A DNA stretch of 64,000 nucleotides from NCBI GenBank assembly GCA_026708015.1, contig JAPOVT010000002.1, positions 1 to 64,000 on the forward strand, given 5' to 3'. Under the pieces are notes generated by a model. The model was not told the origin of the DNA and did not search any database. It worked only from the letters and a program-made list of their open reading frames with translations. Positions 1-64,000 of this stretch are shown here, piece by piece. The position numbers and the translations under genes were made by a program. The number at the start of each line of letters is the position of its first letter. Within the stretch, counting starts at the first letter, position 1. The stretch is from a bacterium. Lineage in GTDB: Bacteria > Actinomycetota > Acidimicrobiia > Acidimicrobiales > Bin134.

Positions 1-416
1 CGGGTGCTGCGGGCCAGCTCGGTCTTCCACTCGCCCTTTTGATCTGCGAGCTCGATCCTGAACTCCGTGAGCTCGCCTCTGATCTCAGACTTGAACTCGG
101 AGAACTCGGACTTGATGTCCGATTTGAACTCGGCGAACTCGCCTCTCAGTCCGGCGAGCTCGGACTTGAACTCGGCGAAGCGAGTGTTCATCTCAGCTCT
201 CAGACGCTCTTCGAGAGCGGCAAGGTCATCTTTGGTGGCGATCTGGTGCCACACGACAGGAGGGAGGCTCTCCATCAGCGTCTCAGCCTCCTCCTCCCCC
301 AGGACCTCAATCAGGCGCCTCATCAGCGCCCAACGCACCTTCTCATCAATCGGTTCGCTCGCCGGCACAACCAGCCTCCTGGCTCTTCGATCCTTGGAGG
401 GGGAACGCTTCGCCAT
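1..416 (-). CDS. Coiled-coil protein, partial at window edge
   Basis: The frame opens at ATG 416 and runs off the left edge without a stop, giving at least 138 residues. The N-terminus is basic (MAKRSPSKDRRARR). A segment rich in Leu and Glu follows, then the motif ATKDDLAALEERLRAEM. After that the sequence repeats variants of F-x-E-F-K-S-E-(L/I) about every 11 residues, as in long parallel coiled coils. The matching DNA is the GAACTCGG-type repetition at 60-200. Bacterial proteins of this layout often end in a C-terminal membrane helix; that part would lie outside the window. No catalytic motif is visible, so function is unknown. Codon phasing and the absence of stops make it clearly coding. 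Confidence 0.75.
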   Translation of the reverse strand, partial: MAKRSPSKDRRARRLVVPASEPIDEKVRWALMRRLIEVLGEEEAETLMESLPPVVWHQIATKDDLAALEERLRAEMNTRFAEFKSELAGLRGEFAEFKSDIKSEFSEFKSEIRGELTEFRIELADQKGEWKTELARST

Positions 417-505
417 CCCCGAGCAATGGTCCTACCCTACCGGTACCCCAACCCCGCCTCAACCCCGTTGCTGAGGCGTGGGGTTCCGGCAAGTGCCGCG
501 GTTTG

Positions 506-3088
506 CTAGGAGCCCGGCAGGGGCTGTCCGGTGCCGTTGGAACCCGTCTGGGTGGGCTGCGTTGAGGGCTCGGCGCAGGCGTCGTCGTCCAGGTCTTCGG
601 CTTCGTCGCCGGGGAAGACCCGATTGGCCAGCTCCCTACAGGCCGCGGCAAGGGCGTTTCTGAACTGGGCTCCGCTGGCGAATGCTGCCAGGGCGGTTTG
701 GCGGGCCACGGCCTCACGGCGGGTGTAGGGCAGCACGCAGATGTCGGCTATGCCGTCACGAGGGGGAATGTCGTAGGGATAGGTAACGGCCCCGCCCAGG
801 CTGTGGTTGACGCAGAAGTCGGGGCCGGTGACCACCGGGCCAGAGAAGAAGTTTGGATAGGCCACCAGGTTGGCGGGGGGCGGCGGGGGCGAGACCTGCC
901 CGGTGGTGCAGACGTCGGCGTCGAGGGCGGCCTGGTTGTCGCCGAAGTCGTCGCCCGCGATCTCCCGGCAGGCGGTGCGAACCTCGCGGGCGAACTTGGT
1001 GGGATCCAGGTTGGCCAGCTGGGCTAGGGCGCTTTGGCGGGCCACGGCCTCTCGGCGGGTGTAGGGCAGCGAGCAGATGTCGGCTATGCCGTCGCGGTCT
1101 TGGTCTAGGGGATAGGTGACCGGGCCGCCCAGGCTGTGGTTCACGCAGAAGTTGGGGCCGGTGACCACGCCGGAGAAGTAGCGGCCCACCACAGTGATGG
1201 TCACTTCATCCTCATCGGTGCGGCCCTCTCGGTCGGTGACGGTGAGGGTGAAGGTGAGCCGCACGCTGGTGAGGTCGATGAGGTTGGGGGCTTGGAAGCG
1301 GGGGCGGGCGGTGCGGCTGGCGGTGAGCGGGTTGGGGTATACGCCGGCGGTGGGCCAGAAATCGCCGAGCGCTCTCAGGTCGGCGGCACTCACCGGGGTG
1401 ACCCGGGCCGGCGGGGTGACGGCGATGCTGGTGAGCGCCCAAGAGAAGGTGAACAGGTCGCCGGGATCGGGATCGAAGCTGGCGGTGCCGTCGAGCTCGA
1501 CGCGGGATCGGGTCTGCGCCCGCTGGTCGGCGCCGGCGTTGGCCACCGGATCCTCGTTGCGGCCCAGCACGGTGATGGTGACGGAGTCGGTGTCGAACAC
1601 GCCCCAGACGTCGGTGACGGTGAGATGGAGGATGATGTCGATCTGGCCACCCCGCAGCTCGGGGACCTCGAAGGAGACGATGGCCTGGTCGGGGTTGACG
1701 AGCTCCACGGTGGCCTCCTCCACCGGCTCGCCGTCGTCATCCACCTCGATCCACTGGAAGGTGATGGCGTCGCCGTCGTTGTCGAAGCCGGCGCCGTTTA
1801 CCCTCATGACGCCGGTTCCGTCGGTGCCGCCTTCTTTGCCGTCCTCGCTTATGAGGTCGTCGGGGGCTACCGCCGAGGGGGCGGCGTTGTCCACCACCAC
1901 GAAGGTGATGGTGGCGGTGGCGGTGCGGCGGGTGGAATCGGTGACGGTGACCGAGACGGTGTGGGTGGCGCCTACGGGACCGGTGCTGGGGGCGGTGAAG
2001 GTGGCCTGGGAGGTGGTGCCGGCCCGGTTGGAGGGGTTGGGGGTTATGTTGCCCCTCCACTGGTGGGTGAGGCTGCGGGCCTGGTTGCCGTCTTTGTCAT
2101 CGGCGGTGGCGGTGAGCACCACGCTGTCGCCGGGGGCGACCACGAAGCGGGGGTCTTCGCCTTCTTGAAAGGCGACCTGGGCCGGTTGGCTGCTGTCGCG
2201 CAGCTCGACTTCAACGGTGGGGGCGGCGGGCTGGTCGTGGACGGTGATCTGCACGGTGGCGAAGTCGGTGGCGCCGTCGTTGTTGGTGATGGTGACGCGA
2301 TAGTGGGCGACGGCGGTGCGGTTGTTGTCCAAGTTGTCGGGCAGCATGATGGTGACGGTCTCGCCGTACAGATCGCCGGGCTCGATGGTGAACGCCGGAT
2401 AGTTGGGGCGGGCGGTTACCTTGCGCCACTCGTAGCTGAGCACCGATGAGCCGGCCCCGGTGCTGTTAGAGGCGTCGAGCACTAGACGGGCGCCTTCTTG
2501 CACGTCCCACTCGTCGTCTTGGTTGCCGCGTTGGCCGGGGCGGTCGATCACCGCTTCGATGGTGTACTTCTCGTCGGTCTGAATGCGGCCGTCGCCGTCG
2601 AGGTCGGTGGGATTGGGGTTGAGCAGCTTGGCGGAGACGTCGATCCTGGCCTCGGGCTGCTGGCTGAGGGTGACCCGCACGATGTCGCGGTCGCTGTCGC
2701 CGTCTCGGTCGGTGACGGTGAGCTCGAAGTCGATGTGATAGGTGCCGTATTGGTTGACGAGGTTGACCGGAGGCACCTCGAACTCGGCGGTGCGGCCTGA
2801 GGGGCTGCCCGTGGGGGTGAGCCTGATCCATTTGTAGTCGCTTGTGACCACTCTCCATCGGTAGGTGAGGGTGTTGGGCAAGTCGTCGAAGTCGAAGCTG
2901 CCGCTTCCGTTGAGCCTGCCCTCGCGGTCGACTCCGGGGATGACCGAGAAGTCGTTGCCGGCGTCGGCCACGGGGGGCCGGTTCTGGGCCTGGGCCGAGG
3001 GGGTGAGGACGGTGACCAGGAGGGTGGCGGCCAGGATGGCGCTGAGGGCGCGCTTGGTGAAGGTGGGGCAAGTGGGGAAACGGGGCAT
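506..3088 (-). CDS. Secreted PKD-domain protein with duplicated C-terminal Cys module
   Basis: 860 residues. An N-terminal signal peptide (basic start, hydrophobic residues 14-30, likely cut after SAQA at residue 34) directs export. Residues 35 to about 640 form successive Ig-like beta-sandwich repeats of the PKD/cadherin type; the N-terminal (PPVADAGND) and fifth (DPVANAGADQ) units are clear PKD matches, each followed by a D/E-rich strand and a TVTDR-type end. Residues about 636-830 hold two copies of a Cys-containing module (see the repeat entries). The tail is short and polar with no LPxTG or membrane anchor, so it is probably released or held non-covalently. It is a stand-alone gene; binding to polysaccharide or other cells is a family-based inference. 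Confidence 0.8.
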   Translation of the reverse strand: MPRFPTCPTFTKRALSAILAATLLVTVLTPSAQAQNRPPVADAGNDFSVIPGVDREGRLNGSGSFDFDDLPNTLTYRWRVVTSDYKWIRLTPTGSPSGRTAEFEVPPVNLVNQYGTYHIDFELTVTDRDGDSDRDIVRVTLSQQPEARIDVSAKLLNPNPTDLDGDGRIQTDEKYTIEAVIDRPGQRGNQDDEWDVQEGARLVLDASNSTGAGSSVLSYEWRKVTARPNYPAFTIEPGDLYGETVTIMLPDNLDNNRTAVAHYRVTITNNDGATDFATVQITVHDQPAAPTVEVELRDSSQPAQVAFQEGEDPRFVVAPGDSVVLTATADDKDGNQARSLTHQWRGNITPNPSNRAGTTSQATFTAPSTGPVGATHTVSVTVTDSTRRTATATITFVVVDNAAPSAVAPDDLISEDGKEGGTDGTGVMRVNGAGFDNDGDAITFQWIEVDDDGEPVEEATVELVNPDQAIVSFEVPELRGGQIDIILHLTVTDVWGVFDTDSVTITVLGRNEDPVANAGADQRAQTRSRVELDGTASFDPDPGDLFTFSWALTSIAVTPPARVTPVSAADLRALGDFWPTAGVYPNPLTASRTARPRFQAPNLIDLTSVRLTFTLTVTDREGRTDEDEVTITVVGRYFSGVVTGPNFCVNHSLGGPVTYPLDQDRDGIADICSLPYTRREAVARQSALAQLANLDPTKFAREVRTACREIAGDDFGDNQAALDADVCTTGQVSPPPPPANLVAYPNFFSGPVVTGPDFCVNHSLGGAVTYPYDIPPRDGIADICVLPYTRREAVARQTALAAFASGAQFRNALAAACRELANRVFPGDEAEDLDDDACAEPSTQPTQTGSNGTGQPLPGS
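625..857 (-). repeat. C-terminal module copy B of the PKD protein
   Basis: Encodes the second copy of the module: TGPDFCVNHSLGG, a short acidic loop, DGIADIC, LPYTRREAVARQ, an Ala-rich helix and a final ACREL. The DxxxDGIADIC core resembles a calcium loop next to a Cys. It is closely similar to copy A at both DNA and protein level, which suggests an internal duplication. Confidence 0.75.
959..1182 (-). repeat. C-terminal module copy A of the PKD protein
   Basis: First copy of the same roughly 75-residue module: VVTGPNFCVNHSLGG, DQDRDGIADIC, LPYTRREAVARQ, ending ACREIAGDD. Cys spacing and the TRREAVARQ helix are conserved with copy B; the acidic loop is a fuller D-x-D-x-D-G calcium-type loop here. 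Confidence 0.75.
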
Positions 3089-3115
3089 ACGCCACGAGGA
3101 TACTTGCGGGTGCCT

Positions 3116-3130
3116 TATATATAGGCGCGC
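3116..3130 (+). repeat. TATATATAGGCGCGC 15-mer
   Basis: An AT run joined to a GC run, 28 bp upstream of the PKD gene start on its template side. The identical 15-mer is at 7876-7890 inside lhr; related forms are at 6369-6380 and 12575-12595. Its position would also allow it to act as a -10 region for the PKD gene. Confidence 0.5.
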
Positions 3131-3170
3131 TCGCTGGATTGGAATCTGCTGTTGCCGGACGGACTTTGGC

Positions 3171-3374
3171 TCAGCTGTTGGGTAGGGCGTCGCCGTGGGC
3201 CTCGCAGGAGGCGATGTAGTCCGCGGTCACGCCCTCGAGATTGAACAAGGCTTCTTCAGCAGTAGCACCCCAGGCCCGGCAACCCGGAAGTACCGGAACC
3301 TCGGCAAGGAACATGTCCTCAGTTTCTTCGGACGGTGCTCGCAAGGTGTAGGGCAGCTTGTACTGCTTGGCCAT
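3171..3374 (-). CDS. HicB-like antitoxin, orphan
   Basis: 67 residues from ATG 3374, chosen over the upstream in-frame start because GGAGAG lies 8 nt upstream. The sequence has the HicB/DUF1902 plan: a Tyr/Leu strand, FLAEVPVLPGCRAWGATAEEAL (the family's central strand-loop-helix), and a short tail. HicB proteins neutralise HicA mRNA interferases. No HicA-like reading frame is visible on either side, so this is an orphan antitoxin or a regulator of a distant toxin. It lies just beyond the outermost lhr 3'-end remnant, in a region full of toxin-antitoxin genes. Confidence 0.65.
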   Translation of the reverse strand: MAKQYKLPYTLRAPSEETEDMFLAEVPVLPGCRAWGATAEEALFNLEGVTADYIASCEAHGDALPNS

Positions 3375-3472
3375 CTCTAACTCTCCGGCAATGCGGCAGA
3401 ACTCACATCTTGAAGATACCGCGCCGAGCGGCAACTTAGAAGCGGCGGATCGGTGTTCTGGGGATTCTCAAG

Positions 3473-3602
3473 TCAGGAGGAACCAGCTTCTTGGGGAGAG
3501 GAGGAGGCGGGCACGCCGTCGGGGTAGGGGAGGGTGTTGTTGGGGGTGGCGGGGGTTCTTGGGCCGTCGAAGAGTATTCCGGTGAGGTTGAGGGGGTCGC
3601 AG
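3473..3602 (-). repeat. Remnant of an lhr 3' end (outer copy)
   Basis: Read on the minus strand this segment encodes CDPLNLTGILFDGPRTP, then ATPNNTLPYPDGVP, a short Ser-rich tail and an in-frame TGA at 3473-3475. The real Lhr C-terminus reads CDPLNLTGFLFEGPRTP, ATPNNTLTYIDGVP. Similarity begins abruptly at the CDP codons (about 3602) and stops from the neighbouring gene precede it, so only the last ~30 shared codons remain. It is a diverged allele, not a recent copy: several changes are at third positions. It is not expressed as a gene of its own. Confidence 0.8.
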
Positions 3603-3618
3603 GGAGCCCGTCGGTGAG

Positions 3619-4293
3619 CTATTCGGACTCACCTGCCTCGGCTAGTGCTCTCCGGGCAACTTCGGGGTTGCGGCGGACTGCGGCGCTCAGTTGAAGGTCG
3701 AACCAGCGCTGGCGATGTTCTTTAACAGCCTCCTGCCATCCGTCATGCGGGATTGCGAGTTCCTCGATGATCATGGATTCGATGAGGTCCTCCAAGGTCG
3801 GGCGGAATCGCCTGCCTCCGGTGGGCCAATGAAAATCTGGTAGCCGGCGCTCCACTCCCATGGCATCGGCAAGTGGGTTCACAGGGCTCTCCGTCCCGTG
3901 GATGTGGACATGAGCTGCTGGATATGCCAATTCGTTTTTCGCGAGCACAGGTTCGCGGTTGTAGTCGTACCGGATAATTGGGTTTTGTAGGTCATCGGTC
4001 AGATGAAGCTCGACACGGCTGCTGGTGGTTGCGATGTGGACTCTCTCAGGGTCCAATTCAAGACGGTGGAGAATCACCAAGAAGCACTTGGGATCGGCCT
4101 GGCTGATCGTGACTGGGATGGGTTTCGTCGCGTGGGGCGCCTGCTTATTGATTTGAAAGCCGACCCAACCCTGTCTTCCACCGGGATACAGCACAGCTGT
4201 GATGGGGATGCCGTTGGTAATCGTTCGGTTCAGCAGGTCTTGAATTTGGTCGGCAAATTCCCGGGCCAGCCGGGCAAGATCAGCAGTTTTCAA
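3619..4293 (-). CDS. Unrecognised protein, second gene of a coupled pair
   Basis: 224 residues from TTG 4293, overlapping the preceding 69-residue gene by 14 nt, which implies translational coupling. I do not recognise the family. Visible features are an N-terminal amphipathic helix with LAREFADQIQDLL, a beta-rich middle (RQGWVGFQI, HIATTSSRVELHL), a His-rich stretch AHVHIHG near residue 128, and a helical C-terminal third ending in ARRALAEAGESE. The His-x-His-x-His element could bind metal, which is inference. The small-gene/large-gene overlap and its place between two lhr remnants, next to toxin-antitoxin genes, suggest an accessory or addiction-type module. It has no recognisable nuclease or kinase motif. 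Confidence 0.6.
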   Translation of the reverse strand: MKTADLARLAREFADQIQDLLNRTITNGIPITAVLYPGGRQGWVGFQINKQAPHATKPIPVTISQADPKCFLVILHRLELDPERVHIATTSSRVELHLTDDLQNPIIRYDYNREPVLAKNELAYPAAHVHIHGTESPVNPLADAMGVERRLPDFHWPTGGRRFRPTLEDLIESMIIEELAIPHDGWQEAVKEHRQRWFDLQLSAAVRRNPEVARRALAEAGESE

Positions 4294-4489
4294 TTTGCGG
4301 AGCGATCATGAACCAGGTGAGCCGAGCCTTGTGCGACGGAAAATCGTCGTCTCTTGCACAGGTCTCAAGCTCTTCGTAGCTCATCTGTAGCTCCGCAAGT
4401 GCCAAATCAGTCCCTTGCCGCAGGTCTTCCTCAGTTACAAAAACGACCGACTCGTCCCCAGGCGCGACCAGGTCTGTTGGAGTGCTCAT
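4280..4489 (-). CDS. Small unrecognised acidic protein, first gene of a coupled pair
   Basis: 69 residues from ATG 4489, with AGGAAGG upstream as ribosome binding site. The protein is acidic in its first half (VVFVTEEDLRQGTD) and ends in a helix with MSYEELETCARDDDFPSHKARLTWF. It overlaps the 224-residue gene downstream. The size, acidity and leading position are those of many antitoxins, but no DNA-binding motif is evident. The function is unknown. Confidence 0.6.
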   Translation of the reverse strand: MSTPTDLVAPGDESVVFVTEEDLRQGTDLALAELQMSYEELETCARDDDFPSHKARLTWFMIAPQIENC

Positions 4490-4579
4490 CTAACCTTCCT
4501 CCATCTTTGGGACATCTCAAGCATACCGGCCATTCTAAAGAGAGGTGGTGACAGATTCTCTGTCGACTTGTTGGTTGGT

Positions 4580-4643
4580 TCTAGCCAGAAGATCCGGGCA
4601 CGCCGTCGGTGTAGGGGAGGGTGTTGTTGGGGGTGGCGGGAGT
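4580..4643 (-). repeat. Remnant of an lhr 3' end (inner copy)
   Basis: On the minus strand this encodes TPATPNNTLPYTDGVPGSSG followed by an in-frame TAG at 4580-4582, matching the last ~17 codons of Lhr (TPATPNNTLTYIDGVP...). Its tail resembles the outer remnant (GVPxSS) more than the present gene. It separates the unknown gene pair from the Phd/RelE module. Confidence 0.75.
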
Positions 4644-4710
4644 GGGGCGCTCAGCCACCTAGTTGGAAGAGGGGGTGTGTTTTCGCAATCGGTGTGGCAC
4701 AATTGTGGTC

Positions 4711-4980
4711 ATGTCAAGCGAGTCGTTGCGCACAGTGCGAGATCGGTTCTCCGAGTTCATCGAACGGGTGAATACGCATCATGAACGGGTGGTAATCACC
4801 CGCAACGGCTCGCCAGCCGCGGTGCTTGTGAGTCCCGAGGATCTCGAGTCGCTTGAGGAGACCTTGGAGATACTGGGAGACGAAGAGGTGGTGGCGCAGC
4901 TTGCCGAAGCACACCGCGCTTATCTGGAGGGCGACGTTGTCCGCGGGGTTGAGGCCGTTAGGGCACTGCGCCCCTCGTGA
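4711..4980 (+). CDS. Phd/YefM-family antitoxin
   Basis: 89 residues from ATG 4711. The first 55 residues match Phd/YefM: SESLRTVRDRFSEFIERV, then RVVITRNGSPAAVLVSPEDLESLEETL, the DNA-binding dimer fold of this family. The rest is a helical toxin-binding tail. The stop overlaps the toxin start by 4 nt (GTGA). It should repress its own operon and block the RelE-type toxin. A short inverted element, GGCACAATTGTGG, lies just before the start and could be the operator; no Shine-Dalgarno is obvious. Confidence 0.85.
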   Translation: MSSESLRTVRDRFSEFIERVNTHHERVVITRNGSPAAVLVSPEDLESLEETLEILGDEEVVAQLAEAHRAYLEGDVVRGVEAVRALRPS

Positions 4981-5249
4981 GCGACTCTTCGTTTGAGCTG
5001 GTGGTGGCCCGGCCGGCGGCCAAGGCAATCGCCAACGAATTGCCCGAGTCGGTGGCCTCCGCCGTGATCGAGTTGATTACCGGGCCATTGCTGGAGAATC
5101 CCCGGCGAGTGGGCGTGGCGCTGAGGAACGAGCTTGAAGGGCTGTGGAGCGCCCGGCGGGGCACCTATCGAGTGCTATATCGGGTTGAAGAGACGAAACG
5201 AGAGATCGTGGTCTTGCGAGTGGGCCATCGTCGAGACGTGTACCGATAG
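4977..5249 (+). CDS. RelE/ParE-family toxin
   Basis: 90 residues from GTG 4977, overlapping the antitoxin stop. The core matches RelE/StbE mRNA interferases: an N-terminal strand and helix (FELVVARPAAKAIANELP), a loop with NPRRVGVALRNELEGLWSAR, then GTYRVLYRV and IVVLRVGHRRDVY. Arg in the GxYRVLY strand and the C-terminal HRRDVY are the conserved catalytic-face residues. It ends 30 bp from the lhr stop, tail to tail. Confidence 0.85.
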   Translation: MSDSSFELVVARPAAKAIANELPESVASAVIELITGPLLENPRRVGVALRNELEGLWSARRGTYRVLYRVEETKREIVVLRVGHRRDVYR

Positions 5250-5279
5250 AGCAGCTATCGCGACTCCTGGGGATCTCCC

Positions 5280-8200
5280 CTATTGGGGCGAAGGCACTCC
5301 ATCTATGTAGGTGAGGGTGTTGTTGGGGGTGGCGGGGGTTCTTGGGCCTTCGAAGAGGAATCCGGTGAGATTGAGGGGGTCGCAGGCGGCGATGGTTGTT
5401 TGCTGGCCGGTGAGGGGGTGGCGGCGGACCTTTTGGAGTTGGTCGGCGGCGGCGGGGAGGGCGAACTGCTCGCCGCTTTGGCCAGCTACGAAGCGGCCGC
5501 CTCTGACGATGCCGCGGTCTTCGAAGCGGCGCAGGGCCTTGAGGATGTCTCGCCACGGGGTTGCGGTGGGGGTGGCGGGGTGGTGGGCGAGGCTGCGGAA
5601 CACCACGCCCCAGCAGGCCAGCAGTTGCTGGGCGACGGCCTCGGCCAAGTCGTCGGCGGGGAGCTCTTCGGGTGGGGGAACCAGGGACCAGCGGCCGGGG
5701 GCGGCGTGGGTTTCGCGAGACGCGCCATTGTTAAAGGTGCGATTCATGCGCATGGCCCGAGTGCGAAGGGCTTGGGAGCGCAGGTTCTGGCCCGAGCGAT
5801 GGCGGGTAGGTCGACGGCTGCTGCGGTTGAGCAGGGCCCGCACCGCGGCGAAGCCGTCGGCGGTGAACAGGCCGAGGGCGACGCCGTTCCACAGGGCTCT
5901 TTCGATGTCGTCGGGCAGGCGGTGGGTGGCGCCGGCCAGATCGGGCAGGAAACTGGCGCCTTGGGACTGGAGGATGTCGGCGATTTCTTGGACGGGGCCG
6001 GCTTCGGGGGGCTCGGGGCTGTTGGTGCGGGCGGCGGCCAGGAGCCAATGGAGGTCTTCTCGGAACACGAGGGTGATGGGGGTGGCTTTGCGGGGAGCCA
6101 TTGAGTTGGCCTTGGCCGGCGTGTTGGGGGGCGTTAGGCGGAGCCAGGCCAGCTCGCCGCGGTAGCAGAGTTCGTCGAGCCACAGGGGGTCATAGTCGGG
6201 GAGTCGTTTGGCAATGATCTGCTTTTCCCAGGCGCCGGCGGGAAGGTCGAGGCCTTGGAGCTGCTCGAGGACTTTGGCGAGGCCGGGGCGGCCTCGGACT
6301 GTGCTGTCTGGAGTTAGGTGGTGGTAGTCGAGGAGGAAGCGCATGAAGTCTTGGGGGGAGGCGGCTTGTATAGAGGCGCGTTTTTGTCTTCGAGATAGAT
6401 AAGACATTCGTTGGAGGAGTCTTCGGGAGCACCATGTTTCTGTTCCCCCGGTGTGCCGGCGGGTCCTGTCACCGGAAGCGGCCTGGCCGTCGGAGCGGCC
6501 AGGTCCGCCACCGGCGCCACCCCCCGTCACACCTTCGGTGGGAGCACCCCCCTTTTTTGTTGGAGAGGGGAGGTGGTCAGCGCGCATTGCCACCCCTTCG
6601 GATTCGAGGGCGGCCAGTGCTTGATTGACCGTCGGAAGGTCTAGGGCTGTTTTGTCTGCAAGTTGTTCGGGGGTGGTGGGGCCGGTGGCTTCTAGGTGGC
6701 CTCGGATGGTTTCGGTGGCTTTTTCGGGGGTTAGGGCGGTTTCGGCAAGTTCGGTGGTGGTCCAGAGGGGGTTTTCGTCTTGGTTCTTTAAGGTGCAGAC
6801 CCGGTTTTTGGATTTCAGGGCTTCGTAGAGCTCTTGCCAGGTGGGGTTGGGGCGGGTGACTACTTGGGTGGTCAGCAGGTCGTGGAGCTCATCGGGGGTT
6901 CTGGGGTCGGGGGTTATCTCCTCGACTACTTGGGCGATGGCATCGGGGGCGATTTGAGAGAGGGTTGAGGCATCCAGGGTGGGGGGCTGTTGGTCGCTTC
7001 GGGGGCGCAGGCCTCGGGGGACGGTGACGGCGTTGGTGCGGCGGTCGACGATCTCGGCGTCGTCCAAAAAGGCGTAGGGGCGGGCGTTGACTATTTCGTG
7101 GCTGAGGGGGGAGGGCTCGGCGGTGTCGCAGAAGTGGGTGCGGACCGCGCCGGAGCGGATGTCGGTGAGGAGTTTCTTGAGGCCGTCAACGTCGAGGGCC
7201 TCATGGAGGGTGTCGTAGAGGGTTTGGCGCACCAGCAGGTGATCGGGGATCTCGATGGGGCCGGCCACGTTCTCCTGGCAGGCCGCCGCACCGGGGAACA
7301 CGGCGGCCATGATGTCGTCGGCCTCCATGCGCTGGATGGGGGGCGGGTTGCGCTTTCCGCCCCGGCTGCGCAGCACCACCAGGGCCCGGTTGAGGTTCCA
7401 CCGCCAGCGGGCGGCGAACATGGGCGAATCCAGCACGGCCTGGGTCAGCACCTCCTCCACCGAGTCAGGGTGCAGGAACTGGGGGACGTCGCTGAGGGGG
7501 AAGCTGTGGTGGGGGCCGAGCGACAAGATGATGGCGTTGTCGTTGGCCGCCGCCTGAAGCTCGAAGTCGAAGCGGCGGCAGAGGCGCTTGCGCAGCGCCA
7601 GCCCGAAAGCTCGATTGATGCGCCCCCCGTAGGGGCTGTGGACCACGAGCTGCTGGCCGCCGGTGTCGTCGAAGAAGCGCTCGAACACGATGTTTGTGTG
7701 GGTGGGGACGGTGCCTAGGGCGGCTTGGGCCGCGGCGATGTAGGCCACGGCCTGCTCGGCGATCTCGTTTGTCGTGTCGTGGGCTTGGGCGAATTGGGCG
7801 GCGGCTTCCAGGGCGCCAGCTTCGAAGGCTTCAGTGTCGAGGGGGTCGGCGTTCGGGGCTTGCGAGAGGAGGCTGTATATATAGGCGCGCAGATCGGACA
7901 CCTGCTGGGACAGCTCGGCGGTGCGGGCGGGGGCCTCGCCCAGCCAGAAGGGGACGGTGGGCGGGGCGTCGCCGGCGTCGATCACCCGCACGGTGCCGGC
8001 GGCCACCTGCTTGATGCGCCAGGAGTGGGAGCCCAACAAGAAGATGTCGCCGGCCATCGACTCCACCGCCCAGTCTTCGTTGACCGTGCCGATGAAGGTG
8101 TCGTCGGGCTCGGCCACCACCCGGTAGTCGCCGTTCTCGCCGATGGCGCCCCCGGAGGTGAGAGCGGCCAGCCGGGCCCCCCGTTTGCCCCGCACCTCCT

Positions 8201-9722
8201 GGTTGATGGAGTCGTGGTGGAGGTAGGCGCCCCGGGGGCCTCGGCCGGTGACCACTCCTTTGGCGGCCTGCTCAATGGCCTCGTCGAACTGGTCTTTGGT
8301 GAGGCTGGCGTAGGGGGCGGCCTTGGTGAACATGTCGTAGAGGCCGCCGGTGGTGTGGTTGTCGTCGGCGGCGGCCTCGGCGATGAGCTGCTGCACCAGG
8401 ATGTCGAGGGGGGCTTCAGGGGGGCGAACGGCGTCGAGCTGGCCCTGGTTCACGGCGTGGATGAGGGCGAGGCACTCGATGAGCTCGTCGCGGGTGAGGG
8501 GCCACAGGCGGCCCTTGGGGGTGCCGTGGCGGCTGTGGTTGGAGCGGCCCACCCGCTGGAGGAAGGTGGCGATGCTGCGAGGGGAGCCCACCTGGCATAC
8601 CAGCTCCACGGGGCCGATGTCGATGCCCAGCTCCAGAGACGCGGTGGCCACCAGGGCTTTTAGGTCGCCAGCCCGGAGGCGGTGCTCGGTACGGATGCGA
8701 CGCTCGGTTGACAGGGAGCCGTGGTGGGCGGCCACCGCGTCTTCGCCCAGGCGCTCGGCCAGCTGGTGGGCGATGCGCTCGGACATGCGGCGGGTGTTGA
8801 CGAACACGATGGTGGTGTGGTGCTCGCCGACGAGGGTGGCCATGCGGTCGAGGATCTGGTCCATCTGGGCATGGGAGACCACGGCGTCGAGCTCGTCGTC
8901 GATCAGCTCCAAGGCGATGTCGAGGTTTCGCTGATGGCCGGTGTCGACGATGGTGCACTGGGTGGCGGGTTCGGCGGCGCCAGACTCGGTGGAGCCGGCG
9001 CCGTTGTCGGACCGGTTGGCGGGGACGCCGGTGAGCAGGTCGGCGATGGTGGCGATGGGGTGCTGGGTGGCCGACAGGCCGATTCGGGTGGGGCGGACGT
9101 CGGCGGCGTGCTCAAGGCGCTCGAGGGTGAGGGCCAGGTGGCTGCCCCGCTTGTCTCGGGCGGTGGCGTGGATCTCGTCGACGATCACCGTCTCCACGGT
9201 GCGCAGCACCTCACGGCTCTTGGCCGCGGTCACCAGCAGGTAGAGCGACTCGGGGGTGGTGACCACGAAGTTGGCCGGCTTTTTGATCATGGCGGCCCGG
9301 GTGTGGGCCGGGGTGTCGCCGGTGCGCACCGCCACCGTAAGCGGCGGGGGCTCATGGCCTTGTTCCCGGGCGATCTCGGCGATCTCTGCTAAGGGGCGCT
9401 CCAGGTTCTCGGCGATGTCGGTGGCCAGCGCCTTGAGCGGCGACACGTACACCACCTGGCTGGTCTTGGCCACCGTTTGGCCTTGGGCGTGGCGCTTGTA
9501 GAGGTTGTCGATGGCGATGAGGAACCCGGCCAGGGTCTTGCCCGACCCGGTGGGCGCGGCGATCAGCGTGTCTTGGCCCGAGGCGATGGCCAGCCACCCC
9601 TGGGCCTGGGCCTCCGTCGGCCCGTCCGGAAACCGCTGCTCAAACCATGCCGCCACCGCGGGGTGAAACTCAAAGCCGACGTCGGCCAACACACCGGCCT
9701 CGGCGTGGATCGGGGAAGCCAC
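5280..9722 (-). CDS. lhr: Lhr-type ATP-dependent helicase
   Basis: 1480 residues, close to the ~1500 of actinobacterial Lhr. The N-terminal superfamily 2 core carries Walker A APTGSGKTLAGF (residues ~54-65), the DEIH box, SATQHP (motif III) and QRVGRSNH (motif VI). A winged-helix and the long Lhr C-terminal region follow, including WCSRRLL and DFMRFLL. Lhr is a 3'-5' translocase acting in DNA repair. Between about residues 1044 and 1090 there is a Gly-rich insertion (see its entry). The downstream side has accumulated cassettes separated by remnants of lhr 3' ends, so the last codons of this copy may have come in with the newest cassette. The start is ATG 9722; no upstream in-frame alternative looks better. 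Confidence 0.93.
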   Translation of the reverse strand: MASPIHAEAGVLADVGFEFHPAVAAWFEQRFPDGPTEAQAQGWLAIASGQDTLIAAPTGSGKTLAGFLIAIDNLYKRHAQGQTVAKTSQVVYVSPLKALATDIAENLERPLAEIAEIAREQGHEPPPLTVAVRTGDTPAHTRAAMIKKPANFVVTTPESLYLLVTAAKSREVLRTVETVIVDEIHATARDKRGSHLALTLERLEHAADVRPTRIGLSATQHPIATIADLLTGVPANRSDNGAGSTESGAAEPATQCTIVDTGHQRNLDIALELIDDELDAVVSHAQMDQILDRMATLVGEHHTTIVFVNTRRMSERIAHQLAERLGEDAVAAHHGSLSTERRIRTEHRLRAGDLKALVATASLELGIDIGPVELVCQVGSPRSIATFLQRVGRSNHSRHGTPKGRLWPLTRDELIECLALIHAVNQGQLDAVRPPEAPLDILVQQLIAEAAADDNHTTGGLYDMFTKAAPYASLTKDQFDEAIEQAAKGVVTGRGPRGAYLHHDSINQEVRGKRGARLAALTSGGAIGENGDYRVVAEPDDTFIGTVNEDWAVESMAGDIFLLGSHSWRIKQVAAGTVRVIDAGDAPPTVPFWLGEAPARTAELSQQVSDLRAYIYSLLSQAPNADPLDTEAFEAGALEAAAQFAQAHDTTNEIAEQAVAYIAAAQAALGTVPTHTNIVFERFFDDTGGQQLVVHSPYGGRINRAFGLALRKRLCRRFDFELQAAANDNAIILSLGPHHSFPLSDVPQFLHPDSVEEVLTQAVLDSPMFAARWRWNLNRALVVLRSRGGKRNPPPIQRMEADDIMAAVFPGAAACQENVAGPIEIPDHLLVRQTLYDTLHEALDVDGLKKLLTDIRSGAVRTHFCDTAEPSPLSHEIVNARPYAFLDDAEIVDRRTNAVTVPRGLRPRSDQQPPTLDASTLSQIAPDAIAQVVEEITPDPRTPDELHDLLTTQVVTRPNPTWQELYEALKSKNRVCTLKNQDENPLWTTTELAETALTPEKATETIRGHLEATGPTTPEQLADKTALDLPTVNQALAALESEGVAMRADHLPSPTKKGGAPTEGVTGGGAGGGPGRSDGQAASGDRTRRHTGGTETWCSRRLLQRMSYLSRRQKRASIQAASPQDFMRFLLDYHHLTPDSTVRGRPGLAKVLEQLQGLDLPAGAWEKQIIAKRLPDYDPLWLDELCYRGELAWLRLTPPNTPAKANSMAPRKATPITLVFREDLHWLLAAARTNSPEPPEAGPVQEIADILQSQGASFLPDLAGATHRLPDDIERALWNGVALGLFTADGFAAVRALLNRSSRRPTRHRSGQNLRSQALRTRAMRMNRTFNNGASRETHAAPGRWSLVPPPEELPADDLAEAVAQQLLACWGVVFRSLAHHPATPTATPWRDILKALRRFEDRGIVRGGRFVAGQSGEQFALPAAADQLQKVRRHPLTGQQTTIAACDPLNLTGFLFEGPRTPATPNNTLTYIDGVPSPQ
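6452..6590 (-). other. In-frame Gly-rich insertion within lhr
   Basis: Encodes PTKKGGAPTEGVTGGGAGGG and following Arg/Gly-rich residues ahead of ETWCSRRLL. From memory of the family only about 10 residues join these conserved blocks. The DNA contains a perfect 8-bp inverted repeat, CCTGGCCG (6482-6489) and CGGCCAGG (6496-6503), with a 6-nt loop, and an AAAAAAGGGGGGTG tract. Confidence 0.5.
7876..7890 (+). repeat. TATATATAGGCGCGC 15-mer within lhr
   Basis: Identical to 3116-3130. On the coding strand it falls in the codons for RAYIY of Lhr, so it is tolerated in frame. Confidence 0.5.
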
Positions 9723-9771
9723 GGCGTCAGACTACCGGCAGCCTGTGACAGCGTTTATCGGGTGGTTCTCG

Positions 9772-10281
9772 TTACCACCATTGGTCGAAGTGGCGGAGTG
9801 ATGTTTGGGCAGGTTGAGAATTGCGGGGGAACCAAGCCATCTCGCGGGTGCCGCCGGGGGTGGCTGAGCGGTAGTCGATGCCGTCGAGGTTGGCGTCGAA
9901 GGCGGCTTGGCCAATTTGTTGGCAGATCGCGTGGGAGATGACGGCTCCGTTGGCATCGTGGGGGTAGGTGGCGGGCAGGCCTAGGGCGGCGAGCCCGTGG
10001 GAGGTGTGGGCATCGGCGGCTTGTCCCGAGGGGACATTCACCTCGACAAGTTGAGGTGCAGTGGCCGGGTCAAGGGATTCAGGGCTGAAGGGCAAACCTT
10101 CGAATTGTCGGCGAACGTTGGCCCGGGCAGTGTCTACATCGTGGTTCAAATAGAGGCAGGAAAGACCCGGCGGGTTCCATCGCCGTCCAGGGGGACGTGA
10201 CGAGAATGATGGGTCGAGCGGGTCGGCCCATTCTGGGTCGGCGACGCGGAAATATTGGCCACCTATTGGAGTGATTTGCAC
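9772..10281 (-). CDS. RES-domain toxin
   Basis: 169 residues from GTG 10281, which places the start 2 nt after the xre stop; the longer frame from 10335 would overlap xre by 50 nt. RES toxins degrade NAD+. Visible family blocks are GGQYFRVADPEW, PGRRWNPPGLSCLYLNHD with TARANVRRQ (the Arg/Tyr active-site region), and the C-terminal DGIDYRSATPGG. It forms a type II module with the Xre-like gene immediately upstream, which should bind and cap the active site. Confidence 0.85.
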   Translation of the reverse strand: MQITPIGGQYFRVADPEWADPLDPSFSSRPPGRRWNPPGLSCLYLNHDVDTARANVRRQFEGLPFSPESLDPATAPQLVEVNVPSGQAADAHTSHGLAALGLPATYPHDANGAVISHAICQQIGQAAFDANLDGIDYRSATPGGTREMAWFPRNSQPAQTSLRHFDQWW

Positions 10282-10283
10282 GG

Positions 10284-11063
10284 TCAGGCGACCCGGCTGA
10301 AGTCGAAGCTGTCTTTGGTGGATTGCAGCAGCCATTCGTGCTCGTCGTTGGCGATCAAATCGAGCATGGTGCGCCCTTCGTAGGCTTCGGCTGGCCGTCG
10401 CACAACTTCTTCGGGCAGGCCGGGGAGAAGGCGGTACCGAAGGATGTCGGCGAGTTCGGCGATTGCGCCGATCTTGGGGGCTCGATCAGCGGGAGGACCA
10501 GCGAGCAGCCACTTGTCGACCGCCTGGCGGCTGACTCCCATGAGGTGGCCGACGTCGCTCTTCGACAGATTGAGGATTTCCATAGTCCGCCGCAATGGCT
10601 CGCCGCCCTCTTGGTCCTGTTGCGCTTGGGCTAGGGCCTTGCAGAAGCGAGAGAAGAAATACTCGTCGATATCGTCGCGGGGCCGCACGCACTCCTGTCG
10701 CAGCCCTCCAGCGAGACCCCTCAACTTGTCGACCAGCGCAGTGGCCACACCGAGCCCGTCGTCTGATGGGATTGTCCACGGCAGCGTGTCTGTGGTTTTC
10801 CGAAGCTGCTCATACAGGAAAAAGAGAGGGGGATGAGCATCGGGCCGACGTGCCTGAAGGTTGGCCAGCCATTGCGCAGCCATGTCGATGTAGGAGTCGA
10901 AGCGTCGAACCGTGGCCAAGTCGTGCGAGCTCTGGACCCGGGGAACGAGTTGATCGAGTGCGGCGACGATGTCGGGTATCTCCTGGGCAGCTCTTTTTGA
11001 TGCGGTGGAGAGATCCGCTTCCAGCAGATCTTCGAGGTAGAGCACATCGCCAGCGTATCGCAA
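10284..11063 (-). CDS. Xre/MbcA/ParS-type antitoxin with long N-terminal extension
   Basis: 259 residues from TTG 11063 (a GTG at 11045 is an alternative). Residues ~160-200 hold a helix-turn-helix (LSKSDVGHLMGVSRQAVDKWL). The C-terminus has the ParS/MbcA toxin-binding end, with AYEGRTMLDLIANDEHEWLL and a final FDFSRVA. Most antitoxins of this type are about 120-160 residues; here about 150 additional helical residues precede the HTH and match nothing I recognise. It partners the RES toxin and probably represses the operon through the inverted repeat at 11060-11094. Confidence 0.8.
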   Translation of the reverse strand: MRYAGDVLYLEDLLEADLSTASKRAAQEIPDIVAALDQLVPRVQSSHDLATVRRFDSYIDMAAQWLANLQARRPDAHPPLFFLYEQLRKTTDTLPWTIPSDDGLGVATALVDKLRGLAGGLRQECVRPRDDIDEYFFSRFCKALAQAQQDQEGGEPLRRTMEILNLSKSDVGHLMGVSRQAVDKWLLAGPPADRAPKIGAIAELADILRYRLLPGLPEEVVRRPAEAYEGRTMLDLIANDEHEWLLQSTKDSFDFSRVA

Positions 11064-11094
11064 CCAAAACGCAACTACAATAGGATTCGGTTGC
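11060..11094. promoter_or_regulatory. Inverted repeat at the xre start, likely operator
   Basis: GCAACC (11060-11065) and GGTTGC (11089-11094) flank 23 nt containing a further GCAAC and, on the minus strand, TATTGT, a possible -10. The repeat overlaps the TTG start of xre, consistent with autoregulation. Confidence 0.45.
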
Positions 11095-11116
11095 TACTGC
11101 GACATCTCAGCAGGGT

Positions 11117-11290
11117 GTGACATGCTCGGCGGGTGGGATCGACTTGGGGTGGACGGATGTTGGGGAAGCCAAGGAAGAAGCTCTCGCCGAACTGGAATCA
11201 GTTTTGCGCGACTGGGCTGCCATCAAACTCGCCGAAGGCGACGATGACATCCCCCCAATGAAAGGCATTCATCTCACCCCACTCCCATGA
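11117..11290 (+). pseudogene. HicB-like antitoxin remnant
   Basis: A 57-codon frame from GTG 11117 to TGA 11290 encodes GIDLGWTDVGEAKEEALAEL, DWAAIKLAEGDDDIPPMKG and a short end. This is the C-terminal half of a HicB/DUF1902-type antitoxin; the N-terminal strands are missing and the first residues look non-native. No toxin gene adjoins it. The frame could still be translated, so it may be a degraded gene rather than a silent one. It is the only feature seen in the ~300-bp space between xre and vapB besides the promoter elements. Confidence 0.55.
11144..11160 (+). repeat. 17-bp direct repeat, left copy
   Basis: TTGGGGTGGACGGATGT, repeated exactly at 12022-12038; with one mismatch the match extends to 22 bp (four more G). 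The two copies bracket the VapBC module. Confidence 0.5.
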
Positions 11291-11331
11291 CCGGCAGGCC
11301 GGTCCCGGTCAGCTTGGCGGGAAAACGAGAA

Positions 11332-11369
11332 TCGACTAAACGGTGAATGTGTGTATAGTTAGGCGTATG
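11332..11369 (+). promoter_or_regulatory. Promoter of the vapBC module, leaderless
   Basis: TCGACT (11332-11337) and TATAGT (11354-11359) are separated by 16 bp. The expected start of transcription falls within a base or two of the ATG at 11367, so the mRNA is probably leaderless, which is common in actinobacteria. Confidence 0.55.
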
Positions 11370-11615
11370 CCAAGGATGCAGGTTTATTTGCCGGATGATC
11401 TACATGCGGCAGTCAAAGAACACGGTTTCCCCGCTTCTGAAATGTTGCAGAAGGCCGTACGGGATGAGATTCGACGGCTTGAGCTGATCAAGGCCGGGGA
11501 GGAGTACTTGGAGGAGCTGCGGGCCGAGGTGGGGCCATCTACCCCAGAAAGCGAGGCCTGGGCCAAGAACCTCATAGACCAGGCTTTAGGACACTCTGAG
11601 CAGACCGCCAGCTAG
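11367..11615 (+). CDS. VapB-type antitoxin
   Basis: 82 residues from ATG 11367, chosen because a good -10 (TATAGT) lies 7 nt upstream. The N-terminus MPRMQVYLPDDLHAAVKEHG is a ribbon-helix-helix DNA-binding start with the Q/V/Y strand followed by helices; the rest is an acidic helix that would wrap the toxin. Its TAG overlaps the GTG of the PIN gene by 1 nt. It should repress the operon and neutralise the PIN ribonuclease. Confidence 0.75.
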   Translation: MPRMQVYLPDDLHAAVKEHGFPASEMLQKAVRDEIRRLELIKAGEEYLEELRAEVGPSTPESEAWAKNLIDQALGHSEQTAS

Positions 11616-11998
11616 TGGCCCTCGTAGTCGATTCGGGCGGGGTCTCGTTTCTCGCCAGCACAACACTGCAAGCCGCTGATGTAATTGGAGGGTTCCAACG
11701 TGAAGGGCTATGGCCGCCGATGGTGCCGTCGCCGGTGTTGGTTGAGTGCTTGCAGGGCCACGCAGGAAGAGATGCAAGGGTGAATCTTCTGCTCAAGTCC
11801 TGCGATGTATTGGAAGTGATTGACGTAGGGCTAACCCGGCGGGCGGGCTGGTTGCGAACCCGGGCGCAGAAGGGGTCGGCGGTGGATGCTCTGGTGGTTG
11901 CTGCGGCAGAGCCGGGAGGCATGGTGCTGACCTCTGATTACGACGACCTGCGTGCATTGGCGGCATTCGCCCGAAACGTGCGCATTATTGGCATTTAG
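11615..11998 (+). CDS. vapC: PIN-domain (VapC-type) ribonuclease toxin
   Basis: 127 residues from GTG 11615. The acidic PIN tetrad is complete: Asp6 (LVVDSGG), Glu44 (VLVECLQG), Asp91 (AVDALVVA) and Asp108/Asp111 (LTSDYDDL). VapC toxins cleave tRNA or rRNA; the target cannot be read from sequence. It is coupled to the antitoxin before it and followed closely by a methyltransferase gene. Confidence 0.85.
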   Translation: MALVVDSGGVSFLASTTLQAADVIGGFQREGLWPPMVPSPVLVECLQGHAGRDARVNLLLKSCDVLEVIDVGLTRRAGWLRTRAQKGSAVDALVVAAAEPGGMVLTSDYDDLRALAAFARNVRIIGI

Positions 11999-12021
11999 GA
12001 GACGACGCCGGTGGGGTCTGT

Positions 12022-12038
12022 TTGGGGTGGACGGATGT
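12022..12038 (+). repeat. 17-bp direct repeat, right copy
   Basis: Same 17-mer as 11144-11160, 878 bp further on. It covers the start of the methyltransferase gene that follows. Confidence 0.5.
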
Positions 12039-12580
12039 CGGGGCGTGACTATGACGCCCGGTGGGAGCGGCTGGAGGCTGAGGGGCACAATCCGCATGGG
12101 GAGGCTGATTTTGTGGACTTGCTGTTGGGGGGCTCTGGGCGGGTGTTGGACGCGGGCTGCGGGACGGGGCGGGTTGCCATTGAGCTGGCCCGGCGGGGGT
12201 ATGACGTGGCCGGGGTGGACATCGACGACGAGATGATCTCGGGGGCTCGGGCCAAGACGCCGGAATTGGCATGGCACCAGTTGGATTTGGCCTCGTTTGA
12301 TTTGGGCGAGTCGTTCGACGCGCTGGTGATGGCGGGGAACGTGCTGCTGTTCACCGGGCCGGGGACAGAGGCCGCGGTGGTGGGGCGCTGTGCCGCGCAC
12401 CTCTCCCCCGGCGGTGCGTTCGTGGCAGGGTTCCAGCTGCGGGGCGGGGGCTACTCCCTGGCGCAGTACGACGCCGACTGCGCAGCGGCAGGCCTTGCCT
12501 TGGCGGAGCGGTACTCAACGTGGGAGCGAGGGCAGTGGGCGGGCGGCGACTACGCGGTCTCCGTGCATCGCCCCATATAA
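12035..12580 (+). CDS. SAM-dependent methyltransferase
   Basis: 181 residues from ATG 12035; a GTG at 12011 is also in frame. The Rossmann SAM site is plain: VLDAGCGTGRVAIELARRG (motif I), then AGVDIDDEMI (motif II acidic residue), and FDALVMAGNVLLF. This is the small class I fold related to methyltransferase families 11 and 25. The substrate cannot be inferred. The start region lies inside the direct repeat, so this N-terminus may have been altered by whatever placed the VapBC cassette. Confidence 0.85.
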   Translation: MSGRDYDARWERLEAEGHNPHGEADFVDLLLGGSGRVLDAGCGTGRVAIELARRGYDVAGVDIDDEMISGARAKTPELAWHQLDLASFDLGESFDALVMAGNVLLFTGPGTEAAVVGRCAAHLSPGGAFVAGFQLRGGGYSLAQYDADCAAAGLALAERYSTWERGQWAGGDYAVSVHRPI

Positions 12581-12595
12581 ATATAAGAGGCGCGC
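12575..12595 (+). repeat. Variant of the AT-GGCGCGC element
   Basis: ATATAAATATAAGAGGCGCGC just across the methyltransferase stop. It shares the AT tract joined to GGCGCG with the 15-mers at 3116 and 7876. Confidence 0.35.
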
Positions 12596-12619
12596 GGCGC
12601 GGGGCGCGAGACTAGGAGG

Positions 12620-12868
12620 GTGCTGGGCGGGCCGGAGATCATCACCTTCTTGTTGTTGGCGCTGGGGGGTGCGCTGGCGGTGGGGAACATCGCCGCGCTG
12701 ATCAATCCTGAGGGGCCCCGCAAGCGCCGGACGGGCCGGCCCGACATACCACCGCCGCCGGGCGCCCCTGATGAGCCTGCGACCCCGAAGGTGGGGCGCA
12801 GCGTGGTGATGATTGTGGTGGGCCTGGTGATCGTCATCTGGGCCATCGCCAGCCTTATCGGGGGGTGA
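12620..12868 (+). CDS. Small membrane protein
   Basis: 82 residues from GTG 12620. Two hydrophobic helices (about residues 7-27 and 61-80) flank a basic, Pro-rich loop (RKRRTGRPDIPPPPG). AGGAGG abuts the start with almost no spacer, so the true start is uncertain. No family is recognised. It precedes a LIV-type transport operon by 45 bp and could be co-transcribed with it. Confidence 0.55.
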   Translation: MLGGPEIITFLLLALGGALAVGNIAALINPEGPRKRRTGRPDIPPPPGAPDEPATPKVGRSVVMIVVGLVIVIWAIASLIGG

Positions 12869-12913
12869 GACTTCCCGGCCCTGTCACCCCGGCGAAGTAG
12901 GGTCGGGAGGGTT

Positions 12914-13675
12914 ATGGCGTTGTTGGATGTGACGGGGGTCACGGTGCGGTTCGGGGGGGTCACCGCGCTGCGGGACCTGTCGTTCACCGTGGACGAAGGC
13001 AGCATCTGCGGGCTGATCGGGCCCAACGGGGCGGGCAAGACCACCTTGTTCAACGTGGTCAGCCGGGTGTACGACGCCCAAGAGGGCGCAGTGGCGTTTG
13101 AAGGCGCCGACCTGCTGGCCCGCCCGGCCCACGCCATCAGCGGTTTGGGCATCGGGCGTACCTTCCAGAACCTGGCCCTTTGGCCGGGCATGACCGTGAT
13201 GCAGAACGTGATGGTGGGCGCCCACCACCGCTCCAGCATCGGCGCCCTGCGGGCCGCGCTGCGCTGGGGGTCGGGCCGGGAGGAGGCCTCGCTGGCCCAA
13301 ACCGCGTGGGATGCGCTGGAGGAGCTGTCGCTCACCGACGTGGCCTTCCACCCCGCGGCGGGGCTGCCGTTCGGCACCCTGAAGCGGGTTGAGCTGGCCC
13401 GGGCGCTGATGGGCCGGCCCCGGCTGCTGATGCTGGACGAGCCGGCCACCGGCCTGACCCAGACCGAGGTGGGCGAACTGGCCGACCTGTTGGTGGCGCT
13501 GGCCCAGCGGCACTCGCTGACGCTGCTTTTGGTGGAGCACCACATGGGGATGGTTATGGGGGTGTCCAACAAAGTGGTGGTGTTGGACTTCGGGGCCAAG
13601 ATCGCCGAGGGAACCCCCGCCCAGGTGCAGAACGACCCGGCGGTGGTGGAGGCCTACCTGGGGGCCGAGCAATGA
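12914..13675 (+). CDS. livG: LIV-type ABC transporter ATPase LivG
   Basis: 253 residues. Walker A GPNGAGKTT is at residues 36-44, Walker B LLMLDEPATG near 170. The signature loop is degenerate (PFGTLKRVELARAL) in place of LSGGQ, as is often seen in LivG proteins. It energises import of an amino acid, amide, carboxylate or similar hydrophobic compound. First gene of a five-gene operon livG-livF-livH-livM-binding protein; its stop overlaps livF by 4 nt. Confidence 0.92.
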   Translation: MALLDVTGVTVRFGGVTALRDLSFTVDEGSICGLIGPNGAGKTTLFNVVSRVYDAQEGAVAFEGADLLARPAHAISGLGIGRTFQNLALWPGMTVMQNVMVGAHHRSSIGALRAALRWGSGREEASLAQTAWDALEELSLTDVAFHPAAGLPFGTLKRVELARALMGRPRLLMLDEPATGLTQTEVGELADLLVALAQRHSLTLLLVEHHMGMVMGVSNKVVVLDFGAKIAEGTPAQVQNDPAVVEAYLGAEQ

Positions 13676-14385
13676 GCAGGCCATATCTGGAGGTGTCTGG
13701 GCTGAAGGCGGCCTACGGCGACATCCAGGTGCTGCACGGCATCGACTTCTCGGTGGACGAGGGGCAGATCGCGGTGATCTTGGGGGCCAACGGGGCGGGC
13801 AAGACCACCACGCTGCGGGCGCTTTGCGCCATGGTGTCGACCGAGGGCTCGGTGCGGCTGGCCGGCGAGGAGCTGTCGGGGCGGCGCACCGCCGACATCG
13901 TGCGCCGGGGGGTGGCCCATGTGCCCCAGGGGCGGGGGACGTTCCCCGATCTCTCGGTGGAGGAGAACCTGATGGCGGGGGCGTTCGTGCGCACCGACGC
14001 GGAGGTGCGGGCCGATGTGGAGCAGTGGTTCCAGACCTTCCCGGTGCTGGGCGAGCGGCGCAATCAGGCCGCCGGCAGTCTGAGCGGGGGCGAGCAGCAG
14101 ATGCTGGCCATCGCCCGGGCGCTGATGCTGCGGCCGTCGCTTTTGCTGTTGGACGAGCCGTCGCTGGGGTTGGCGCCGATGATCACCCGATCGCTGTTCG
14201 AGCAGCTCACCGCCATCAACGCCGCCGCCGGGACCACCATGCTGGTGGTGGAGCAGAACGCCAGCCTGGCCCTGGGGGTGGCCGATGTGGCCTATGTGCT
14301 GGAGGCCGGGGAGGTAGCCCTGTCGGGCCCCGCCGACGAGTTGGCCGCCGATGACAGTGTCCGCCGGGCGTACCTGGGGTATTAG
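13672..14385 (+). CDS. livF: LIV-type ABC transporter ATPase LivF
   Basis: 237 residues from ATG 13672 (ATGA overlap with livG). Walker A GANGAGKTT, signature LSGGEQQMLAIARAL and Walker B LLLLDEPSLGL are intact, with the switch His replaced by Gln in VVEQNASLAL as usual for LivF. It pairs with LivG as the second nucleotide-binding subunit at the inner face of the membrane. Confidence 0.92.
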   Translation: MSRPYLEVSGLKAAYGDIQVLHGIDFSVDEGQIAVILGANGAGKTTTLRALCAMVSTEGSVRLAGEELSGRRTADIVRRGVAHVPQGRGTFPDLSVEENLMAGAFVRTDAEVRADVEQWFQTFPVLGERRNQAAGSLSGGEQQMLAIARALMLRPSLLLLDEPSLGLAPMITRSLFEQLTAINAAAGTTMLVVEQNASLALGVADVAYVLEAGEVALSGPADELAADDSVRRAYLGY

Positions 14386-14387
14386 CG

Positions 14388-15329
14388 ATGCAGGTATTGG
14401 CCTCTGTGCTCGGAGTGTTCGACATCACCCTCGACAAGCTGTCCAACGGGGAGCTGTGGCTGGCCCAGTTCTTTAGGGGGCTGAGCGACGGGGCCACTTA
14501 CGCCTCGGTGGCGCTGGCGCTGGTGATGATCTACAAGTCCACCGGGTTCATCAACTTCGCCCAGGGCTCGCTGGCCCTTCTGGGGGTGTACCTGGCCTAC
14601 ATCTTCAGCGTGGAACAGGGCTTGCCGGTGGCCGTGGCGGTGGTGTGCGCCATGGTGGCCAGCTCGGCGGTGGCGATGTTTGTTGAGCGGGTGTTCATCC
14701 GGCCGTTCCCGCCCGACCACGTGCTGCCCCTGGTGATCGTGACGCTGGGGCTTTTGTTGATCATCGACTCGGCGGTGGGGATCGTGTGGGGGTTCCGCAC
14801 CCGAAGCCTGCCCAGCATGTTCCCCAGCGGCGCGCCCATCGAATGGGGCATCGCCCAGCTCACCTGGCGCACAATTGGCAACCTGGGCACGGTGTTCGCG
14901 GTGGTGGGGCTGCTGTATCTGCTGCTGTCGCGCACCAAGATCGGATTGGCGTTTCGGGCGGTGTCGTCGAACCTGGAATCGGCCCGGCTGGTGGGCATCC
15001 GAGTGGGGCCGACGCTGGGGTTCGGATGGGCGCTGGCCGCGTCCATCGGCACCCTGGGCGGGGCGCTGGTGGTGCCCGAACTGCTGCTCGAGCCCTCCAT
15101 CATGCTGCGGGTGCTGATCTTCTCGCTGGCCGCCGCGGCCCTGGGCGGTTTGGACAGCTTGGTGGGGGCGGTGATCGGCGGACTGGTGGTGGGATTGGCC
15201 CGCAACCTGCTGGTGACGTTCTTGGACCTGAGTGAGCTGGCCCTGGCCACCGCGGTGGCGGTGATCTTGGTGGTGCTGCTGGTGCGGCCGACGGGGCTGT
15301 TCGGATCGACCCGGGTGGAGCGGGTGTGA
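14388..15329 (+). CDS. livH: LIV-type permease LivH
   Basis: 313 residues, 2 nt after livF. Eight or more hydrophobic helices and the LivH hallmark YASVALALVMIYKSTGFINF with FAQGSLALLG near the N-terminus. The conserved AAALGGLDSLVGAVIGG loop near residue 250 is the contact with the ATPases. Forms the channel with LivM. Confidence 0.9.
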   Translation: MQVLASVLGVFDITLDKLSNGELWLAQFFRGLSDGATYASVALALVMIYKSTGFINFAQGSLALLGVYLAYIFSVEQGLPVAVAVVCAMVASSAVAMFVERVFIRPFPPDHVLPLVIVTLGLLLIIDSAVGIVWGFRTRSLPSMFPSGAPIEWGIAQLTWRTIGNLGTVFAVVGLLYLLLSRTKIGLAFRAVSSNLESARLVGIRVGPTLGFGWALAASIGTLGGALVVPELLLEPSIMLRVLIFSLAAAALGGLDSLVGAVIGGLVVGLARNLLVTFLDLSELALATAVAVILVVLLVRPTGLFGSTRVERV

Positions 15330-16489
15330 TGCGCGCCATGGGCTCGGTGGCCGCGGGCAGCCGCCAACACCGGCGACGCCAGATCATCGGCTGGGTGCTG
15401 TTTGCCCTGGTGGTGGCGCTGATTCCGTTTCTGATCGCCGAAACCTACAGCCCGACCATCTTCGGCAACCGCTACACGTTCGGGCTGGGCAACCTCAGCC
15501 AGGCCATCGCCTTGATGGTGGCCATATTGGGGTTGAACATCGCCACCGGCTACAGCGGGCAGCTCTCCTTGGGCCACAGCTTCTTCGTGGGGTCGGGGGC
15601 GTACCTGACCGCGGTGCTGGTGAACGAGTTCCACTGGTCGTATCTGTCGACCCTCGGGGTGGTGGTTCCGGGGCTCTTCGTGTTCGGCGTGCTGTTCGGG
15701 ATCCCCGCCCTGCGCATCCAGGGGCTGTATCTGGGGCTGTTGACCTTTGCGGTGGCCGCGGTGTTCCCGTCGATCATCCGTCTTGATGAGATTAAGGACC
15801 GCACCGGGGGGAGCAACGGGCTTTTGATCGAGAGCGATTTGGAGCCGCCGACGTGGGCGCCGCTGGACACGGTGACCGGATGGCTCCATGCCATTCCGGG
15901 AGTGGGGTCGCGGGTGCCCGACGGGCTGACCGGCCGCCAGGAGGAGGCGGTGTACAAGTACTTCCTTTTGGTGATTGTGGCGCTGGTGTGCTTCTGGCTG
16001 GTGCGCAACATTCTGGCCAGCCGGGTGGGGCGGGCCCTGGTGGCTATTCGGGACAACCAGCTGGGTGCGGCGGCCAACGGCGTGAATCTGGCCGCCTACA
16101 AGACGCTGAGCTTCGGGATCAGCGCAGCGGTGGGCGGGGTGGCCGGGACCATGCTGGCCATGCATTCGGGGTTCGTGGGGCCCGACGAGTTCGGCTTCTC
16201 GATGGCCATTCTGCTGATCGTGGGACTGATCGTGGGCGGCGCGGGAACGCTGCACGGCGCGGTGGTGGGCGGTTTGGCCATCCAGTTCGTGCCGGTTTGG
16301 TCGAGTCAGACCCAGACCCTTCCCGGCACCGATGTGGCCTTGGAGGGGCCGTACGGCACGGCCATTCTGGGCGGGCTGCTGATCGCCATCATCTTTGCGC
16401 TGCCCGGTGGTGCGGCCCAGGGGTTCCGCCGCATCAAGTCCCGGCTTATGCCGGTGGCCCCCCAGCCCCCAACAGGATCGACTGGATGA
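15329..16489 (+). CDS. livM: LIV-type permease LivM
   Basis: 386 residues from ATG 15329, overlapping the livH stop by 1 nt; a GTG one codon earlier is possible. It has multiple membrane helices, the LivM block LGLNIATGYSGQLSLGHSFF at about residues 70-90, and the ATPase-contact region LVAIRDNQLGAAANGVNLAAYK. It ends 87 bp before the binding protein. Confidence 0.9.
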   Translation: MRAMGSVAAGSRQHRRRQIIGWVLFALVVALIPFLIAETYSPTIFGNRYTFGLGNLSQAIALMVAILGLNIATGYSGQLSLGHSFFVGSGAYLTAVLVNEFHWSYLSTLGVVVPGLFVFGVLFGIPALRIQGLYLGLLTFAVAAVFPSIIRLDEIKDRTGGSNGLLIESDLEPPTWAPLDTVTGWLHAIPGVGSRVPDGLTGRQEEAVYKYFLLVIVALVCFWLVRNILASRVGRALVAIRDNQLGAAANGVNLAAYKTLSFGISAAVGGVAGTMLAMHSGFVGPDEFGFSMAILLIVGLIVGGAGTLHGAVVGGLAIQFVPVWSSQTQTLPGTDVALEGPYGTAILGGLLIAIIFALPGGAAQGFRRIKSRLMPVAPQPPTGSTG

Positions 16490-16576
16490 GCTCTTCGGGG
16501 CTGTAATTGTCGCTATATCCGCGTAGGGTTACGGGGCTGCTCCAAACGGAGAACCCATCCAAGAAGGGACAACCCC

Positions 16577-18064
16577 ATGACGAAGTCTTGGCGAATCTTG
16601 CTCGCGCTTTTTGCTGTGTTCGCGCTAGTGGCCAGTGCCTGCGGCAACGACGGCGATGACGCACCGGTGAGCGAGCCGGCGCCGGCCGCTCCCGAGGACG
16701 AGCCCGCGCCCGAGCCCGAGGACGAGGACGAGCCCGCGCCCGCGCCAGAGCCCGAGGACGAGGATGAGCCCGCGCCCGCTGCTGAGCCCGAGGACGAGGA
16801 TGAGCCCGCGCCTGCGCCTGAGCCCGAGGAGCCGTCTGATCCCAACATCGTGGAGTTGGGCGGCGGCGCGATGATCGACATCACCGAGTGCCCCGACGAG
16901 TGGGACAACTATCAGGGTGTTACCGATACCGAGATCCGCTTCGGCAGCAGCCTGCCCCGTTCGGGCGCGCTGGCCGGGTTCGGCACCATCAGCGACGGTG
17001 TGCAGCTCTACTTCGACCACGTGGGCCCGATCGACGGCCGCAACGTGGTGATGGTGAGCCGAGACGACGGCTACGTCGCCGCCCGCACCAAGACCAACGT
17101 GGAAGAGATGATCGACGTTGAGAATCTGTTGGGATTTGCCGGGATTCTGGGCAGCCCCAACAACCTGGCCGTCCACGACCTGTTGAACGAGAACTGCATT
17201 CCCCAGCTGCTCAACCTGACCGGCCTGCCGGAGTGGGGCGACCCCAACAACTACCCGTGGACCACCGGGGCGCTGATGTCTTATGAGACCGAGGCCCGGA
17301 TCTGGTGCCAGCACGTGGCCGATGAAATCGGCTCGGGGGCCACGGTGGCCATCTTGTCGCTAGACAACGACGCCGGGGAGGCCTGGCGGGTGGCCTTCAA
17401 CGAGTGCGCTCCCGGCTTGGGCCTGGACGTGGTGGACGAGGTTCAGCACGACCCGCAGGCCGATTCCGTAGGCCCAGATGTGACCACCCTGGCGGCCAGC
17501 GATGCCGACGTGCTGCTGGTGGCCTCATCGGGGGCCTTCTGCGTCCAAGCGGTGCTCCAGACGGCCACCATTGCGTGGGAGCCGCTGGTGCTGGTGGCCA
17601 ATGGGTGCCAGCGCATCGCCCTGTTCTGGGCGCCTATAGGGCCGCTGGCCAACGGGATCCGCTTGGTGAACACCCAAAAGGACCTATCTGATGCCTCGCT
17701 GGCCGACGACGAATGGGTGCAGTTTGTGCGGGGCGCACTGGAGAGCCAGGGTGTTGACCCCGATGCTGAATCCCACGCCCTGGGCTACATCTTCGGCGAG
17801 ATCCTGCACGAGGTTCTGCTGGACGCGGTCGACATGGACGGCGGCATCAACCGCACCAACTTGATGCAGGCCATGTGGCAAATGAGCTTCGACTCCAGGG
17901 GCGCGATCGGCAACACGCCGCGGGCCATGGATGGAGCCAACGACTCCTACATGGTGGAAGCCGGGCGCATCGAAGAATTGGTGGTGGACGAAGACGGCGC
18001 CCGCTACGTGCCCATCAGCGACGTGATCGACTACGAGGGCGAGACCGGCACGTTCGCCCCATAA
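16577..18064 (+). CDS. Substrate-binding lipoprotein of LIV-type transporter
   Basis: 495 residues. A lipoprotein signal peptide ends in LVASAC with the acylated Cys at 22. Residues ~30-92 are a disordered tether of repeating E/D-P-A-P units encoded by tandem 30-48 bp DNA repeats (16684-16840). The periplasmic-binding type 1 fold follows, starting YQGVTDTEIRFGSSLPRSG. It should capture the ligand outside the membrane for LivHM. AAGGG precedes the ATG. A strong hairpin terminator follows the stop. The ligand is unknown. Confidence 0.9.
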   Translation: MTKSWRILLALFAVFALVASACGNDGDDAPVSEPAPAAPEDEPAPEPEDEDEPAPAPEPEDEDEPAPAAEPEDEDEPAPAPEPEEPSDPNIVELGGGAMIDITECPDEWDNYQGVTDTEIRFGSSLPRSGALAGFGTISDGVQLYFDHVGPIDGRNVVMVSRDDGYVAARTKTNVEEMIDVENLLGFAGILGSPNNLAVHDLLNENCIPQLLNLTGLPEWGDPNNYPWTTGALMSYETEARIWCQHVADEIGSGATVAILSLDNDAGEAWRVAFNECAPGLGLDVVDEVQHDPQADSVGPDVTTLAASDADVLLVASSGAFCVQAVLQTATIAWEPLVLVANGCQRIALFWAPIGPLANGIRLVNTQKDLSDASLADDEWVQFVRGALESQGVDPDAESHALGYIFGEILHEVLLDAVDMDGGINRTNLMQAMWQMSFDSRGAIGNTPRAMDGANDSYMVEAGRIEELVVDEDGARYVPISDVIDYEGETGTFAP

Positions 18065-18080
18065 CCGACTAGATCGAAGC

Positions 18081-18124
18081 GACCCCCGTCCGGCTCTACC
18101 GGGCGGGGGTCGTTTTGTTTTCGG
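18081..18124 (+). terminator. Intrinsic terminator after the first LIV operon
   Basis: 13-bp stem GACCCCCGTCCGG / CCGGGCGGGGGTC (one G-U pair) with loop CTCTA, followed by CGTTTTGTTTT. It lies between convergent genes and could act on both strands. Confidence 0.85.
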
Positions 18125-19324
18125 CTAGGACACGGTGATCGGCACCGAGGAGTAGCCGGCCACGTTGGACATCTGCACTCGGCGCAGTCCTTCTTCGTTG
18201 ACCTCGAAGGCGGGCCAGCGGCGGGCTATCTCCTCGATGGCCACCCGGCTCTCCAGGCGGGCCAGGGCCGCGCCCAAACACACGTGGAGGCCGTGGCCCA
18301 GGCCGACGGCCAGGCCGGGCTCGCGGGTGATGTCGAAGCGGTCGGGATCGTCGTAGCGGCGAGGGTCGCGGTTGGCCGCCCCGGTAATCAGGAAGACGGG
18401 CTTGTCCTTGGGGATGGTCACCCCGTGCCATTCGGAGTCGACGGTTGAGTAGCGGCCCTGGTACTGGGAGGGCGCCCAGTAGCGGAGGATCTCCTCCACC
18501 GCGTTTCCTATGACGGAGGGGTCGTTCAGCACCTTGGCCCACTGGTCGGGGTGGCGACCGAACAGCACCACTGCGTTGCCCACCAGCTTGGTGACCGTCT
18601 CGGAGCCAGCGGCGGCCAACAGCGTGCCGAATCCGGCGATCTCGGCGTCGTCGAGGTGGGTGGTCTGTCCGTCCTCGGTCTCCACTTCGGCCTCGATCAA
18701 AGCAGTCAGCATGTCTTCGGCCGGCTCAGCCCGCTTCTGCTGGGAGAGCTGGAACAGGTACATGCCCTGGGCCATGCCCGCCTCGGCGGCGGCCCGACTG
18801 CCCATGGCCGAGCCCTCCTCGCGGTGGAGCATCTCGTCGGTCCAGTGCCTGATCTGCTGGCGGTCTTCGGCGGGCACCCCCAGGATGGTGGAGATGATCT
18901 CGACGGGGAACGGGGCGGCAAACTCCTCGAGGATGTCGAACTGGCGCCGGCCCATGAGCGGGTCGAGGTAGCCGCTGATGATCTCCCGGACCAAGGCCTC
19001 ATAGTTGCCAATGGAGCGGGGAGTGAACGAGCGGGACACCAGCTTGCGATAGCGGGTGTGCTCGGGCGGGTCCATGGAGATGATCGACCCCATGTCTGAG
19101 GGCTCGCCCGACGAGAGCTGCTCGTAGGTCTGGCCGTGGGTGGAGGTGAAGGTCTCGAAGTCGCGGTGAGCGGTCACCACGTCGTCAAAGCGGCTCAGCG
19201 CGTAGAAGTCGTACTGCTCGCTGTAGTAGCAGGGGGCGTGATCCCGCAGGTCGGCGTAGGTGTCGTAGGGATCGTCGAAGAAATCCCGGCTAAACGGATC
19301 GAACTCAACGGTCTTGGTGTCCAT
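18125..19324 (-). CDS. Cytochrome P450
   Basis: 399 residues. The haem loop GLGHGLHVCLGAALARLE gives Cys349 as the iron ligand. The I-helix reads AAAGSETVTKL and the ExxR motif is EEILR. It is a soluble bacterial class I enzyme that needs ferredoxin and a reductase. It begins 14 nt after livF of the minus-strand transporter operon, so it is probably its last gene; the transported compound may be its substrate or precursor (inference). The start ATG lies inside a 7-bp inverted repeat. Confidence 0.92.
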   Translation of the reverse strand: MDTKTVEFDPFSRDFFDDPYDTYADLRDHAPCYYSEQYDFYALSRFDDVVTAHRDFETFTSTHGQTYEQLSSGEPSDMGSIISMDPPEHTRYRKLVSRSFTPRSIGNYEALVREIISGYLDPLMGRRQFDILEEFAAPFPVEIISTILGVPAEDRQQIRHWTDEMLHREEGSAMGSRAAAEAGMAQGMYLFQLSQQKRAEPAEDMLTALIEAEVETEDGQTTHLDDAEIAGFGTLLAAAGSETVTKLVGNAVVLFGRHPDQWAKVLNDPSVIGNAVEEILRYWAPSQYQGRYSTVDSEWHGVTIPKDKPVFLITGAANRDPRRYDDPDRFDITREPGLAVGLGHGLHVCLGAALARLESRVAIEEIARRWPAFEVNEEGLRRVQMSNVAGYSSVPITVS

Positions 19325-19339
19325 ATTCCCAGTATGGAC
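19319..19339. promoter_or_regulatory. Inverted repeat over the P450 start
   Basis: GTCCATA and TATGGAC arms with a 7-nt spacer, perfectly symmetric, covering the junction between livF and the P450 start codon. It could be an operator or a hairpin limiting translation. Confidence 0.4.
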
Positions 19340-20142
19340 TATGTGCCACTGGTGTCAAACAGTGCGGTGCCGATGGCGTCGGCGGCTTCGGCGGAGGGAC
19401 CCTGCCAGGTGATGGTGCCGTGGTCTAAGAGGATGGCCCGGTCGCACAGGGCAAGGGCGTGGCCCATGTGCTGTTCGACGATCAACAGTGCGGTGCCGGC
19501 CTCGCGGATGCGGGCGAGGGTGGCGTAGACCTCGTCGGTGACGATGGGGGCCAGGCCCAGCGACAGCTCGTCGGCGATGAGCAGCCGGGGGGTATCCACC
19601 AGCACCCGGGCCATGGCCAGCATGCGCTGCTCGCCGCCCGACAGGGTGCCGGCGATCTGACGGCGGCGCTGGGCGATGGGGGGAAACAGCTCGAAGGCCC
19701 GGGTCAGGGCGTCGCGCACCCCGGAGCGGTCGTGGGTTCGGGAGAAGGCCAGGGTGAGGTTCTCCTCCACCGTGAAGTCGGAGAACACGGCCCTGCCCTC
19801 GGGTACGTGGACCACGCCGGCCTTGGCGTAGCGGTGGGTCCGCACCTTGGTGAAGTCGTTGCCGTCTACCATCACCTCGCCCTCGGTGGGCACCACCAGG
19901 CCGCTGGCCACCCGGGCGACGGTGGTCTTGCCCGCGCCGTTGCGGCCCAAAAGGGCAACGGTCTCGCCCTCCCCCACCGACAGCGACACGTCGAACAGCG
20001 CCCGGAACGGCCCGTAGGCGGCGTTGACGTGGCGTAGCTCCAGCGCCGGGATCACCAGGGGGGCGGGGGTGGCGACGGTGTTGCCGTTTCCGTTGGCCAT
20101 CTCGGCGGCGGGGCTGGCGGTGGTGTCGCCAGGGCCGGTCAT
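19339..20142 (-). CDS. livF: LIV-type ABC transporter ATPase LivF (second system)
   Basis: 267 residues; the first ~30 are a low-complexity extension ahead of LELRHVNAAYGPF. Walker A GRNGAGKTT, signature LSGGEQRMLAMARVL and a Walker B with LIADELSLGL (Pro of DEP replaced by Leu) are visible. GTG or ATG start overlaps livG by 4 nt. Part of the minus-strand operon binding protein-livHM-livG-livF-P450. Confidence 0.9.
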   Translation of the reverse strand: MTGPGDTTASPAAEMANGNGNTVATPAPLVIPALELRHVNAAYGPFRALFDVSLSVGEGETVALLGRNGAGKTTVARVASGLVVPTEGEVMVDGNDFTKVRTHRYAKAGVVHVPEGRAVFSDFTVEENLTLAFSRTHDRSGVRDALTRAFELFPPIAQRRRQIAGTLSGGEQRMLAMARVLVDTPRLLIADELSLGLAPIVTDEVYATLARIREAGTALLIVEQHMGHALALCDRAILLDHGTITWQGPSAEAADAIGTALFDTSGT

Positions 20143-20909
20143 TGCGTGCCTGCCACGAAGTCGCCCAGGTAGGCGGCCCGAACCTGGTCGTTGCGCATCA
20201 CATCGGGAGTGGAGCCATGGGTGATGAGCTTGCCGAAGTCGAGCACGTAGGTGCGCTCGGTGAACGAGGCCACCAGCTCCACGTCGTGCTCCACCAGCAG
20301 CAGGCCGAAGCCCTGCTCGGCCTGGATGCGGGCCAGGGTATCGGCCAATGCGTTGGTCTCGTCGCGGTCGAGGCCTGAGGAGGGCTCGTCGAGCAGCACC
20401 ACCCGGGGCTGGGTCATGAGGGCCCGGGCCACCTCCACCAACCGGCTCTGGCCCAGGCTGAGAGCCTCGATGGGCTCGTCACCCATGCCCCCCAAACCGA
20501 GGCTTTCCAGCAGGGCGTCGCAGCGCTCCATTTCGGCGGGCTTGGGCAGGCCGAGGCCGAGCACGTCCTTCCACAGGGCGCCGGTGCCGCTGCGGATGCG
20601 GTGGGCGAACAGCAGGTGGTCGCGCACCGACGAGCCGCTGAACAGCTCCACCCGCTGGAAGGTGCGCCCGATGCCCAGGCGGGCCCGGCGGTAGACGGGT
20701 AGGCGGGTGATGTCTTGGCCGTCGAAGCTCACCGATCCGGCGTCGGGGCGCAGCAGACCCAAAAGGCAGTTGAACAGGGTGGTCTTGCCCGCGCCGTTGG
20801 GACCGATCAGGCCGACCCGCTCCCCCGCGTCGAGCGCGACGCGCACATCGTCGACGGCGGTGATGCCGGCGAACCGCTTGGTGATGCCGTCGGCCACCAG
20901 CAGGCTCAT
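20139..20909 (-). CDS. livG: LIV-type ABC transporter ATPase LivG (second system)
   Basis: 256 residues. Walker A GPNGAGKTT near residue 38, the family block IGRTFQRVELF, a signature-like LSLGQSRLVEVARAL and Walker B VVLLDEPSSGL, with the switch His in LLVEHDVELV. Its stop overlaps livF and its start overlaps the fused permease by 4 nt, giving tight coupling. Confidence 0.92.
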   Translation of the reverse strand: MSLLVADGITKRFAGITAVDDVRVALDAGERVGLIGPNGAGKTTLFNCLLGLLRPDAGSVSFDGQDITRLPVYRRARLGIGRTFQRVELFSGSSVRDHLLFAHRIRSGTGALWKDVLGLGLPKPAEMERCDALLESLGLGGMGDEPIEALSLGQSRLVEVARALMTQPRVVLLDEPSSGLDRDETNALADTLARIQAEQGFGLLLVEHDVELVASFTERTYVLDFGKLITHGSTPDVMRNDQVRAAYLGDFVAGTQ

Positions 20910-22954
20910 GGCTCATCTCCCGCGTCGGTAGCGGTGTCGACTCCAGGGCCGGCGGCGACCACGGCCGGCTGGCGGCGTCCGAAAGCCCGTTGCATCAGGG
21001 CCTGCGAGCGGCGCTTGCCGTGCTCGAGCAGACCCTCGGGGTGGCGGGCGAAGGAGATGGCGGCGAAGCCGAACAGTACATACCGCCACGCCCCATGCAG
21101 CCCCAGCCAGCGGTCGAGCACTAGCTCGGGGAATATCACGAAGGCGACGCCGGCCTGGATACCGCCCTCCACGGTGCGGGCGCCCAGCACCACCACGATC
21201 ACCAGCCAGAACAGACCGGTCTGGGGGTCGAAGTTGGCCTCGTATCCCACCAGCTTCTCCTCCATGGCCAACAGCCCTCCGCCAATGGCGGCGATGGCGG
21301 CCGACACCGAGAACACGATGACCCGCGACCGCCAGGAGATGATCCCGATGGACTCGGCCGCGGTCTCCGAGCCCCGCAACGCCCGCAGGGCCATGCCGGT
21401 ACTGCTCTCGCGGATGAGGATGACCAGCACCCCCACCAGCACCAAGATGGCGATACACAAGATCAGGAAGTTCTCCCGGCTGGAGAAGTCGACGCCCAAG
21501 AACTCGGGCCGGGGCACGCCCCGGCCGTGGAACAAAGAGCCGCCCACCCAGCTGTACTTCACCAACACGTCGTGGAAGAACAAGGCGAAGGCCAGGGTGG
21601 CGATGGCCAGCCAGATGCCGCCCAGGCGCATGACCGGAATGCTGAGCACCGCGCCCACCGCGGCGGCGATGGCCGCACCCGCCACCATGCCCACGATTAC
21701 CGAGATGTCCCAGCGCTGGGCGAACTGCATGGCCCCGAACGCGCCGATGGCCGCAAAGGTCACCTGGCACAGGGCGATCTGGCCGCCGAGGCCGGTGAAC
21801 ACCACGATGGACAAAAAGATGATGGAGAAGATCACCGAGTGGGTGATGCGGGAGATCCAGAAGTTGTTGGCGTAGGCGAAGGTCCAGATGCCCACCGCGG
21901 TGAAAAAGGCCAGGGCAATGATGCGGGTGTAGATGGTCATGCCTCGACCACGACTGGTGGCGGCCAGCGCGGGCGGGGGCGGAGACACACCGAGCAGCGG
22001 GTCGGCGCCGGCGGCCTGGCGGCGGATGGCGGGCCAGAACACGATGATGGCGAACAGCATCACGTAGGGCAGAGCCGGTCCTTGCAACTCGGCCAAGATG
22101 ACGTTGTCGCGGGGAACGTGCGTGCGCATCTGGGTGGTGACCACCCCCAGCGCCAGGCCCCCGAACATGGCGGCGGGCAGGCTCACCAACCGGCCCAGTG
22201 CGGCCGCCGCCAACGCGGAGATCACGATGGGGAAGAAGCCGGTTGGCTCCAAGACCGTGCCCAGCGACGAGGTGGTGGGCACCAGTAGCACCCCGGCCAG
22301 GCCGGCAAAGAAGCTGGACAGCATCCACGAGCCCGACGACACCCAATCGGCGTTGACCCCATTGAGCTCGGTCATGCGGGGGCTCTGCACCACCGCTCGG
22401 ATGCGCAGGCCCAAGCGGGTGTAGCGGAACAGGGCGGCCAGGGCCAACGCCGCGGCCACCACGATCACGAACGCGGCGATCTCGTCGCGGGTGACGGGGT
22501 AGCGGCCGAACAGGCGGTAGACGGTGGTGCCGTCGGGGATGATGCCCACCGCTCCGAAGGGCTGCTCGCGGTTGTAGTCGACGATGAGCTTGAACAGCTC
22601 GGGCAGCGCCACCAGCAGGCCGAGCGAGATCACCAGCTTGGCCACCGCGGAGGAAGCGTGGACGTGGCGGAATATCAGCCGCTCCAACAGCAGGCCGAGC
22701 AGCGGGGCCACCAGCACCACCGCCACCAGCACGGCCGACCAGATGGGCCAGTCGCGCCGCACGTGGAGCTCGAAGTAGGTGGCGGCGCTGATGAATGCCT
22801 GGGCGCCGAAGGCCAGGTTGAATACCCCGGAGGTCTTGTAGGTGAGCACGAAGCTCATGGCCACCAGGGCGAAACCCGCGCCGATAGGCAGGCCTTGGAA
22901 GAACGCCCGGATGGTTTCTTCCAGGACCCCGGTGGCGAGGACGCTGGCGGTCAT
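20906..22954 (-). CDS. Fused LIV-type permease (LivH-LivM)
   Basis: 682 residues, about the sum of LivH and LivM. Residues 1-300 are LivH-like (GFALVAMSFVLTYKTSGVFN, LAAAALGRLVSLPAAMFGGL); after a linker near 320-345 (PLLGVSPPPPALAATSRG) the LivM half begins (FTGLGGQIALCQVTFAAIGA, ALRALRGSETAAESIGI). Both halves keep their ATPase-contact loops, so the fusion should be a single-chain channel. In the other LIV operon of this window the two are separate genes. No frameshift evidence: the frame is open throughout. Confidence 0.9.
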   Translation of the reverse strand: MTASVLATGVLEETIRAFFQGLPIGAGFALVAMSFVLTYKTSGVFNLAFGAQAFISAATYFELHVRRDWPIWSAVLVAVVLVAPLLGLLLERLIFRHVHASSAVAKLVISLGLLVALPELFKLIVDYNREQPFGAVGIIPDGTTVYRLFGRYPVTRDEIAAFVIVVAAALALAALFRYTRLGLRIRAVVQSPRMTELNGVNADWVSSGSWMLSSFFAGLAGVLLVPTTSSLGTVLEPTGFFPIVISALAAAALGRLVSLPAAMFGGLALGVVTTQMRTHVPRDNVILAELQGPALPYVMLFAIIVFWPAIRRQAAGADPLLGVSPPPPALAATSRGRGMTIYTRIIALAFFTAVGIWTFAYANNFWISRITHSVIFSIIFLSIVVFTGLGGQIALCQVTFAAIGAFGAMQFAQRWDISVIVGMVAGAAIAAAVGAVLSIPVMRLGGIWLAIATLAFALFFHDVLVKYSWVGGSLFHGRGVPRPEFLGVDFSSRENFLILCIAILVLVGVLVILIRESSTGMALRALRGSETAAESIGIISWRSRVIVFSVSAAIAAIGGGLLAMEEKLVGYEANFDPQTGLFWLVIVVVLGARTVEGGIQAGVAFVIFPELVLDRWLGLHGAWRYVLFGFAAISFARHPEGLLEHGKRRSQALMQRAFGRRQPAVVAAGPGVDTATDAGDEP

Positions 22955-22984
22955 CGTCGGCTCAGCCTCCGCTCAGCAGGGCCT

Positions 22985-24514
22985 TCAGTTCACAAACGAG
23001 AAGGCTTCGGGATCATGCCAGTCTTCCCGGACAACCTCCCAGCACAGCCACGGTTTGCCGGGCTCGCCGGTCCACTGCTCGAAAGCGCCGTCCACGATCT
23101 CCACGGCGTTGATGCAGCGGTATTCGTAGTCGGCATCGGGATTGTTGTTGGGCAGGGCGATTTGGCGGCTGAAGTCGATCGGGTTGGTCAGGCCGTCGTG
23201 GCTGTAGTCGTCAAAGCCCCGCACCGCATCGACCAAGGAGGCCCGGTCGAACTCGGGGCCGGCAGCCAGTAGGCCGTCATAGAACAGATGGGCGTTGAGC
23301 CAGCCGACCATGGTCTGCTCCTCGAGCTTGATGTCGGCGGTGTAATCGAAGAACGCCTGCTGGAGGTCGCTGTCGATGTTTGCCTCGAACGGCACAAACT
23401 GGGTGAACACCAGGTCGCCTTCGAACAGGTCGGCGTTGGCGGCCACAAACTCGTGGTTGTAGGTGTTCGGGTGATACATGACCACCTGATCGCGGTAGTC
23501 CTGCTTGACCAGCTCCTGGGCGATGGTGCGCATGCCGTTGAGGTCGAGGCAGGTGTAGATGATGTCGACGCCCTTGTCCTTCATCTCCGACACTTGGGGG
23601 GCGACGCCGCCGGCCAGGCCGAATTCGATGGAGGTGTCGAAGAACTCCACGGTCATGCCCCCGGCCTCGGCGCTGTAGTGCTCGATGGAGTCTCGGGTGC
23701 CCTCGGCGCAGATCTTGGAGTTCTCGCTGTTGCCGTAGCCGAAGATGCCGGCCTTGGCGGCCCCCACATAGGTGGCGATGTAGGGGAACAGCTGGTGGAT
23801 GCAGCCGATGCAACTGGGGGCGATGTGGCCGAAGATGTTGCGCCGGTCGGCGAACTCGTTGTGGATGTTCCATCCGAACGTGGGCACTCCGGCGTCGTTG
23901 AGGGTGTCGGCCCCGAAGAACAGCAGGGTGGCCACGAAGGCGGCCAGCGAATCATCCTCTTCCACCATGGCCAGCGACTCGGGCAGGTTCTGGAAGAGCT
24001 GGTCGTCGCGCTTGGTGGCCAGCACCAGCTCGCGCCCGTAGATGCCGCCGGTGTCGTTGATGAAGTTGAAGTAGGCCTCGATGCCGTCGTTGTAGGCCCC
24101 GATGTTGGTGCCCAGCGCGTTGTTGCTGATGGTGACGATGGAGGTGACCTTGATCTCGTCGTCGTTCACCCCGGGCACGCCGGAGATGGGCACGAAGGTG
24201 TGGCGGTGCTCGGGCTCCTTGGGCTCCTCGGGCTCCGGTTCAGCCTCGGGGGCAGGGGCGGGCTCGTCATCGGCTTCCTCCGGGGCGGGCGCGGACGCGT
24301 CGTCGGGGGCATCTTCGGGGGCAGGGGCGGGCTCGTCATCGGCTTCCTCCGGGGCGGGCGCGGACGCGTCGTCGGGGGCATCTTCAGGAGCTGGCGCCGC
24401 GGTGGCGGCAGGGGCACCCCCTTCGTCGTCGTTCCCGGCGTTGCCGCAGGCCGTGGCCACCAGAGCCAGCACGGCGAGCGCAGCGAATACCAGCTTCCAC
24501 CAACGAGCAGTCAT
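22985..24514 (-). CDS. Substrate-binding lipoprotein of second LIV-type transporter
   Basis: 509 residues. The signal peptide ends LVATAC with lipid-anchored Cys23. Residues ~35-100 are an Ala/Asp/Glu/Pro tether containing a perfect 23-residue duplication. The binding fold begins GVNDDEIKVTSIV and includes AYFNFINDTGGIYGRELV. It is 30 nt upstream of the fused permease and heads its operon. The ligand cannot be told from sequence. Confidence 0.9.
   Translation of the reverse strand: MTARWWKLVFAALAVLALVATACGNAGNDDEGGAPAATAAPAPEDAPDDASAPAPEEADDEPAPAPEDAPDDASAPAPEEADDEPAPAPEAEPEPEEPKEPEHRHTFVPISGVPGVNDDEIKVTSIVTISNNALGTNIGAYNDGIEAYFNFINDTGGIYGRELVLATKRDDQLFQNLPESLAMVEEDDSLAAFVATLLFFGADTLNDAGVPTFGWNIHNEFADRRNIFGHIAPSCIGCIHQLFPYIATYVGAAKAGIFGYGNSENSKICAEGTRDSIEHYSAEAGGMTVEFFDTSIEFGLAGGVAPQVSEMKDKGVDIIYTCLDLNGMRTIAQELVKQDYRDQVVMYHPNTYNHEFVAANADLFEGDLVFTQFVPFEANIDSDLQQAFFDYTADIKLEEQTMVGWLNAHLFYDGLLAAGPEFDRASLVDAVRGFDDYSHDGLTNPIDFSRQIALPNNNPDADYEYRCINAVEIVDGAFEQWTGEPGKPWLCWEVVREDWHDPEAFSFVN
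24247..24384 (-). repeat. 69-bp perfect tandem repeat in lipoprotein tether
   Basis: Two identical 69-bp units (24247-24315, 24316-24384) encode the 23-residue unit EDAPDDASAPAPEEADDEP plus four residues. The identity at DNA level marks a recent slippage or unequal-exchange event. Confidence 0.85.
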
Positions 24515-24577
24515 CAGATCCCCCTAGACGTCTGTCCCGGTCAAACTAGCCCAACCAGACCGGTTATGGCAGGGCGG

Positions 24578-25405
24578 TCAGTGGCTGGTGCGATAGTCGC
24601 CGAACTTGGAGTCGCGCTCCGACAGGGTGGTGGTGAGGCCCTTCTTCTTGATCGAGCCCACGAAGTCGGCCATAGCCTGGGTGTGGGTGCCCAGCGCGCA
24701 CAGCTCGGTGCCGGCCCGGATGCCGGAGCGCATGCCCATGTGCTCCATCTGGCGGTGGACCACCCGCTTGTTCATCTGGAGCAGCTCGATGGGCACCTGG
24801 GCGATGCGCTCGGCGATGTCGAGCACGGCGTCTTCCAGCTCGTCTTCGGGGTAAGCGGCGTTGGCCCAGCCCCGCTCCACGGCCTCGAGGCCGGTCACGT
24901 AGTCGCCGGTGAGCATCATCTCCATGGCCTTGCGCATGCCGAGGAACCAGGCGTGGAAGTGCATGTCGGGTACGCCGAACCGAACCGCGGGATAGCCCAT
25001 TTTGGCGTCCTCGGCCATGTAGACCAGGTCGCAGCCGGTGGCCAGCTCGCTGCCCCCGGCCAGGCAGTAGCCGTGGACCTGGGCGATGACCGGCTTGGCC
25101 AGGTCCCAGATGCTCATCCAGCCCTCGGTGACGTGGCGGGGCCACTGGCCCTCGCCGCCGGGGGTGTAGAAGGGCAGCTCATAGCCCTCGTTGCCCCCGC
25201 TCAGGTCGTATCCGGCAGAGAACGACGGGCCGGCGCCGCAGACGATGCTGACCTTGATGTCGTCGTCTCGATCGGCCTCTTCCAGTGCTTCGAGAACGGC
25301 GCCCCGCAGCGGGTGGATGAGGCTGTTGCGCTTTTCGGGGCGATTCATGGTGACGCGCCGCACGTGGGGGCGGGGATTGTCGATCAAGACGATGTTGTCG
25401 CTCAT
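24578..25405 (-). CDS. Enoyl-CoA hydratase/isomerase family protein
   Basis: 275 residues from ATG 25405; the frame extends three codons further to a TTG. Crotonase fold: FSAGYDLSGG (oxyanion-hole strand), CLAGGSELATGCDLVYMAED and a C-terminal helical trimer region. The family hydrates or isomerises enoyl-CoA esters in acyl-CoA breakdown. It is transcribed away from the sterol methyltransferase-like gene. A second crotonase is at 41789. Confidence 0.9.
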   Translation of the reverse strand: MSDNIVLIDNPRPHVRRVTMNRPEKRNSLIHPLRGAVLEALEEADRDDDIKVSIVCGAGPSFSAGYDLSGGNEGYELPFYTPGGEGQWPRHVTEGWMSIWDLAKPVIAQVHGYCLAGGSELATGCDLVYMAEDAKMGYPAVRFGVPDMHFHAWFLGMRKAMEMMLTGDYVTGLEAVERGWANAAYPEDELEDAVLDIAERIAQVPIELLQMNKRVVHRQMEHMGMRSGIRAGTELCALGTHTQAMADFVGSIKKKGLTTTLSERDSKFGDYRTSH

Positions 25406-25703
25406 GGCCGACAACCGTAACCTGCGGGCCGATGTTTGCTCTCACCGCAGCAGGCCCGGTTTTTCGGCCATGAGCGAGCCCCGGATCATCGCTTCGACCA
25501 AGGGTGCCCGGTGACCGTGGCGGTGGGCACCGACGCCGACCCACCGGCCTTGGTGGCGCCGTTCGTGGCCGAGCAGCTTGCCAACGCCACGCTGGAACGC
25601 TTCAACGACCTGACCCATTTCGTTTCGGGCCTCTCCAAGACCAGACCCGCATCGCTGCCTCTATCGCCGCTGCCCTATTCTCGAATTGAGACGGTATTGA
25701 ATT
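25406..25703. other. Intergenic region between divergent genes
   Basis: 298 bp without a gene I can support. Open frames exist on the + strand but show no family resemblance. A short frame at 25469-25514 begins MSEPRIIASTKGAR and stops, which looks like the first residues of a TetR-type regulator, but nothing follows. A TATTCT at 25676-25681 could be a -10 for the gene at 25704. Confidence 0.4.
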
Positions 25704-26747
25704 ATGGAACTCCACAAACTGCCCAGCAGGCTGAAGGCCGCGTACCGCGGGTCGAACGTAGGCGATCGGGTGCAGCACTTCGAAGGATGGACTGATCGAG
25801 CGCAAGCCGAGGACGTCGACCCCACCGTCTACAACCACGCCGATACCGTCAAGGAGTACTACAACCTTTGCAGCGAGTTCATGGTGTTCGGCTGGGGCGA
25901 ATCCCTGCACTTCGCTCCCCTGTCGCCCCAAGAGACCCTGGAGGACTCCAAGATCCGGCACCAGCGGCTGATGATCGAAAAGCTGGAGCTGAGCGAGGGC
26001 ATGACGGTGGTGGATGTGGGCTGCGGCATCGGCGGGCCGATGCGCCGGGTGGTTCGTGAAGCCGGTGTGCGGATAGTGGGAGTGAATAACAGCGAAGTCC
26101 AGCTGGAACGGACGAAGGCGTTGAACGCGGCGGCCGGGATCGAAGACATGGTCGATTACCTCGCATGCAGCTTCATGGACATGGGCGCCGCCGCCGACAA
26201 CACGTTCGACCGGGGTTACACCATCGAAGCGACGTGCCATGCCCCGGACAAGGCTGGCGCGTTCGCTGAGATCTACCGCGTGCTGAAGCCCGGCGCTCTG
26301 TTTTGGGGCCAGGAAATGTGCATGACCGACAAGTTCGACCCTCAAGACGACCAGCACCAGGCCATCAAGCGGGATCTGATGCACGGCATCGCGCTCAAGG
26401 ACATCGCCACCACAAACGAGGTGGATCGGGCGCTCGAAAAGGCGGGATTTCAGATCATCGAGGGTAAGGACCGAGGCGTGGTGGAGGGTGATCTGTCGAC
26501 ACCGTGGTATACGCCCATGGAAACCAATCGGGGCACCCGGGGCAGCGACCTGCGCCGGATTCCGCTGAGCCGCAAGGTGATGCACGGGGCGTCGAGACTG
26601 GCCCAGGGGCTGGGAATCATCCCTAAGGCCTCCGCCGACGTTGTGGAGCTGCTCGATGAAACCGCCAAGGCCTACGTGGCCGGGGGCAAGACCGGGATAT
26701 TCACACCGCTGTACTGCTTTTTGGTCCGCAAGCCCGAGACGGGGTAG
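25704..26747 (+). CDS. Sterol C24-methyltransferase (Erg6/SMT) homologue
   Basis: 347 residues. All SMT blocks are present in order: FMVFGWGESLHF (sterol region I), VVDVGCGIGGPMRRV (SAM motif I), IVGVNNSEVQLERTKA, YTIEATCHAPDKAGAFAEIY with RVLKPGALF, CMTDKFDPQDDQHQAIK, AGFQIIEGKD, PWYTPM, and the end AGGKTGIFTPLYCFLVRKP. In yeast Erg6 the last reads AGGKSKLFTPMMLFVARKP. SMTs add methyl groups to the sterol side chain at C24. The position of yeast Tyr81 is Met here, in the pocket that shapes product range. Other plant-type or tocopherol methyltransferases share motif I but not the CHAPD, PWY and C-terminal blocks. Substrate is inference; no squalene epoxidase or cyclase lies in the window. Confidence 0.8.
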   Translation: MELHKLPSRLKAAYRGSNVGDRVQHFEGWTDRAQAEDVDPTVYNHADTVKEYYNLCSEFMVFGWGESLHFAPLSPQETLEDSKIRHQRLMIEKLELSEGMTVVDVGCGIGGPMRRVVREAGVRIVGVNNSEVQLERTKALNAAAGIEDMVDYLACSFMDMGAAADNTFDRGYTIEATCHAPDKAGAFAEIYRVLKPGALFWGQEMCMTDKFDPQDDQHQAIKRDLMHGIALKDIATTNEVDRALEKAGFQIIEGKDRGVVEGDLSTPWYTPMETNRGTRGSDLRRIPLSRKVMHGASRLAQGLGIIPKASADVVELLDETAKAYVAGGKTGIFTPLYCFLVRKPETG

Positions 26748-26770
26748 CGAACCGCCGCGGTACCGCCGGG

Positions 26771-28012
26771 CTAGAGGATTGCCCCCGACTCCTTCATGGC
26801 GGCGATGTCGTCCCAGGCGATGCCGGCTTCGAGGAGGAGGGTCTCGGTGTGCTCGCCGTGTTCGGGGGCTCGGTCGACGGTGACGGGCTGCTCGTTGAAC
26901 ATGGCGGGGTTGGCCACGAGCTGGACCTCTTGGCCGTCGCCGGTGGTCATAGCCGGGAGGTAGCCGTTGGCGATGGCCTGGGGGTCTTCGTAGAGCTCGC
27001 TGAGGGTCTGGAACGGGATCCACACCCCTTTGAAGTCGGCCAGGGCCTCCTTCCAGTAGGCCAAGGGCTGGGACTCGAACACCTCGTCGAGGAGGGCGAC
27101 GCACTCCTGGTTGTTGTCGGCCCGGGCGGCCATGTCGACGAACTTGGGGTCGTCGATCAGCTCGGGGCGGCCGATGCACTCGCAGAGCTGGGCCCAGTGC
27201 TTGTCGGCCTGGAGCAGGATGAAGCTGAGAAAGCGGTCGTCGGATGTGCGGTAGGTGTTGACCACGGGGTTGGGGGTTTTGGTGCGGTCGTGGGGCGGGA
27301 GCCGGTCCATGCCGAAGAGCTTGCCCGCGATGACCAGGGGCGACAGCTGCCACATGGCGGTGGCCAGCAGCGACACGTCGACAATGGAGGGCTCGCCGGT
27401 AGAGGCCCGCTGGTAGAGGGCGGCGGCGATTGCCCCGGCGGTGGCCATGCCCCCCATGACGTCGCCGAAAGCGGGGGCGGGCTGGCTCATGGGCCAGCCA
27501 TCGGGGCGGGCCGGCAGGGTGGCGCCCATGCCGCCCCGGGCCCAGAAGGAGGCACCGTCGTAGCCGCCCTTCTCAGCGTCGGGGCCGTGGGGGCCCTGGC
27601 CCGAGCCCCGGGCAATGATGATCTGGGGGTTGCGCTCCCGCAGATCGTCGGTGTCGATGCGGAGCTTGCGGCGCACCGGGGGCATGTAGTTGGTGAGGAA
27701 CACATCGGCGGTCTCCACCAGCTTCATCAGCATCTCCCGGCCATCGGGGTGGGCCAGGTTCAAGCCGATGGAGCGCTTGCCCCGGTTGGGCTGCTCGATC
27801 ATAAAGTTGACGCCGCCGGCGCCGCCGGGGACCAGGCCGGAGGTGATGAGACCCCGCTGGGGGTCGCCGGTGACCGGGTGCTCCACCTTGATGACGTCGG
27901 CCCCCCAATCGACCAGCACTGAGCCGCCGGAGGGGACGAACATCCAGCTGGCCACCTCGATGACACGAATGCCTTCGAGGGGGCGGCTGGGCGGGGCTGT
28001 GTTCTCGCTCAC
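26771..28012 (-). CDS. CaiB/BaiF-type CoA-transferase
   Basis: 413 residues from GTG 28012, overlapping the P450 stop by 4 nt. Family III CoA-transferase: LEGIRVIEVASWMFVP, SVLVDWGADVIKVEHPVTGD, RGKRSIGLNL and NYMPPVRRKL. These enzymes move CoA between carboxylic acids by way of an aspartyl intermediate. It is co-transcribed with the P450 and ferredoxin upstream, suggesting hydroxylation and CoA activation of one compound. Confidence 0.9.
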   Translation of the reverse strand: MSENTAPPSRPLEGIRVIEVASWMFVPSGGSVLVDWGADVIKVEHPVTGDPQRGLITSGLVPGGAGGVNFMIEQPNRGKRSIGLNLAHPDGREMLMKLVETADVFLTNYMPPVRRKLRIDTDDLRERNPQIIIARGSGQGPHGPDAEKGGYDGASFWARGGMGATLPARPDGWPMSQPAPAFGDVMGGMATAGAIAAALYQRASTGEPSIVDVSLLATAMWQLSPLVIAGKLFGMDRLPPHDRTKTPNPVVNTYRTSDDRFLSFILLQADKHWAQLCECIGRPELIDDPKFVDMAARADNNQECVALLDEVFESQPLAYWKEALADFKGVWIPFQTLSELYEDPQAIANGYLPAMTTGDGQEVQLVANPAMFNEQPVTVDRAPEHGEHTETLLLEAGIAWDDIAAMKESGAIL

Positions 28013-29181
28013 CAGACCAACTCCAGGTTGTCGATTTGGCGGATGCCTTGGCTGAACTCCAACTCCAAGCCGTCGGCCAAGCGGTAGTGGGGCACCCGGG
28101 CGTGCCACTCTTCGAGGGCTACCCGCAACTCCATGCGGGCCAGGTGGGACCCCAGGCAGCGGTGGACCCCGGCCCCGAAGGCGATGTGCTTCTTGGACTC
28201 CCGATCGAAGTCCACCTCATCGGGCGTGGGCCAGGCCCGCTCGTCGGTGTTGGCCGAGCCGATGAGGACGTGGATGCGGGTGCCCGCGGAGATGGGGCAG
28301 CCGTTGACCTCGGTATCGACGGCGGTGAGGCGGGCCGCGCTGGCCACCGGGCTCTCGTAGCGCAGCATCTCCTCCACGGCGTGGGGTATCACCTCGGGCT
28401 CGTCCACCAGCCGCTGGCGATGGCCGGGATTCTGGGCCAGAAACGCCACCATGCACTCCAGGGAGGCCGATACGGTGTCGAGCCCGGCCAGGAAGAACAG
28501 GTAGCCGATGTCGACCACGTCGTCGCGGCTTAGGGGCTGGCCCTCGACCTCGGCGTCGATGAGGGTGGACAGGAAGTCGTCTTCGCGCTGGGCCATGCGG
28601 GCCTCCACCACCTCTTCAAGGGCGGCGTAGATCTTCTGGCCGGTGGCCTTCACCTTCTCCCGGCGCTCTTCCATGGAGCGGGCTGGCGGGCGGATGATGC
28701 CGTCTTTGAGGGCGAGGAACTCGTCCACCCGGCTCACCGGCAGGCCCAGCAGCTCCAAGAAGATGGTGGAGGGCAGGGGCTCGGCGATGTCGTGGTGGAA
28801 GTTGCAGTGGCCCTGGTCGGCCACCTTGTCGATGAGGTCGCGAATCAACTCCCGCACCCGGGGTTCGTGTTTGGCCATCTGCTTAGGGGCGAACAGCGGG
28901 TCGAGCGCCTTGCGGTGCTTGCGGTGGTGGGGTGGGTCGATCTGGAGGGGCACCAGGGGGCGGATGTTGCCGATCTCTACCGCGCCGGGGTCGGAGGAGA
29001 AAACCTCGGGGGTTTGGAAGGCCCGCATCACGTCCTCGTGGCGGCTCAGGGTGATCGCTCCAGACTGGCTTCGACCGCCCAGTTCGGTTACTGGGGCGTT
29101 GTCGCGGATCTCCCGATAGGTGTCGTGGGGATTGCGGGCCACCTCGGGCGGCTCGAGCGAGTATTTCTTGGCGTCGGTCAT
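28009..29181 (-). CDS. Cytochrome P450
   Basis: 390 residues. The haem loop IAFGAGVHRCLGSHLARME places Cys342 on the iron; the I-helix is FFLAGLDTVSASLE and ExxR is EEMLR. It has the soluble bacterial layout. Its start overlaps the ferredoxin stop by 1 nt, so the ferredoxin is very probably its electron donor. A CoA-transferase gene follows. Confidence 0.92.
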   Translation of the reverse strand: MTDAKKYSLEPPEVARNPHDTYREIRDNAPVTELGGRSQSGAITLSRHEDVMRAFQTPEVFSSDPGAVEIGNIRPLVPLQIDPPHHRKHRKALDPLFAPKQMAKHEPRVRELIRDLIDKVADQGHCNFHHDIAEPLPSTIFLELLGLPVSRVDEFLALKDGIIRPPARSMEERREKVKATGQKIYAALEEVVEARMAQREDDFLSTLIDAEVEGQPLSRDDVVDIGYLFFLAGLDTVSASLECMVAFLAQNPGHRQRLVDEPEVIPHAVEEMLRYESPVASAARLTAVDTEVNGCPISAGTRIHVLIGSANTDERAWPTPDEVDFDRESKKHIAFGAGVHRCLGSHLARMELRVALEEWHARVPHYRLADGLELEFSQGIRQIDNLELVW

Positions 29182-29381
29182 CAGGTCTCCTCGGTCAGGA
29201 TGATGGCGTCTTCGGGGCAGTTCATGAATGCCTTGCGGGCCTGGTCGGCCAGCTCGGGGGGCACTTGGCGCTCACCGGTGGGCTGGCAGTAGCCGTCGTC
29301 GTCAGCGTCAAACAGGTCGGGGGCCAGCATGTAGCAGCGCCCGTGGCCCTGGCAGAGCTCGGTGTCGACCCGAATGCGCAT
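29181..29381 (-). CDS. 3Fe-4S type ferredoxin
   Basis: 66 residues from ATG 29381. MRIRVDTELCQGHGRCYMLAPDLF and a late NCPEDAI give the C-x5-C...C-P set of P450-partner ferredoxins, normally a [3Fe-4S] cluster because the second Cys of a 4Fe site is absent. It should pass electrons from a reductase to the P450 encoded next. No reductase gene is in the window. Confidence 0.88.
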   Translation of the reverse strand: MRIRVDTELCQGHGRCYMLAPDLFDADDDGYCQPTGERQVPPELADQARKAFMNCPEDAIILTEET

Positions 29382-29427
29382 CAGCGCGAAGCGTAGGCCA
29401 ATCGGCCCGTGCGGCTCGCAGCGGCGG

Positions 29428-32385
29428 TCATGGGATGGGGAGGACGCCGAGGCCGTCGGGGAAGTTGAGGCCGTAATCGATGGTCTCGGGGGCCATGGGC
29501 TGGTTGTCGGCGTCGAAGCGGATGCGTCGCACGGTGCCCTGGCCACCCGTGGGGCCGATGTTTCCGTCGTTGAGGGCCAGAGCCAAGTCGGCGTAGTAGA
29601 GAGTGCCGTCGGGGCCCACGGCGATGCCCAGAGGGGAACCGGTGCTGATCGGCTCGAGGCCCAGCCCCTCGCCTTCGGGCGGCGCCAGCACGGTGCGCAG
29701 ATAGTTGCCGTCGCCGTCGTACTGGTTGATGACGCCGGTGAGCGTGTCGGATACGTACCACCCGCCGCGGCCGTCGGCGGCGATGCCGGTGGTGAGGCTC
29801 ACACCGTCGCCCACGGCGATGAACAGCTCGACGGTGACCGCATCGGGGTCGCACTCATCGGCAGAGCGAGGCAGGTTGGAGAAGCGCTGCACCCCGATGG
29901 TGGGGGCGCGGGCCGAGGCCAACAGCACGTCGTCGCCGTCGGCGGCCAGTTGCTGGGCGGTGGCGATGTAGTCGGCCACCACGCAGCGGGCTCCGTCGTA
30001 GGGCGGGAACCACACGGTGAGCTGGCCGGTGCCCGGTCCCGATGCCTGGTTGCCCACGTCGGTGGTGAGCAGGCGGCCGTCGGGCAAGAAGGCGCAGCCA
30101 TAGGGCTCGGGCTGGCTGTCGGCCGACTCGAAATCGGGGGTGAGCTTGCCGACCTGGATGGCGGACAGGGTGCCGAGTGAGTCGCCGTCGAGATCGAAGA
30201 TGCCGAATCCGGCGGGGATTTCGGGCTGGCCGGTGTCCTCGCCGGCAATGAAGCGGCCGTCGTCGGTGAAGCACACCTGGCCGTTGATGTCGCGGCCGTT
30301 GGGATCTTCTCGGGCGTTGGTGATGAGGCGTTGAATGCCGCCGTTGTCGCCGTATACCACCAGGTTGTTGCCCTGAGGACTGAACACCAGGTAGGTGGGC
30401 GGGTCGAGGGGCTCGGTTTGCAGCGGCGGATTGAAGCCGATGCTGGCCACCAGGCGGTCGAAGCCGTCGGCGGGGCCAGGAATGGTGGTGGTGTCGTTTA
30501 GGGCCAGCAGGCTGATGCGGTTGTAGGAGGCGCCGGGGCGGGGCACGGTGCGGGCGGTGCAGCCGCCCTGGTCATCGAGCACGCACAGGTAGCCGCCCGA
30601 GGGGCGGTCGTCGCGCTCGGACACCAGCACGCCATAGGCCGAGGCGCCGACGGCGGCGGCATCGCTCCCCTCTCGGAGCCAGGCGGCGGGGTCGCCCAGG
30701 CCGCTGGAGGTGACGGTGAGCTCGAAGGGATCGGTTTGGATAGACAGAGTGAGCTGGGGGTCGGTGCCCGGCGGTGGGGTCTTGAAGTCGAAGCCGACGT
30801 CGCAGGGGGCGTCGATGCAGCGGCCCGACGCTCCCACCAGGCGAACCTGGCCGGCTTCGGGCTCCGGCTCCTCTTCGGGGGCGGTTTGCTCGGCGGCCTC
30901 CACATCGGGAGCGACGGTGTAGCGGAACACCCCGGAGGTCTCCGACGGGCCCGCTGAGCCCGGCTCGCGGAAGCCGGCCACGGCCCACATGTCGTCGCCC
31001 ACGATGGCCACTCCCCCGGAGATCAGCCCGGTGAGCTCGTCGGACCACAGCACCTCGCCGTCGTCGAGGCGCAGAGCCCGCAGGGTGAAGTCGAGCGAGC
31101 CCACGAACACCACGCCGCTCACCTCGGTGGTGGGCGAATAGGTGGGACCGACGGCCTGCTGCTGCCAGACGATGTCGCCGGTGGCGGCGTCGAAGGCGTG
31201 CATGCAGGGGCAGTCGGCCACCCCGGTGCCGCCGGCGATAATCCCGTCGGCGTAGGCGGCGGGGCCGATGAAGCCGCCGCTGGAGAAGTTGGGGCGGATC
31301 ACGTTGTCGGCGGTGGCCCGGGTGCTCCACACCAGCTCGCCGGTGTCGCGGTTCACCACGTAGAACACGGCGTCCTTGTTGCCCAGGCCGACCAGGTCTT
31401 GGCCGTTGGCGCTGAACAGCACCGGCACGCCGGCAAAGTCGGAGTCGTCGTTGTTGGGCGGGTGGGGCTGGAAGCTCCAGGCTGGCTCGCCGGTGTCGAT
31501 GTTCACCGCGAACAGGGCCTCGGTGTAGGGCCCCCACCCGTCGGGGGAGGTGGGGCAGTTGGCGCTGCCGGCGAACATCAGGCGGCGCTCGAGGTCGACC
31601 GAGGGCGAGCCCCAGACGCCTCCGCAGCCCCGGTGGTCGCCGCCTTCGAGATCGAAGTGCCAGAGCTCTTCGCCGGTGGCCAGGCTGACAGCCACCACGC
31701 CAGCGGGGAAGGGGGCGTTGTGGGTGTCGAAGGTGGCGATCACCCGATCTTCCACCACGATGGGGGTGGTCTCGAACTCGGTGGGCCAGCCAGGCTCGCC
31801 GCGGGCGTGGGTCCAGATCACGGTCCCATCGGCGGCGTTGAGGGCGTGGATGGTGCGCCCGGCGTTGAACACCACCGCGGGAGTGCCGTTGATAACGGTG
31901 TAAGAGGCCGACGAGGTGATCTGCCCGGCGTAGACGTTGTCGTGGTACTCGGAGTCGTAGTGCCAGAGCTCGGTGCCGTCGGCGGCATCGAGGGCGTAGA
32001 ACCGCCCGGCCCAGTCGCCCACGTAGAGCGTGCCGTCGACCACCACCGGGGCGGCGGTGACCACGTCGCTGGTGTTGAAGTACCAGATGCGGCGGAGACT
32101 GGCGGCGGTGTCGGGGTTGATCCCGCTATCGCAGGGGTAGGAGAAGGTGCGGTCGATGCCGTGGCCCCACATCGGCCAGTCGCAGGTGGGGCCGGTGGGA
32201 GCGGGAACGACGGGTTGGGCCGTCGGGTCTGGGGTGGGGGCCGCAGCCTCGGTGGGCTCGGCAGTTGCCGCGGGGGTTGCGGCTGGGGTGGGGGCCGCGA
32301 GCTGGTCGTCATCGTCGTTTCCGCAGGCGGCCGCGATGAGGGCAAAGGCAAGCAGAATGGCGACGAGCCGCGGTAGCCGGATCAT
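29428..32385 (-). CDS. PQQ-type beta-propeller lipoprotein with SMP-30-like C-terminal half
   Basis: 985 residues from ATG 32385; a far longer upstream frame is non-coding in character. The signal peptide ends LIAAAC (Cys21), then an Ala/Thr/Pro tether. Residues ~70-500 are a PQQ/BamB-type propeller (TLYVGDWAGRFYALDAADGTELW and repeats ending in W or Y). Residues ~530-985 differ: an Ig-like stretch, then an SMP-30/NHL-like propeller with GIAADGRGGWYVSDT and GIAVGPDGTLYYADLAL. It should sit outside the membrane. No Cys-Cys pair or Asp-Tyr-Trp catalytic motif of methanol dehydrogenases is evident, so a binding or structural role is as likely as catalysis. Confidence 0.75.
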   Translation of the reverse strand: MIRLPRLVAILLAFALIAAACGNDDDDQLAAPTPAATPAATAEPTEAAAPTPDPTAQPVVPAPTGPTCDWPMWGHGIDRTFSYPCDSGINPDTAASLRRIWYFNTSDVVTAAPVVVDGTLYVGDWAGRFYALDAADGTELWHYDSEYHDNVYAGQITSSASYTVINGTPAVVFNAGRTIHALNAADGTVIWTHARGEPGWPTEFETTPIVVEDRVIATFDTHNAPFPAGVVAVSLATGEELWHFDLEGGDHRGCGGVWGSPSVDLERRLMFAGSANCPTSPDGWGPYTEALFAVNIDTGEPAWSFQPHPPNNDDSDFAGVPVLFSANGQDLVGLGNKDAVFYVVNRDTGELVWSTRATADNVIRPNFSSGGFIGPAAYADGIIAGGTGVADCPCMHAFDAATGDIVWQQQAVGPTYSPTTEVSGVVFVGSLDFTLRALRLDDGEVLWSDELTGLISGGVAIVGDDMWAVAGFREPGSAGPSETSGVFRYTVAPDVEAAEQTAPEEEPEPEAGQVRLVGASGRCIDAPCDVGFDFKTPPPGTDPQLTLSIQTDPFELTVTSSGLGDPAAWLREGSDAAAVGASAYGVLVSERDDRPSGGYLCVLDDQGGCTARTVPRPGASYNRISLLALNDTTTIPGPADGFDRLVASIGFNPPLQTEPLDPPTYLVFSPQGNNLVVYGDNGGIQRLITNAREDPNGRDINGQVCFTDDGRFIAGEDTGQPEIPAGFGIFDLDGDSLGTLSAIQVGKLTPDFESADSQPEPYGCAFLPDGRLLTTDVGNQASGPGTGQLTVWFPPYDGARCVVADYIATAQQLAADGDDVLLASARAPTIGVQRFSNLPRSADECDPDAVTVELFIAVGDGVSLTTGIAADGRGGWYVSDTLTGVINQYDGDGNYLRTVLAPPEGEGLGLEPISTGSPLGIAVGPDGTLYYADLALALNDGNIGPTGGQGTVRRIRFDADNQPMAPETIDYGLNFPDGLGVLPIP

Positions 32386-32457
32386 GGCCTGATGATCGTA
32401 ACGAAACCTGCCACTGGGTGAGACGGCGACGGACCTTGAGTGGGAGACTGAGGGCGA

Positions 32458-32787
32458 ATGACCGTTGATACCGCACCGGCCGAAGTCCAGGCTCCCAACA
32501 CGGCCGAACGCCGATTCAGCCAGTCGATGGTGGTGTCGGGAACCCGGTGCCTGCTGACCTATCTGGTGCTCCCGTTTCTGCTGCCGGTGCTGGGCGTGGC
32601 CGACACGGTGGGGCCGGCCATAAGCCTGCCCATCGGGCTGGTGGCCATCGTGTTCAATGGTCTGAGCATCCGACGGTTCTGGGGGGCCGACCACCGGTTT
32701 AAGTGGCCGGTGAGCACGGTCAACGTTCTGGTGATCGGATTGCTGTGCTACCTGACAGTCAGTGACATCGTCGAGCTCGCCGGCTGA
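32458..32787 (+). CDS. Small integral membrane protein
   Basis: 109 residues with three hydrophobic segments (about 32-50, 54-70 and 84-104) and a basic loop (SIRRFWGADHRFKWP). No family recognised. Divergent from the large lipoprotein by 72 bp. It overlaps the DUF454 gene by 26 nt in another frame, so the two are coupled. Confidence 0.65.
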   Translation: MTVDTAPAEVQAPNTAERRFSQSMVVSGTRCLLTYLVLPFLLPVLGVADTVGPAISLPIGLVAIVFNGLSIRRFWGADHRFKWPVSTVNVLVIGLLCYLTVSDIVELAG

Positions 32788-33208
32788 GCCCGACGATTCC
32801 GCTGCCCTCAGCCACTCCAAAGTGGCCAGCAACCCGCTGGTGCGAGGGCTGTGGGTTGTCGGCGGGCTTTTGTGTGTAGCAGTAGGGGCAATCGGGATCA
32901 TTGTTCCCGGCCTGCCGTCGACGGTGTTCTTCATCATGGCCGCAGCGGCGTTTTCTCGTTCCAGCGAGCGAATGGAGCGCTGGGTCTTGAACTTGCCCGG
33001 TGTGGGCAAGCTGGTAGCCGACTATCGGTCTGGGTTGGGGATGCCGTGGCGAGCGAAAGTCATTGCCGGAACCATGATCGTGGTCGCGGTCGGGCTGAGT
33101 ACGGGCCTGGCTCTCAGCTCATGGACGTGGCGGGGCGTCGTGATTGGGTTGGGCCTTGTGGGGTTGGCGTACATCTTTGGGCGAGTACCCACATCTAGAC
33201 CCGACTGA
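32762..33208 (+). CDS. DUF454 (YbaN-like) membrane protein
   Basis: 148 residues from GTG 32762. The DUF454 core is clear: GAIGIIVPGLPSTVFFIMAAAAFSRSSERMERWVLN, then YRSGLGMPWRAKVIA, with three to four membrane helices. The function of the family is not established. The last helix ends AYIFGRVPTS. It is followed by two possible terminator structures. Confidence 0.8.
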   Translation: MTSSSSPAEPDDSAALSHSKVASNPLVRGLWVVGGLLCVAVGAIGIIVPGLPSTVFFIMAAAAFSRSSERMERWVLNLPGVGKLVADYRSGLGMPWRAKVIAGTMIVVAVGLSTGLALSSWTWRGVVIGLGLVGLAYIFGRVPTSRPD

Positions 33209-33211
33209 GAA

Positions 33212-33239
33212 TAGATTTCAAAGATTTTCAATCTATTTT
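33212..33239 (+). terminator. AT-rich inverted repeat after the DUF454 gene
   Basis: AATAGATT / AATCTATT arms, perfectly paired, with a 12-nt loop, followed by TTCG. The stem is weak but lies 4 nt after the stop, in an AT-rich pocket unlike its surroundings. Confidence 0.4.
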
Positions 33240-33266
33240 CGTCTAATTCAGGTAAGATCAAAATGG

Positions 33267-33316
33267 AGCCGGGGCGGGGCCTAAAGCTTTCGTCCGCTCT
33301 GCCCCCCGCCCCGGCT
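33267..33316. terminator. GC-rich hairpin between convergent genes
   Basis: A perfect 13-bp stem, AGCCGGGGCGGGG / CCCCGCCCCGGCT, with a 24-nt loop. There is no U tract on the + side. It probably ends transcription from one or both neighbours. Confidence 0.55.
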
Positions 33317-33355
33317 TCTATTGGACAGTGTAGCCCCAGCACTTGGCCTTGTGCA

Positions 33356-34663
33356 CTAGAGATTCGCAATCTCGTGTTCGATGCGGGATTCGATGTAGGC
33401 GCGGGCGTTGGCTATGCGGGTGGGGAGGTGCATTGAGGGGAAGAGGCCGTCGGAGGGCTTGTAGCTCTTGAGGATCTGCTTGGCGATGGTGTCTTTGTGG
33501 ACCTCGGTGGGACCGTCGGCGATGCCCATGACCGGGCCGGACAGCCACATGGAGGTGAGGGGCATGAGATTGGACACGCCCAGTGAGCCGTGGGCGTGCA
33601 TGGCCCGGTACACCACGTCGATCAGCACCTTGGGGGTGGCCACCTTGACGCCGGCGATGTGCTGGCGGACCTTGGCGTAGTCGCCCTCGTTGTCGATCAG
33701 CCAGGCGGTGTGGAGCACCTGGAGGCGGAACTGCTGGATCTGGATCCAAGAGTCGGCGATCCAATGCTGGATGGACTGCTTCTCGCCAATCAGTGAGCCC
33801 TTGGTCTCCCGGGACAGCACCCGCTCGCACATCATGTCGAGGGCCCGCTGGGCCACCCCCACCGAGCGCATGCCGTGATGGACCCGGCCGCCGCCGAGGC
33901 GGGTCTGGGCGATCTTGAAGCCCGACCCCTCGTCGCCCAGCAGGTTCTCGGCCGGCACCCGCACGTCGTTGAAGCGGAGGTAAGCGTGGTCGCCATCTTC
34001 GAGGTCCTCGGTGCCCAGGCCCACGTTGGCCACCACCTCGATGCCGGGGGTGTCGGTGGGCACCAGCATCATCGACGAGCCCCGGTACACCGACACGTCG
34101 GGGTTGGTGATGAGCATGACGATCATGAACCGGGCGTACTTGAAGTTGGAGGCGAACCACTTCTCGCCGTTGATCACCCATTCGTCGCCGTCGCGGTGGG
34201 CCCTACAGGTGAAGTAGTTGGGGTCGGAGCCACCCTGGGGCTCGGTCATGGCGTAGGTGGAGGAGATTTTGCCATCGAGCAGCGGCTGGAGGTAGAGCTC
34301 CTTCTGCTCGTCGGTGCCGTAGTGGGCGATGATCTCGGCGTTGCCCGAGTCGGGGGCCTGGCAGCCGAACACCACCTGGGCCCACAGCGCCCGGCCCAGG
34401 ATCTCGTTCATCAGGGCCAGCTTCACCTGGCCGTAACCGAGGCCGCCGAGATGGGGGCCCATGTGGCAGGCCCACAGACTGTTGTCTTGCACCTGCTTCT
34501 GAAGGGGCGCTATCAGGGCATTGGCCGTTTCGTTGGTGCGGTCGAAGGGGTTGACCTCGCCCCGGAAGTAGAGATCGATGGGCTCGATCTCCTCGGTGAC
34601 GAAAGTGTCCATCCAGTCGAGCTTCTCTTGGAATTCGGGTTCGACCGAAAAATCGATGGCCAT
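33356..34663 (-). CDS. Acyl-CoA dehydrogenase
   Basis: 435 residues. FAD/acyl-CoA dehydrogenase blocks: YAMTEPQGGSDPNYFTCRA (FAD loop), DEWVINGEKWFASN, RFNDVRVPAENLLGDEGSGF and a C-terminal helical bundle with VHKDTIAKQILK. It resembles the ACAD11-like branch, which acts on long or unusual acyl-CoAs. Divergent from a P450 by 42 bp, with which it likely shares a control region. Confidence 0.9.
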   Translation of the reverse strand: MAIDFSVEPEFQEKLDWMDTFVTEEIEPIDLYFRGEVNPFDRTNETANALIAPLQKQVQDNSLWACHMGPHLGGLGYGQVKLALMNEILGRALWAQVVFGCQAPDSGNAEIIAHYGTDEQKELYLQPLLDGKISSTYAMTEPQGGSDPNYFTCRAHRDGDEWVINGEKWFASNFKYARFMIVMLITNPDVSVYRGSSMMLVPTDTPGIEVVANVGLGTEDLEDGDHAYLRFNDVRVPAENLLGDEGSGFKIAQTRLGGGRVHHGMRSVGVAQRALDMMCERVLSRETKGSLIGEKQSIQHWIADSWIQIQQFRLQVLHTAWLIDNEGDYAKVRQHIAGVKVATPKVLIDVVYRAMHAHGSLGVSNLMPLTSMWLSGPVMGIADGPTEVHKDTIAKQILKSYKPSDGLFPSMHLPTRIANARAYIESRIEHEIANL

Positions 34664-34691
34664 GGGATTACCGCACTCTCTGGGTTGGATT

Positions 34692-34705
34692 TACAGTGGT
34701 TCAAT
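34692..34705 (+). promoter_or_regulatory. Possible -10 of a leaderless P450 transcript
   Basis: TACAGT at 34692-34697, 8 nt before the ATG at 34706, inside the 42-bp space between divergent genes. The spacing suits a leaderless transcript. No convincing -35 is visible. Confidence 0.35.
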
Positions 34706-35989
34706 ATGAAGTTCGAGATGACTCCGGGCGAGATTTTAGCGGCCGCCCGAGCCCCCGAACCCGGTGACGAAGGGTACGACCCGTTCGACGCCTTCGACCA
34801 AGCCCAAGGGGCCGAGCACTCCATCAACCCCTACGACGTGTACACCGAGCTGCTGTCCCAATGCCCGGTTCACCGGGGCAGCGTGTCGCAGATGCTGGGG
34901 GCGGTGAGCGTGAGCGACCTTATGGCCGGAGACCGGGACATCGTGAACGTGCTGTCGTACGACGGGGTGGAGGCGGTGCTGCGGGACGGGGCCACGTTCT
35001 CATCGGCGGGCTACGCCGAGTCGATGGGGCTGGTGATGGGCCACACCATCTTGGAGATGGACGAGCCCGAGCACGGGCGGTACCGCAAGCTGATCCAGCA
35101 GGCGTTCACCCGCCGGGAGATGGAGCGGTGGGAGCACGAGATCGTGAACCCGGTGCTGGACCACTACATCGACGCCTTTGTCGACCGGGGGCGGGCCGAC
35201 CTGGTACACGAGCTGATGTTCGTGTTCCCGGTACACGTGATCGCCATCGCGCTGGGGCTGCCGGAGTCTGATCTGCCCGCCTTCTACCGCCGGGCGGTGG
35301 AGATCACGAACATGGCCTCTCAGATCGAGCGGGGGTTTGCCGCGTCGCAATGGCTGTACGACTACCTGGAGCCGGTGGTGGAAAATCGGCGGGCCGAACC
35401 GCAGGAGGACCTGATCAGCTTGTTGGCCCACGCCGAGCTGGACGGGCAGCGGCTCACCAACGACGAGATCATCGCCTTCTGCCGGTTGCTCCTGCCGGCG
35501 GGGGCGGAGACCACTTACAGGGCGGCCAGCAACATGATGGTGGGGTTGCTCTCGAATCCGGACCAGTTAGACGCAGTGCGGGCCGACCGGTCGCTGGTGA
35601 CCGCCGCGGTGGAGGAAGCGCTGCGGTGGGAGGCGCCCCTGACCGGAATTTCCCGCACCGCGACGGCCGATGCAGTGGTGGACGGCATCGAAGTTCGGGC
35701 GGGGACGGCGGTGAACACCTCCCTGGGCTCGGCCAACCACGACCCCTCCCGCTGGGACGACCCCGAGGTGTTCGACATCTTCCGCCAGCCCAAATCGCAC
35801 ATTGCCTTCGCCACTGGGCCGCACCTGTGCCTGGGCATCCACCTGGCCCGGATGGAGATGCGGGCGGTGCTGGAGCACCTGCTCGACCGTCTCCCCGGCC
35901 TGCGCCTCGACCCCGACGCCGAGCCTCCCAATATCGCCGGCCTGGCCTTCCGCGCCCCCGCTACCCTCTCGGTGCTGTGGGAGGTTTGA
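34706..35989 (+). CDS. Cytochrome P450
   Basis: 427 residues from ATG 34706 (a second ATG is four codons on). Haem loop IAFATGPHLCLGIHLARME gives Cys375; I-helix LLPAGAETTYRAASN; ExxR EEALR. The start region (MTPGEILAAARAPEPGDEG) is acidic. Soluble bacterial class I P450, oriented away from the acyl-CoA dehydrogenase and ending 4 nt from the convergent kinase-like gene. Confidence 0.92.
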   Translation: MKFEMTPGEILAAARAPEPGDEGYDPFDAFDQAQGAEHSINPYDVYTELLSQCPVHRGSVSQMLGAVSVSDLMAGDRDIVNVLSYDGVEAVLRDGATFSSAGYAESMGLVMGHTILEMDEPEHGRYRKLIQQAFTRREMERWEHEIVNPVLDHYIDAFVDRGRADLVHELMFVFPVHVIAIALGLPESDLPAFYRRAVEITNMASQIERGFAASQWLYDYLEPVVENRRAEPQEDLISLLAHAELDGQRLTNDEIIAFCRLLLPAGAETTYRAASNMMVGLLSNPDQLDAVRADRSLVTAAVEEALRWEAPLTGISRTATADAVVDGIEVRAGTAVNTSLGSANHDPSRWDDPEVFDIFRQPKSHIAFATGPHLCLGIHLARMEMRAVLEHLLDRLPGLRLDPDAEPPNIAGLAFRAPATLSVLWEV

Positions 35990-35993
35990 GCCG

Positions 35994-37103
35994 CTAGAGC
36001 TTGGTGGTTTGGGCCAAGGCGGCGGCGTCTCGGGCTAGGTCGAGGACGACGCGGCCGAAGGCCTCCATGCGGGGGTTGTCGGCCCCGCCGGCTACGAAGC
36101 GGGCGTAGCCGCCCTCGAGCACGATGGCCAGCTTGAAGCGGGCCAGGATCACGTAGTAGTCGATCTCTTCCACGTCGCGGCCCGACATGGTGGCATAGCG
36201 GTCCAGCAGCTCGTCGCGGAAGGGCAGACCCTCGTAGTCGACGTAGCCCACCGAGGGGCGGCTGGCCTCGTCCTCGGGCCAGTTCATCACCACCCAGGCC
36301 AGGTCGAGCAGCGGGTCGCCCACGGTGCCCATCTCCCAGTCGACGACGGCGGCCATACGGGCGGGGGCGCCGTGGTGGAACATCACATTGGCGAACTGGT
36401 AGTCGCCGTGCATGATGCCGGGCGTATAGCTGCGGGGAGTGCGGCCTCGGAGCCAGTCGCCGGCGGTATCGAGGCCGGGGATGTCGCGGAACTTGAACCG
36501 GTCGAGGTGGGCGTACCAGCGGTCGACCTGGCGCTCGTGGAAGCCGTCGGGGCGGCCCAGTCCCTCGAGCCCGTTGGCCTGCCAGTCGACCTTGGACAAC
36601 CGGGCGATGGCGTCGACCAGCTCATAGGCCAGGGCAGGACGGGCGTCCATGTCGGAGGCGAACGGCTCGGGCCAGCCGGGCTCACTGATGGGCGACCAGC
36701 CGTCGACGAAATCCATGAGGTAGAAGGCCGCTCCGATGATGCTGGTGTCGTCGGTGCCGCCCGCGGCCCGAGCGTGGGGGACGTCGGTGTCGGCCAACGC
36801 GGAGAGAATGCGGTACTCCCGCATCATGGTCTCGTTGCGGCCCTCGGGAACCTTGCGGGGCGGTCGCCGCAGGGCCCAGCGGTGCTCACCCCGGCATACC
36901 TCGAAGATCTCGTTGGAGGCGCCGCCGGAGATGAACCGGCTGGTGACGGGCTCGCACTGGCCGGGGAGGCCTTGGGCGTCCATCCACTCCCCCAGGGCGA
37001 CGGGCTCGATCAGGCCTTTGGTGCGCTCGGCCTCGGAGGCCTCGTCGGTGTCGGTGCGCGAGAAGACGCTGGAATCCGTGGCTGACTCGGCTTGTTCGCT
37101 CAT
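35994..37103 (-). CDS. APH-family phosphotransferase (ACAD10-kinase-like)
   Basis: 369 residues. Choline/aminoglycoside kinase fold: RFISGGASNEIFEV (nucleotide loop), MMREYRIL, YLMDFVDGW, the catalytic IMHGDYQFANVMF and VVDWEMGTVGDPLLDLAW. Relatives in actinobacteria and the N-terminal half of mammalian ACAD10/11 phosphorylate 4-hydroxy acids before dehydration, which fits the acyl-CoA genes here. Its ATG overlaps the stop of a residual amidohydrolase 3' end (ATGA), so a remnant supplies the upstream junction. Last gene of the long minus-strand run. Confidence 0.85.
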   Translation of the reverse strand: MSEQAESATDSSVFSRTDTDEASEAERTKGLIEPVALGEWMDAQGLPGQCEPVTSRFISGGASNEIFEVCRGEHRWALRRPPRKVPEGRNETMMREYRILSALADTDVPHARAAGGTDDTSIIGAAFYLMDFVDGWSPISEPGWPEPFASDMDARPALAYELVDAIARLSKVDWQANGLEGLGRPDGFHERQVDRWYAHLDRFKFRDIPGLDTAGDWLRGRTPRSYTPGIMHGDYQFANVMFHHGAPARMAAVVDWEMGTVGDPLLDLAWVVMNWPEDEASRPSVGYVDYEGLPFRDELLDRYATMSGRDVEEIDYYVILARFKLAIVLEGGYARFVAGGADNPRMEAFGRVVLDLARDAAALAQTTKL

Positions 37104-37138
37104 GCGGCAGGGCGAAGGGTGAGAAGCTCTTTGAGGTT
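37100..37138 (-). repeat. Residual 3' end of an amidohydrolase gene
   Basis: Thirteen codons reading NLKELLTLRPAA and TGA, two bases after the stop of the real gene, which ends with the same residues at 37141-37179. The two differ at eight bases, all synonymous. The remnant's TGA overlaps the ATG of the next gene. Confidence 0.85.
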
Positions 37139-37140
37139 AG

Positions 37141-38325
37141 TCATGCTGCTGGCCTCAAAGTGAGAAGCTCTTTGAGATTTTCAGACATGACCTTGCGCTG
37201 GCCTTCGGGGCTTTGGTCTTCGACTTCCTTGAAGAAGTCAAGGGGTTGGGCGAGTCCTTCGGGGTGGGGGAAGTCGGATCCGAACAGCACCCGGTCGATG
37301 CCGATGTCGTCGATGAGGCCGGAGATGTCCTCCTCATAGAACGGGCTCACCGAGATGTGGCGACGGAAGGTCTCCACTGGGTCTTCGCCAAACTCCTGGG
37401 GCATCTTGCCGTAGGCCTGGGACAGCTCCGACAACAGCGGGGCCACCCAGGTGGAGCCGTTCTCAATGCAGGCCACCCGCACGTCGGGATGGCGCTCGAA
37501 CAAGCCGTGGCAGATCATCGCCGCGATGGTGTCGAAGATGGGCCGGCCGTGGCTGATAACCGTGCGGAAGGCGGCGGGCTTGAACGGCAGGAACTCGTCG
37601 CGGCCGCCCTCCCAGTCGCTGGCGTAGGTGTCATAGCCGGAGTCGGAGGCATGGCAGGTGACCAGGATCCCGGTTTGCTCCACCGCATTCCAGAAGTCGT
37701 CGAACTCGGGCAGTCCCATAGAGCGGGAGCCCCGCACAGCGGGTACCGGGGCGGGGCGGATCAGCACGGCCCGAGCCCCGTTGTCCACGGCCCACTCCAG
37801 CTCTTCGATGGCCCGGCGGGGGTCGGGCAGGGTGATGATCGGGGTGGGGAAGATGCGGTCGTGGTAGTTGAACGTCCATTCGTCCAGCATCCAGCGGTTG
37901 AAGGCGGTTATGGCGGCGTGGGTGAGCTCGATGTCGTCCTTCATCCGCTCTTCGAGCAATGAGGCCAGGGTGGGGAACAGCAGCGTGGCGTACACCCCCT
38001 GCTCGTCGAGCAGCTTGACTCGGTCGTCGGGGTGGCGGAAGGCGGGAAGACAGCGGATGGGTCTGCCGGAGAACTGGCGCAGGGTCTTGCCTTCGGGGTT
38101 GTTGCCCCGGTGGTACTCCTCCCAGGCGCCAGGAGGGGCGACCACCTCGAAGGTGGGATTGGGGATGTACTCGCTGATCTTGTTGTTGATGGCGATCTTG
38201 GTGCGGCCCTCGATGTCCACGTACCGGATGGCGCTGCTATAGCGCTCGGGCAGGTGGCGGGTGAAGGCGTCGATGGGCTCGTAGAGGTGATTGTCGGCGT
38301 CGTAGGCGTGATAGTCGAGGGTCAT
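37141..38325 (-). CDS. Amidohydrolase family 2 (TIM-barrel) hydrolase/decarboxylase
   Basis: 394 residues from ATG 38325, with GGAGG upstream and an ATGA overlap with the gene before. Amidohydrolase_2/ACMSD-like fold: YDADNHLYEPIDAFTRHLP (DxDxH variant of the metal motif), KISEYIPNP, TCHASDSGY, IENGSTWVAPLL and LFGSDFPHPEG with the terminal metal Asp. Such enzymes hydrolyse or decarboxylate carboxylic acids using a metal. It is a paralogue of the protein at 59474, which shares nearly all of these blocks. A 13-codon duplicate of its own 3' end lies just downstream. Confidence 0.88.
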   Translation of the reverse strand: MTLDYHAYDADNHLYEPIDAFTRHLPERYSSAIRYVDIEGRTKIAINNKISEYIPNPTFEVVAPPGAWEEYHRGNNPEGKTLRQFSGRPIRCLPAFRHPDDRVKLLDEQGVYATLLFPTLASLLEERMKDDIELTHAAITAFNRWMLDEWTFNYHDRIFPTPIITLPDPRRAIEELEWAVDNGARAVLIRPAPVPAVRGSRSMGLPEFDDFWNAVEQTGILVTCHASDSGYDTYASDWEGGRDEFLPFKPAAFRTVISHGRPIFDTIAAMICHGLFERHPDVRVACIENGSTWVAPLLSELSQAYGKMPQEFGEDPVETFRRHISVSPFYEEDISGLIDDIGIDRVLFGSDFPHPEGLAQPLDFFKEVEDQSPEGQRKVMSENLKELLTLRPAA

Positions 38326-39263
38326 GGCTCCTCCGGGGAGAGGATTTCGGGGGTTGATTCGGTGACGAGGACCGTGTCGCGAGCATATTCCTCGCCGGTG
38401 TGGGCGCTCACGCTGAGCACCATGTGTTCTTCGAGGACTTCGCTTGCTCCGTAGCGGGCGTTGATGACCGGGGGCTCGAATCCCATGCCGCTTCCTCGCA
38501 CCAGCCATTCGCCGTCGGGGGCGGCTCGGCGGAGGTCTTGGCCGGTGGCGCCGGGAACGCATGCCGCGATGAGAGCGGCGTGGGGGCGGGCGGCAGGCGA
38601 GGCGGCGCTGGCGGTGCGGCCTAGGCCGCCCTCGTAGTGGGAGCGCAGGCAGCTGAAATCGACGATGTTGCCCTCGACCAGGGGCTCGGCGGCGGGAGTG
38701 GACGATCCGGCCAGGGCCATGGCCTCCACCCCGGCGCCCAGGCGCTGGGCATCGGTGCCGGAGTGGGTGAGGGCGGCGGCTACGGCTCCGGCGGCCACGG
38801 AGCAGGCCGCCCGGATGGCATCGACCTCGGAGGGCATCTTGGTGCGGCGGGCCTGGAGCAAGACGTCGTCAACGGGGACGACATCGGCGTTGGGGGCCAC
38901 CGCGCTGAGCAGCCCCGCCATGCCCGGTGACCAGGCGTCGACCCCCACTCGCTGGGCGGTGGCCATGCCCGGGTTGGCGGCCAGGCGCTGGTAGATGATC
39001 GCCCCGTTCCAGGTGATGCCGTGGAGGTGGTCGATATCGATGTCGTCGGGGACGCCCTCGTCCCAGGTGGACAGCAGGAAGATCTCGCCGGTGGCGACAT
39101 TCAGGGTGCAGACCGGTCCGAACGGGCGGGTTCCGGCGGTCCAGAGCTGGTGGGCGCCGGTGATGTAGTTGATGTGGTCTTGTCGGCCGGCGACCAGCAT
39201 GTCGATGCCGGCGGCGGCCAGGGCTTCGACCGCTCGGGTCCGGCGCTGGAGGTGGAGGCTCAT
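38322..39263 (-). CDS. M24 (prolidase-like) protein lacking metal ligands
   Basis: 313 residues from ATG 39263. The N-terminal creatinase-type domain is intact (AAAGIDMLVAGRQDHINYITG, LLSTWDEGVPDD). The pita-bread domain is short, about 150 residues. Where active enzymes have D-x-G...S-D-x-T-R it reads NIVDFSCLRSHYEGGLGRT, and the later His and two Glu ligands cannot be placed. The tail, EYARDTVLVTESTPEILS, is typical of M24. It is therefore probably not a metallopeptidase; it may dimerise with the complete M24 protein encoded 34 bp upstream, or bind a substrate. The frame is clean, so it is not a recent pseudogene. Confidence 0.7.
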   Translation of the reverse strand: MSLHLQRRTRAVEALAAAGIDMLVAGRQDHINYITGAHQLWTAGTRPFGPVCTLNVATGEIFLLSTWDEGVPDDIDIDHLHGITWNGAIIYQRLAANPGMATAQRVGVDAWSPGMAGLLSAVAPNADVVPVDDVLLQARRTKMPSEVDAIRAACSVAAGAVAAALTHSGTDAQRLGAGVEAMALAGSSTPAAEPLVEGNIVDFSCLRSHYEGGLGRTASAASPAARPHAALIAACVPGATGQDLRRAAPDGEWLVRGSGMGFEPPVINARYGASEVLEEHMVLSVSAHTGEEYARDTVLVTESTPEILSPEEP

Positions 39264-39297
39264 GTCGGCACCTCGATGAGGGACGAAGAGTGATAAG

Positions 39298-40521
39298 TCA
39301 TCGCGGCACTTCGAAGGGGTCGTAGGGATGGCCGCCGCCCAGGGGGATCCAGCCGTTTTCGGTGACGGCCACGATCTCCTCGGCCCGGTAGCCGCCGGTG
39401 CCGTCCTCCCAGATGGCGGGCTCCAGCACCATGACCATGCCGGGCTCCAGGGTGTTGGCGGCGTCGAAGTCCGGGCCGTTGTCGGTGCCCAGGAAGGGCA
39501 TCTCGGCGCTCTCGATGCCCACCCCGTGAACGAGGTAGAAGTGGGGCATCCACGGGCGCTCGCCGTCGGGCTGGTGGGCGGCATCGGCCGCGGTGGCCGC
39601 GGCGCACACGTCGGCGAAGGTGGCGCCGGGGGAGATGGCGTCGTAGGAAGCGTCCATCACCGCCAGCCACCGCTCGAAGCAGCTCTGCTCGGCACCGGTG
39701 GGCGGGCGGCCGACCGTCCAGGTGCGGCCGAAGTCGGAGGCGTAGCCGTGGTAGTCGCTGCCGGCGTCTACCCAGATGAGGTCGCCCTCGGCGTAGACGG
39801 GGTCGCCCGACCAGGTGGGGAAGGCCAGATGCCTGGTGGTGGTGCGGGGGCCGTCGGCCATGCGCCGGGCCATGGGCTGGAAGATGACGTCGATCATGTT
39901 GGCGTCGATGCCCTCTTCCCGGAGGCGGCGGAGGAACACCGCGGCCAGCTCGCTGCGGCGCACGCCGGGGACCAGGGCTTCTTGCACGGTGGCCATGGCC
40001 CGGCTGGTGCGGGCTTGGGCCTGGTGGATGCAGGCCAGCTCGTCGACGGTCTTGCGGAGCTTGACCGCGCCCATGGTGTTGGCGGCGTCGGTGATCTCGG
40101 CGGCCGACAGCACGCCGGTGCGGCGCATGGCCCCGGTCATCAGATCGATGCCGACCCGCCCGCTGCGGGCGTGTTGGCCGAGAATGGCGTCGAGCTGGAC
40201 GCCGAGGTCGGCGGCCCCCTCGTCGATGTCGGGCCACACCGCCGGATGGGGATCGACGTCGAGGCCATCGGGATCGCCGCCCAGAAGGCAGGGCTGGGGG
40301 TGGTCGGCGAGCACCACGGCCACGGGACGGTTGGCCGAGGCGTGGGTGGCGTCGACGCCCTTGGGAAGGCAGTCGGTGGCATAGGCCACGTGAGGGGCGT
40401 GGAGCAGCACCAAGGCGTCGAGCCCGTCGACGGCCATCTGGAATTGCAGCTTGGCGTAGCGATCCCGCCGCAACCGCCCCACGTCGAGCTCCAACTCAGG
40501 GGCGGCGCTGGCGATGGGCAT
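39298..40521 (-). CDS. M24-family metallopeptidase/creatinase-like hydrolase
   Basis: 407 residues. A complete M24 fold: N-terminal creatinase domain (DALVLLHAPHVAYATDC), then metal ligands in WVDAGSDYHGYASDFGRTW (Asp, Asp), LVHGVGI (His), MVMVLEPAIWEDG (Glu) and RAEEIVAV (Glu). Substrates in the family include X-Pro dipeptides, creatine and dimethylsulfoniopropionate. Family alone does not decide the substrate. It sits in the acyl-CoA operon, 2 nt after the CoA-transferase. Confidence 0.85.
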   Translation of the reverse strand: MPIASAAPELELDVGRLRRDRYAKLQFQMAVDGLDALVLLHAPHVAYATDCLPKGVDATHASANRPVAVVLADHPQPCLLGGDPDGLDVDPHPAVWPDIDEGAADLGVQLDAILGQHARSGRVGIDLMTGAMRRTGVLSAAEITDAANTMGAVKLRKTVDELACIHQAQARTSRAMATVQEALVPGVRRSELAAVFLRRLREEGIDANMIDVIFQPMARRMADGPRTTTRHLAFPTWSGDPVYAEGDLIWVDAGSDYHGYASDFGRTWTVGRPPTGAEQSCFERWLAVMDASYDAISPGATFADVCAAATAADAAHQPDGERPWMPHFYLVHGVGIESAEMPFLGTDNGPDFDAANTLEPGMVMVLEPAIWEDGTGGYRAEEIVAVTENGWIPLGGGHPYDPFEVPR

Positions 40522-40523
40522 GG

Positions 40524-41756
40524 TCAGATGATGCCGTCGGCTCGCAGGGAGGCCAACTCATCGGGGGTGGGGTTGCACAGCTCGGTGAGCACTTCGTCGG
40601 TGTGCTGGCCGAGGCGGGGGGCACCGGCAGGGACGGGCGGGGGCTGGCCGTCGAAGCGGGGGAAGGGGGCTTGTTGGGGCAGGGAGCCGACCACCGGGTC
40701 GTCGATGGCAACGAGGTCGCCGCGGGCGATGACGTGGGGATCGTTGGCGATGTCGGCGGCGTCGTAGGCGGTAGCCGCCGGCACATTGTGGGCCACACAG
40801 CGGGCTTCGATGTCGGCGGCATCAAGCTGGGCGGTCCAGTCGCTCACGATCTGGTTGATCTCGCCGCCGTTGGCGACTCGGGCGCTGGTGGTGGCGAATT
40901 TTGGATCCTCTACCAGCTCGGGACGGCCCATGGCCGCGCACAGGCGGGCGAAATTGGCCTGTGTGGCCGCGGTGATGCACACCCAACGGCCGTCGCGGCT
41001 GGGGTAGTTGTTGATCGGAGCCGAGTGGTCGACCCGGTTGCCGACGCGGTTTCGCACTAGGCCGAGGTGGTGGTAGGCAGCGTGGGTCCACTCCATGATG
41101 CGCAACACCGAGCCGTACAGGTAGGCGTCGATCACCCCACCTTCCCCGCTACCGCCGATGTCGCGGTCGTACAACAGGGCGGTGGCAGCCTGGGCGGCGA
41201 ACACCCCGGTGAGGTAGTCGGCGACGGTGACGCCGGGTCGGACAGGGGCACGGCCGGACTCGCCGGTGAGGTGCAGCAGGCCGCCGAAGGCCACGCCGTT
41301 GCGGTCGAGACCGGGGAGCAGCGACTTGGGGCCGTCCTGGCCGTATCCGCTGATGCGCACGGTGACCAGGCGGTGGGGCAGCACCTCGGGGTGGATGTTC
41401 CAGCGCTCCAGGGTGCCGGGGCGGAAGTTCTCGCACAACACGTCGGCGTGGGCGGCGAGCTGGTGGAACAGCTCCTGGCCCCGGGGCTGGCGCAGATCGA
41501 GGGTGACCGATTTGCGGCCCCGGCCCTCCACGGCCCAGAACAGCGAGTAGGGGTGGTCGCTCCCCTCCCCTGGCTCCCCCTCCCCGTCCTCGCCGGGGTT
41601 GGCGTAGGGACCGAGAGTGCGCAGGGGATCGCCGGTGCCGGGCTGTTCGATCTTGATGACCTCGGCGCCTTGCTCGCCGAGGATGCCGGCGCAGAACGGG
41701 GCGGCGATCCGGGTGCCCACGTCAAGCACCCGCAGACCGGCCAGCGGCTTACGCAT
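40524..41756 (-). CDS. CaiB/BaiF-type CoA-transferase
   Basis: 410 residues. Family III CoA-transferase blocks: PLAGLRVLDVGTRIAAP, GEQGAEVIKIEQPGTGDPLR, GRGRKSVTLDLRQPRG, VLCENFRPGTLERW and RISGYGQDGP. The Arg/Asn-containing ENFRPG loop and Gly-rich GYGQDGP are characteristic. It lies between an enoyl-CoA hydratase and two M24 genes in one operon. Acyl donor and acceptor are unknown. Confidence 0.9.
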   Translation of the reverse strand: MRKPLAGLRVLDVGTRIAAPFCAGILGEQGAEVIKIEQPGTGDPLRTLGPYANPGEDGEGEPGEGSDHPYSLFWAVEGRGRKSVTLDLRQPRGQELFHQLAAHADVLCENFRPGTLERWNIHPEVLPHRLVTVRISGYGQDGPKSLLPGLDRNGVAFGGLLHLTGESGRAPVRPGVTVADYLTGVFAAQAATALLYDRDIGGSGEGGVIDAYLYGSVLRIMEWTHAAYHHLGLVRNRVGNRVDHSAPINNYPSRDGRWVCITAATQANFARLCAAMGRPELVEDPKFATTSARVANGGEINQIVSDWTAQLDAADIEARCVAHNVPAATAYDAADIANDPHVIARGDLVAIDDPVVGSLPQQAPFPRFDGQPPPVPAGAPRLGQHTDEVLTELCNPTPDELASLRADGII

Positions 41757-41788
41757 TCCGGTGCCCGTTCATTGGAACTGAGGGCGAC

Positions 41789-42622
41789 TTAGCCATCCCG
41801 GTGCTCGGCGAAGACTTCCTTCATCGACGACTTCTGCATGCGCCGGTCCAGCGCGCCTAGAGCGGTGTCGGTGTTGTGCATCCAGTGATGGGCCATGAAG
41901 TGGTAGTCCCAGGAGTCCCTCTGGCCCATGAACTCCAGCGTCTTGTTGATAGACCGCTTCACCACCGCAGCGGTGGCCGGGGGGACTTGGGCGATGGCCT
42001 CGGCCATCTCGTACACGACAGCGGTCAGGTCGTCACGGGGCACCACCCGGTTGACCATGCCCAGGCGCTCGGCGTCGGCGGCGGAAATGGTCTGGGCGGT
42101 GAGCAGGAACTCCTTGGCCTTGCGGGGGGGCATCTCCCAGGGCTCGATGAGGATCTCCACCGCGGCGCCGGTCATGCGCAGCACCGGGTTCTGGAAGGAG
42201 GCGTCGTCGGAGGCCACGATCAGGTCGCACATGCAGGCCAGCATCACGCCGGCGGCGATGCACTTGCCGTGAACGGCGGCGATGGTGGGCTTGGGGAAGT
42301 CGCGGATGCGCAGGCACCGGTCGAAGTACATGGTCTTCTCGTGGTGGAACTTGCCCTCGGGGGTGGCCCGCATCTGCCTCCACTTGTCGGGCTCCACATC
42401 GCCCACCAGGGCCTTCAGATCATGGCCGGCGGAGAAGTGGCGGCCATTGGCGGCCATCACCACCACCCGCACCTCGTCGTCGGCCTCGGCCAGGTCGAAA
42501 GCGGCGTCGAGCTCGTCGATGAGCTGGGTGTCCTGGGCGTTGGCCACATCAGGCCGGTTCAAGGTGATGGTGGCCACAGCCTCGTCGACCCTGTATTCGA
42601 TGGTGTCGAAATCGGTGCTCAT
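41789..42622 (-). CDS. Enoyl-CoA hydratase/isomerase family protein
   Basis: 277 residues. Crotonase blocks: IEYRVDEAVATITLNRP, ANGRHFSAGHDLKAL (oxyanion hole), GKCIAAGVMLACMCDLIVASDD and NPVLRMTGAAVE. The second catalytic Glu of true hydratases is not evident in the last block, so isomerase or hydrolase activity is also possible. Eight nt separate it from the acyl-CoA dehydrogenase upstream, as expected of consecutive steps. Confidence 0.9.
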   Translation of the reverse strand: MSTDFDTIEYRVDEAVATITLNRPDVANAQDTQLIDELDAAFDLAEADDEVRVVVMAANGRHFSAGHDLKALVGDVEPDKWRQMRATPEGKFHHEKTMYFDRCLRIRDFPKPTIAAVHGKCIAAGVMLACMCDLIVASDDASFQNPVLRMTGAAVEILIEPWEMPPRKAKEFLLTAQTISAADAERLGMVNRVVPRDDLTAVVYEMAEAIAQVPPATAAVVKRSINKTLEFMGQRDSWDYHFMAHHWMHNTDTALGALDRRMQKSSMKEVFAEHRDG

Positions 42623-42630
42623 AAGAACTC

Positions 42631-43812
42631 CTAACGAGGTTCCCTCGGCAGACCCAGGGTGCGCTCCCCGATGATGTTGCGCTGGATTTCGCTGGTTCCG
42701 GCGAAGATTGTCGCAGCTTGATAGTACAGCCAGGATCGCTGCCAGCGGCCTTCGCCGGGGTTGTGGGAGTCACCCCGCCACAGGGGGCCAGCGGCACCCA
42801 GCACATCCATGGCAGTGCGGTGCAGGCGCTGGCTCATCTCACTCCAGAAGAGCTTGGCGGTGGCCGACTCCGGGCCGTGGTCGCGACCGTGGGCCAGCCG
42901 GGACAGCACCCGCCAGTTCTGAAGCTGGAACAGGCGGACTTCGATGTAGGAGTAGGCCAAGGCCTGGCGGATCACGGGGTCTTGGTTTCGGCCGGTTTCG
43001 GCGGCCAGGCGGAACAGCTCTTCGAGGAGTTGGAGGTGGATGACGAGCTGGCGGGGATTGGTGCCCCGCTCCACGCTGAGAGTGGACTGCGACACCCGCC
43101 AACCGTTGCCGAGCTCGCCGATCACCTGGTCGTCGGCCACGAACACGTCGTTGAGGAAGACCTCGTTGAAGTCGGACTCATCGGTGATCTGGCGCAGGGG
43201 GTGGATGTCGACCCCGGAGGCGTGCATGTCGACCATGAAGGCGGTAATGCCCCGGTGCTTGGGCTCGTCGGGGTGGGATCGGGCCAGGCACAGGCCCCAG
43301 TCGGCGAACTGGGCGTAAGACGTCCACACCTTCTGGCCGCTGAGCCGCCAACCGCCGTCGGCGGGGGTGGCCCGGGTGGACAGCGAGGCCAAGTCGCTGC
43401 CGGCATCGGGCTCGCTGAACAGCTGGCAGAAGAGCTGCTCGGCGGGGAGGATTGAGGGGAGCCAGCGCTGCTTCTGCTCGGCGGTACCGTGGGCCAGGAT
43501 GGTGGGGCCGATCAGATTCACGCCCAAGCGGCCCACCAGCTCAGGGGCCCGGGCTCGGGCCAGTTCCTCCTGGACGATGTAGTGATCGAGTGGACCGGCC
43601 CCCCGGCCGCCGAATTCAACCGGCCAGGACACGCCGACAAGTCGGGCTTCGGCCAGCGCAGCCTGCCACTTGCGGAGGAAGGCGACCTCTTCTGCCAGGT
43701 CATCGAACAGCGGGGGCAGGCCCTGGCCGTACTCCCAGGGCAGATTTTCTTGAAGCCACTGCCGGCATTCGTGTCGGAACGCTTCTTGCTCCGGTGTGGG
43801 GGCTAGGTCCAC
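42631..43812 (-). CDS. Acyl-CoA dehydrogenase
   Basis: 393 residues. Clear family blocks: EFGGRGAGPLDHYIVQEELARA, CQLFSEPDAGSDLASLSTRA, GWRLSGQKVWTSYAQFADWGLCLAR, NEVFLNDVFVADDQVIGE and the C-terminal GTSEIQRNIIGERTLGLPREP. The end GTSEIQRNIIGE is the adenine-contact loop. In many sterol- and branched-acid-degrading actinobacteria, dehydrogenases of this branch work as heteromers; no second subunit adjoins here. Confidence 0.92.
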   Translation of the reverse strand: MDLAPTPEQEAFRHECRQWLQENLPWEYGQGLPPLFDDLAEEVAFLRKWQAALAEARLVGVSWPVEFGGRGAGPLDHYIVQEELARARAPELVGRLGVNLIGPTILAHGTAEQKQRWLPSILPAEQLFCQLFSEPDAGSDLASLSTRATPADGGWRLSGQKVWTSYAQFADWGLCLARSHPDEPKHRGITAFMVDMHASGVDIHPLRQITDESDFNEVFLNDVFVADDQVIGELGNGWRVSQSTLSVERGTNPRQLVIHLQLLEELFRLAAETGRNQDPVIRQALAYSYIEVRLFQLQNWRVLSRLAHGRDHGPESATAKLFWSEMSQRLHRTAMDVLGAAGPLWRGDSHNPGEGRWQRSWLYYQAATIFAGTSEIQRNIIGERTLGLPREPR

Positions 43813-43818
43813 GTACCG

Positions 43819-44490
43819 TCAGGCGGCGGTGACGAGGATGCGCTCGCTGGCGAAACCGCCGATGCCGACGTGATTGCCGTCGATCTCCACCGTGGTGGTG
43901 CCGTCGGGGGAGGAGGCGGTGATGACCCCTTCGGCACCGGGGACCACCGAAGAGCCCTCCAGGAAGTCGAGCAATCCTTCGGTGAACTCCAGCTCCTCGG
44001 TGATGCGGGTGACCACGAAGCGCTGGCCCACCTCGATCTTGGCCAGCGCCTTGGTCGGGGGGGCCTGGTAGTCGGAACCGGGGATGGGGTTGCCGTGAGG
44101 ACAGGTGGTGGGGTCGTCGAGCACTCGCATCATGGCCTGCTCCACCAGGGGCGAGATGACGTGCTCCCACTTGCCGGCCTCGGCGTGGGCGTCGGCCCAC
44201 GACAGACCCAGCACCTGGGTGAGGAACACTTCGGCCAGGCGGTGGCGGCGCACCACCCGCTCGGCCAAGTCCATCCCGTCGGGGGACAGTTCGATGGCCC
44301 GGCCCTTGAGGGTGACCAGGCCCTCGGCCTCCAGCCGGTGGATCATCTCGGACACGGCGGGGCGGGACACCTCGAGGCGTTCGGCCACTCGGGCCTGGAT
44401 AACGTCGACGTCGTCTTCGGCCAGCTCGAAAATGGTCTCGCAGTATTCCTCGAAGGCCGGATGCCACTCGGGGGTCTCGTAGTGAGCCAC
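43819..44490 (-). CDS. DtxR/IdeR-family metalloregulator with altered primary metal site
   Basis: 223 residues from GTG 44490. A winged helix (VIQARVAERLEVSRPAVSEMIHRLEAEG), dimerisation domain with VVRRHRLAEVFLTQVLG, and a C-terminal SH3-like domain. The family normally reads ACRWEH; here the sequence is AEAGKWEHVIS, so the Cys ligand equivalent to DtxR Cys102 is Gly while the Glu-His pair and the ancillary His/Glu residues remain. A Cys appears later in TTCPHGNPIPG. It is embedded in a catabolic operon, between an acyl-CoA dehydrogenase and two ligases, so it may regulate that operon or metal supply. Confidence 0.85.
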   Translation of the reverse strand: MAHYETPEWHPAFEEYCETIFELAEDDVDVIQARVAERLEVSRPAVSEMIHRLEAEGLVTLKGRAIELSPDGMDLAERVVRRHRLAEVFLTQVLGLSWADAHAEAGKWEHVISPLVEQAMMRVLDDPTTCPHGNPIPGSDYQAPPTKALAKIEVGQRFVVTRITEELEFTEGLLDFLEGSSVVPGAEGVITASSPDGTTTVEIDGNHVGIGGFASERILVTAA

Positions 44491-44500
44491 GACCGGAAGT

Positions 44501-45868
44501 CTACCCAGCGGAGTCTTCCAACAGCCGGGACAGCTTGGACTTGTCGGGTTTGCCGGAGGCCATCGTGGGCATGTCGTCAACCGCGATGATGCGCTCGGGG
44601 GTCATAAAGCGGGCCGCGCCGGCCTCGGAGAACCAGCGGCGGCACTCGTCGAGGTCGAAGGGGCCGTCGGCCACCACGAAGGCGGCCACCCGCTCGCCAA
44701 GGCGGTCGTTGGGCTCCCCCAGCGCCACCGCCTGGCTCACCGCGGGGTGGGACTCGAGTATGGCCTCAACCTCGACGGCGTCGATGTTCTCGCTGCCCCG
44801 TATGATCTTGTCGCCCAGCCGCCCGATGACGGTGAGGTAGCCGTCGGCGTCGATGGCACCCAGGTCGCCGGTGCGGAACCAGCCGTCTTCGGTGAAGGCG
44901 GCCGCGGTGTGGGCGGGGTCGAGATAGCCGACGGTCACTTCGGGGCCGAACACCTGGATTTCGCCATACTCGTCGATCCTGATCTGGGTGGGGGCGAATG
45001 GGCGGCCGTCGGTGTTGGCCATGCGATCAGGATCGTCGGCGGCGGTGCAGGTGGTGACGGTGGGGGCCTCGGTGGAGCCGTAGGCCCGTTTGACGACGCA
45101 CCCGAAGGCGTCTCGGGCCCGGTTCACGAAGGAAGGGGTCACGCTGGAGCCGCCGATGGACAAGAACCGGAATGAAGCGGTGCGACTGGGACTGAAGTCG
45201 GGATGGTCCATGAGGTCGTTGAAGAAAGTGGGAGGGCCGATCATGTATGTGACCTGCTCTTTTTCGATGAGGGCCAGCGCCTCGCCCGGATCCCAGCGGG
45301 TCATGAGCACGGTCTTCATCGGCACGGCGCCGGGGACAAGCACCCCGTGAAGCAGCCCAGCGACGTGGGCCAATGAGGCGGGGAATAGAACGGAGTCTTC
45401 AGAGGTGAGGCCCTGGAAGGAGATGGTCTGGCGGGTCTTGTAGGCCAGGGCGGCCTGGGTGTGGACCACGCCCTTGGGCACGCCGGAGGAGCCGGAGGTG
45501 AACATGATGAGAGCTCGGTCGTCGGGTCGGTTTTGGGCGGTGCGGCGGTGGGAGGCATCGCCGGCTACGGGATGGTCGGATGGGTCCAACAGGCGGTCGA
45601 TACCGAGCGCGGCGAAGGCGTGGGATCGCTGGCGGCCCTCGTCGGCATACAGCAGAGGAACGGCCACCGCACCGGCCTGCCAGCACGCCCGATAGGCCAC
45701 CACGGCCTCGGGGCTGGTGGGGAGTTGGAAGGCGGCGGGCTGGCCCGATTCGAGTGCGGACGCGGTTTGAGCAGCCCAGGCGAACACCTCGTCGGAGGAC
45801 AGGCGGCGGTCGCCGGCCACGATGAGGTCGTCTCGCCGGGGCACGACCGTGAGCATCTCGTGGATCAT
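44501..45868 (-). CDS. AMP-dependent acyl-CoA synthetase, short
   Basis: 455 residues from ATG 45868, overlapping the previous ligase stop by 4 nt. Adenylate-forming motifs: IMFTSGSSGVPKGVVHTQ (P-loop), RAYGSTEAPTVTTC, DGWFRTGDLGAIDADGYLTVIGR and the end ASGKPDKSKLSRLL with the catalytic Lys. It is about 50-80 residues shorter than usual, mainly at the N-terminus. Works at the CoA-activation step with its neighbour. Confidence 0.9.
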   Translation of the reverse strand: MIHEMLTVVPRRDDLIVAGDRRLSSDEVFAWAAQTASALESGQPAAFQLPTSPEAVVAYRACWQAGAVAVPLLYADEGRQRSHAFAALGIDRLLDPSDHPVAGDASHRRTAQNRPDDRALIMFTSGSSGVPKGVVHTQAALAYKTRQTISFQGLTSEDSVLFPASLAHVAGLLHGVLVPGAVPMKTVLMTRWDPGEALALIEKEQVTYMIGPPTFFNDLMDHPDFSPSRTASFRFLSIGGSSVTPSFVNRARDAFGCVVKRAYGSTEAPTVTTCTAADDPDRMANTDGRPFAPTQIRIDEYGEIQVFGPEVTVGYLDPAHTAAAFTEDGWFRTGDLGAIDADGYLTVIGRLGDKIIRGSENIDAVEVEAILESHPAVSQAVALGEPNDRLGERVAAFVVADGPFDLDECRRWFSEAGAARFMTPERIIAVDDMPTMASGKPDKSKLSRLLEDSAG

Positions 45869-47523
45869 GGGTCGTCTGCGAAGCGCTCGGCCAGCAGCGC
45901 TCTCACGCCCGTCAGGTTGATCTTGCCCGAATCGAGCCAGGGCAAGTGGTCGGGGGTGTTGTAGACCGCGATGTGGCGAGGGACCTTGTAGGAGGCGACC
46001 CGCTCTGCGACATATTTCCTGAGCTCTTCGGCGGTAAGGGTCTGTCCCGGCCGCAGCACCACCGCGGCGGCCACGTCTTCGAGGCGGTCGGGGTGGGGCA
46101 CGCCGCACACGAAGGCGTGGGTGACCTCGTCGGGCTCTTCCAGCACCAGCTCGATCTCTCGGGGGGCGATGTTCATGCCCGACGACTTGATGAGGTCGCC
46201 CATCCGGCCGGTGAAATAGAAGTAGCCGTCGGCGTCGAAGTAGCCGCTGTCGCCGGTGCGGTACCAGCCATCGGGGGTAAAGGTGTCGGCTCGGTCCACT
46301 TTGTACAGCCGGGACATGAGGGCGTAGCCCCGCACCCACACCTCGCCCTTCTCCCCCGTCGGGCAGTCTTCACCTGTCTCGGGATTCACAATCCGGTGCT
46401 CCATGCCGGGCACCGCCCAGCCGAACGAGCCCCGCTTCTCCTCGGGCAGCCGGGAGCCCATCACGCCCAGGGTGTGGGGGCCCAGGGTCTCAGTCATGCC
46501 CAAGGAGTTGACCCGCAGTTCGGGATCGTTGATCTGCATTTCGGGGGGAAGGAGGGAATAGAGACTGCCGCCCCGCACCGAGGAGAGGTCGCGTTGGGTG
46601 AAGTCGGGATGGTTGACGAGCAATTGGGCCATGTGGGGCCAGCCGAAGACCAAAGTCACCCTTTCCCTCTCGATGAGGGCCAGGGTGGCGCCGGGCTCGA
46701 ATCTCTCGTCAAAGACCAGGCAGGTTCCGGCGTAGATCGAACCCACCAGTGACATCACCATGCCTCCCACCCAGAACAGGGGCATGGCGGTGTAGATGCG
46801 GTCGCCGGGTTCCAAGTCCCGAAACTGCCACAGATTGTGGGCGTGGCAAACCACCGCTCCCTGGGTGTGGACGGCCCCTTTGGGCGACGAGGTGCTGCCC
46901 GACGTGTACACCACGGTGAATTCGTCGGTCGGACCCACCTGGAATTCGGCGGCGGCCAGCACTTCGTCGCTGACGGCTTCTCCGGCGGCCAGCAGATCGT
47001 CCATCGGCGCAGCCCACGGAGCGTCGCACCGGCCCCAGACCCACACCGAGCGCAGAAGAGGGTGCGACGGGGAGGTGATGACCGGGTCTTGGCCGGGGGA
47101 GACGACTTCTTCGAGTCGGGCCAGATAGTCGTGGCCCAGGAATCGGGACACAGTCAACAGCACCTGCACATCGGCGTGGCGCAGTACCCAGTCGAGCTCC
47201 CGAGACTTGTAGTAGGTGTTGGCCAGCACGCCGATGGCCCCGATGCGCCCGATGGCCAGCCAGGCGGCGATCCAGTCGGGACTGTTGGGGGCTAGGAGCC
47301 CCACCCGAGTGCCCTTGCCCACACCAATGGCCAGGAGCCCCTTGGCGATGGCCGCTGAGGCGGCCTCGGCGTCGGCGAAGGTCATCCTCCGGTCGTCGAG
47401 CACTCCGAGTTCCCGGGGGCCATGGGCCTCGACCGCGGCCCGGATCATCTGGGGAACGGTCGGTTCGAATGGCGGGAACTCGACCGGCTGGGTACCGGGG
47501 CCGGGCTCGGCGGTGTTGGGCAT
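45865..47523 (-). CDS. AMP-dependent acyl-CoA synthetase
   Basis: 552 residues. VVYTSGSTSSPKGAVHTQ (P-loop), NSLGMTETLGPHT, GWYRTGDSGYFDADGYFYFTGR and DSGKINLTGVRALL (catalytic Lys) are all present. Activates a carboxylic acid to its CoA ester. Immediately follows the LLM-flavin gene with no gap and overlaps the second ligase. Confidence 0.92.
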   Translation of the reverse strand: MPNTAEPGPGTQPVEFPPFEPTVPQMIRAAVEAHGPRELGVLDDRRMTFADAEAASAAIAKGLLAIGVGKGTRVGLLAPNSPDWIAAWLAIGRIGAIGVLANTYYKSRELDWVLRHADVQVLLTVSRFLGHDYLARLEEVVSPGQDPVITSPSHPLLRSVWVWGRCDAPWAAPMDDLLAAGEAVSDEVLAAAEFQVGPTDEFTVVYTSGSTSSPKGAVHTQGAVVCHAHNLWQFRDLEPGDRIYTAMPLFWVGGMVMSLVGSIYAGTCLVFDERFEPGATLALIERERVTLVFGWPHMAQLLVNHPDFTQRDLSSVRGGSLYSLLPPEMQINDPELRVNSLGMTETLGPHTLGVMGSRLPEEKRGSFGWAVPGMEHRIVNPETGEDCPTGEKGEVWVRGYALMSRLYKVDRADTFTPDGWYRTGDSGYFDADGYFYFTGRMGDLIKSSGMNIAPREIELVLEEPDEVTHAFVCGVPHPDRLEDVAAAVVLRPGQTLTAEELRKYVAERVASYKVPRHIAVYNTPDHLPWLDSGKINLTGVRALLAERFADDP

Positions 47524-48453
47524 CTATGGGCTCTGGGAAGGGGCGATGACCGATTCGCCGTAGCGGCGCATGGTGTCGAGGGTGGCCTCGATGTCATCAC
47601 CAGGAAGGTTCACCGTGATCCACGTCACTCCCAACGCTTCCAGGTCGGCCAGGGCGGCGATGTGAGCGTCGGCATCGAAGTCGGGGCCGGCCGGTCGGCC
47701 GCCGACGTGGTTCAGATAGCTGACGTCGATGTCGGCCGGATCGCGCCCCGCCTCGTCGACATAGGTCCACAGCTCGTCGAGCAGGGCCGCCAAGTCATCC
47801 AGGGTCTCCAGCGGCGGGGTCCTGGCCGTGGTGGCCAGCGCACGAGGGGCGGGAAACGGGGTCCAGCCGTTGGCGACGGTGGCCACCCGCCGGCGGGCAC
47901 GCTTGGAGTTGCCCCCGATCCAGATGGGGGGATGGGGCTTCTGCACCGGCTTGGGGTTGGCGGTCTGGCCCAAAGCGGTGAAATTGCTGCCCTCGTAGGC
48001 GAAATCGTCGGTGGTCCAGATACCGATCATGGCCTCAATGGCCTCGTCGAAGATCTGGTTGCGGTTGTTGAAGTCGACGCCGAGGGCCTTGAACTCGCCC
48101 TTGAGATAGCCGGAGCCGGTGGCGAAGATGAACCGCCCGCCGGAGAAGGCGTCGATGGTGGCGATGGCCTTGGCCATGATGAACGGGTTTCGGTAGGGCA
48201 CCACGACGATGTTGGGGATCAGCTTGATGCGGTCGGTCACGGCGGCGCAGAAGGCCAGGGCGGCAAACGGGTCCACGGCATCGTGGCCACCGGCATTGAG
48301 CCAGCGGTCGGTGGGGGCGGGGTGGTCGGTGAAACCCAGTCCGTCGAAGCCGGACTCCTCGGCGGTGCGGGCGAAATCCACCACGCCCTGCTTGGTTGTC
48401 AGCCTTTGGTCCCACGGATGGGCCACCATCGGAAACGTCACTGCGAACTTCAT
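47524..48453 (-). CDS. LLM-class (luciferase-like) flavin-dependent oxidoreductase
   Basis: 309 residues from ATG 48453. The luciferase-like TIM barrel includes DFARTAEESGFDGLGFTDHP, DPFAALAFCAAVTDRIKL, VPYRNPFIMAKAIATIDAFSGGRF, GSGYLKGEFKALGVDFNNR and KPHPPIWIGGNSKRARRRVA. It belongs to the FMN or F420 branch often annotated TIGR03619; cofactor is not decidable by eye. Probably an oxygenation or reduction step for the acids activated by the ligases downstream. Confidence 0.88.
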   Translation of the reverse strand: MKFAVTFPMVAHPWDQRLTTKQGVVDFARTAEESGFDGLGFTDHPAPTDRWLNAGGHDAVDPFAALAFCAAVTDRIKLIPNIVVVPYRNPFIMAKAIATIDAFSGGRFIFATGSGYLKGEFKALGVDFNNRNQIFDEAIEAMIGIWTTDDFAYEGSNFTALGQTANPKPVQKPHPPIWIGGNSKRARRRVATVANGWTPFPAPRALATTARTPPLETLDDLAALLDELWTYVDEAGRDPADIDVSYLNHVGGRPAGPDFDADAHIAALADLEALGVTWITVNLPGDDIEATLDTMRRYGESVIAPSQSP

Positions 48454-48475
48454 GGGTCTCCTTTTCGTGCGCGCC

Positions 48476-49789
48476 CTACTGTGCAGCACCGCTCCGGGCG
48501 TCGCAAGCGGCCCGCCATTGCGGATAGCGGCGATCGCAGGCCTCGGCCCAGTCGGACCGGGGCTCGACCCGGTGACCGGTGCGGGCCCAGCGGCGGGCTT
48601 GGGCCAGGTCGTTGGATTCCAGACCGGCGCTGATGCGGGCCATCCAGGCCGCTCCTTTGGCCGCGCCCTCGGGCACGGCAGTGACGTCCACCGGCAGGCT
48701 GGTGGCGTCGGCCAGGGCCTGCATCCAGCGCTCCACATGGGTTCCCCCGCCCACGGCCACGATGCGCTCGGGGCTGGTGCCGGCAAGGTCGAGATGGTGG
48801 CGAACGACGAAACCGGCGGCCTCGTAAGCGGCGGCCAGGACGTCGGCGGGACCGTGGCCCACATCCAGACCCACCAGTGCGGCCCGCAGGTCGGGATCGT
48901 GGCGAGGGGTGCGCTCGCCCCGGATGTAGGGCACCCACAGCGGCATGCGGTCGGGGTGGGAAGGCTCGTCGGCGGGATCGCCGGTGAGAGCTCGCACCCG
49001 CTCGAGGAACAGGCCACCGGCATTGCTCGGCCCGCCGATGGCGGCCAGGCCAGTCTGGAGATGGGGAATTGTCCACAGTCCCTCGGCCTCGGGCCACCCC
49101 TCGGCCACCGCCCAGGTGATGAGGGTGGTGCCGCAGATCACCAGTACGTCGCCGGGCGAGTCGGCCCCGGCCACGAGTTGCTCGGCCAGTGCGTCGACCG
49201 TGCCGGCGGCTACCGGCGCATCGCCCCGATAGCCGACAGGGGTGGAGTCCATGGCCAATTGGGGGAGCTTGGCGGGGTCGCACCATTGGCCGTCCCAGCC
49301 GTCGGTGCCGAACACCGGCAGGCAGGTCATGGCGGTGATGGCGTCGATGACGGCGGCGCCGCACAGCGCCTGGCTGGCCGCCGCCTGGGCGGGCCAATAG
49401 GCGTGGGCGTGGGGCACAGCCTGTTCCAGCGAGCGGAGAAACCCGACGAACTCGCCGTCGGGATGGTGGCCCCGGTGATCGCCGTACAAGATGCCCGGCG
49501 AGACGGGCGTCCCATCGGAATCGACCGCGGCCAGCGACGGGACCATGGCGGCCAAGCCGATGCCCGCCACTCGGTGACCAGCCGAAACGGCGTCGCAGGC
49601 CTCGACCACGCTGGTGCCCCAAACCGCGGCGGCATCGTGTTCGAGCACCGCTGGGGTGGGGGCGTTGACGGCGTGGGGTATGCGGGCGCGAGTCTGCACG
49701 TCGCCGTCGCCGTCGACGGCCACCGCCTTCACCGAGGTGGTGCCGATGTCGATGCCCACCGTCACCTGAACTGCCTCATCCACAGCCAT
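48476..49789 (-). CDS. FGGY-family carbohydrate kinase
   Basis: 437 residues from ATG 49789. Ribokinase-unrelated FGGY fold: VGIDIGTTSVKAVAVDGDG (phosphate 1), GGPSNAGGLFLERV (adenosine region) and RIVAVGGGTHVERWMQALADA. Shorter than the usual ~500 residues. It diverges from the dehydrogenase/aldolase pair by 18 bp; kinase, dehydrogenase and class II aldolase together are the tools for breaking down a sugar or aldonic acid. It also heads the twelve-gene minus-strand run. Confidence 0.85.
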   Translation of the reverse strand: MAVDEAVQVTVGIDIGTTSVKAVAVDGDGDVQTRARIPHAVNAPTPAVLEHDAAAVWGTSVVEACDAVSAGHRVAGIGLAAMVPSLAAVDSDGTPVSPGILYGDHRGHHPDGEFVGFLRSLEQAVPHAHAYWPAQAAASQALCGAAVIDAITAMTCLPVFGTDGWDGQWCDPAKLPQLAMDSTPVGYRGDAPVAAGTVDALAEQLVAGADSPGDVLVICGTTLITWAVAEGWPEAEGLWTIPHLQTGLAAIGGPSNAGGLFLERVRALTGDPADEPSHPDRMPLWVPYIRGERTPRHDPDLRAALVGLDVGHGPADVLAAAYEAAGFVVRHHLDLAGTSPERIVAVGGGTHVERWMQALADATSLPVDVTAVPEGAAKGAAWMARISAGLESNDLAQARRWARTGHRVEPRSDWAEACDRRYPQWRAACDARSGAAQ

Positions 49790-49807
49790 CAACCCTACGC
49801 TTGTGGC

Positions 49808-50779
49808 GTGAGCAAACCGAGGGCGCTGGTGACCGCTCCGCTGCGGGGGCCAGGCTTGGACCGGCTGCGGGATGTGGCCGACGTGGAGTTCGATCCGTGG
49901 ATCGAGCACCAGCCGATTCGGCTCTTGGGGGCCGATGACCTGGCCGCCCGCCTGGCGGAGATGTCGGCCGACCTGTTGGTGTGCGAGGCCGACGAGTGCA
50001 AAGGGCCGGTGTTCGAGCACCCGCTGCGGGCGGTGGCCTCCACCCGGGGCGATCCCACCAACGTGGATGTGGCCGGGGCCACTGCGGCGGGCATTCCGGT
50101 GCTGCACGCTCCGGGGCGCAACGCCGACGCAGTGGCTGAGATGGCGGTAGCGCTGATGTTTGCCGTCAACCGCCGCGTGATCCTGGGCGACCGGGACATG
50201 CGGGCGGGCACCGTGTTCACTGACACCATCCCTTATCAGCGGTATCGGGCGTGGCAGATGGCCGGGCGCACCGTGGGTCTGGTGGGGCTGGGGGCAGTGG
50301 GGCGAGCAGCCAAATGGCGGTTCGAGGGCCTGGGGATGAAGGTGATCGCCCACGACCCCTATCAGCCCGACGCCGACTGCGAGCTGGACGAACTGCTAGC
50401 CAGCGCCGACGTGGTGTCGATGCACGCCCCTGTGCTTCCGGAAACGGCTGGAATGATCGGCGCCGACCAGTTTGCGGCCATGCGGCGGGGGTCCATCTAT
50501 GTGAACACCGCTCGGGCCGCGCTGCACGACACTGAAGCCCTGGTGGATGCCTTGGCATCGGGGCATCTGGGGGGCGCGGGCCTCGACCATGTGCGGGGAG
50601 AGATCCTCCCGGATGGCCATCCGCTAACCAAGCTCGACAACGTGGTGCTGACACCGCACATTGGCGGTGCCACCTACGACACCGAGGTGAATCAGACCGA
50701 CATGGTGGTGGAGGACATTTGCCGGCTCTTGGCCGGCGAGCGCCCCCACCGCCTGGCCAACCCGGAGGTATGGCGATGA
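49808..50779 (+). CDS. D-2-hydroxyacid dehydrogenase
   Basis: 323 residues from GTG 49808. NAD-binding VGLVGLGAVGRAAKWRFEGLGMKVIAHDPY, catalytic Arg in VNTARAALHD, and His in VLTPHIGGATYDTE. The usual ALDVFxxEP reads GLDHVRGEILP, with the Glu kept. Family members reduce 2-keto acids or oxidise D-2-hydroxyacids. ATGA overlap with the aldolase. Confidence 0.9.
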   Translation: MSKPRALVTAPLRGPGLDRLRDVADVEFDPWIEHQPIRLLGADDLAARLAEMSADLLVCEADECKGPVFEHPLRAVASTRGDPTNVDVAGATAAGIPVLHAPGRNADAVAEMAVALMFAVNRRVILGDRDMRAGTVFTDTIPYQRYRAWQMAGRTVGLVGLGAVGRAAKWRFEGLGMKVIAHDPYQPDADCELDELLASADVVSMHAPVLPETAGMIGADQFAAMRRGSIYVNTARAALHDTEALVDALASGHLGGAGLDHVRGEILPDGHPLTKLDNVVLTPHIGGATYDTEVNQTDMVVEDICRLLAGERPHRLANPEVWR

Positions 50780-51435
50780 CCGACCGCGTCGACATTCGAG
50801 CTCAAGTGATGGCGGCCGCTCAGGCGATGGACGCCGCGGGGCTGGTGGTGGGCACCGCGGGAAACGTGTCGGGGCGCGCCGAGGACGGGATGATCTGGTT
50901 GACGCCGTCGTCGCTGCCCTACGACCAAGTGAGCATCGACAACCTGGCGGCGGTGGACCTGGACGGGAACCTGCAAGAGGGCACGTCTCGGCCGTCCACC
51001 GAGAAGGAAATGCACCTGGCCTGTTATCGAGCCTTCCCCGAGGTGGGCGGGGTGGTGCACTGCCACCCGATTCACGCCTCGATGTTCGCGGTGGCCCACA
51101 AGAGCATTCCCGCGGTGATCGAGGAGGTCATCGTGTATCTGGGCGGGAACGTTGCGGTGAGCGACTATCGGACCACCGGTTCCGATGAGCTGGGCGAAGA
51201 GGTGGTGCGCCACCTGGCTGACCGCTCAGCGGTGCTGATGGCCAACCACGGAATGCTGTGCATCGGCGAGTCGCCCGACCACGCCCTGCACGCCGCCCTA
51301 GTGGCCGAGCACACCGCCCGCATCGTGTGGGGCGCCAGCCGCCTCGGCGATGTCGTCGAATTGCCCGACAAAGCCCGCTCCGACTTTGAAGGCGTCTACG
51401 CCTACCTCCGCCGCGAGACCTGGTCGGCCACGTAG
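50776..51435 (+). CDS. Class II aldolase/adducin family protein
   Basis: 219 residues from ATG 50776, chosen because GGAGG at 50764-50768 is 7 nt away and the start overlaps the previous stop; an ATG two codons earlier is too close. Blocks: GLVVGTAGNVSGRAEDGMIWLTPSSLPYD, PSTEKEMHLACYRAFPEVGGVVHCHPIHASMFA (Glu and two His at the zinc site), and LMANHGMLCIG (third His). Fuculose-phosphate-aldolase type. Confidence 0.9.
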   Translation: MTDRVDIRAQVMAAAQAMDAAGLVVGTAGNVSGRAEDGMIWLTPSSLPYDQVSIDNLAAVDLDGNLQEGTSRPSTEKEMHLACYRAFPEVGGVVHCHPIHASMFAVAHKSIPAVIEEVIVYLGGNVAVSDYRTTGSDELGEEVVRHLADRSAVLMANHGMLCIGESPDHALHAALVAEHTARIVWGASRLGDVVELPDKARSDFEGVYAYLRRETWSAT

Positions 51436-51438
51436 CGG

Positions 51439-52008
51439 TCAGACGGAGACGAGTTCGAGGGGGACGATTTCTTCGAGGCTGATGGGGCGGTCGGCGACGC
51501 CTTCGAAGGCATCGTTGGCCGAGTAGACCTCTTCGCCGGTGAGCCGGGCCTCGGGGTCGTCGAGGTCGACGGGCCACACGATGCCCATACGGGACTGGGC
51601 GACGTAGTAGGAGTCCACGTCGGGTACCTCAATGCCCATGGCCTCGAGCGTGCGGCCGGGGTAGGCCATGCGCATCATCCCCTCGGTGAACACGGCGTCG
51701 TCGTCGACGATGACCCGGTCGCAGTCGAACTCCAACCGGTGGGCGCCGGTCTGCACGATGCTGCGGTCGTAGAAGCCTCGAATTGCGTCGCGGTCACCGC
51801 CGGGGCTGGCGATGGGATCGTCGGGGTTCGACCAGATGATGTACTGGGGCTTGTCGCTGAGGGTGGCCACCACCCCCTCGATGTCGGCCTGGGCCTCGCA
51901 CTTCATGTGGGCCAGCACCAACCCCAGTACATGGCGCCTCCGGGGATCTGTCTCGGCCTCCAGCCGCTCTTCCACCAAGCGCCACGTCTTGTTAGGGTTC
52001 ATCTTCAT
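51439..52008 (-). CDS. NTF2/SnoaL-like protein
   Basis: 189 residues. N-terminal helices (HVLGLVLAHMKCEAQADIEGVVATLSD) followed by a curved sheet (PQYIIWSNPDD, AIRGFYDRSIVQTGAHRLEFDCDRVIVDDDAVFTEG) are the SnoaL-like cone fold. Relatives include steroid isomerases, polyketide cyclases and non-enzymes. It is divergent from the Ltp2-like gene, so a role in the same pathway is possible. Confidence 0.7.
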   Translation of the reverse strand: MKMNPNKTWRLVEERLEAETDPRRRHVLGLVLAHMKCEAQADIEGVVATLSDKPQYIIWSNPDDPIASPGGDRDAIRGFYDRSIVQTGAHRLEFDCDRVIVDDDAVFTEGMMRMAYPGRTLEAMGIEVPDVDSYYVAQSRMGIVWPVDLDDPEARLTGEEVYSANDAFEGVADRPISLEEIVPLELVSV

Positions 52009-52105
52009 CGGTCTCGCCTTTCGTTCTGCCCAGACGATAGAGGTTCAACACCTCCAGCGTCACAAGCAGAGGCTTCGAGTAGCTGACCATTAGTGTGCCT
52101 AGCCG

Positions 52106-53254
52106 ATGAGCGATCGGGAGTTTGCCGGCAAGACGGCCATCGTCGGGATTGGCAGCAGCGACTTCGCCCAGTTGTATCGCTCGACCGATCCTGAGCGCAC
52201 CGGCGAGGCGCTGGCCACCGAGGCCATCGCTGCGGCCATTGCCGATGCCGGGATGGAGAAATCGCAGATCGACGGGCTCATCACCGGAGGTCTGCCCCAC
52301 TACGAGCCGGTGGCCTACCGCACCGGGCTCACCGACGTTCGCTTCGTGGTGGACTACCCGGGGGCCGGGCGCATGTGCGCCATGGCGCTGATGCACGCCG
52401 CCACTGCGGTACACCATGGATTGGCCGACTACGTGGTGCTGTTCAACTCGGTGGTGTTCCGCTCCCAGGGCGTCAAGTTCGGGGCCCAGGGCCAAGGGCT
52501 GCTGTACGACACCATCTACGGCATGGCCTCGCCGGGAGCGCAGTATTCGCTGGCCTTCACCCGCTACCAGGCAGAATACGGGGGCACCGAGGAGCAACTC
52601 GGCGCCATCCCGGTGGCCATCCGCTCCCATGCCCGGTTGACTCCGGGGGCCATCATGCAGGCCGAGATGACCGTCGACGAATACCTGGCCGCCCGCTACA
52701 TCGCCCAGCCGCTGCGGCTGTTCGACTACTGCCTGATCAACGACGGGGCGGTGGCCTACGTGGTGACCACTACCGAGCGGGCCAGGGATCTGCCCCATCC
52801 GCCGGTGCTCATCGCCAGCACTGCGGGCCGGGCCAATTTCCGGGAGTGGTACGTGGACCTGGGGTTCTGGGACGAGGCCTGCCGGTCGATGAAGGCCGAC
52901 CTGTTCGACCCGCTGGGTGTGACTACAGACGACATCGACTGCCTCCAGGTGTACGACAACTTCAGCGTGTCGGTGCTGTGGGGGCTGGAGGGATTCGGCT
53001 TCGCCCCCCGGGGCCAAGGATTGGAATGGGTGCAGAACGGCCGCATCGCATTGGGCGGGGAGCTGCCGGTGAACACCAGCGGGGGGATGCTGAGCGAGTC
53101 GTACCTTCAGGGGTGGAACCAGCACGCCGAGGCGGTGCGCCAACTGCGGGGCCAGGCGGGCGAGCGCCAGATCCCCGACTGCGACTGGTCGCTGTACTGG
53201 TGCCTGTCGGCTTTGCCGGGGGCGTCGCTGTTGTGTCGGGACGGACTGCTGTGA
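52106..53254 (+). CDS. Thiolase-fold protein, Ltp2-like aldol-lyase
   Basis: 382 residues, start possibly leaderless (TAGTGT at 52091-52096). Thiolase superfamily of the lipid-transfer type: TAIVGIGSSDF, ATEAIAAAIADAGM, VDYPGAGRMCAMALMHAAT. The HDC or GHP motif of true thiolases is replaced by LQVYDNFS (Tyr283), and SGGMLSESYLQGWN supplies Tyr333. My recollection is that steroid side-chain aldolase Ltp2 uses Tyr294 and Tyr344, also 50 residues apart. With the DUF35 gene overlapping it, retro-aldol cleavage of a 3-hydroxyacyl-CoA is the best call; a plain thiolase is unlikely. Confidence 0.75.
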   Translation: MSDREFAGKTAIVGIGSSDFAQLYRSTDPERTGEALATEAIAAAIADAGMEKSQIDGLITGGLPHYEPVAYRTGLTDVRFVVDYPGAGRMCAMALMHAATAVHHGLADYVVLFNSVVFRSQGVKFGAQGQGLLYDTIYGMASPGAQYSLAFTRYQAEYGGTEEQLGAIPVAIRSHARLTPGAIMQAEMTVDEYLAARYIAQPLRLFDYCLINDGAVAYVVTTTERARDLPHPPVLIASTAGRANFREWYVDLGFWDEACRSMKADLFDPLGVTTDDIDCLQVYDNFSVSVLWGLEGFGFAPRGQGLEWVQNGRIALGGELPVNTSGGMLSESYLQGWNQHAEAVRQLRGQAGERQIPDCDWSLYWCLSALPGASLLCRDGLL

Positions 53255-53667
53255 GCAAAGGGGGCGGCTACGCCAAGCCGCTGCCAACGGTGACCCATGA
53301 GGATCGGGAGTTCTGGACAGCAGCCCGCCAGCACCGCTTCGTGCTGCCTGAGTGCCGGGCCTGCGGGCACGTGTGGTTCCCGCCCTATGCCTCCTGCCCG
53401 CTTTGCCTGTCGTTCGACCGGGGGTGGACTGAAGCGTCGGGTCGGGGCACGGTGTGGGGCTTCACGATCATGAGGCAGCCCTACATCCCGTCGTTCGAGC
53501 CGGAACTCCCCTACAACGTGGTGCTGGTGGAATTGGAGGAGGGACCGATGGTCTACTCCAACCTCGTCGGGATTGACAACGACGACATCGCCTGCGGCCT
53601 GGAAGTGGAAGCGGTGTTCGAGGACGCCACCGACGAGATCACCCTCATCAAGTTCCGCCCCGCCTGA
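53251..53667 (+). CDS. DUF35 OB-fold/zinc-ribbon protein (partner of thiolase-fold gene)
   Basis: 138 residues from GTG 53251, overlapping the thiolase-fold stop by 4 nt. A rubredoxin-like zinc ribbon (CRACGHVWFPPYASCPLC) precedes an OB-fold strand set (GRGTVWGFTIMRQPYIPSF, YNVVLVELEEGPMVYSNLVG). In steroid degradation the DUF35 part of ChsH2 binds and activates Ltp2; gene order here is the same kind of pairing. Confidence 0.88.
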   Translation: MSKGGGYAKPLPTVTHEDREFWTAARQHRFVLPECRACGHVWFPPYASCPLCLSFDRGWTEASGRGTVWGFTIMRQPYIPSFEPELPYNVVLVELEEGPMVYSNLVGIDNDDIACGLEVEAVFEDATDEITLIKFRPA

Positions 53668-53692
53668 GGGGGTGGGACTAGATGCTGGCTGG

Positions 53693-54472
53693 TCAGATGC
53701 TAGTCAGGCCGTGGGAGTGGCCGGCGGTGTAGCCGCCATCGACGGGCAGGGCGACGCCGGTCACGAATGAGGAGTCGTCGGAGGCCAAGAAGAAGGCTGC
53801 TCCGGCGATCTCCGAGGGGAGGCCCCAGCGCTTGAGTTTGTGCTGGTCGCGAATGCTGTCGGCGATGGGCCCGAGATGGGGAATGACCGACTGGAACATG
53901 GGGGTGTCGATGAAGCCGGGGCAGATGGCGTTGGCCCTGATATTGGCCGGGCCGTAGTCGTTGGCGATGTTCTTGGTGAGCAGGATCACCCCGCCCTTGG
54001 ATGCGTTATAGGTGCTGCCCCCCTCGCAGCCTTCGAGGCCCTCGACGCTGGCAATGGTGATGATGCTCCCCGAGCGGGCCTCCACCATGGGCTTGAGGGC
54101 GGCCCGGCACGACAGCATGGTGCCCTTGAGGTTGATGTCCTGCACCCGGTCCCACTCCTCGACATCGAGGGTGTGAACCTGGCCGCCGCCAGCCACCCCG
54201 GCCGCGGTGACCAGCACGTCGAGCCGTCCGTGGTCTTTCATGATCTGGGCGACCAGCTCCTCTTGGGCGTCGGCGTCGCGCACGTCCACCAGATGGAAGC
54301 TGGACGCGGGGGCCGTTTCTTCCACTGCCTTCCAACCGTCGCTTTCGGCGATGTCAGAGCCGATCACCACGGCTCCCTCCTCGGCGAACCGTTCTGCGGA
54401 GGCCAGGCCGATGCCCGAAGCCGCTCCGGTGACCCACGCCACCCTGCCTTCTAACCGTCCCATCTCTGACAC
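53693..54472 (-). CDS. Short-chain dehydrogenase/reductase
   Basis: 259 residues. Classical SDR: VTGAASGIGLASAERF (NAD site), SDIAESDG with Asp after strand 2 (NAD preference), IITIASVEG with the catalytic Ser, STYNASKGG (Tyr, Lys), and C-terminal VTGVALPVDGGYTAG. Nine nt from the P450 upstream, so both may act on one alcohol/ketone. Confidence 0.9.
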   Translation of the reverse strand: MSEMGRLEGRVAWVTGAASGIGLASAERFAEEGAVVIGSDIAESDGWKAVEETAPASSFHLVDVRDADAQEELVAQIMKDHGRLDVLVTAAGVAGGGQVHTLDVEEWDRVQDINLKGTMLSCRAALKPMVEARSGSIITIASVEGLEGCEGGSTYNASKGGVILLTKNIANDYGPANIRANAICPGFIDTPMFQSVIPHLGPIADSIRDQHKLKRWGLPSEIAGAAFFLASDDSSFVTGVALPVDGGYTAGHSHGLTSI

Positions 54473-54481
54473 TCCTTGCTG

Positions 54482-55783
54482 TTATGCCACCAGGCGGACG
54501 CGTTGGTGTTTGACGGCCCCCAGGTGCAGATGGCCGTGGCGCTCGGGCTCGTCGACCAGTTCTAGGCGGGGCAGAATGGGCAGGATGGCTTTGAGCATGG
54601 CTCGAAGCTCCCAGCGGGCCAGATTGGCGCCCAAACAGAAGTGGACACCGTGGCCGAAGGCCATGTGGTGGTTGGGGTTGCGGCCCACGTCGAATCGGTA
54701 GGGATCGTCGAACACCGCATCGTCCCGGTTGGCCGACGGGTAGAACACGCCCACGGTGTCGCCCTCTCTGATGATTTGGCCGTGGCGCTCCACGTCAGCG
54801 GTGGCGGTGCGGGCGAACTGGATGACCGGGGATGTCCACCGCAGGATCTCCTCCACCGCCGGTTCGATCAGCGACTCATCGGCCAGGAGGCGGTCGATCT
54901 GGTCGGGGTTCTGGAGCAGGGCGGTCACACCCGAGGTGGTGGCGTTGCGGGTGGTCTCGTTGCCCGCGCCCAGTAGCAGGGTGATGTAGCCGGTGAGCTG
55001 CTGGATGTTGAGCGGGCAGCCGTCGACCTCACCCTGGACCACTGCACCGGTGAGGTCGTCGCGGGGCTCGGCCTGGCAGTCTTCGATAATCGACCCGATA
55101 TAGGCACTGAATTGCTTGCCCATCCGAAACCTCAGCTCGTCGAAGGTCTCGCCCGGCTCGGCCCACCGCATGTGCTCCTCGTCGTTGAACCCCATCTCGG
55201 TGAACTTGTGGACCTTCGACCAGTCCTCGACGTCCAATCCCATAAGATCGCAGATGGTGGCCAGGGGCAGCTTGACGGCGTAGTCGAGCACCAGGTCGGC
55301 CTCACCGTTGCGCTCCAGCACCTCCACAAACTCGCCGGTGAACCGGGCGGCGTACTGGGCCAGGTGCTCCTCGTGTTCACGCATGGCCCGGGGGGTGAAG
55401 CGTCGAGCGGTGAGCAGGCGGAACCGGGTGTGGCGGGGTCGGTCCAAAAACACCATGTCCATGGGCTCGTCGAGGTCCCAGCCCAGTTCGGTGAGCCGCC
55501 GTTCCCGGCGCTCCCACATGCCCTTGTCGTCTTCGATGGAGGCCAGGCGAAGGCGGGGACCGCCGTTGATGAACAGCTTGTCGTTGGACGACACCCAGTG
55601 GATGTCCTCGTGGCGGGTGATGGCCCAGAATGGCTCGATGTCGGGGCGCTCGTACCAGTACACCGGGGCTTCGGCCCTCAGTAGATCCCATGCCGCCCAC
55701 GGATAGCCGTGGTCGCGGTACAGATCGGTGGAGTGAATGTCGATCTCGTCGAGCGACAATGCCCTGGCGTCTGTGATGGTCAT
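54482..55783 (-). CDS. Cytochrome P450
   Basis: 433 residues from ATG 55783, with GGGGAG upstream; a frame extending 17 codons further has no such site. Haem loop MAFGHGVHFCLGANLARWE gives Cys383; I-helix LLLGAGNETTRNATT; ExxR EEILR. The substrate-entry N-terminus has YPWAAWDLLRAEAPVYWYERPDIEPFW. The upstream 66 bp separates it from an unknown gene on the same strand. Confidence 0.92.
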   Translation of the reverse strand: MTITDARALSLDEIDIHSTDLYRDHGYPWAAWDLLRAEAPVYWYERPDIEPFWAITRHEDIHWVSSNDKLFINGGPRLRLASIEDDKGMWERRERRLTELGWDLDEPMDMVFLDRPRHTRFRLLTARRFTPRAMREHEEHLAQYAARFTGEFVEVLERNGEADLVLDYAVKLPLATICDLMGLDVEDWSKVHKFTEMGFNDEEHMRWAEPGETFDELRFRMGKQFSAYIGSIIEDCQAEPRDDLTGAVVQGEVDGCPLNIQQLTGYITLLLGAGNETTRNATTSGVTALLQNPDQIDRLLADESLIEPAVEEILRWTSPVIQFARTATADVERHGQIIREGDTVGVFYPSANRDDAVFDDPYRFDVGRNPNHHMAFGHGVHFCLGANLARWELRAMLKAILPILPRLELVDEPERHGHLHLGAVKHQRVRLVA

Positions 55784-55849
55784 GCTTTGCTCCCCCGTGC
55801 TTTGCTGACAGGGACATATTGGCAGAGCGGCCATCAGCAGCCCTAAGCG

Positions 55850-56749
55850 TTACCTCCGGAGCCCTTCCCACAAACGGGAGCGGAGGGGTTCGGGGGCGAC
55901 GAGTTGGAAGCTCTGGTCGTCTAGGCGGGCGAAGCCTTCCAACGGGTGGCCGGGGCGCCACCACAGGGCGTTGGGACTGACCGAGTTGGGGCCGGCCAGA
56001 TACCGGATGTAGCTGGCCGCCAACATGGTTGCGGAGTCGTCCACGAACTGCTCGTCGAGCTCCACGGGACAGACCATGACGGTGTGGGCCGCGGGCACAG
56101 TCACCACCGCGCCCATATCGCCGATGTCGGGAACGGTGCGGCCAAAGTCGAGAAGGTGTCCAGTAACGAACAGGGTGTCGCCGGTGAGAATCTGGAATTG
56201 CTCGGGAGCATCGTCCCCCTCCAAGGGGTTCAGCGGCTCGTCCATCAGGGTATTGGCCAGCGCTGCTGCCATTACCTCGCCCTGCTCCACGCCCCATTCG
56301 CTGAAGTAGCTGCGGTCTACCGGGCAGGCGGCGCCGTCCAAGTCCACCGACAGACAGGCTGACAGTCCCAGTGGCAGAGGATCGCTTACTGCGTCGATCT
56401 GGCTCAGGTGATGGGCGCCAACCACTCTGACTCGCAGATCGGGCTGGAGTTGCTCGTAGTCGCCCAGGCGCTCGGCCAGGAGGTCGGGCGCGAAATCGTC
56501 GAGGCGGGCAACGTGGCTGTAGATGATGAGCCGCCAATCCTCGGCGTCGGCCGCCCGGCAGGTTTGGGCCAGGTTGGACAGGCCCAGCACGCAATCCATC
56601 TTCTCGACAGTCACGGTGCCCTCGGCCTCGTCGACGGTGTGCTCGCCGAATCGGGCTTGCACGACGCTCTCCACGTGGTTGAGGAAGTCGCGGAGTTGCT
56701 CTGGGGTCCACCACGGAGCCCAGGCGCAGGAAACAGGCGGAGCAGACAC
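55850..56749 (-). CDS. Conserved-looking hypothetical protein
   Basis: 299 residues, opening with a Trp-rich AWAPWWTPEQLRDFLNHVES. The middle carries LGLSNLAQTCRAADAEDWRLII, a helix with regular Cys/Trp/Leu placement, then RVVGAHHLSQIDAV and several short strands (LFVTGHLLDFG, AVVTVPAAHTVMVCPV). No signal peptide, no catalytic motif known to me. It resembles cytosolic alpha/beta proteins of the DUF1444 kind only loosely. Divergent from pyrE. Confidence 0.65.
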   Translation of the reverse strand: MSAPPVSCAWAPWWTPEQLRDFLNHVESVVQARFGEHTVDEAEGTVTVEKMDCVLGLSNLAQTCRAADAEDWRLIIYSHVARLDDFAPDLLAERLGDYEQLQPDLRVRVVGAHHLSQIDAVSDPLPLGLSACLSVDLDGAACPVDRSYFSEWGVEQGEVMAAALANTLMDEPLNPLEGDDAPEQFQILTGDTLFVTGHLLDFGRTVPDIGDMGAVVTVPAAHTVMVCPVELDEQFVDDSATMLAASYIRYLAGPNSVSPNALWWRPGHPLEGFARLDDQSFQLVAPEPLRSRLWEGLRR

Positions 56750-56826
56750 AGGCTCCTCCCCTCATTCATCAGCATTAGAGGGGAAGTTTGAGCTGACCGT
56801 AGCGGGTCTGCGCTGGGGATCGCTTG

Positions 56827-56870
56827 TGGAAATCTGTTTATTTCTATTTAATTTCCATTAATATAAAGCT
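56827..56870. promoter_or_regulatory. AT-rich control region between divergent genes
   Basis: TGGAAAT (56827-56833) and ATTTCCA (56851-56857) form an inverted repeat with a 17-nt AT spacer. TATAAA at 56863-56868 could be a -10 for pyrE. The stretch is strikingly AT-rich against its surroundings. Confidence 0.45.
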
Positions 56871-56907
56871 AACGAGCCTGGTCACCGGCGACTACTAGGC
56901 TGAGGAC

Positions 56908-57465
56908 ATGGCTGACGCGGCGCTCATCGACATCGTCAAACGGCAAGGGTTGCGAAGACTGGATCAGCCGATAGAGCTGGCCAGCGGGGCCATGTCCAGC
57001 GATTTCGTCGACGTCAAGGTGGCCCTCTGTCGATGGGCCGACCTTCAGGTGGCCTGCCGGGCGATTGTTCAGCAGGTACAGCAGGCCGGCATCGAATTCG
57101 ATGCGGCCGGAGGGATGACTATGGGAGCCGACTCGCTGGCGGTGGGCATCGCCGCCGAGACCGACGGTCAGTGGTTTTCGGTTCGAAAGGAGCCGAAGAA
57201 GCGGGGGACGAAACAGCAGATCGAAGGCACCTCCCTCGGTCCGGGCCACCGGGTGCTGCTGCTCGAGGACGCAACCACGACCGGGGGCTCCACGGAAAGG
57301 GCCTACGAGGTGATTCGCGACACCGGGGCTGAGGTGGTGGCCGTGGCCACAGTGATCGACCGGGGCGACACCGCCCGTCGCCGCTTCGAGGCACTGGGCT
57401 TGCCATACTTCCCCGCCCTCACCTACACCGACCTCGGCATCGAACCGGTGGTGCCGCCGGGCTAG
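56908..57465 (+). CDS. pyrE: Orotate phosphoribosyltransferase-like PRTase
   Basis: 185 residues. PyrE layout: IELASGAMSSDFVDVKVAL near the N-terminus, FDAAGGMTMGADSLAVGIA, FSVRKEPKKRGTKQQIEG (the flexible Lys loop) and the PRPP motif VLLLEDATTTGGSTERAYEVI. The enzyme makes OMP from orotate and PRPP in pyrimidine synthesis. No other pyrimidine gene adjoins it, as is common for pyrE in actinobacteria. Confidence 0.88.
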   Translation: MADAALIDIVKRQGLRRLDQPIELASGAMSSDFVDVKVALCRWADLQVACRAIVQQVQQAGIEFDAAGGMTMGADSLAVGIAAETDGQWFSVRKEPKKRGTKQQIEGTSLGPGHRVLLLEDATTTGGSTERAYEVIRDTGAEVVAVATVIDRGDTARRRFEALGLPYFPALTYTDLGIEPVVPPG

Positions 57466-57487
57466 ACGGTGCTCGGGGCTAGCCCCC

Positions 57488-59161
57488 TCAGGTGGAACGG
57501 AGGGTGGTGGCGGGGAGGGATTCCAGCTGGTCGAGCAGCGACTTGCCGTCAAGGCGGGTGGGGGTGCCGGCCACCAGGATGTGATCGACGCCAGAGGGGG
57601 CGTCGGCGATGAGGCGCTCGCCGTTGGCGGGCATGTCATGGACCCGGCGGATGGGACCGACGTCGAGGCCGTCCCAATCGACCACGGTGATGTCGGCCAC
57701 CGCGCCGGGGCGCAGGTAGCCCCGGTCGGGGGCCAGCCCGAGCATCTCGGCCAGCTCGCCGGTGAGCTTGTGGATGCCGGCCTCTGGGCTCATGACCTGA
57801 CGGTCGCGCACCCAGCGGGACAGGAAGTCGGTGGGCATGACCGCATCGCAGATCTGGCCGACATGGGCGCCGGCGTCGGACAGACCCATGACCGCCCCTT
57901 CGGCCTGCATCAGGGAGGTCACGCCGTCGACCTCGTCGTTGGCGAAGGTGATCTCGAAGCGGGTCAGCAGCCCGTCGGCTAATGCGACGTCGCACATGGC
58001 GTCCCATGGTGAACAGCCCCGCTCGGCAGCCACTCCCCCCACGGTGTTGCCCACCAGCTCAGGCTGGTTGGGCGACTCCACGATGGCCAGGGTGTTCCAG
58101 CGGGAGGCCAAAAGGCCGTTGGCGTCGAGGTCGGCCTGGACCCGGGCCCGCCAATCAGGGTCGGCGTACAGGGTGGGGCGGTCTTCGTGGGCCAGAGCCA
58201 CCAGTTCCTTGAACGAGCCCATGGTGTAGAAGGAGGTGGGTTCGATCATGGTGACGTGCTGGGTGATGGGTCGACAGGTGACCTGCACCCACACATCGGC
58301 CCCGGCAGCCCGTCCGGCCAGGTGGTCGGCCAGCTTGGTGCGGTAGTCGGCCCGAGAGGAGGCCGCGGCCGGGTAGGTGAGGATGGATGACCAGTTGAGC
58401 CGGCGGCCCAGGTTGGGCTGGAAGTCGTACACCCAGAGGTAGTTCTCCCCCGGCGCCACATGCACCACGCCCCGGCCGACCTCGGCGGTGACTCCGATAA
58501 GGGCCTCGGTCTCGGACTGGGAAGCGGCGATGGACGGCACCGGGCGGCCGCCGTCGCCCAGGTGGAACCCAGCCCGGTCGGTGGAGAACCCCAGTGCACC
58601 GCCGGTGATGGCCTCGGCCACCGCCGCCTTCATTTGGTTGATTTCCTCGGGGGTGGCCTCCCGCTCGTAGGCGTCTTGGCCCATGACGTAGAGCCGCACC
58701 GCGGTGTGACCCACGTAGCCGCCGAAGTTCACCGCCAGGCCCCGTTGCTGGATCACATCCAGGTATTCGCCGTAGGTCTCGAAGTCCCATTTGACGCCGG
58801 CCTCCAGGGTGGCCACCCGCATGTCCTCCACCTTGTCGAGGGTGCGGATGAGCGAGGCCCGGTCGGCGGCTTTGGTGGGGGCAATGCTGTAGCCGCAGCT
58901 GCCGGCCACCACCGAAGTGACGCCGTGCCAGCAGGATGACGACAGCCAGGGGTCCCAGAGCACCTGGGGGTCGTAGTGGGTGTGGCAGTCGATGAAGCCG
59001 GGGCACACGAAGCGGCCGGTGGCGTCGATCTCGGTGGGGGCTTTGACGGTTTCCTCGATTTGGGTGATGCGGCCGTTGGTGATGCCAATGTCGGCGCGGC
59101 GGCCTGGATTGCCTGTGCCGTCTATGACGGTGCCACCGCGTATAGATATTTCTGCGGTCAC
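57488..59161 (-). CDS. N-acyl-D-amino-acid deacylase-type amidohydrolase
   Basis: 557 residues. SIRGGTVIDGTGNPGRRADIGI opens the composite beta-sandwich/TIM barrel. CPGFIDCHTHYDPQVLWDP carries the HxH metal pair, and GVTSVVAGSCGYSIAP and LGFSTDRAG follow. MGLSDAGAHVGQICD holds the catalytic Asp, and the end GAVADITVVDWDG the closing strand. Members hydrolyse N-acyl-D-amino acids or cyclic amides. Convergent with pyrE by 22 bp. Confidence 0.88.
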   Translation of the reverse strand: MTAEISIRGGTVIDGTGNPGRRADIGITNGRITQIEETVKAPTEIDATGRFVCPGFIDCHTHYDPQVLWDPWLSSSCWHGVTSVVAGSCGYSIAPTKAADRASLIRTLDKVEDMRVATLEAGVKWDFETYGEYLDVIQQRGLAVNFGGYVGHTAVRLYVMGQDAYEREATPEEINQMKAAVAEAITGGALGFSTDRAGFHLGDGGRPVPSIAASQSETEALIGVTAEVGRGVVHVAPGENYLWVYDFQPNLGRRLNWSSILTYPAAASSRADYRTKLADHLAGRAAGADVWVQVTCRPITQHVTMIEPTSFYTMGSFKELVALAHEDRPTLYADPDWRARVQADLDANGLLASRWNTLAIVESPNQPELVGNTVGGVAAERGCSPWDAMCDVALADGLLTRFEITFANDEVDGVTSLMQAEGAVMGLSDAGAHVGQICDAVMPTDFLSRWVRDRQVMSPEAGIHKLTGELAEMLGLAPDRGYLRPGAVADITVVDWDGLDVGPIRRVHDMPANGERLIADAPSGVDHILVAGTPTRLDGKSLLDQLESLPATTLRST

Positions 59162-59207
59162 GTGTTCAATCTAGGCGACTGGTTCCGCGTGCATCCGGGC
59201 TGGCGGG

Positions 59208-59438
59208 TCAGTGTTTCGTGAGGTGGAGCTTGTCGCGAACGGCTTCGGGGCCGAGGACTTGGTAGTTCATGGCTTCGAGGATGGTTACGGCTCGGGCGGC
59301 CAGCCCGACGGTCGAAACGTTTCGGGATCGGCCAGCACCGTCGGCCCACTCAGCCACCACGAGCTCGCCGTCGAGACGAACGCCGCTAAGCGGATGCCAC
59401 TCGTAACGGTAGAAGTCAGGCGTGAGCGGTCCTGCCAT
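59208..59438 (-). CDS. Small hypothetical protein
   Basis: 76 residues from ATG 59438 (a TTG two codons earlier is possible). PDFYRYEWHPLSGVRLDGELVVAEWADGAGRSRNVS then an Ala-rich helix and YQVLGPEAVRDKLHLTKH. No family known to me. It is divergent from the amidohydrolase at 59474, and a perfect palindrome lies between them. Confidence 0.55.
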   Translation of the reverse strand: MAGPLTPDFYRYEWHPLSGVRLDGELVVAEWADGAGRSRNVSTVGLAARAVTILEAMNYQVLGPEAVRDKLHLTKH

Positions 59439-59450
59439 CGCCAAAAGCGC

Positions 59451-59475
59451 ATACCAGCAATATGATTGCTGGTAT
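59451..59475. promoter_or_regulatory. 25-bp perfect palindrome between divergent genes
   Basis: ATACCAGCAAT and ATTGCTGGTAT arms, 11 of 11 paired, around a central ATG. It overlaps the start region of the + strand amidohydrolase and lies 12 bp from the other start. Size and symmetry suit a TetR- or GntR-type operator for both genes. Confidence 0.65.
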
Positions 59476-60655
59476 GCCTTCTCGCCAGCTCGATTTTCCA
59501 GTTTTCGACGCCGACAACCACATGTACGAGACCACCGAGGCGCTCACCAAGCACCTGCCCGACAGCCACCGGGGACTCATCGACTACATCGACCACAACG
59601 GCCGCACCAAGATCATGGTGAGGGGCAAGATCAGCGAGTACATCCCCAACCCCACGTTCCAGCGGGTGGGCTCGCCCGGCGCCCAAGAGGAGTACTTCAA
59701 GCACGGCAATCCGGAGGGGAAGTCGCGCCGAGAGATCATGAAGCCGATCGACGCCCTGCCGGCGTTTTTCTCTCCCGAGCCACGGCTGGAGCTGATGGAT
59801 GAGCTGGGCCTGGACTACGCCATGATGTACCCCACACTGGCGTCGCTGGTGGAGGAGCGCTTCCGGGACGCCCCCGACGAGTGCCACATCGTCATCCATG
59901 CCCTCAACCAGTGGATGCTGGAGCACTGGACGTTCAACTACGAGGGCCGCATCTTCCCGGTGCCCATCGTGACCCTGCCCATTGTGGACAAGGCCATCGA
60001 GGAACTGGAGTGGTGTGTGGAGCGGGGAGCCCGAGCGGTTCTCATTCGTCCCGCACCGCCTCCCGGCCTCCGAGGGCCGCGCTCGTTTGCCCTTCCTGAA
60101 TTCGACCCGTTCTGGGAGCGGGTGGTGGAACTTGACGTGCTGGTAACCATGCACGCCTCCGACAGCGGCTACACCCGGTTCACCAACGAGTGGGAGGGCG
60201 CCAGCGGGGAGATGATGGCGTTCAACCAGTCGCTGTTCCAGATGTCGGTGATGCACAACCGCGCCATCGAAGACGCGGTGACCTCGTGGGTGGCCCACGG
60301 CGCGCTCACCCGGCATCCCCAGCTGAAGGTGGCCATAATCGAGAACGGCAGCTCATGGGTGCGCCCGCTGCTATCCCACTTGGAGACGTGCTACCAGCGG
60401 TTCCCCCACACGTGGGAAGAGCATCCCGTGGACGCCATCAGGCGCAATATCTGGATCCACCCCTTCCACGAGGACGACCCGGTGGGGCTGATCGACGTGG
60501 TGGGAGTGGACAACGTGGTGTTCGGCTCGGACTACCCCCATGTGGAGGGCATGGCCGACCCGATCTCGTTCGTGGATCAGCTCGAAGGGCTACCCGACGA
60601 CCAAATCCGCAAGGTGATGGGCGGCAACATGTCCCGCCTGATGAAGGTGGCCTAG
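59474..60655 (+). CDS. Amidohydrolase family 2 (TIM-barrel) hydrolase/decarboxylase
   Basis: 393 residues from ATG 59474; an ATG at 59462 would add four residues, and both lie in the palindrome. Blocks: FDADNHMYETTEALTKHLP, KISEYIPNPTFQRVGSPGAQ, HWTFNYEGRIFPVPIVTLP, TMHASDSGYTRF, IENGSSWVRPLLSHLE and VFGSDYPHVEGMADP. It is a paralogue of the protein at 37141, with long shared stretches. Reaction unknown; metal-dependent decarboxylation or hydrolysis of a carboxylate fits the family. Confidence 0.88.
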   Translation: MPSRQLDFPVFDADNHMYETTEALTKHLPDSHRGLIDYIDHNGRTKIMVRGKISEYIPNPTFQRVGSPGAQEEYFKHGNPEGKSRREIMKPIDALPAFFSPEPRLELMDELGLDYAMMYPTLASLVEERFRDAPDECHIVIHALNQWMLEHWTFNYEGRIFPVPIVTLPIVDKAIEELEWCVERGARAVLIRPAPPPGLRGPRSFALPEFDPFWERVVELDVLVTMHASDSGYTRFTNEWEGASGEMMAFNQSLFQMSVMHNRAIEDAVTSWVAHGALTRHPQLKVAIIENGSSWVRPLLSHLETCYQRFPHTWEEHPVDAIRRNIWIHPFHEDDPVGLIDVVGVDNVVFGSDYPHVEGMADPISFVDQLEGLPDDQIRKVMGGNMSRLMKVA

Positions 60656-60709
60656 GGCCTAGCTCCCGGCCCTCGAATTGTGCGAGTCAGCAAAGGGCTC
60701 AACAGGGAA

Positions 60710-61948
60710 TCAGCTCGTGCTTCTTTGCTCCATGTCGATGACCGTCAGTTCCTTGTAGATCGACCCCCAAAGGGCTGGCGAGCGTCCAGCAGCGTGAAGG
60801 TCTCGGCCCGTCGTGTTGAAGTGCTCGTAAAACACTCGTAGCAGTTGGCCTCCCGCAGCGACCCAGAGTTCTTTCACGCTTTCGAAGCCGTCGCGCCATT
60901 CGACTCCCCGGTATTGCCCGTATGAGGCCCCATTTTGAGATTGGACAAGCAAGAGCCGGAAGCTAGCCAACACGGGGTACAGGGCGGGACGCCTGAGCCT
61001 CTTGTCGGATTTCACTCCCTCCAAGAACGGGAACTCGAATTTGGGCCTCTCCGGCTTTGTCGACTCAACCATTTCCAGACTGCCGTATTTCCCCCCCGTC
61101 CCCGATGCTCCGCCAATCTGCTGCCACCGGTGCTCAGAGTCGCTGGCAATCAGATCGTGCAGGTGCAGGATGTCTCTGAGGATCGGCGTGAGTCGCCGGT
61201 AGCGATCAGCGTCGTTCTGGAACCGCTCGATCATCGACGCCTTGCGCCGGTAAGCATCCACGGGGTGGCGATTGCGGTCGGGGTATTGGGCGATATCGAA
61301 GCACGACATGATGGCGATGATGTCCACCACGTCGATTTCCCCGTCTTCGCCCTCGTGCCACGCGATGCGGTCTGCCCAACCGTCGGGCGCCAAGGCGTCT
61401 TTGAGGAATTGGAATTCCTTCTTCAAGTCGAGAAGCGATTTCGCCTGGACCTGCATGCTCGTGTTGCGGCCGCCGGCGATATCAGTGATGAGTTCCGCTG
61501 CGGGAAGGCCAGTCATGACCTCCAGCCGGATGTACTCGTTGCTTGGTGCCATGCCCTCTTGCACCGCTTTGCGGACGATCTCATATGAGTGCCCGCCGTC
61601 GACGATTCCATAGCCGGAGTCCGGTGGGAAGTGAAGCTCGTACAGTTCCATGCCGTCCTCGCGGGACTCCCTAGACTTCGAGACGGCGGATGCGACTATG
61701 GCTATCCCCCGGTGTTTCAGGTGGAAGGTGCCTTCGCGACTGTCATCTAGCTGGCACAGCGATCTCGACACGTCACGATACACGGGTCGGTTGACATTGG
61801 GCTCCCGAGGATTCGCATCCAGAGGGATGTCGGCCGGAAATTCGCTCGCCGGCACAAGCAAGTAGTGGGTCTCAGCGCCCCCGAAATTCGGATCGGGCAT
61901 CCGCCGAGCGCTCTTGACTACGACAGGAACAACGTGGTTGCTCATCAT
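60710..61948 (-). CDS. AIPR-family (abortive infection phage resistance) protein
   Basis: 412 residues from ATG 61948, chosen for GGAG 6 nt upstream; the next codon is also ATG. AIPR blocks: FHLKHRGIAIVASAV, GYGIVDGGHSYEIVRKAV, LEVMTGLPAAELITDIAGGRNTSMQVQAKSLLDL and KEFQFLKDAL. AIPR proteins were first described in lactococcal abortive infection and recur in defence islands; the reaction is not settled. The C-terminal 170 residues (FPFLEGVKSDKRLRRPALYPVLASF) look helical. It neighbours an uncharacterised three-gene unit on the same strand. Confidence 0.75.
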   Translation of the reverse strand: MMSNHVVPVVVKSARRMPDPNFGGAETHYLLVPASEFPADIPLDANPREPNVNRPVYRDVSRSLCQLDDSREGTFHLKHRGIAIVASAVSKSRESREDGMELYELHFPPDSGYGIVDGGHSYEIVRKAVQEGMAPSNEYIRLEVMTGLPAAELITDIAGGRNTSMQVQAKSLLDLKKEFQFLKDALAPDGWADRIAWHEGEDGEIDVVDIIAIMSCFDIAQYPDRNRHPVDAYRRKASMIERFQNDADRYRRLTPILRDILHLHDLIASDSEHRWQQIGGASGTGGKYGSLEMVESTKPERPKFEFPFLEGVKSDKRLRRPALYPVLASFRLLLVQSQNGASYGQYRGVEWRDGFESVKELWVAAGGQLLRVFYEHFNTTGRDLHAAGRSPALWGSIYKELTVIDMEQRSTS

Positions 61949-62281
61949 TCTCTTCTCCAGTGCCCGCATCCGCAGACCTCGATTGATATGTAGCCGCTCC
62001 CGGCATCCGCCAAGGCGACCCCCAAAGACTATCTGCAACCCCTGCCAACAACAATTACCCCGATCGAGCGGAGTGATCCCCTGTCCAGCTATCAGCCCAA
62101 TCAGTCGATCTCTCAGTCAAGGTAAGGCCCCCCTCTATTTCTCATTGCCGGCATTCCTCTCCACCGCAGACCAGAATGCTCTTTGCTGTAAGTGCGGTCA
62201 GATGGAGAGCAAGTCAAGGGTCGGAGGCGCCACAGCTTGGGGGACTACCCAATGCATACCAAACCCTCTAGCGGTGCCCCT
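61949..62281. other. Intergenic region, no gene seen
   Basis: 333 bp between two minus-strand genes with lower G+C than the core. Open frames on the + strand are not convincing. The AIPR promoter should lie here, but I see no clear -10/-35 pair, terminator or repeat. Confidence 0.4.
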
Positions 62282-62626
62282 TCAATCTGCTTCGATCTCG
62301 TCGCGGTGCGTGAAAATTGAGGCATCGCGCAGTGCCCGGGCAACGGACGGAGGCTTTTCACCGACGACGAGCGCGTGGGCTTCGTTGCCAGTAATCGGAT
62401 CCCAGACGACAGACTGTCCTTCGGCCACTGCATCCGAGCAGGCAAGGGCGGATACGCCTACGGATGTGTCGGTCATCGTGGTCGACATATCCAGTCGGAC
62501 ACTGGCCACGTCGACCGACATTTTGGGGTCTTTGAATGCCGCTGATATGACGCGGCCCTGCTGGAAATGGCTACGGTGAATTCTACGCCACAGAATCTCA
62601 CCTGAAGCCACTGGCTCCTCGGTCAT
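62282..62626 (-). CDS. Hypothetical protein, third gene of a coupled trio
   Basis: 114 residues from ATG 62626, overlapping the stop of the previous gene by 4 nt (ATGA). Motifs: EILWRRIHRSHFQQGRVIS, AFKDPKMSVDVASVRLD, GQSVVWDPITGNEAHALVVG and SVARALRDAS. I recall similar RIH...F...DPxMSVD...NxAHALV proteins in many bacteria with no assigned function. Small, soluble, no catalytic signature. Confidence 0.7.
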   Translation of the reverse strand: MTEEPVASGEILWRRIHRSHFQQGRVISAAFKDPKMSVDVASVRLDMSTTMTDTSVGVSALACSDAVAEGQSVVWDPITGNEAHALVVGEKPPSVARALRDASIFTHRDEIEAD

Positions 62627-63165
62627 TCGGCTCTGTCGGACCTCATCTGAGCAATGGCCGCACCCAGCTCTCCCCATACCTGCTCGTCTCCCAGGTGGGC
62701 GGATCGCTGATCTTCTGTGCCGTCTGGCCGGACGATGTAGATGGCCATAGGGCCTTCTGGCGGGACCTCCACCTCGATTTCTGTGTCGTCGCCGTACCAC
62801 TCGATCTGAATGCCACCGTCGTACATAGGTGCAACAACGGGTGCTGGCCCGCCCTTAGCAACTCGGTGGAGAATCCTTATAGTGTCCGATATCGAGTCAT
62901 GACTTATGGGCTGTTCGCCGTAGCCGTTCCAATCCGCCTCTAGAAGCCGGAGCTCGCGCAAGCTGCTCCAGATTTCGCGAAACCATGGCTCCACGCGGAG
63001 CTCGCCTATGAAGCGCTGAATGCTGTTCGGAGACAAACGGCAGACGGCTTGTGGATTCGTTACCGTCTCGGAAATTGCCTCGCGAGCACTTTGTGGCCAG
63101 CCCTTCTCCTCTGCGGAGGGCCCTATTGCAGGCCAGCATCTATCCACAGGCAGCGCTATTGCCAT
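62623..63165 (-). CDS. Hypothetical protein, second gene of a coupled trio
   Basis: 180 residues from ATG 63165, overlapping the previous stop by 1 nt (TAATG); a longer upstream frame is rejected. The central block LRLLEADWNGYGEQPISHDSI, then PAPVVAPMYDGGIQIEWYGDDTEIEVEVPPEGPM, is a pattern I associate with uncharacterised, patchily distributed proteins. Predicted alpha then beta fold. No known function. Confidence 0.7.
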   Translation of the reverse strand: MAIALPVDRCWPAIGPSAEEKGWPQSAREAISETVTNPQAVCRLSPNSIQRFIGELRVEPWFREIWSSLRELRLLEADWNGYGEQPISHDSISDTIRILHRVAKGGPAPVVAPMYDGGIQIEWYGDDTEIEVEVPPEGPMAIYIVRPDGTEDQRSAHLGDEQVWGELGAAIAQMRSDRAE

Positions 63166-63998
63166 TATCGCGTCCTCCCCCAGATGTCGTGTGCGGTCTC
63201 GGTAGTGACGGCGGTGAAGCCCTCCACAATCCATATGTGGGCGTAGTCCATGAATTCTAGGGCGCTTTCGAAATTCTCCGACAGCGCTTGCCCGTGTGCT
63301 GTGAGGTTTATCGTCATCTTCATCTCGGCTTCCGGGTCACCTGAGCAAAATCCGTCGATAGAAAGTGAGCCTTCCCGCTGTTCGGGAAAGTGACAGTGGA
63401 AGCTGAATGAGCCCAAATGGTTTCTCGGTAGGTAACTGCCGTCTTCTAGTCCGCGCCAAAGTGCTATCAGGCGCTCCGTGTCCTCGGGCGAACTCCAGCC
63501 CTGATCTGGCCCTAACTGATTGATGTACTGGGCCTCGCACAGAAACGGGATGGGTTCATCGAGCCCAATCTCGCCGCAGACGCCGACCAGCCGCTCCCAC
63601 GAATCGCGCAGCCTTTCGCGGATCGACACATATCGGGGGTATTGCCCTTCTCCCTTAAGCCAGTTGACAACCAGACGGTCGTGCTGGATCTGGACGACTT
63701 GGTCGCCCGCATCATTCTGCATCCACAAGCGAGGCGGATAGCTTGCCGTCTCCTCTATCCCAAATAGGGCATCGAGAAGTTCGTCGTCATGTATGTACCC
63801 CTTCCGCGATTGCAACGGCCGCTCCTTAGCATGAGGCAGGAGGTCGCTCCACGCAATGGCGAGAGGCCCTAATTCGAGTGAGCGGATTTCAATTGAGTGC
63901 TTGAACTCAACCGCGAGAGCAACTTCGACCACAGGAGGGCGGTCATACTCGGGAAGCCCGCCCTGGTTTGCCAAAGCAGCAGCTCCTGTGTCTTCCAT
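63165..63998 (-). CDS. TIGR04255-family protein, first gene of a coupled trio
   Basis: 277 residues from ATG 63998, two bases from the window edge; an upstream start cannot be excluded. Blocks: YDRPPVVEVALAVEF, SYPPRLWMQNDAGDQVVQIQHDRLVVNW with YPRYVSIRERL, and INQLGP. These fit the TIGR04255 family, whose function is unknown and which is common in mobile or defence-rich regions. The following two genes overlap in a chain, so the three make one unit. Confidence 0.75.
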   Translation of the reverse strand: MEDTGAAALANQGGLPEYDRPPVVEVALAVEFKHSIEIRSLELGPLAIAWSDLLPHAKERPLQSRKGYIHDDELLDALFGIEETASYPPRLWMQNDAGDQVVQIQHDRLVVNWLKGEGQYPRYVSIRERLRDSWERLVGVCGEIGLDEPIPFLCEAQYINQLGPDQGWSSPEDTERLIALWRGLEDGSYLPRNHLGSFSFHCHFPEQREGSLSIDGFCSGDPEAEMKMTINLTAHGQALSENFESALEFMDYAHIWIVEGFTAVTTETAHDIWGRTR

Positions 63999-64000
63999 TA

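Follow-up and report, generated by a model that had tools for sequence, protein, structure and literature searches.

In integron arrays, small cassettes that often carry toxin-antitoxin genes are stacked in permuted order, each with a repeat of ~60 nt. Related arrangements have been ascribed to other processes: T6SS effector-immunity arrays to homology-facilitated displacement, a mechanism of the class that we favor for the locus described here (PMC5361080), certain restriction-modification genes to insertion with long target duplication (Nobusato 2000, in the citing passage of PMC3031569), and integrase-free hotspots to recombination at the flanking core genes (Oliveira 2017; PMC5635113). Our analysis suggests that the 3′ end of the helicase gene lhr has probably served repeatedly as a point of entry for small cassettes of toxin-antitoxin and phage-defense genes, which arrive by ordinary recombination and without an integrase. 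Our literature search found no report of lhr as an insertion hotspot.

The window, that is, the whole stretch of 64,000 nt that was analyzed, comes from a 3.5 Mb genome (G000) in a genus of sponge-associated bacteria. Its lhr gene (5280-9722, minus strand) is a 1480-aa ORF that matches the ATP-dependent helicase models PRK13767/PRK09751 with E ~1e-173. The present 3′ end of the gene (5280-5386, minus) is homologous to the remnants described below as far as position 5293, beyond which lie a cassette-derived tail and the stop. The convergent neighbor of lhr is dnaB, which forms the other border of the lhr-dnaB island; outside the genus, no dnaB was found in the examined lhr flanks, mostly 1.5 kb long. 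The next gene in the island encodes a PKD-repeat protein (506-3088, minus; K319L-like_PKD, E 6e-31).

Two further copies of the lhr 3′ end, each with a stop, lie on the minus strand of the window (3509-3602 and 4596-4650), as the original prediction had held with coordinates correct to a few bases. In remnant 1 (R1, 3473-3602), the lhr 3′ end at 3602-3509 is followed by an old tail and a TGA stop at 3508-3473. In remnant 2 (R2, 4581-4650), it runs from ~4650 to 4596 and is followed by an old tail and a TAG stop at 4595-4581. Comparison of the window with itself aligns 3510-3603 with 5293-5386 (89% over 94 nt, E 6e-29), 3508-3556 with 4595-4643 (96% over 49 nt, E 2e-15) and 4597-4643 with 5293-5339 (87%, E 7e-9). 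When the 100-nt lhr end of a relative is searched against the whole genome, only lhr, R1 and R2 match at E <= 0.01. Therefore, the similarity is specific to lhr and far above chance, which rules out a fortuitous match or a widespread repeat. The translations agree with the Lhr C-terminus, ending in DPLNLTGILFDGPRTPATPNNTLPYPDGVP in R1 and RPTPATPNNTLPYTDGVP in R2. Relative to the genus consensus, codon changes are non-synonymous in 6 of 10 cases in R1 and 4 of 5 in R2, as would be expected of relics, whereas those in most present lhr ends are mostly synonymous.

A third lhr tail is hidden in the end of a hicB-like antitoxin gene (3171-3374, minus; weak UPF0150/HicB match) that has no hicA. At 3191-3171 (minus), the gene is fused to an old lhr core with its tail and stop, reading GACGCCCTACCC-AACAGCTGA, where the empty site of the closest relative, L048, reads GACGGCCTCCCC-AACAACTGA. 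The sequence following this tail is common to the L048 empty site and a remnant in G017. The joint falls on the one lhr-core match that is the best in 443 nt (10 of 12 bases), and the junction in G003 lies at this motif too. G005 has an intact hicB-hicA pair (HicA, E 2e-18). We explain the orphan antitoxin by the loss of hicA through recombination at this lhr-like motif. The orphan HicB had been recognized beyond the remnants, but not the lhr tail that forms its stop, and the two successive events proposed at the outset are too few: at least three are needed.

Besides hicB, the cargo between these tails comprises two units. The first is a Phd/YefM antitoxin gene (4711-4980, plus; PhdYeFM_antitox, Pfam, E 2e-18) with a RelE/ParE-family toxin gene (4977-5249, plus; ParE_toxin, Pfam, E 3e-10). 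The second, cassette B, is a pair of a 69-aa gene (4280-4489, minus) and a 224-aa gene (3619-4293, minus), the latter with homologues in 11 of 247 genomes of the class. The pair has no family match in Pfam, NCBIfam or PADLOC, and an AlphaFold model of the 224-aa protein (pLDDT 82.5) found no counterpart in the PDB at E <= 0.001. The original prediction identified both the Phd/RelE module and the unknown gene pair, and overlooked an lhr-core-like motif, CTCACCGACGGGCTCCC, directly after the cassette B stop (3618-3602, minus). The same pair stands behind lhr in G013 and carries TTCAACGACGGCCTCCCC at the same position; shuffling predicts fewer than 0.2 such motifs per array.

Comparison with same-genus genomes, all of which are metagenome assemblies or drafts, supports repeated insertion behind lhr with the old 3′ ends left past the cargo. 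In L048, whose lhr is 94-95% identical to that of the window genome, the site is empty and the PKD-repeat gene adjoins lhr directly, as in G002, G014 and G015. In a comparison along the two lhr genes, made to look for a crossover tract against the parent allele, identity is 90-96% in all segments and drops to 88% only over the final 57 nt. As had been anticipated, relatives in which different cargo follows the same stop codon occur alongside those with empty sites. The relE/phd unit directly follows lhr in G012 and G019 and follows a remnant in G003; cassette B lies directly behind lhr in G013, and hicB in G005, with its beginning likewise in G021. For both cassette B and hicB, the tail-cargo joint is the same when the cassette is lhr-proximal in other genomes. 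The R1 tail recurs in G021, where it directly adjoins lhr, and in G017, where it comes after a remnant; the phd/remnant junction of R2 is also the same in G017. Remnants of lhr are present in six genomes (G000, G003, G005, G010, G013 and G017), with 5′ ends that start no more than a few nucleotides past a cargo-gene stop in G005, G010 and G013. Their presence, number and position vary among species, which rules out fixation in all relatives. The order of cassettes is permuted as well: in G000 and G017 relE/phd comes before hicB, but in G003 after it; Xre/RES stands before hicB in G003 and after it in G017; and cassette B, which separates relE/phd from hicB in G000, is absent between them in G017. 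These orders do not support strict nesting, and with cassettes also lost through recombination at lhr-derived repeats, the proposal that the outermost remnant is the oldest is not established. Cassettes have diverged about as far as lhr itself (cassette B, for example, is 87% identical between G000 and G013, as against 87% for lhr), so that donor and recipient are not nameable.

The remnants offer 42-102 usable nucleotides, and we used best-match identities and an lhr-body tree in place of separate 3′-end trees. In all five measurable genomes, the remnant is closer to the lhr end of another species than to the present end of its own genome. Thus, simple local duplication does not account for one of the two copies, and a simple tandem duplication of the genome's own lhr end is not favored. 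The original prediction, in which a foreign lhr 3′ end with cargo entered lhr, agrees with this result, although on 50-100 nt either copy, the present end or the remnant, may be the foreign one. The allele of L048, the sister of G000, is not the one present in R2, and some remnants may therefore travel with a cassette. The same data bear on the proposal made for restriction-modification genes, in which cargo enters unaided and the host cell makes a second copy of the target. A selfish insert flanked by long direct repeats of the target, variable in length, fits this proposal as it is cited in PMC3031569, and in G010 the two copies have ~130 nt past the stop in common. However, the remnants resemble other species' lhr ends more than their own, and the new tails are specific to the cassette and common to several species, which means that the cargo brought with it the DNA on either side of the core. 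We consider target duplication very unlikely at this locus.

From the anatomy, the empty sites, the lhr-proximal cassettes of other genomes, the permuted orders, the integrase-free arrays and the dnaB remnants described below, we infer the route of recombination and its direction. DNA from a relative, carrying an lhr 3′ end with its own tail and cargo, would pair with the resident lhr, which serves as the homology anchor. The other end would join illegitimately, often still within the resident lhr 3′ end and upstream of the old stop. The outcome would be an lhr gene that still encodes the whole protein but ends in a new tail, followed by the cargo and then by the last 15-100 nt of an lhr end with its old tail and stop. 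Later, the lhr-derived repeats could provide short homologies for loss and reshuffling, including the loss of hicA and the emptying of sites. The convergent border gene dnaB would be used in a like manner: displaced dnaB 3′ ends occur in G003, where one lies behind IetAS, and in G005. These are 77-117 nt long and unrelated in sequence to lhr. A search for displaced 3′ ends within the window found that the further repeats inspected fall within or between paralogous genes.

An alternative is a site-specific, integron-like system, in which cassettes carry an lhr-3′-like attachment site and an unlinked recombinase exchanges strands at the core ACCGACGGCCTCCCC. Joints do fall at this core repeatedly, including the one within hicB, two genomes have the 15-nt core alone after cassette B, the order of cassettes is permuted, and tyrosine recombinases occur elsewhere in every genome. 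In addition, five of eight independent remnant starts fall within 10 nt, a mild clustering (p ~0.015 with a uniform model chosen post hoc) that hints at a preferred point and counts against homology-anchored recombination. The latter is also weighed down by the lack of a recent insertion pair among the compared genomes, by the allele of R2 and by the draft state of the assemblies. Nevertheless, remnant lengths vary from about 15 to 100 nt (starts of the eight lie 15 to 97 nt before the core end), which would be unlike a fixed att site, the tails after the core are not constant, and dnaB behaves alike despite its unrelated sequence. The lhr-side arrays and their immediate surroundings contain neither an integron integrase nor any tyrosine integrase match (PF00589), and PF00239 has almost no matches across the genus. 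An apparent crossover at the core would also result from selection that keeps Lhr intact. Taken together, strand exchange at the core is unlikely, and it is about as unlikely that the lhr 3′ end is an attachment site of which toxin-antitoxin cassettes carry mimics, in a recombinase-dependent system with no linked integrase. If such a system did exist, cassettes could enter, leave and change their order much as they do in an integron.

The repeats could also derive from decayed integrative elements, whose integrases once used the lhr and dnaB 3′ ends and of which only cargo and att repeats remain. The 3′ ends of genes are classical attachment sites; phage 21 and e14 use that of icd. G010 has a P4-type integrase 190 nt away from dnaB, and the dnaB-side contigs of G001, G002 and G019 also contain integrases. 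Yet G010 has no dnaB remnant, the lhr-side arrays have no integrase match, the repeats are unequal in length, and the cassettes are small (0.5-1 kb) and numerous, so that this origin is improbable. In a check for carriage by phages, an exact 29-mer of the lhr end matches no contig in IMG/VR. The idea of lhr as a docking site without an integrase is supported for its arrays, but the property is not unique to lhr.

Most integrase-free hotspots keep no record of how cargo entered, whereas here gene fragments allow insertions, sites and losses to be read. Homology-anchored recombination would extend the displacement mechanism of toxin-tip loci to housekeeping genes, suggest how addiction modules and defense genes build up between two convergent core genes, and give an orphan antitoxin an explanation. 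In T6SS/Rhs-type displacement, as proposed here, a module is anchored by homology in the conserved part of a gene and joined illegitimately at the opposite side, the old 3′ end and downstream genes are pushed back, arrays arise by repetition, and no integrase is involved. Two features of such displacement are found at lhr: a displaced 3′ end of the anchor gene past the module, and relatives with an anchor-proximal module or an empty site. There, however, the displaced 3′ end itself is the toxin and part of the payload. At our locus, a housekeeping gene (lhr or dnaB) serves as the anchor and its protein stays intact, while the payload consists of independent toxin-antitoxin and defense genes. 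Insertion with long target duplication, in the part of its description given by PMC3031569, likewise places addictive genes between long direct copies of the target without a transposase; the repeats here, 15-117 nt at lhr and dnaB, are protein-gene 3′ ends of variable length, and the two copies are not mere self-duplicates. The hotspots of Oliveira 2017 likewise hold variable cargo between fixed core genes, many without an integrase, and are exchanged by homologous recombination, but they replace cargo by double recombination, whereas here cargo is added and the gene-end remnants make the events countable (PMC5635113). Our locus resembles integron arrays in its stacked small cassettes with repeats and permuted order, but has repeats of diverged lhr coding sequence of variable length and no integron integrase nearby, nor was a hallmark of attC sites noticed in it. 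The process is most likely a variant of known ones, namely effector-gene displacement and insertion with long target duplication.

The window lies at positions 1-64,000 of contig C2 (76,044 bases) in a draft genome of 3.5 Mb (G000), whose genus is actinobacterial and probably sponge-associated. Its lhr (5280-9722, minus strand) encodes a helicase of 1480 amino acids, and the two displaced lhr 3' ends that had been predicted downstream on the same strand, remnant 1 (R1, 3473-3602) and remnant 2 (R2, 4581-4650), do exist. In direct comparison with the present lhr end, the R1 region 3510-3603 is 89% identical over 94 nt and the R2 region 4597-4643 is 87% identical over 47 nt, while R1 and R2 share 96% over 49 nt. 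The similarity is specific to lhr, as the 100-nt lhr end of a relative matches only the present lhr end, R1 and R2 in the whole genome (E ≤ 0.01). Both remnants have clean stops, preceded by tails (the last codons after the homologous lhr core) unlike the present one. Relative to the genus consensus, R1 carries six non-synonymous and four synonymous codon changes and R2 four and one, a mix to be expected of remnants that have stopped coding; in most present lhr ends the changes are mainly synonymous.

The same-genus genomes compared are all draft genomes or assembled from metagenomes, with several of their contigs ending at these repeats. Consistent with the docking site of the original prediction, the DNA behind lhr varies among them. 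An empty site, with a PKD-repeat protein gene directly behind lhr, occurs in the closest relative (L048), G002, G014 and G015, and the toxin-antitoxin module relE/phd is the sole cassette in G012 and G019. G010 has an MNT-HEPN toxin-antitoxin pair, a remnant, a truncated Xre gene and a RES gene end. In G013, the order is cassette B, the core motif, an Xre fragment, an AAA ATPase gene and a DUF3226 gene (PDC-M38A/B by PADLOC), another Xre gene and a remnant. G003 has Xre-RES behind lhr on one contig, and hicB, MNT, a remnant, relE/phd and the PKD gene on another. In G017, relE/phd is followed by a remnant, hicB with a cut hicA, Xre-RES, a 30-nt remnant and a flank of L048 type. Elsewhere in the genus, each cassette of the window can thus be found immediately downstream of lhr: B in G013, carrying the window's tail; hicB in G021 (its beginning only, same tail) and G005 (other tail); and relE/phd in G012 and G019, with a tail unlike the window's. 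Since tails are common to cargo between species (B, hicB, MNT, and relE/phd of G012, G019 and G003), the Lhr tail and stop codon come with the cargo.

Cassette B in the window (3619-4489) is an uncharacterised gene pair of 69 and 224 amino acids. Homologues of the large protein are present in 11 of 247 genomes of the class; G000 has two copies, and residues H128, H155, G159, G160 and R162 are invariant. Searches for a family match or a PDB fold match found none. In G010 (C41, 17690-17800) and G013 (C6, near 44200), the N-terminus of an Xre antitoxin gene is swapped for the opening codons of the MNT nucleotidyltransferase (MSRRDEV..HREAIRA), and these fusions are a product of cassette shuffling. 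Directly upstream of lhr in the window (9772-11063) stand a gene for a RES toxin and its likely partner of Xre type; this kind of module also occurs behind lhr in G003 and after hicB in G017.

L048 (VXOZ01000335.1) is labelled Chloroflexi bacterium despite an lhr about 94-95% identical to the window's, and probably belongs to this genus under a wrong label. Its empty site reads ...ACCGACGGCCTCCCC-AACAACTGA-gccaaagcccgcccggcaacagcag... and leads straight into the PKD-protein gene, with no cassette between. In the window, that downstream sequence begins within the hicB end (...GGCGACGCCCTACCC-AACAGCTGA-gccaaagtccgtccggcaacagcag), and the intact hicB of G005, directly behind lhr, runs on as ...GACGCCCTACCCGCTGCCATC..., after which come hicA, a remnant of lhr and the PKD gene. 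Therefore, the window hicB has lost its own end and hicA through a joint of GACGCCCTACCC in hicB with GACGGCCTCCCC of an lhr end; the joint 12-mer is the top core match in the 443-nt hicB-hicA region (10/12, second best 8). The hicB of G003 also breaks off at this motif, with the MNT cassette as its next neighbour. In the window, this motif (3180-3194) encodes D-A-L-P, similar to D-G-L-P in lhr; hicB is cut here in two genomes, with different DNA beyond each cut. In G017, hicB has an in-frame stop after ATGGCCAAGCAG (L108, C3, about 410-430), the copy being inactivated or restarted. G010 holds a second hicB copy with a cut hicA (L160, C41 29985-30249), with one copy of a small coiled-coil gene on each side. 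On G001:C33, a related coiled-coil gene is followed by a fragment of hicB. Such a location is possibly another docking place.

The cassettes had been proposed to be stacked by two successive events, the outermost being the oldest. The arrays fit repeated addition at lhr, but distance from lhr is not established as a measure of age. relE/phd stands before hicB in G000 and G017 but after it in G003. The order also flips for Xre/RES, which comes before hicB in G003 and after it in G017. Moreover, G000 and G017 share an identical phd-remnant joint, with 99% identity on the phd side, beyond which lies B in G000 and hicB in G017. Hence either B came in at the remnant, or recombination between two remnants removed it. 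Cassette divergence is similar to lhr divergence, so the insertions are old on this scale.

The displaced-3'-end pattern recurs at a second, unrelated gene, dnaB. Convergent dnaB lies directly behind lhr, about 60 bases away, in G006 and G007, and likewise behind the lhr end in G008. The lhr-dnaB interval is 18.7 kb in G010, about 15 kb in G013, about 6 kb in G014, about 25 kb in G015 and about 2 kb in G021; given these intervals, the PKD gene is island DNA rather than the old border. Displaced dnaB 3' ends, each ending at the dnaB stop, are found in G003 (117 nt; L199, C33 3786-3902) and G005 (77 and 111 nt; L198, C219 13119-13195 and 14075-14188). In G003, where the start of C33 overlaps the dnaB contig, the known defence pair IetA (E 5e-75) and IetS (E 8e-90) lies between dnaB and the displaced copy. 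Unexpectedly, the two G005 copies share the orientation of lhr; to explain this we would need an inversion. In G010, the lhr-dnaB interval ends, past the PKD genes, with a P4-type tyrosine integrase (L160, C41 34074-35312) that stands 190 nt from the dnaB stop, and PF00589 matches also occur on dnaB-side contigs of G001, G002 and G019.

Every genome examined has tyrosine recombinases, and serine recombinases are nearly absent. None of the genomes has a tyrosine recombinase within its lhr-side arrays, in agreement with the proposed docking without an integrase. The repeats range from a 15-nt core up to about 100 nt. With too few bases for trees, the remnants were compared by identity to lhr ends; in all five genomes measured, a remnant resembles the lhr end of a different species more closely than the present lhr end of its own genome (98 vs 90% in G005, 97 vs 87% in G013, 96 vs 91% in G010, 98 vs 95% in G003 and, in G000, 89 vs 84% with R1 and 87 vs 78% with R2). 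This argues against the remnants being pure self-duplications of the resident lhr end. Homology-anchored, one-sided recombination, with an inferred direction of transfer, best accounts for the arrays: DNA of a relative would anchor in lhr by homology, supply its own tail and cargo, and join within the resident lhr 3' end. A site-specific mechanism may instead lie behind the insertions, as the joints keep falling at a single core motif and, of eight remnant starts, five lie within 10 nt of one another (post hoc p about 0.015).

Recombination at neighbouring core genes has already been described as the force behind hotspots that lack an integrase (PMC5635113), and work cited in PMC3031569 describes restriction-modification genes that insert with target duplications both long and variable. 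Our literature search found no report naming lhr as an insertion hotspot. For T6SS effector-immunity arrays, the proposed model, in which the old effector 3' end is shifted back (PMC5361080), is the same as homology-anchored recombination at lhr. What is new here is that the 3' ends of housekeeping genes are used, that the cargo consists mainly of toxin-antitoxin or defence genes, and that the events can be counted from the record they leave.

Follow-up and report, generated by a model that had tools for sequence, protein, structure and literature searches.

The window analysed here, a 64,000-nucleotide stretch of an acidimicrobial genome (G000), carries on its minus strand an amidohydrolase gene followed immediately by a phosphotransferase gene (Table 1). 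The tail of the amidohydrolase gene, its last 12 codons and stop, is present twice: copy A closes the gene, and copy B stands directly behind it, its own stop overlapping the start of the phosphotransferase gene.

Table 1. Features of the duplicated amidohydrolase tail and its two genes, in window coordinates.
Feature	Position	Strand	Basis
Amidohydro_2 gene, 394 aa and stop, ending in copy A	37141..38325	-	Pfam PF04909, E 1.9e-20; orthologues align over residues 1-394 from the same ATG
Copy A, last 12 codons and stop in use, type-A codons TTG AGG CCA GCA	37141..37179	-	Sequence, repeat search, comparison of ends
17-base identical word CTCAAAGAGCTTCTCAC in copy A, candidate exchange/deletion site	37160..37176	-	Read from the sequence
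Two-base junction between the copies, CT on the minus strand	37139..37140	-	CC, GC or CT among the six doubles
Copy B, resident gene end, type-B codons CTT CGC CCT GCC	37100..37138	-	12 codons identical to the only end in G018
17-base identical word in copy B, same as in copy A	37119..37135	-	Read from the sequence
14-codon micro-ORF MTNLKELLTLRPAA*, ATG over the first stop, TGA over the next start	37100..37144	-	Sequence; open in 6 of 6 doubles
Phosphotransferase gene, APH family, 369 aa, start overlapping the copy B stop (ATGA)	35994..37103	-	ORF; Pfam PF01636, E 1.2e-37

On the minus strand, copy A reads AAT CTC AAA GAG CTT CTC ACT TTG AGG CCA GCA GCA TGA and copy B reads AAC CTC AAA GAG CTT CTC ACC CTT CGC CCT GCC GCA TGA. 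A repeat search returned the pair as a direct repeat of 39 nt with 79% identity and a spacing of 41. The initial annotation, made from the sequence of the window, had placed the repeat correctly but described it as 13 recurring codons; only 12 codons recur, and the thirteenth triplet is the stop. Its statement that the 12 residues are identical and the eight base differences all silent was confirmed by codon comparison: 8 of the 39 bases differ, in 6 of the 12 codons, with no residue difference. By computation, approximately 26% of single-base changes in the repeated stretch are silent, and in a simulation the peptide stayed intact in 10 of 1,000,000 random sets of eight changes, or about one per 100,000 draws. 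An assembly artefact was ruled out by the presence of the same 41-base structure in six genomes, two of which (G007 and G014) are single-contig assemblies. A chance repeat was ruled out by the tail-copy scores and mismatched control described below, together with the silent-only differences.

We compared the locus across the genus (sponge Acidimicrobiia, Candidatus Poriferisocius and kin) in 22 genomes, one per species, among which G018 is the sister genome of G000. The amidohydrolase gene is present in 16 of the 22 genomes, at 17 loci. Paralogues with under 60% identity (L026-L030 and L032-L038) were excluded from these counts; the 17 include two loci of G006, one of which lies on a 4.3-kb contig, is identical to G015 where aligned, and may be contamination. 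Named copies of these loci belong to MAGs of Acidimicrobiia, including one labelled Candidatus Poriferisocius anaerobius. The tail is double at six loci (G000, G005, G007, G009, G012 and G014) and single at the other 11. The extra length of the doubles is exactly 41 bases every time, and apart from this insert the 11 single ends align with copy B. The flanks align as well, and a direct repeat (39 nt, with an identical 17-base word and a spacing of 41) lies at the base of the segment, as in a short variable segment.

A marker tree of rpoB and gyrB regions (21 genomes, 16 of them with the amidohydrolase gene) shows six changes between double and single; the tree of the gene body shows five and the APH tree six. 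A double stands beside a single on the marker tree, with support of 100/100, in four pairs (G000-G018, G012-G003, G014-G013 and G007-G006), and a fifth pair, G005-G019, has weaker support (73/83). The gene trees disagree with the marker tree and identities along the locus are mosaic, and we therefore conclude that alleles have been exchanged. For example, the gene body of G000 and G018 groups with that of G002, unlike in the marker tree.

The gene ends fall into two codon types. All ends in use in doubles follow the type-A pattern, [TC]TG AG[GA] CC[AG] GCN GCA TGA. The type-B pattern, CT[TC] CG[CA] CC[TG] GC[CT] GCA TGA, is found in copy B, wherever this is readable, and in 10 of the 11 single ends; decayed copies B carry further changes beyond it. 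Copy A of the window is 3 bases from copy A of G012 and 8 or more from any single end, and only about its last six codons and stop are of the foreign type. Type-A ends go roughly by species (G012 with G005; CCA common to G000, G007 and G014), and those of the doubles diverge from each other about as much as the species do. We note that the single end of G021, the most distant of the amidohydrolases, is of type A, and that this locus (L053) is also missing some 60 bases from the beginning of the APH gene. G021 is nested within the genus on the marker tree, so its locus may have been exchanged.

These patterns bear on the simplest origin, a plain tandem duplication by slippage in the window genome followed by chance silent changes. 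Short tandem duplications, defined as 33-base windows with at least 26 matches at a spacing of 24-150, are common here, with 43 in 855 kb and none in simulated sequence. Nevertheless, we regard this origin as highly improbable, because eight of eight changes are silent, with a chance of about 1e-5, and because the type-A codons are common to copies A of other species. The initial annotation had reached the same view of a fresh tandem copy, and had proposed instead two alleles that diverged under selection; the comparison agrees, in that both copies evolved as real gene ends.

The state of copy B differs among the doubles. Copy B of G000 shows no change over 12 codons from the single end of G018, that of G012 shows one silent change from the ends of G003 and G019, and the two copies B differ from each other by four bases, all silent. 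Had the stretch been free to change along the path from G000 to G012, approximately nine residue changes would be expected, with a computed probability of 9e-5 for none, which argues that both functioned as gene ends through most of their history. Copy B differs from copy A by three residues in G005, four in G014, five in G007 and nine in G009, and these changes mean that it has not been kept as a peptide there. Conservation of copy B as a peptide was therefore ruled out as a general rule, as it has been lost in four of six doubles. In G009, 18 of 36 bases differ from its own copy A; since this copy B is barely recognisable, its homology rests mainly on its length and the first bases after the stop.

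The initial annotation had further proposed that a whole incoming allele replaced the gene in the window lineage and left the resident tail behind. Copy B is indeed the resident end carrying the ATGA overlap with the next gene, and it matches the vertically inherited allele, as seen in the end of G018, but the full gene is not nearest to a donor clade. G000 and G018 are 91-98% identical in four segments of the gene body (97% in the last) and 96% in each flank. Sliding identities place G018 closest to G000 in the windows that adjoin the repeat on either side, with no step in identity, which rules out replacement of the whole gene after the two split; in these windows G000 is no nearer to a donor clade than to its sister. 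Silent-only differences and the match of copy B to the vertical allele would be expected from whole-allele replacement, and such an event could have taken place in the common ancestor of G000 and G018, whose gene body has the discordant grouping described above. In G005, moreover, the 300 bases leading up to the repeat have their closest match in another clade (G006/G020), and past the repeat G005 is closer to its own clade. With body and flanks of G000 close to G018 and no step at the repeat, we consider replacement improbable as the origin of the window's two tails. As a separate observation, G014 (L054) has a brief stretch of divergence where its phosphotransferase gene begins: for 150 bases past the repeat no relative is more than 83% identical, after which identity goes back up to 93-94%.

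The distribution of doubles and singles, the fixed length of 41 bases, the two codon types, the match of copy B with the end found in the sister genome, and a gene body that was not replaced are all seen directly. To account for them, we favor a history to which we give about an even chance: a long-standing 41-base duplication of the tail is segregating within the genus, and copies are gained, lost or renewed as double and single alleles recombine. The duplication, spanning the overlap of the amidohydrolase and phosphotransferase genes, would have arisen in the genus, probably once, and would now be a present/absent variant in which single alleles keep one end, of type B. Double alleles would have a second end of the older type, type A, in use, with copy B decaying behind the stop of that end. 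Homologous recombination between a double and a single allele, probably inside the 17-base word, would move the 41 bases in or out, and the same exchange may instead give a double allele a fresh copy B. For the window lineage, we infer one of two routes: recent entry of the 41 bases, or uptake of a fresh copy B by a double allele from a single one. Copy B of the window would have been a working gene end until recently, and hence the two copies would differ by silent changes only; both routes need an exchange between double and single alleles.

Several points weigh against recombination. The comparison covers end states of species, one genome per species, rather than strains. The 17-base word is below the 30 bp threshold for efficient RecA exchange quoted in a report on microdiversity loci (PMC2884548), so slippage may do more than recombination. 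Finally, the type-A ends may have been inherited vertically, the singles having lost the 41 bases precisely and more than once. Developed in full, this last point becomes a rival that we think possible but doubtful: the double would be ancestral and vertically inherited, singles would arise by recurrent precise slippage deletion, and copy B would stay intact in some doubles by selection (as a relay peptide, see below) or by repair from copy A. The rough grouping of type-A ends with species would follow, deletion from one copy to the other would yield the type-B end that 10 of the 11 singles have, the ATG of the micro-ORF is kept in all six doubles, and deletions at short repeats are known (PMC2884548 and PMC5426353). 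However, by our own count on the marker tree some eight separate losses would be needed, each with an intact copy B, and copy B is decayed in four of six doubles yet differs only silently between G000 and G012 (P 9e-5).

The 41-base feature belongs with known short variable segments, and we regard it as a small and mostly ordinary genome scar. In PMC2884548, approximately 10% of small variable segments, or microdiversity loci, are flanked by short direct repeats, which is attributed to slippage, and illegitimate recombination assisted by homology is discussed. Our locus resembles these in that a short segment is present or absent between relatives; it differs in that the segment is a diverged gene tail across a stop/start overlap, compared between species rather than strains. 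It also resembles RecA-independent deletion (PMC5426353) in having a short direct repeat able to delete the sequence between its copies, but deletions were observed there and end states alone are available here. A literature search for SPDIR and for duplicated C-terminal ends returned nothing useful, from which we do not claim absence from print. The repeat is a compact record of how short duplications and allele exchange across species shape gene ends: the retained tail reveals the resident allele, and the 41-base unit shows a gene overlap duplicated without breaking the operon.

We then considered whether the duplicated overlap is read by ribosomes. In all six doubles, a 14-codon frame opens with an ATG over the first stop and ends on the start of the next gene. 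GCATGA stands at both ends of this micro-ORF, except for GTGA at the second end in G009, giving a stop/start overlap at both ends in six of six. The A that makes the ATG is the third base of the last alanine codon, and it is A in every double. Among 151 conserved fourfold sites this is the only one with A in all six doubles; A accounts for 44 of the 906 bases at these sites, 29 other sites have A in one to three doubles, and the fourfold sites adjoining this A vary. Decayed copies B are expected to be free of stops by chance at 0.83-0.96 per copy, so lack of stops was rejected as too weak a proof of a relay, and the retained ATG is the better evidence. The retained ATG fits a relay, but common descent could explain part of it.

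According to PMC10666635, a distance of approximately 20 nt almost abolishes coupling in ATGA termination-reinitiation, so the 41-nt gap should uncouple the two genes unless the micro-ORF is read. Judged from the nucleotide pattern, this suggests that ribosomes may pass from the first stop via the 14-codon frame to the next gene. More tentatively, and as less likely than not, we propose a self-maintaining relay micro-ORF born of tail duplication across an ATGA overlap: ribosomes that finish the first gene would reinitiate on the overlapping ATG, translate the 14 unconstrained codons and reinitiate once more at the next gene; selection would keep the length (2 mod 3), the start and the stop as the peptide drifts; and the module would toggle between double and single by cross-species recombination. 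The stop/start overlap at both ends of the micro-ORF is like the ATGA coupling of PMC10666635; a micro-ORF as relay is absent from its abstract. Such a relay is the only possibly new part of the feature. If true, it would be a natural test of termination-reinitiation via a tiny frame with free sequence; otherwise the repeat is an ordinary scar.

To see how common such tails are, we scored genes of the window; among those scored only the amidohydrolase tail stood out, at 60, with the next best at 30, within chance. We extended the scan to 855 kb with 746 predicted genes, made up of the window and 40 further stretches of its genome (23% of the genome in addition to the window). At a score threshold of 45 and within 400 nt, a tail copy was found for 2 of 746 genes, compared to 0 of 746 in a mismatched control. 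The second gene encodes an ABC permease (L130:7390-7484, G000:C56), with the copy at an offset of 43; its tail is double in 3 of 11 loci (G000, G018 and G002) and single in the eight others. Copy B of G000 and the bases that follow equal the single end of G021, and the copy A end of G000 equals the copy B end of G002. This locus follows the logic of the amidohydrolase tail and counts in favor of the recombination history, since here too the copies are different alleles. One residue differs between them, so purely silent divergence is not general.

The 43 short tandem duplications comprise 29 within genes, six over a predicted stop (some of which rest on doubtful gene predictions), two over a start and six outside genes. 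By rough arithmetic (746 genes, a span of about 100 nt, 855 kb), approximately four would be expected to span a stop. Gene tails are not clearly over-represented, and the idea of tails as a recombination hot spot was unsupported. With tail copies at 2 of 746 genes in this sample, the "general habit" of the lineage suggested by the initial annotation found little support either.

The scar at lhr, taken in the same annotation for one of the same kind, is real but different. Behind lhr (5280-9722), partial copies of its tail lie at 3491-3607 and about 4595-4643, 1.7 and 0.7 kb away, with a Phd/YefM antitoxin ORF and an unassigned ORF in between (region 3491-5386). G021 has a short arrangement, in which the lhr tail runs straight into the sequence found behind the window's distal copy, so the additional genes of the window resemble insertions that came with a new tail. 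Integrative elements and insertion hot spots occur in gene 3' ends, and from its sequence the 3' end of lhr looks like such an insertion site, unlike the 41-base duplication. The amidohydrolase repeat shares with such elements a displaced resident tail and near-synonymous differences, but just two bases separate its copies, with no integrase and no mobile cargo. Displaced partial lhr tails are also carried downstream in G005 and G010. Elsewhere in the window, we noted a perfect 71-base direct repeat with a spacing of 69 (24246-24385) and an adjacent repeat of 66-72 bases with 86% identity (16693-16830).
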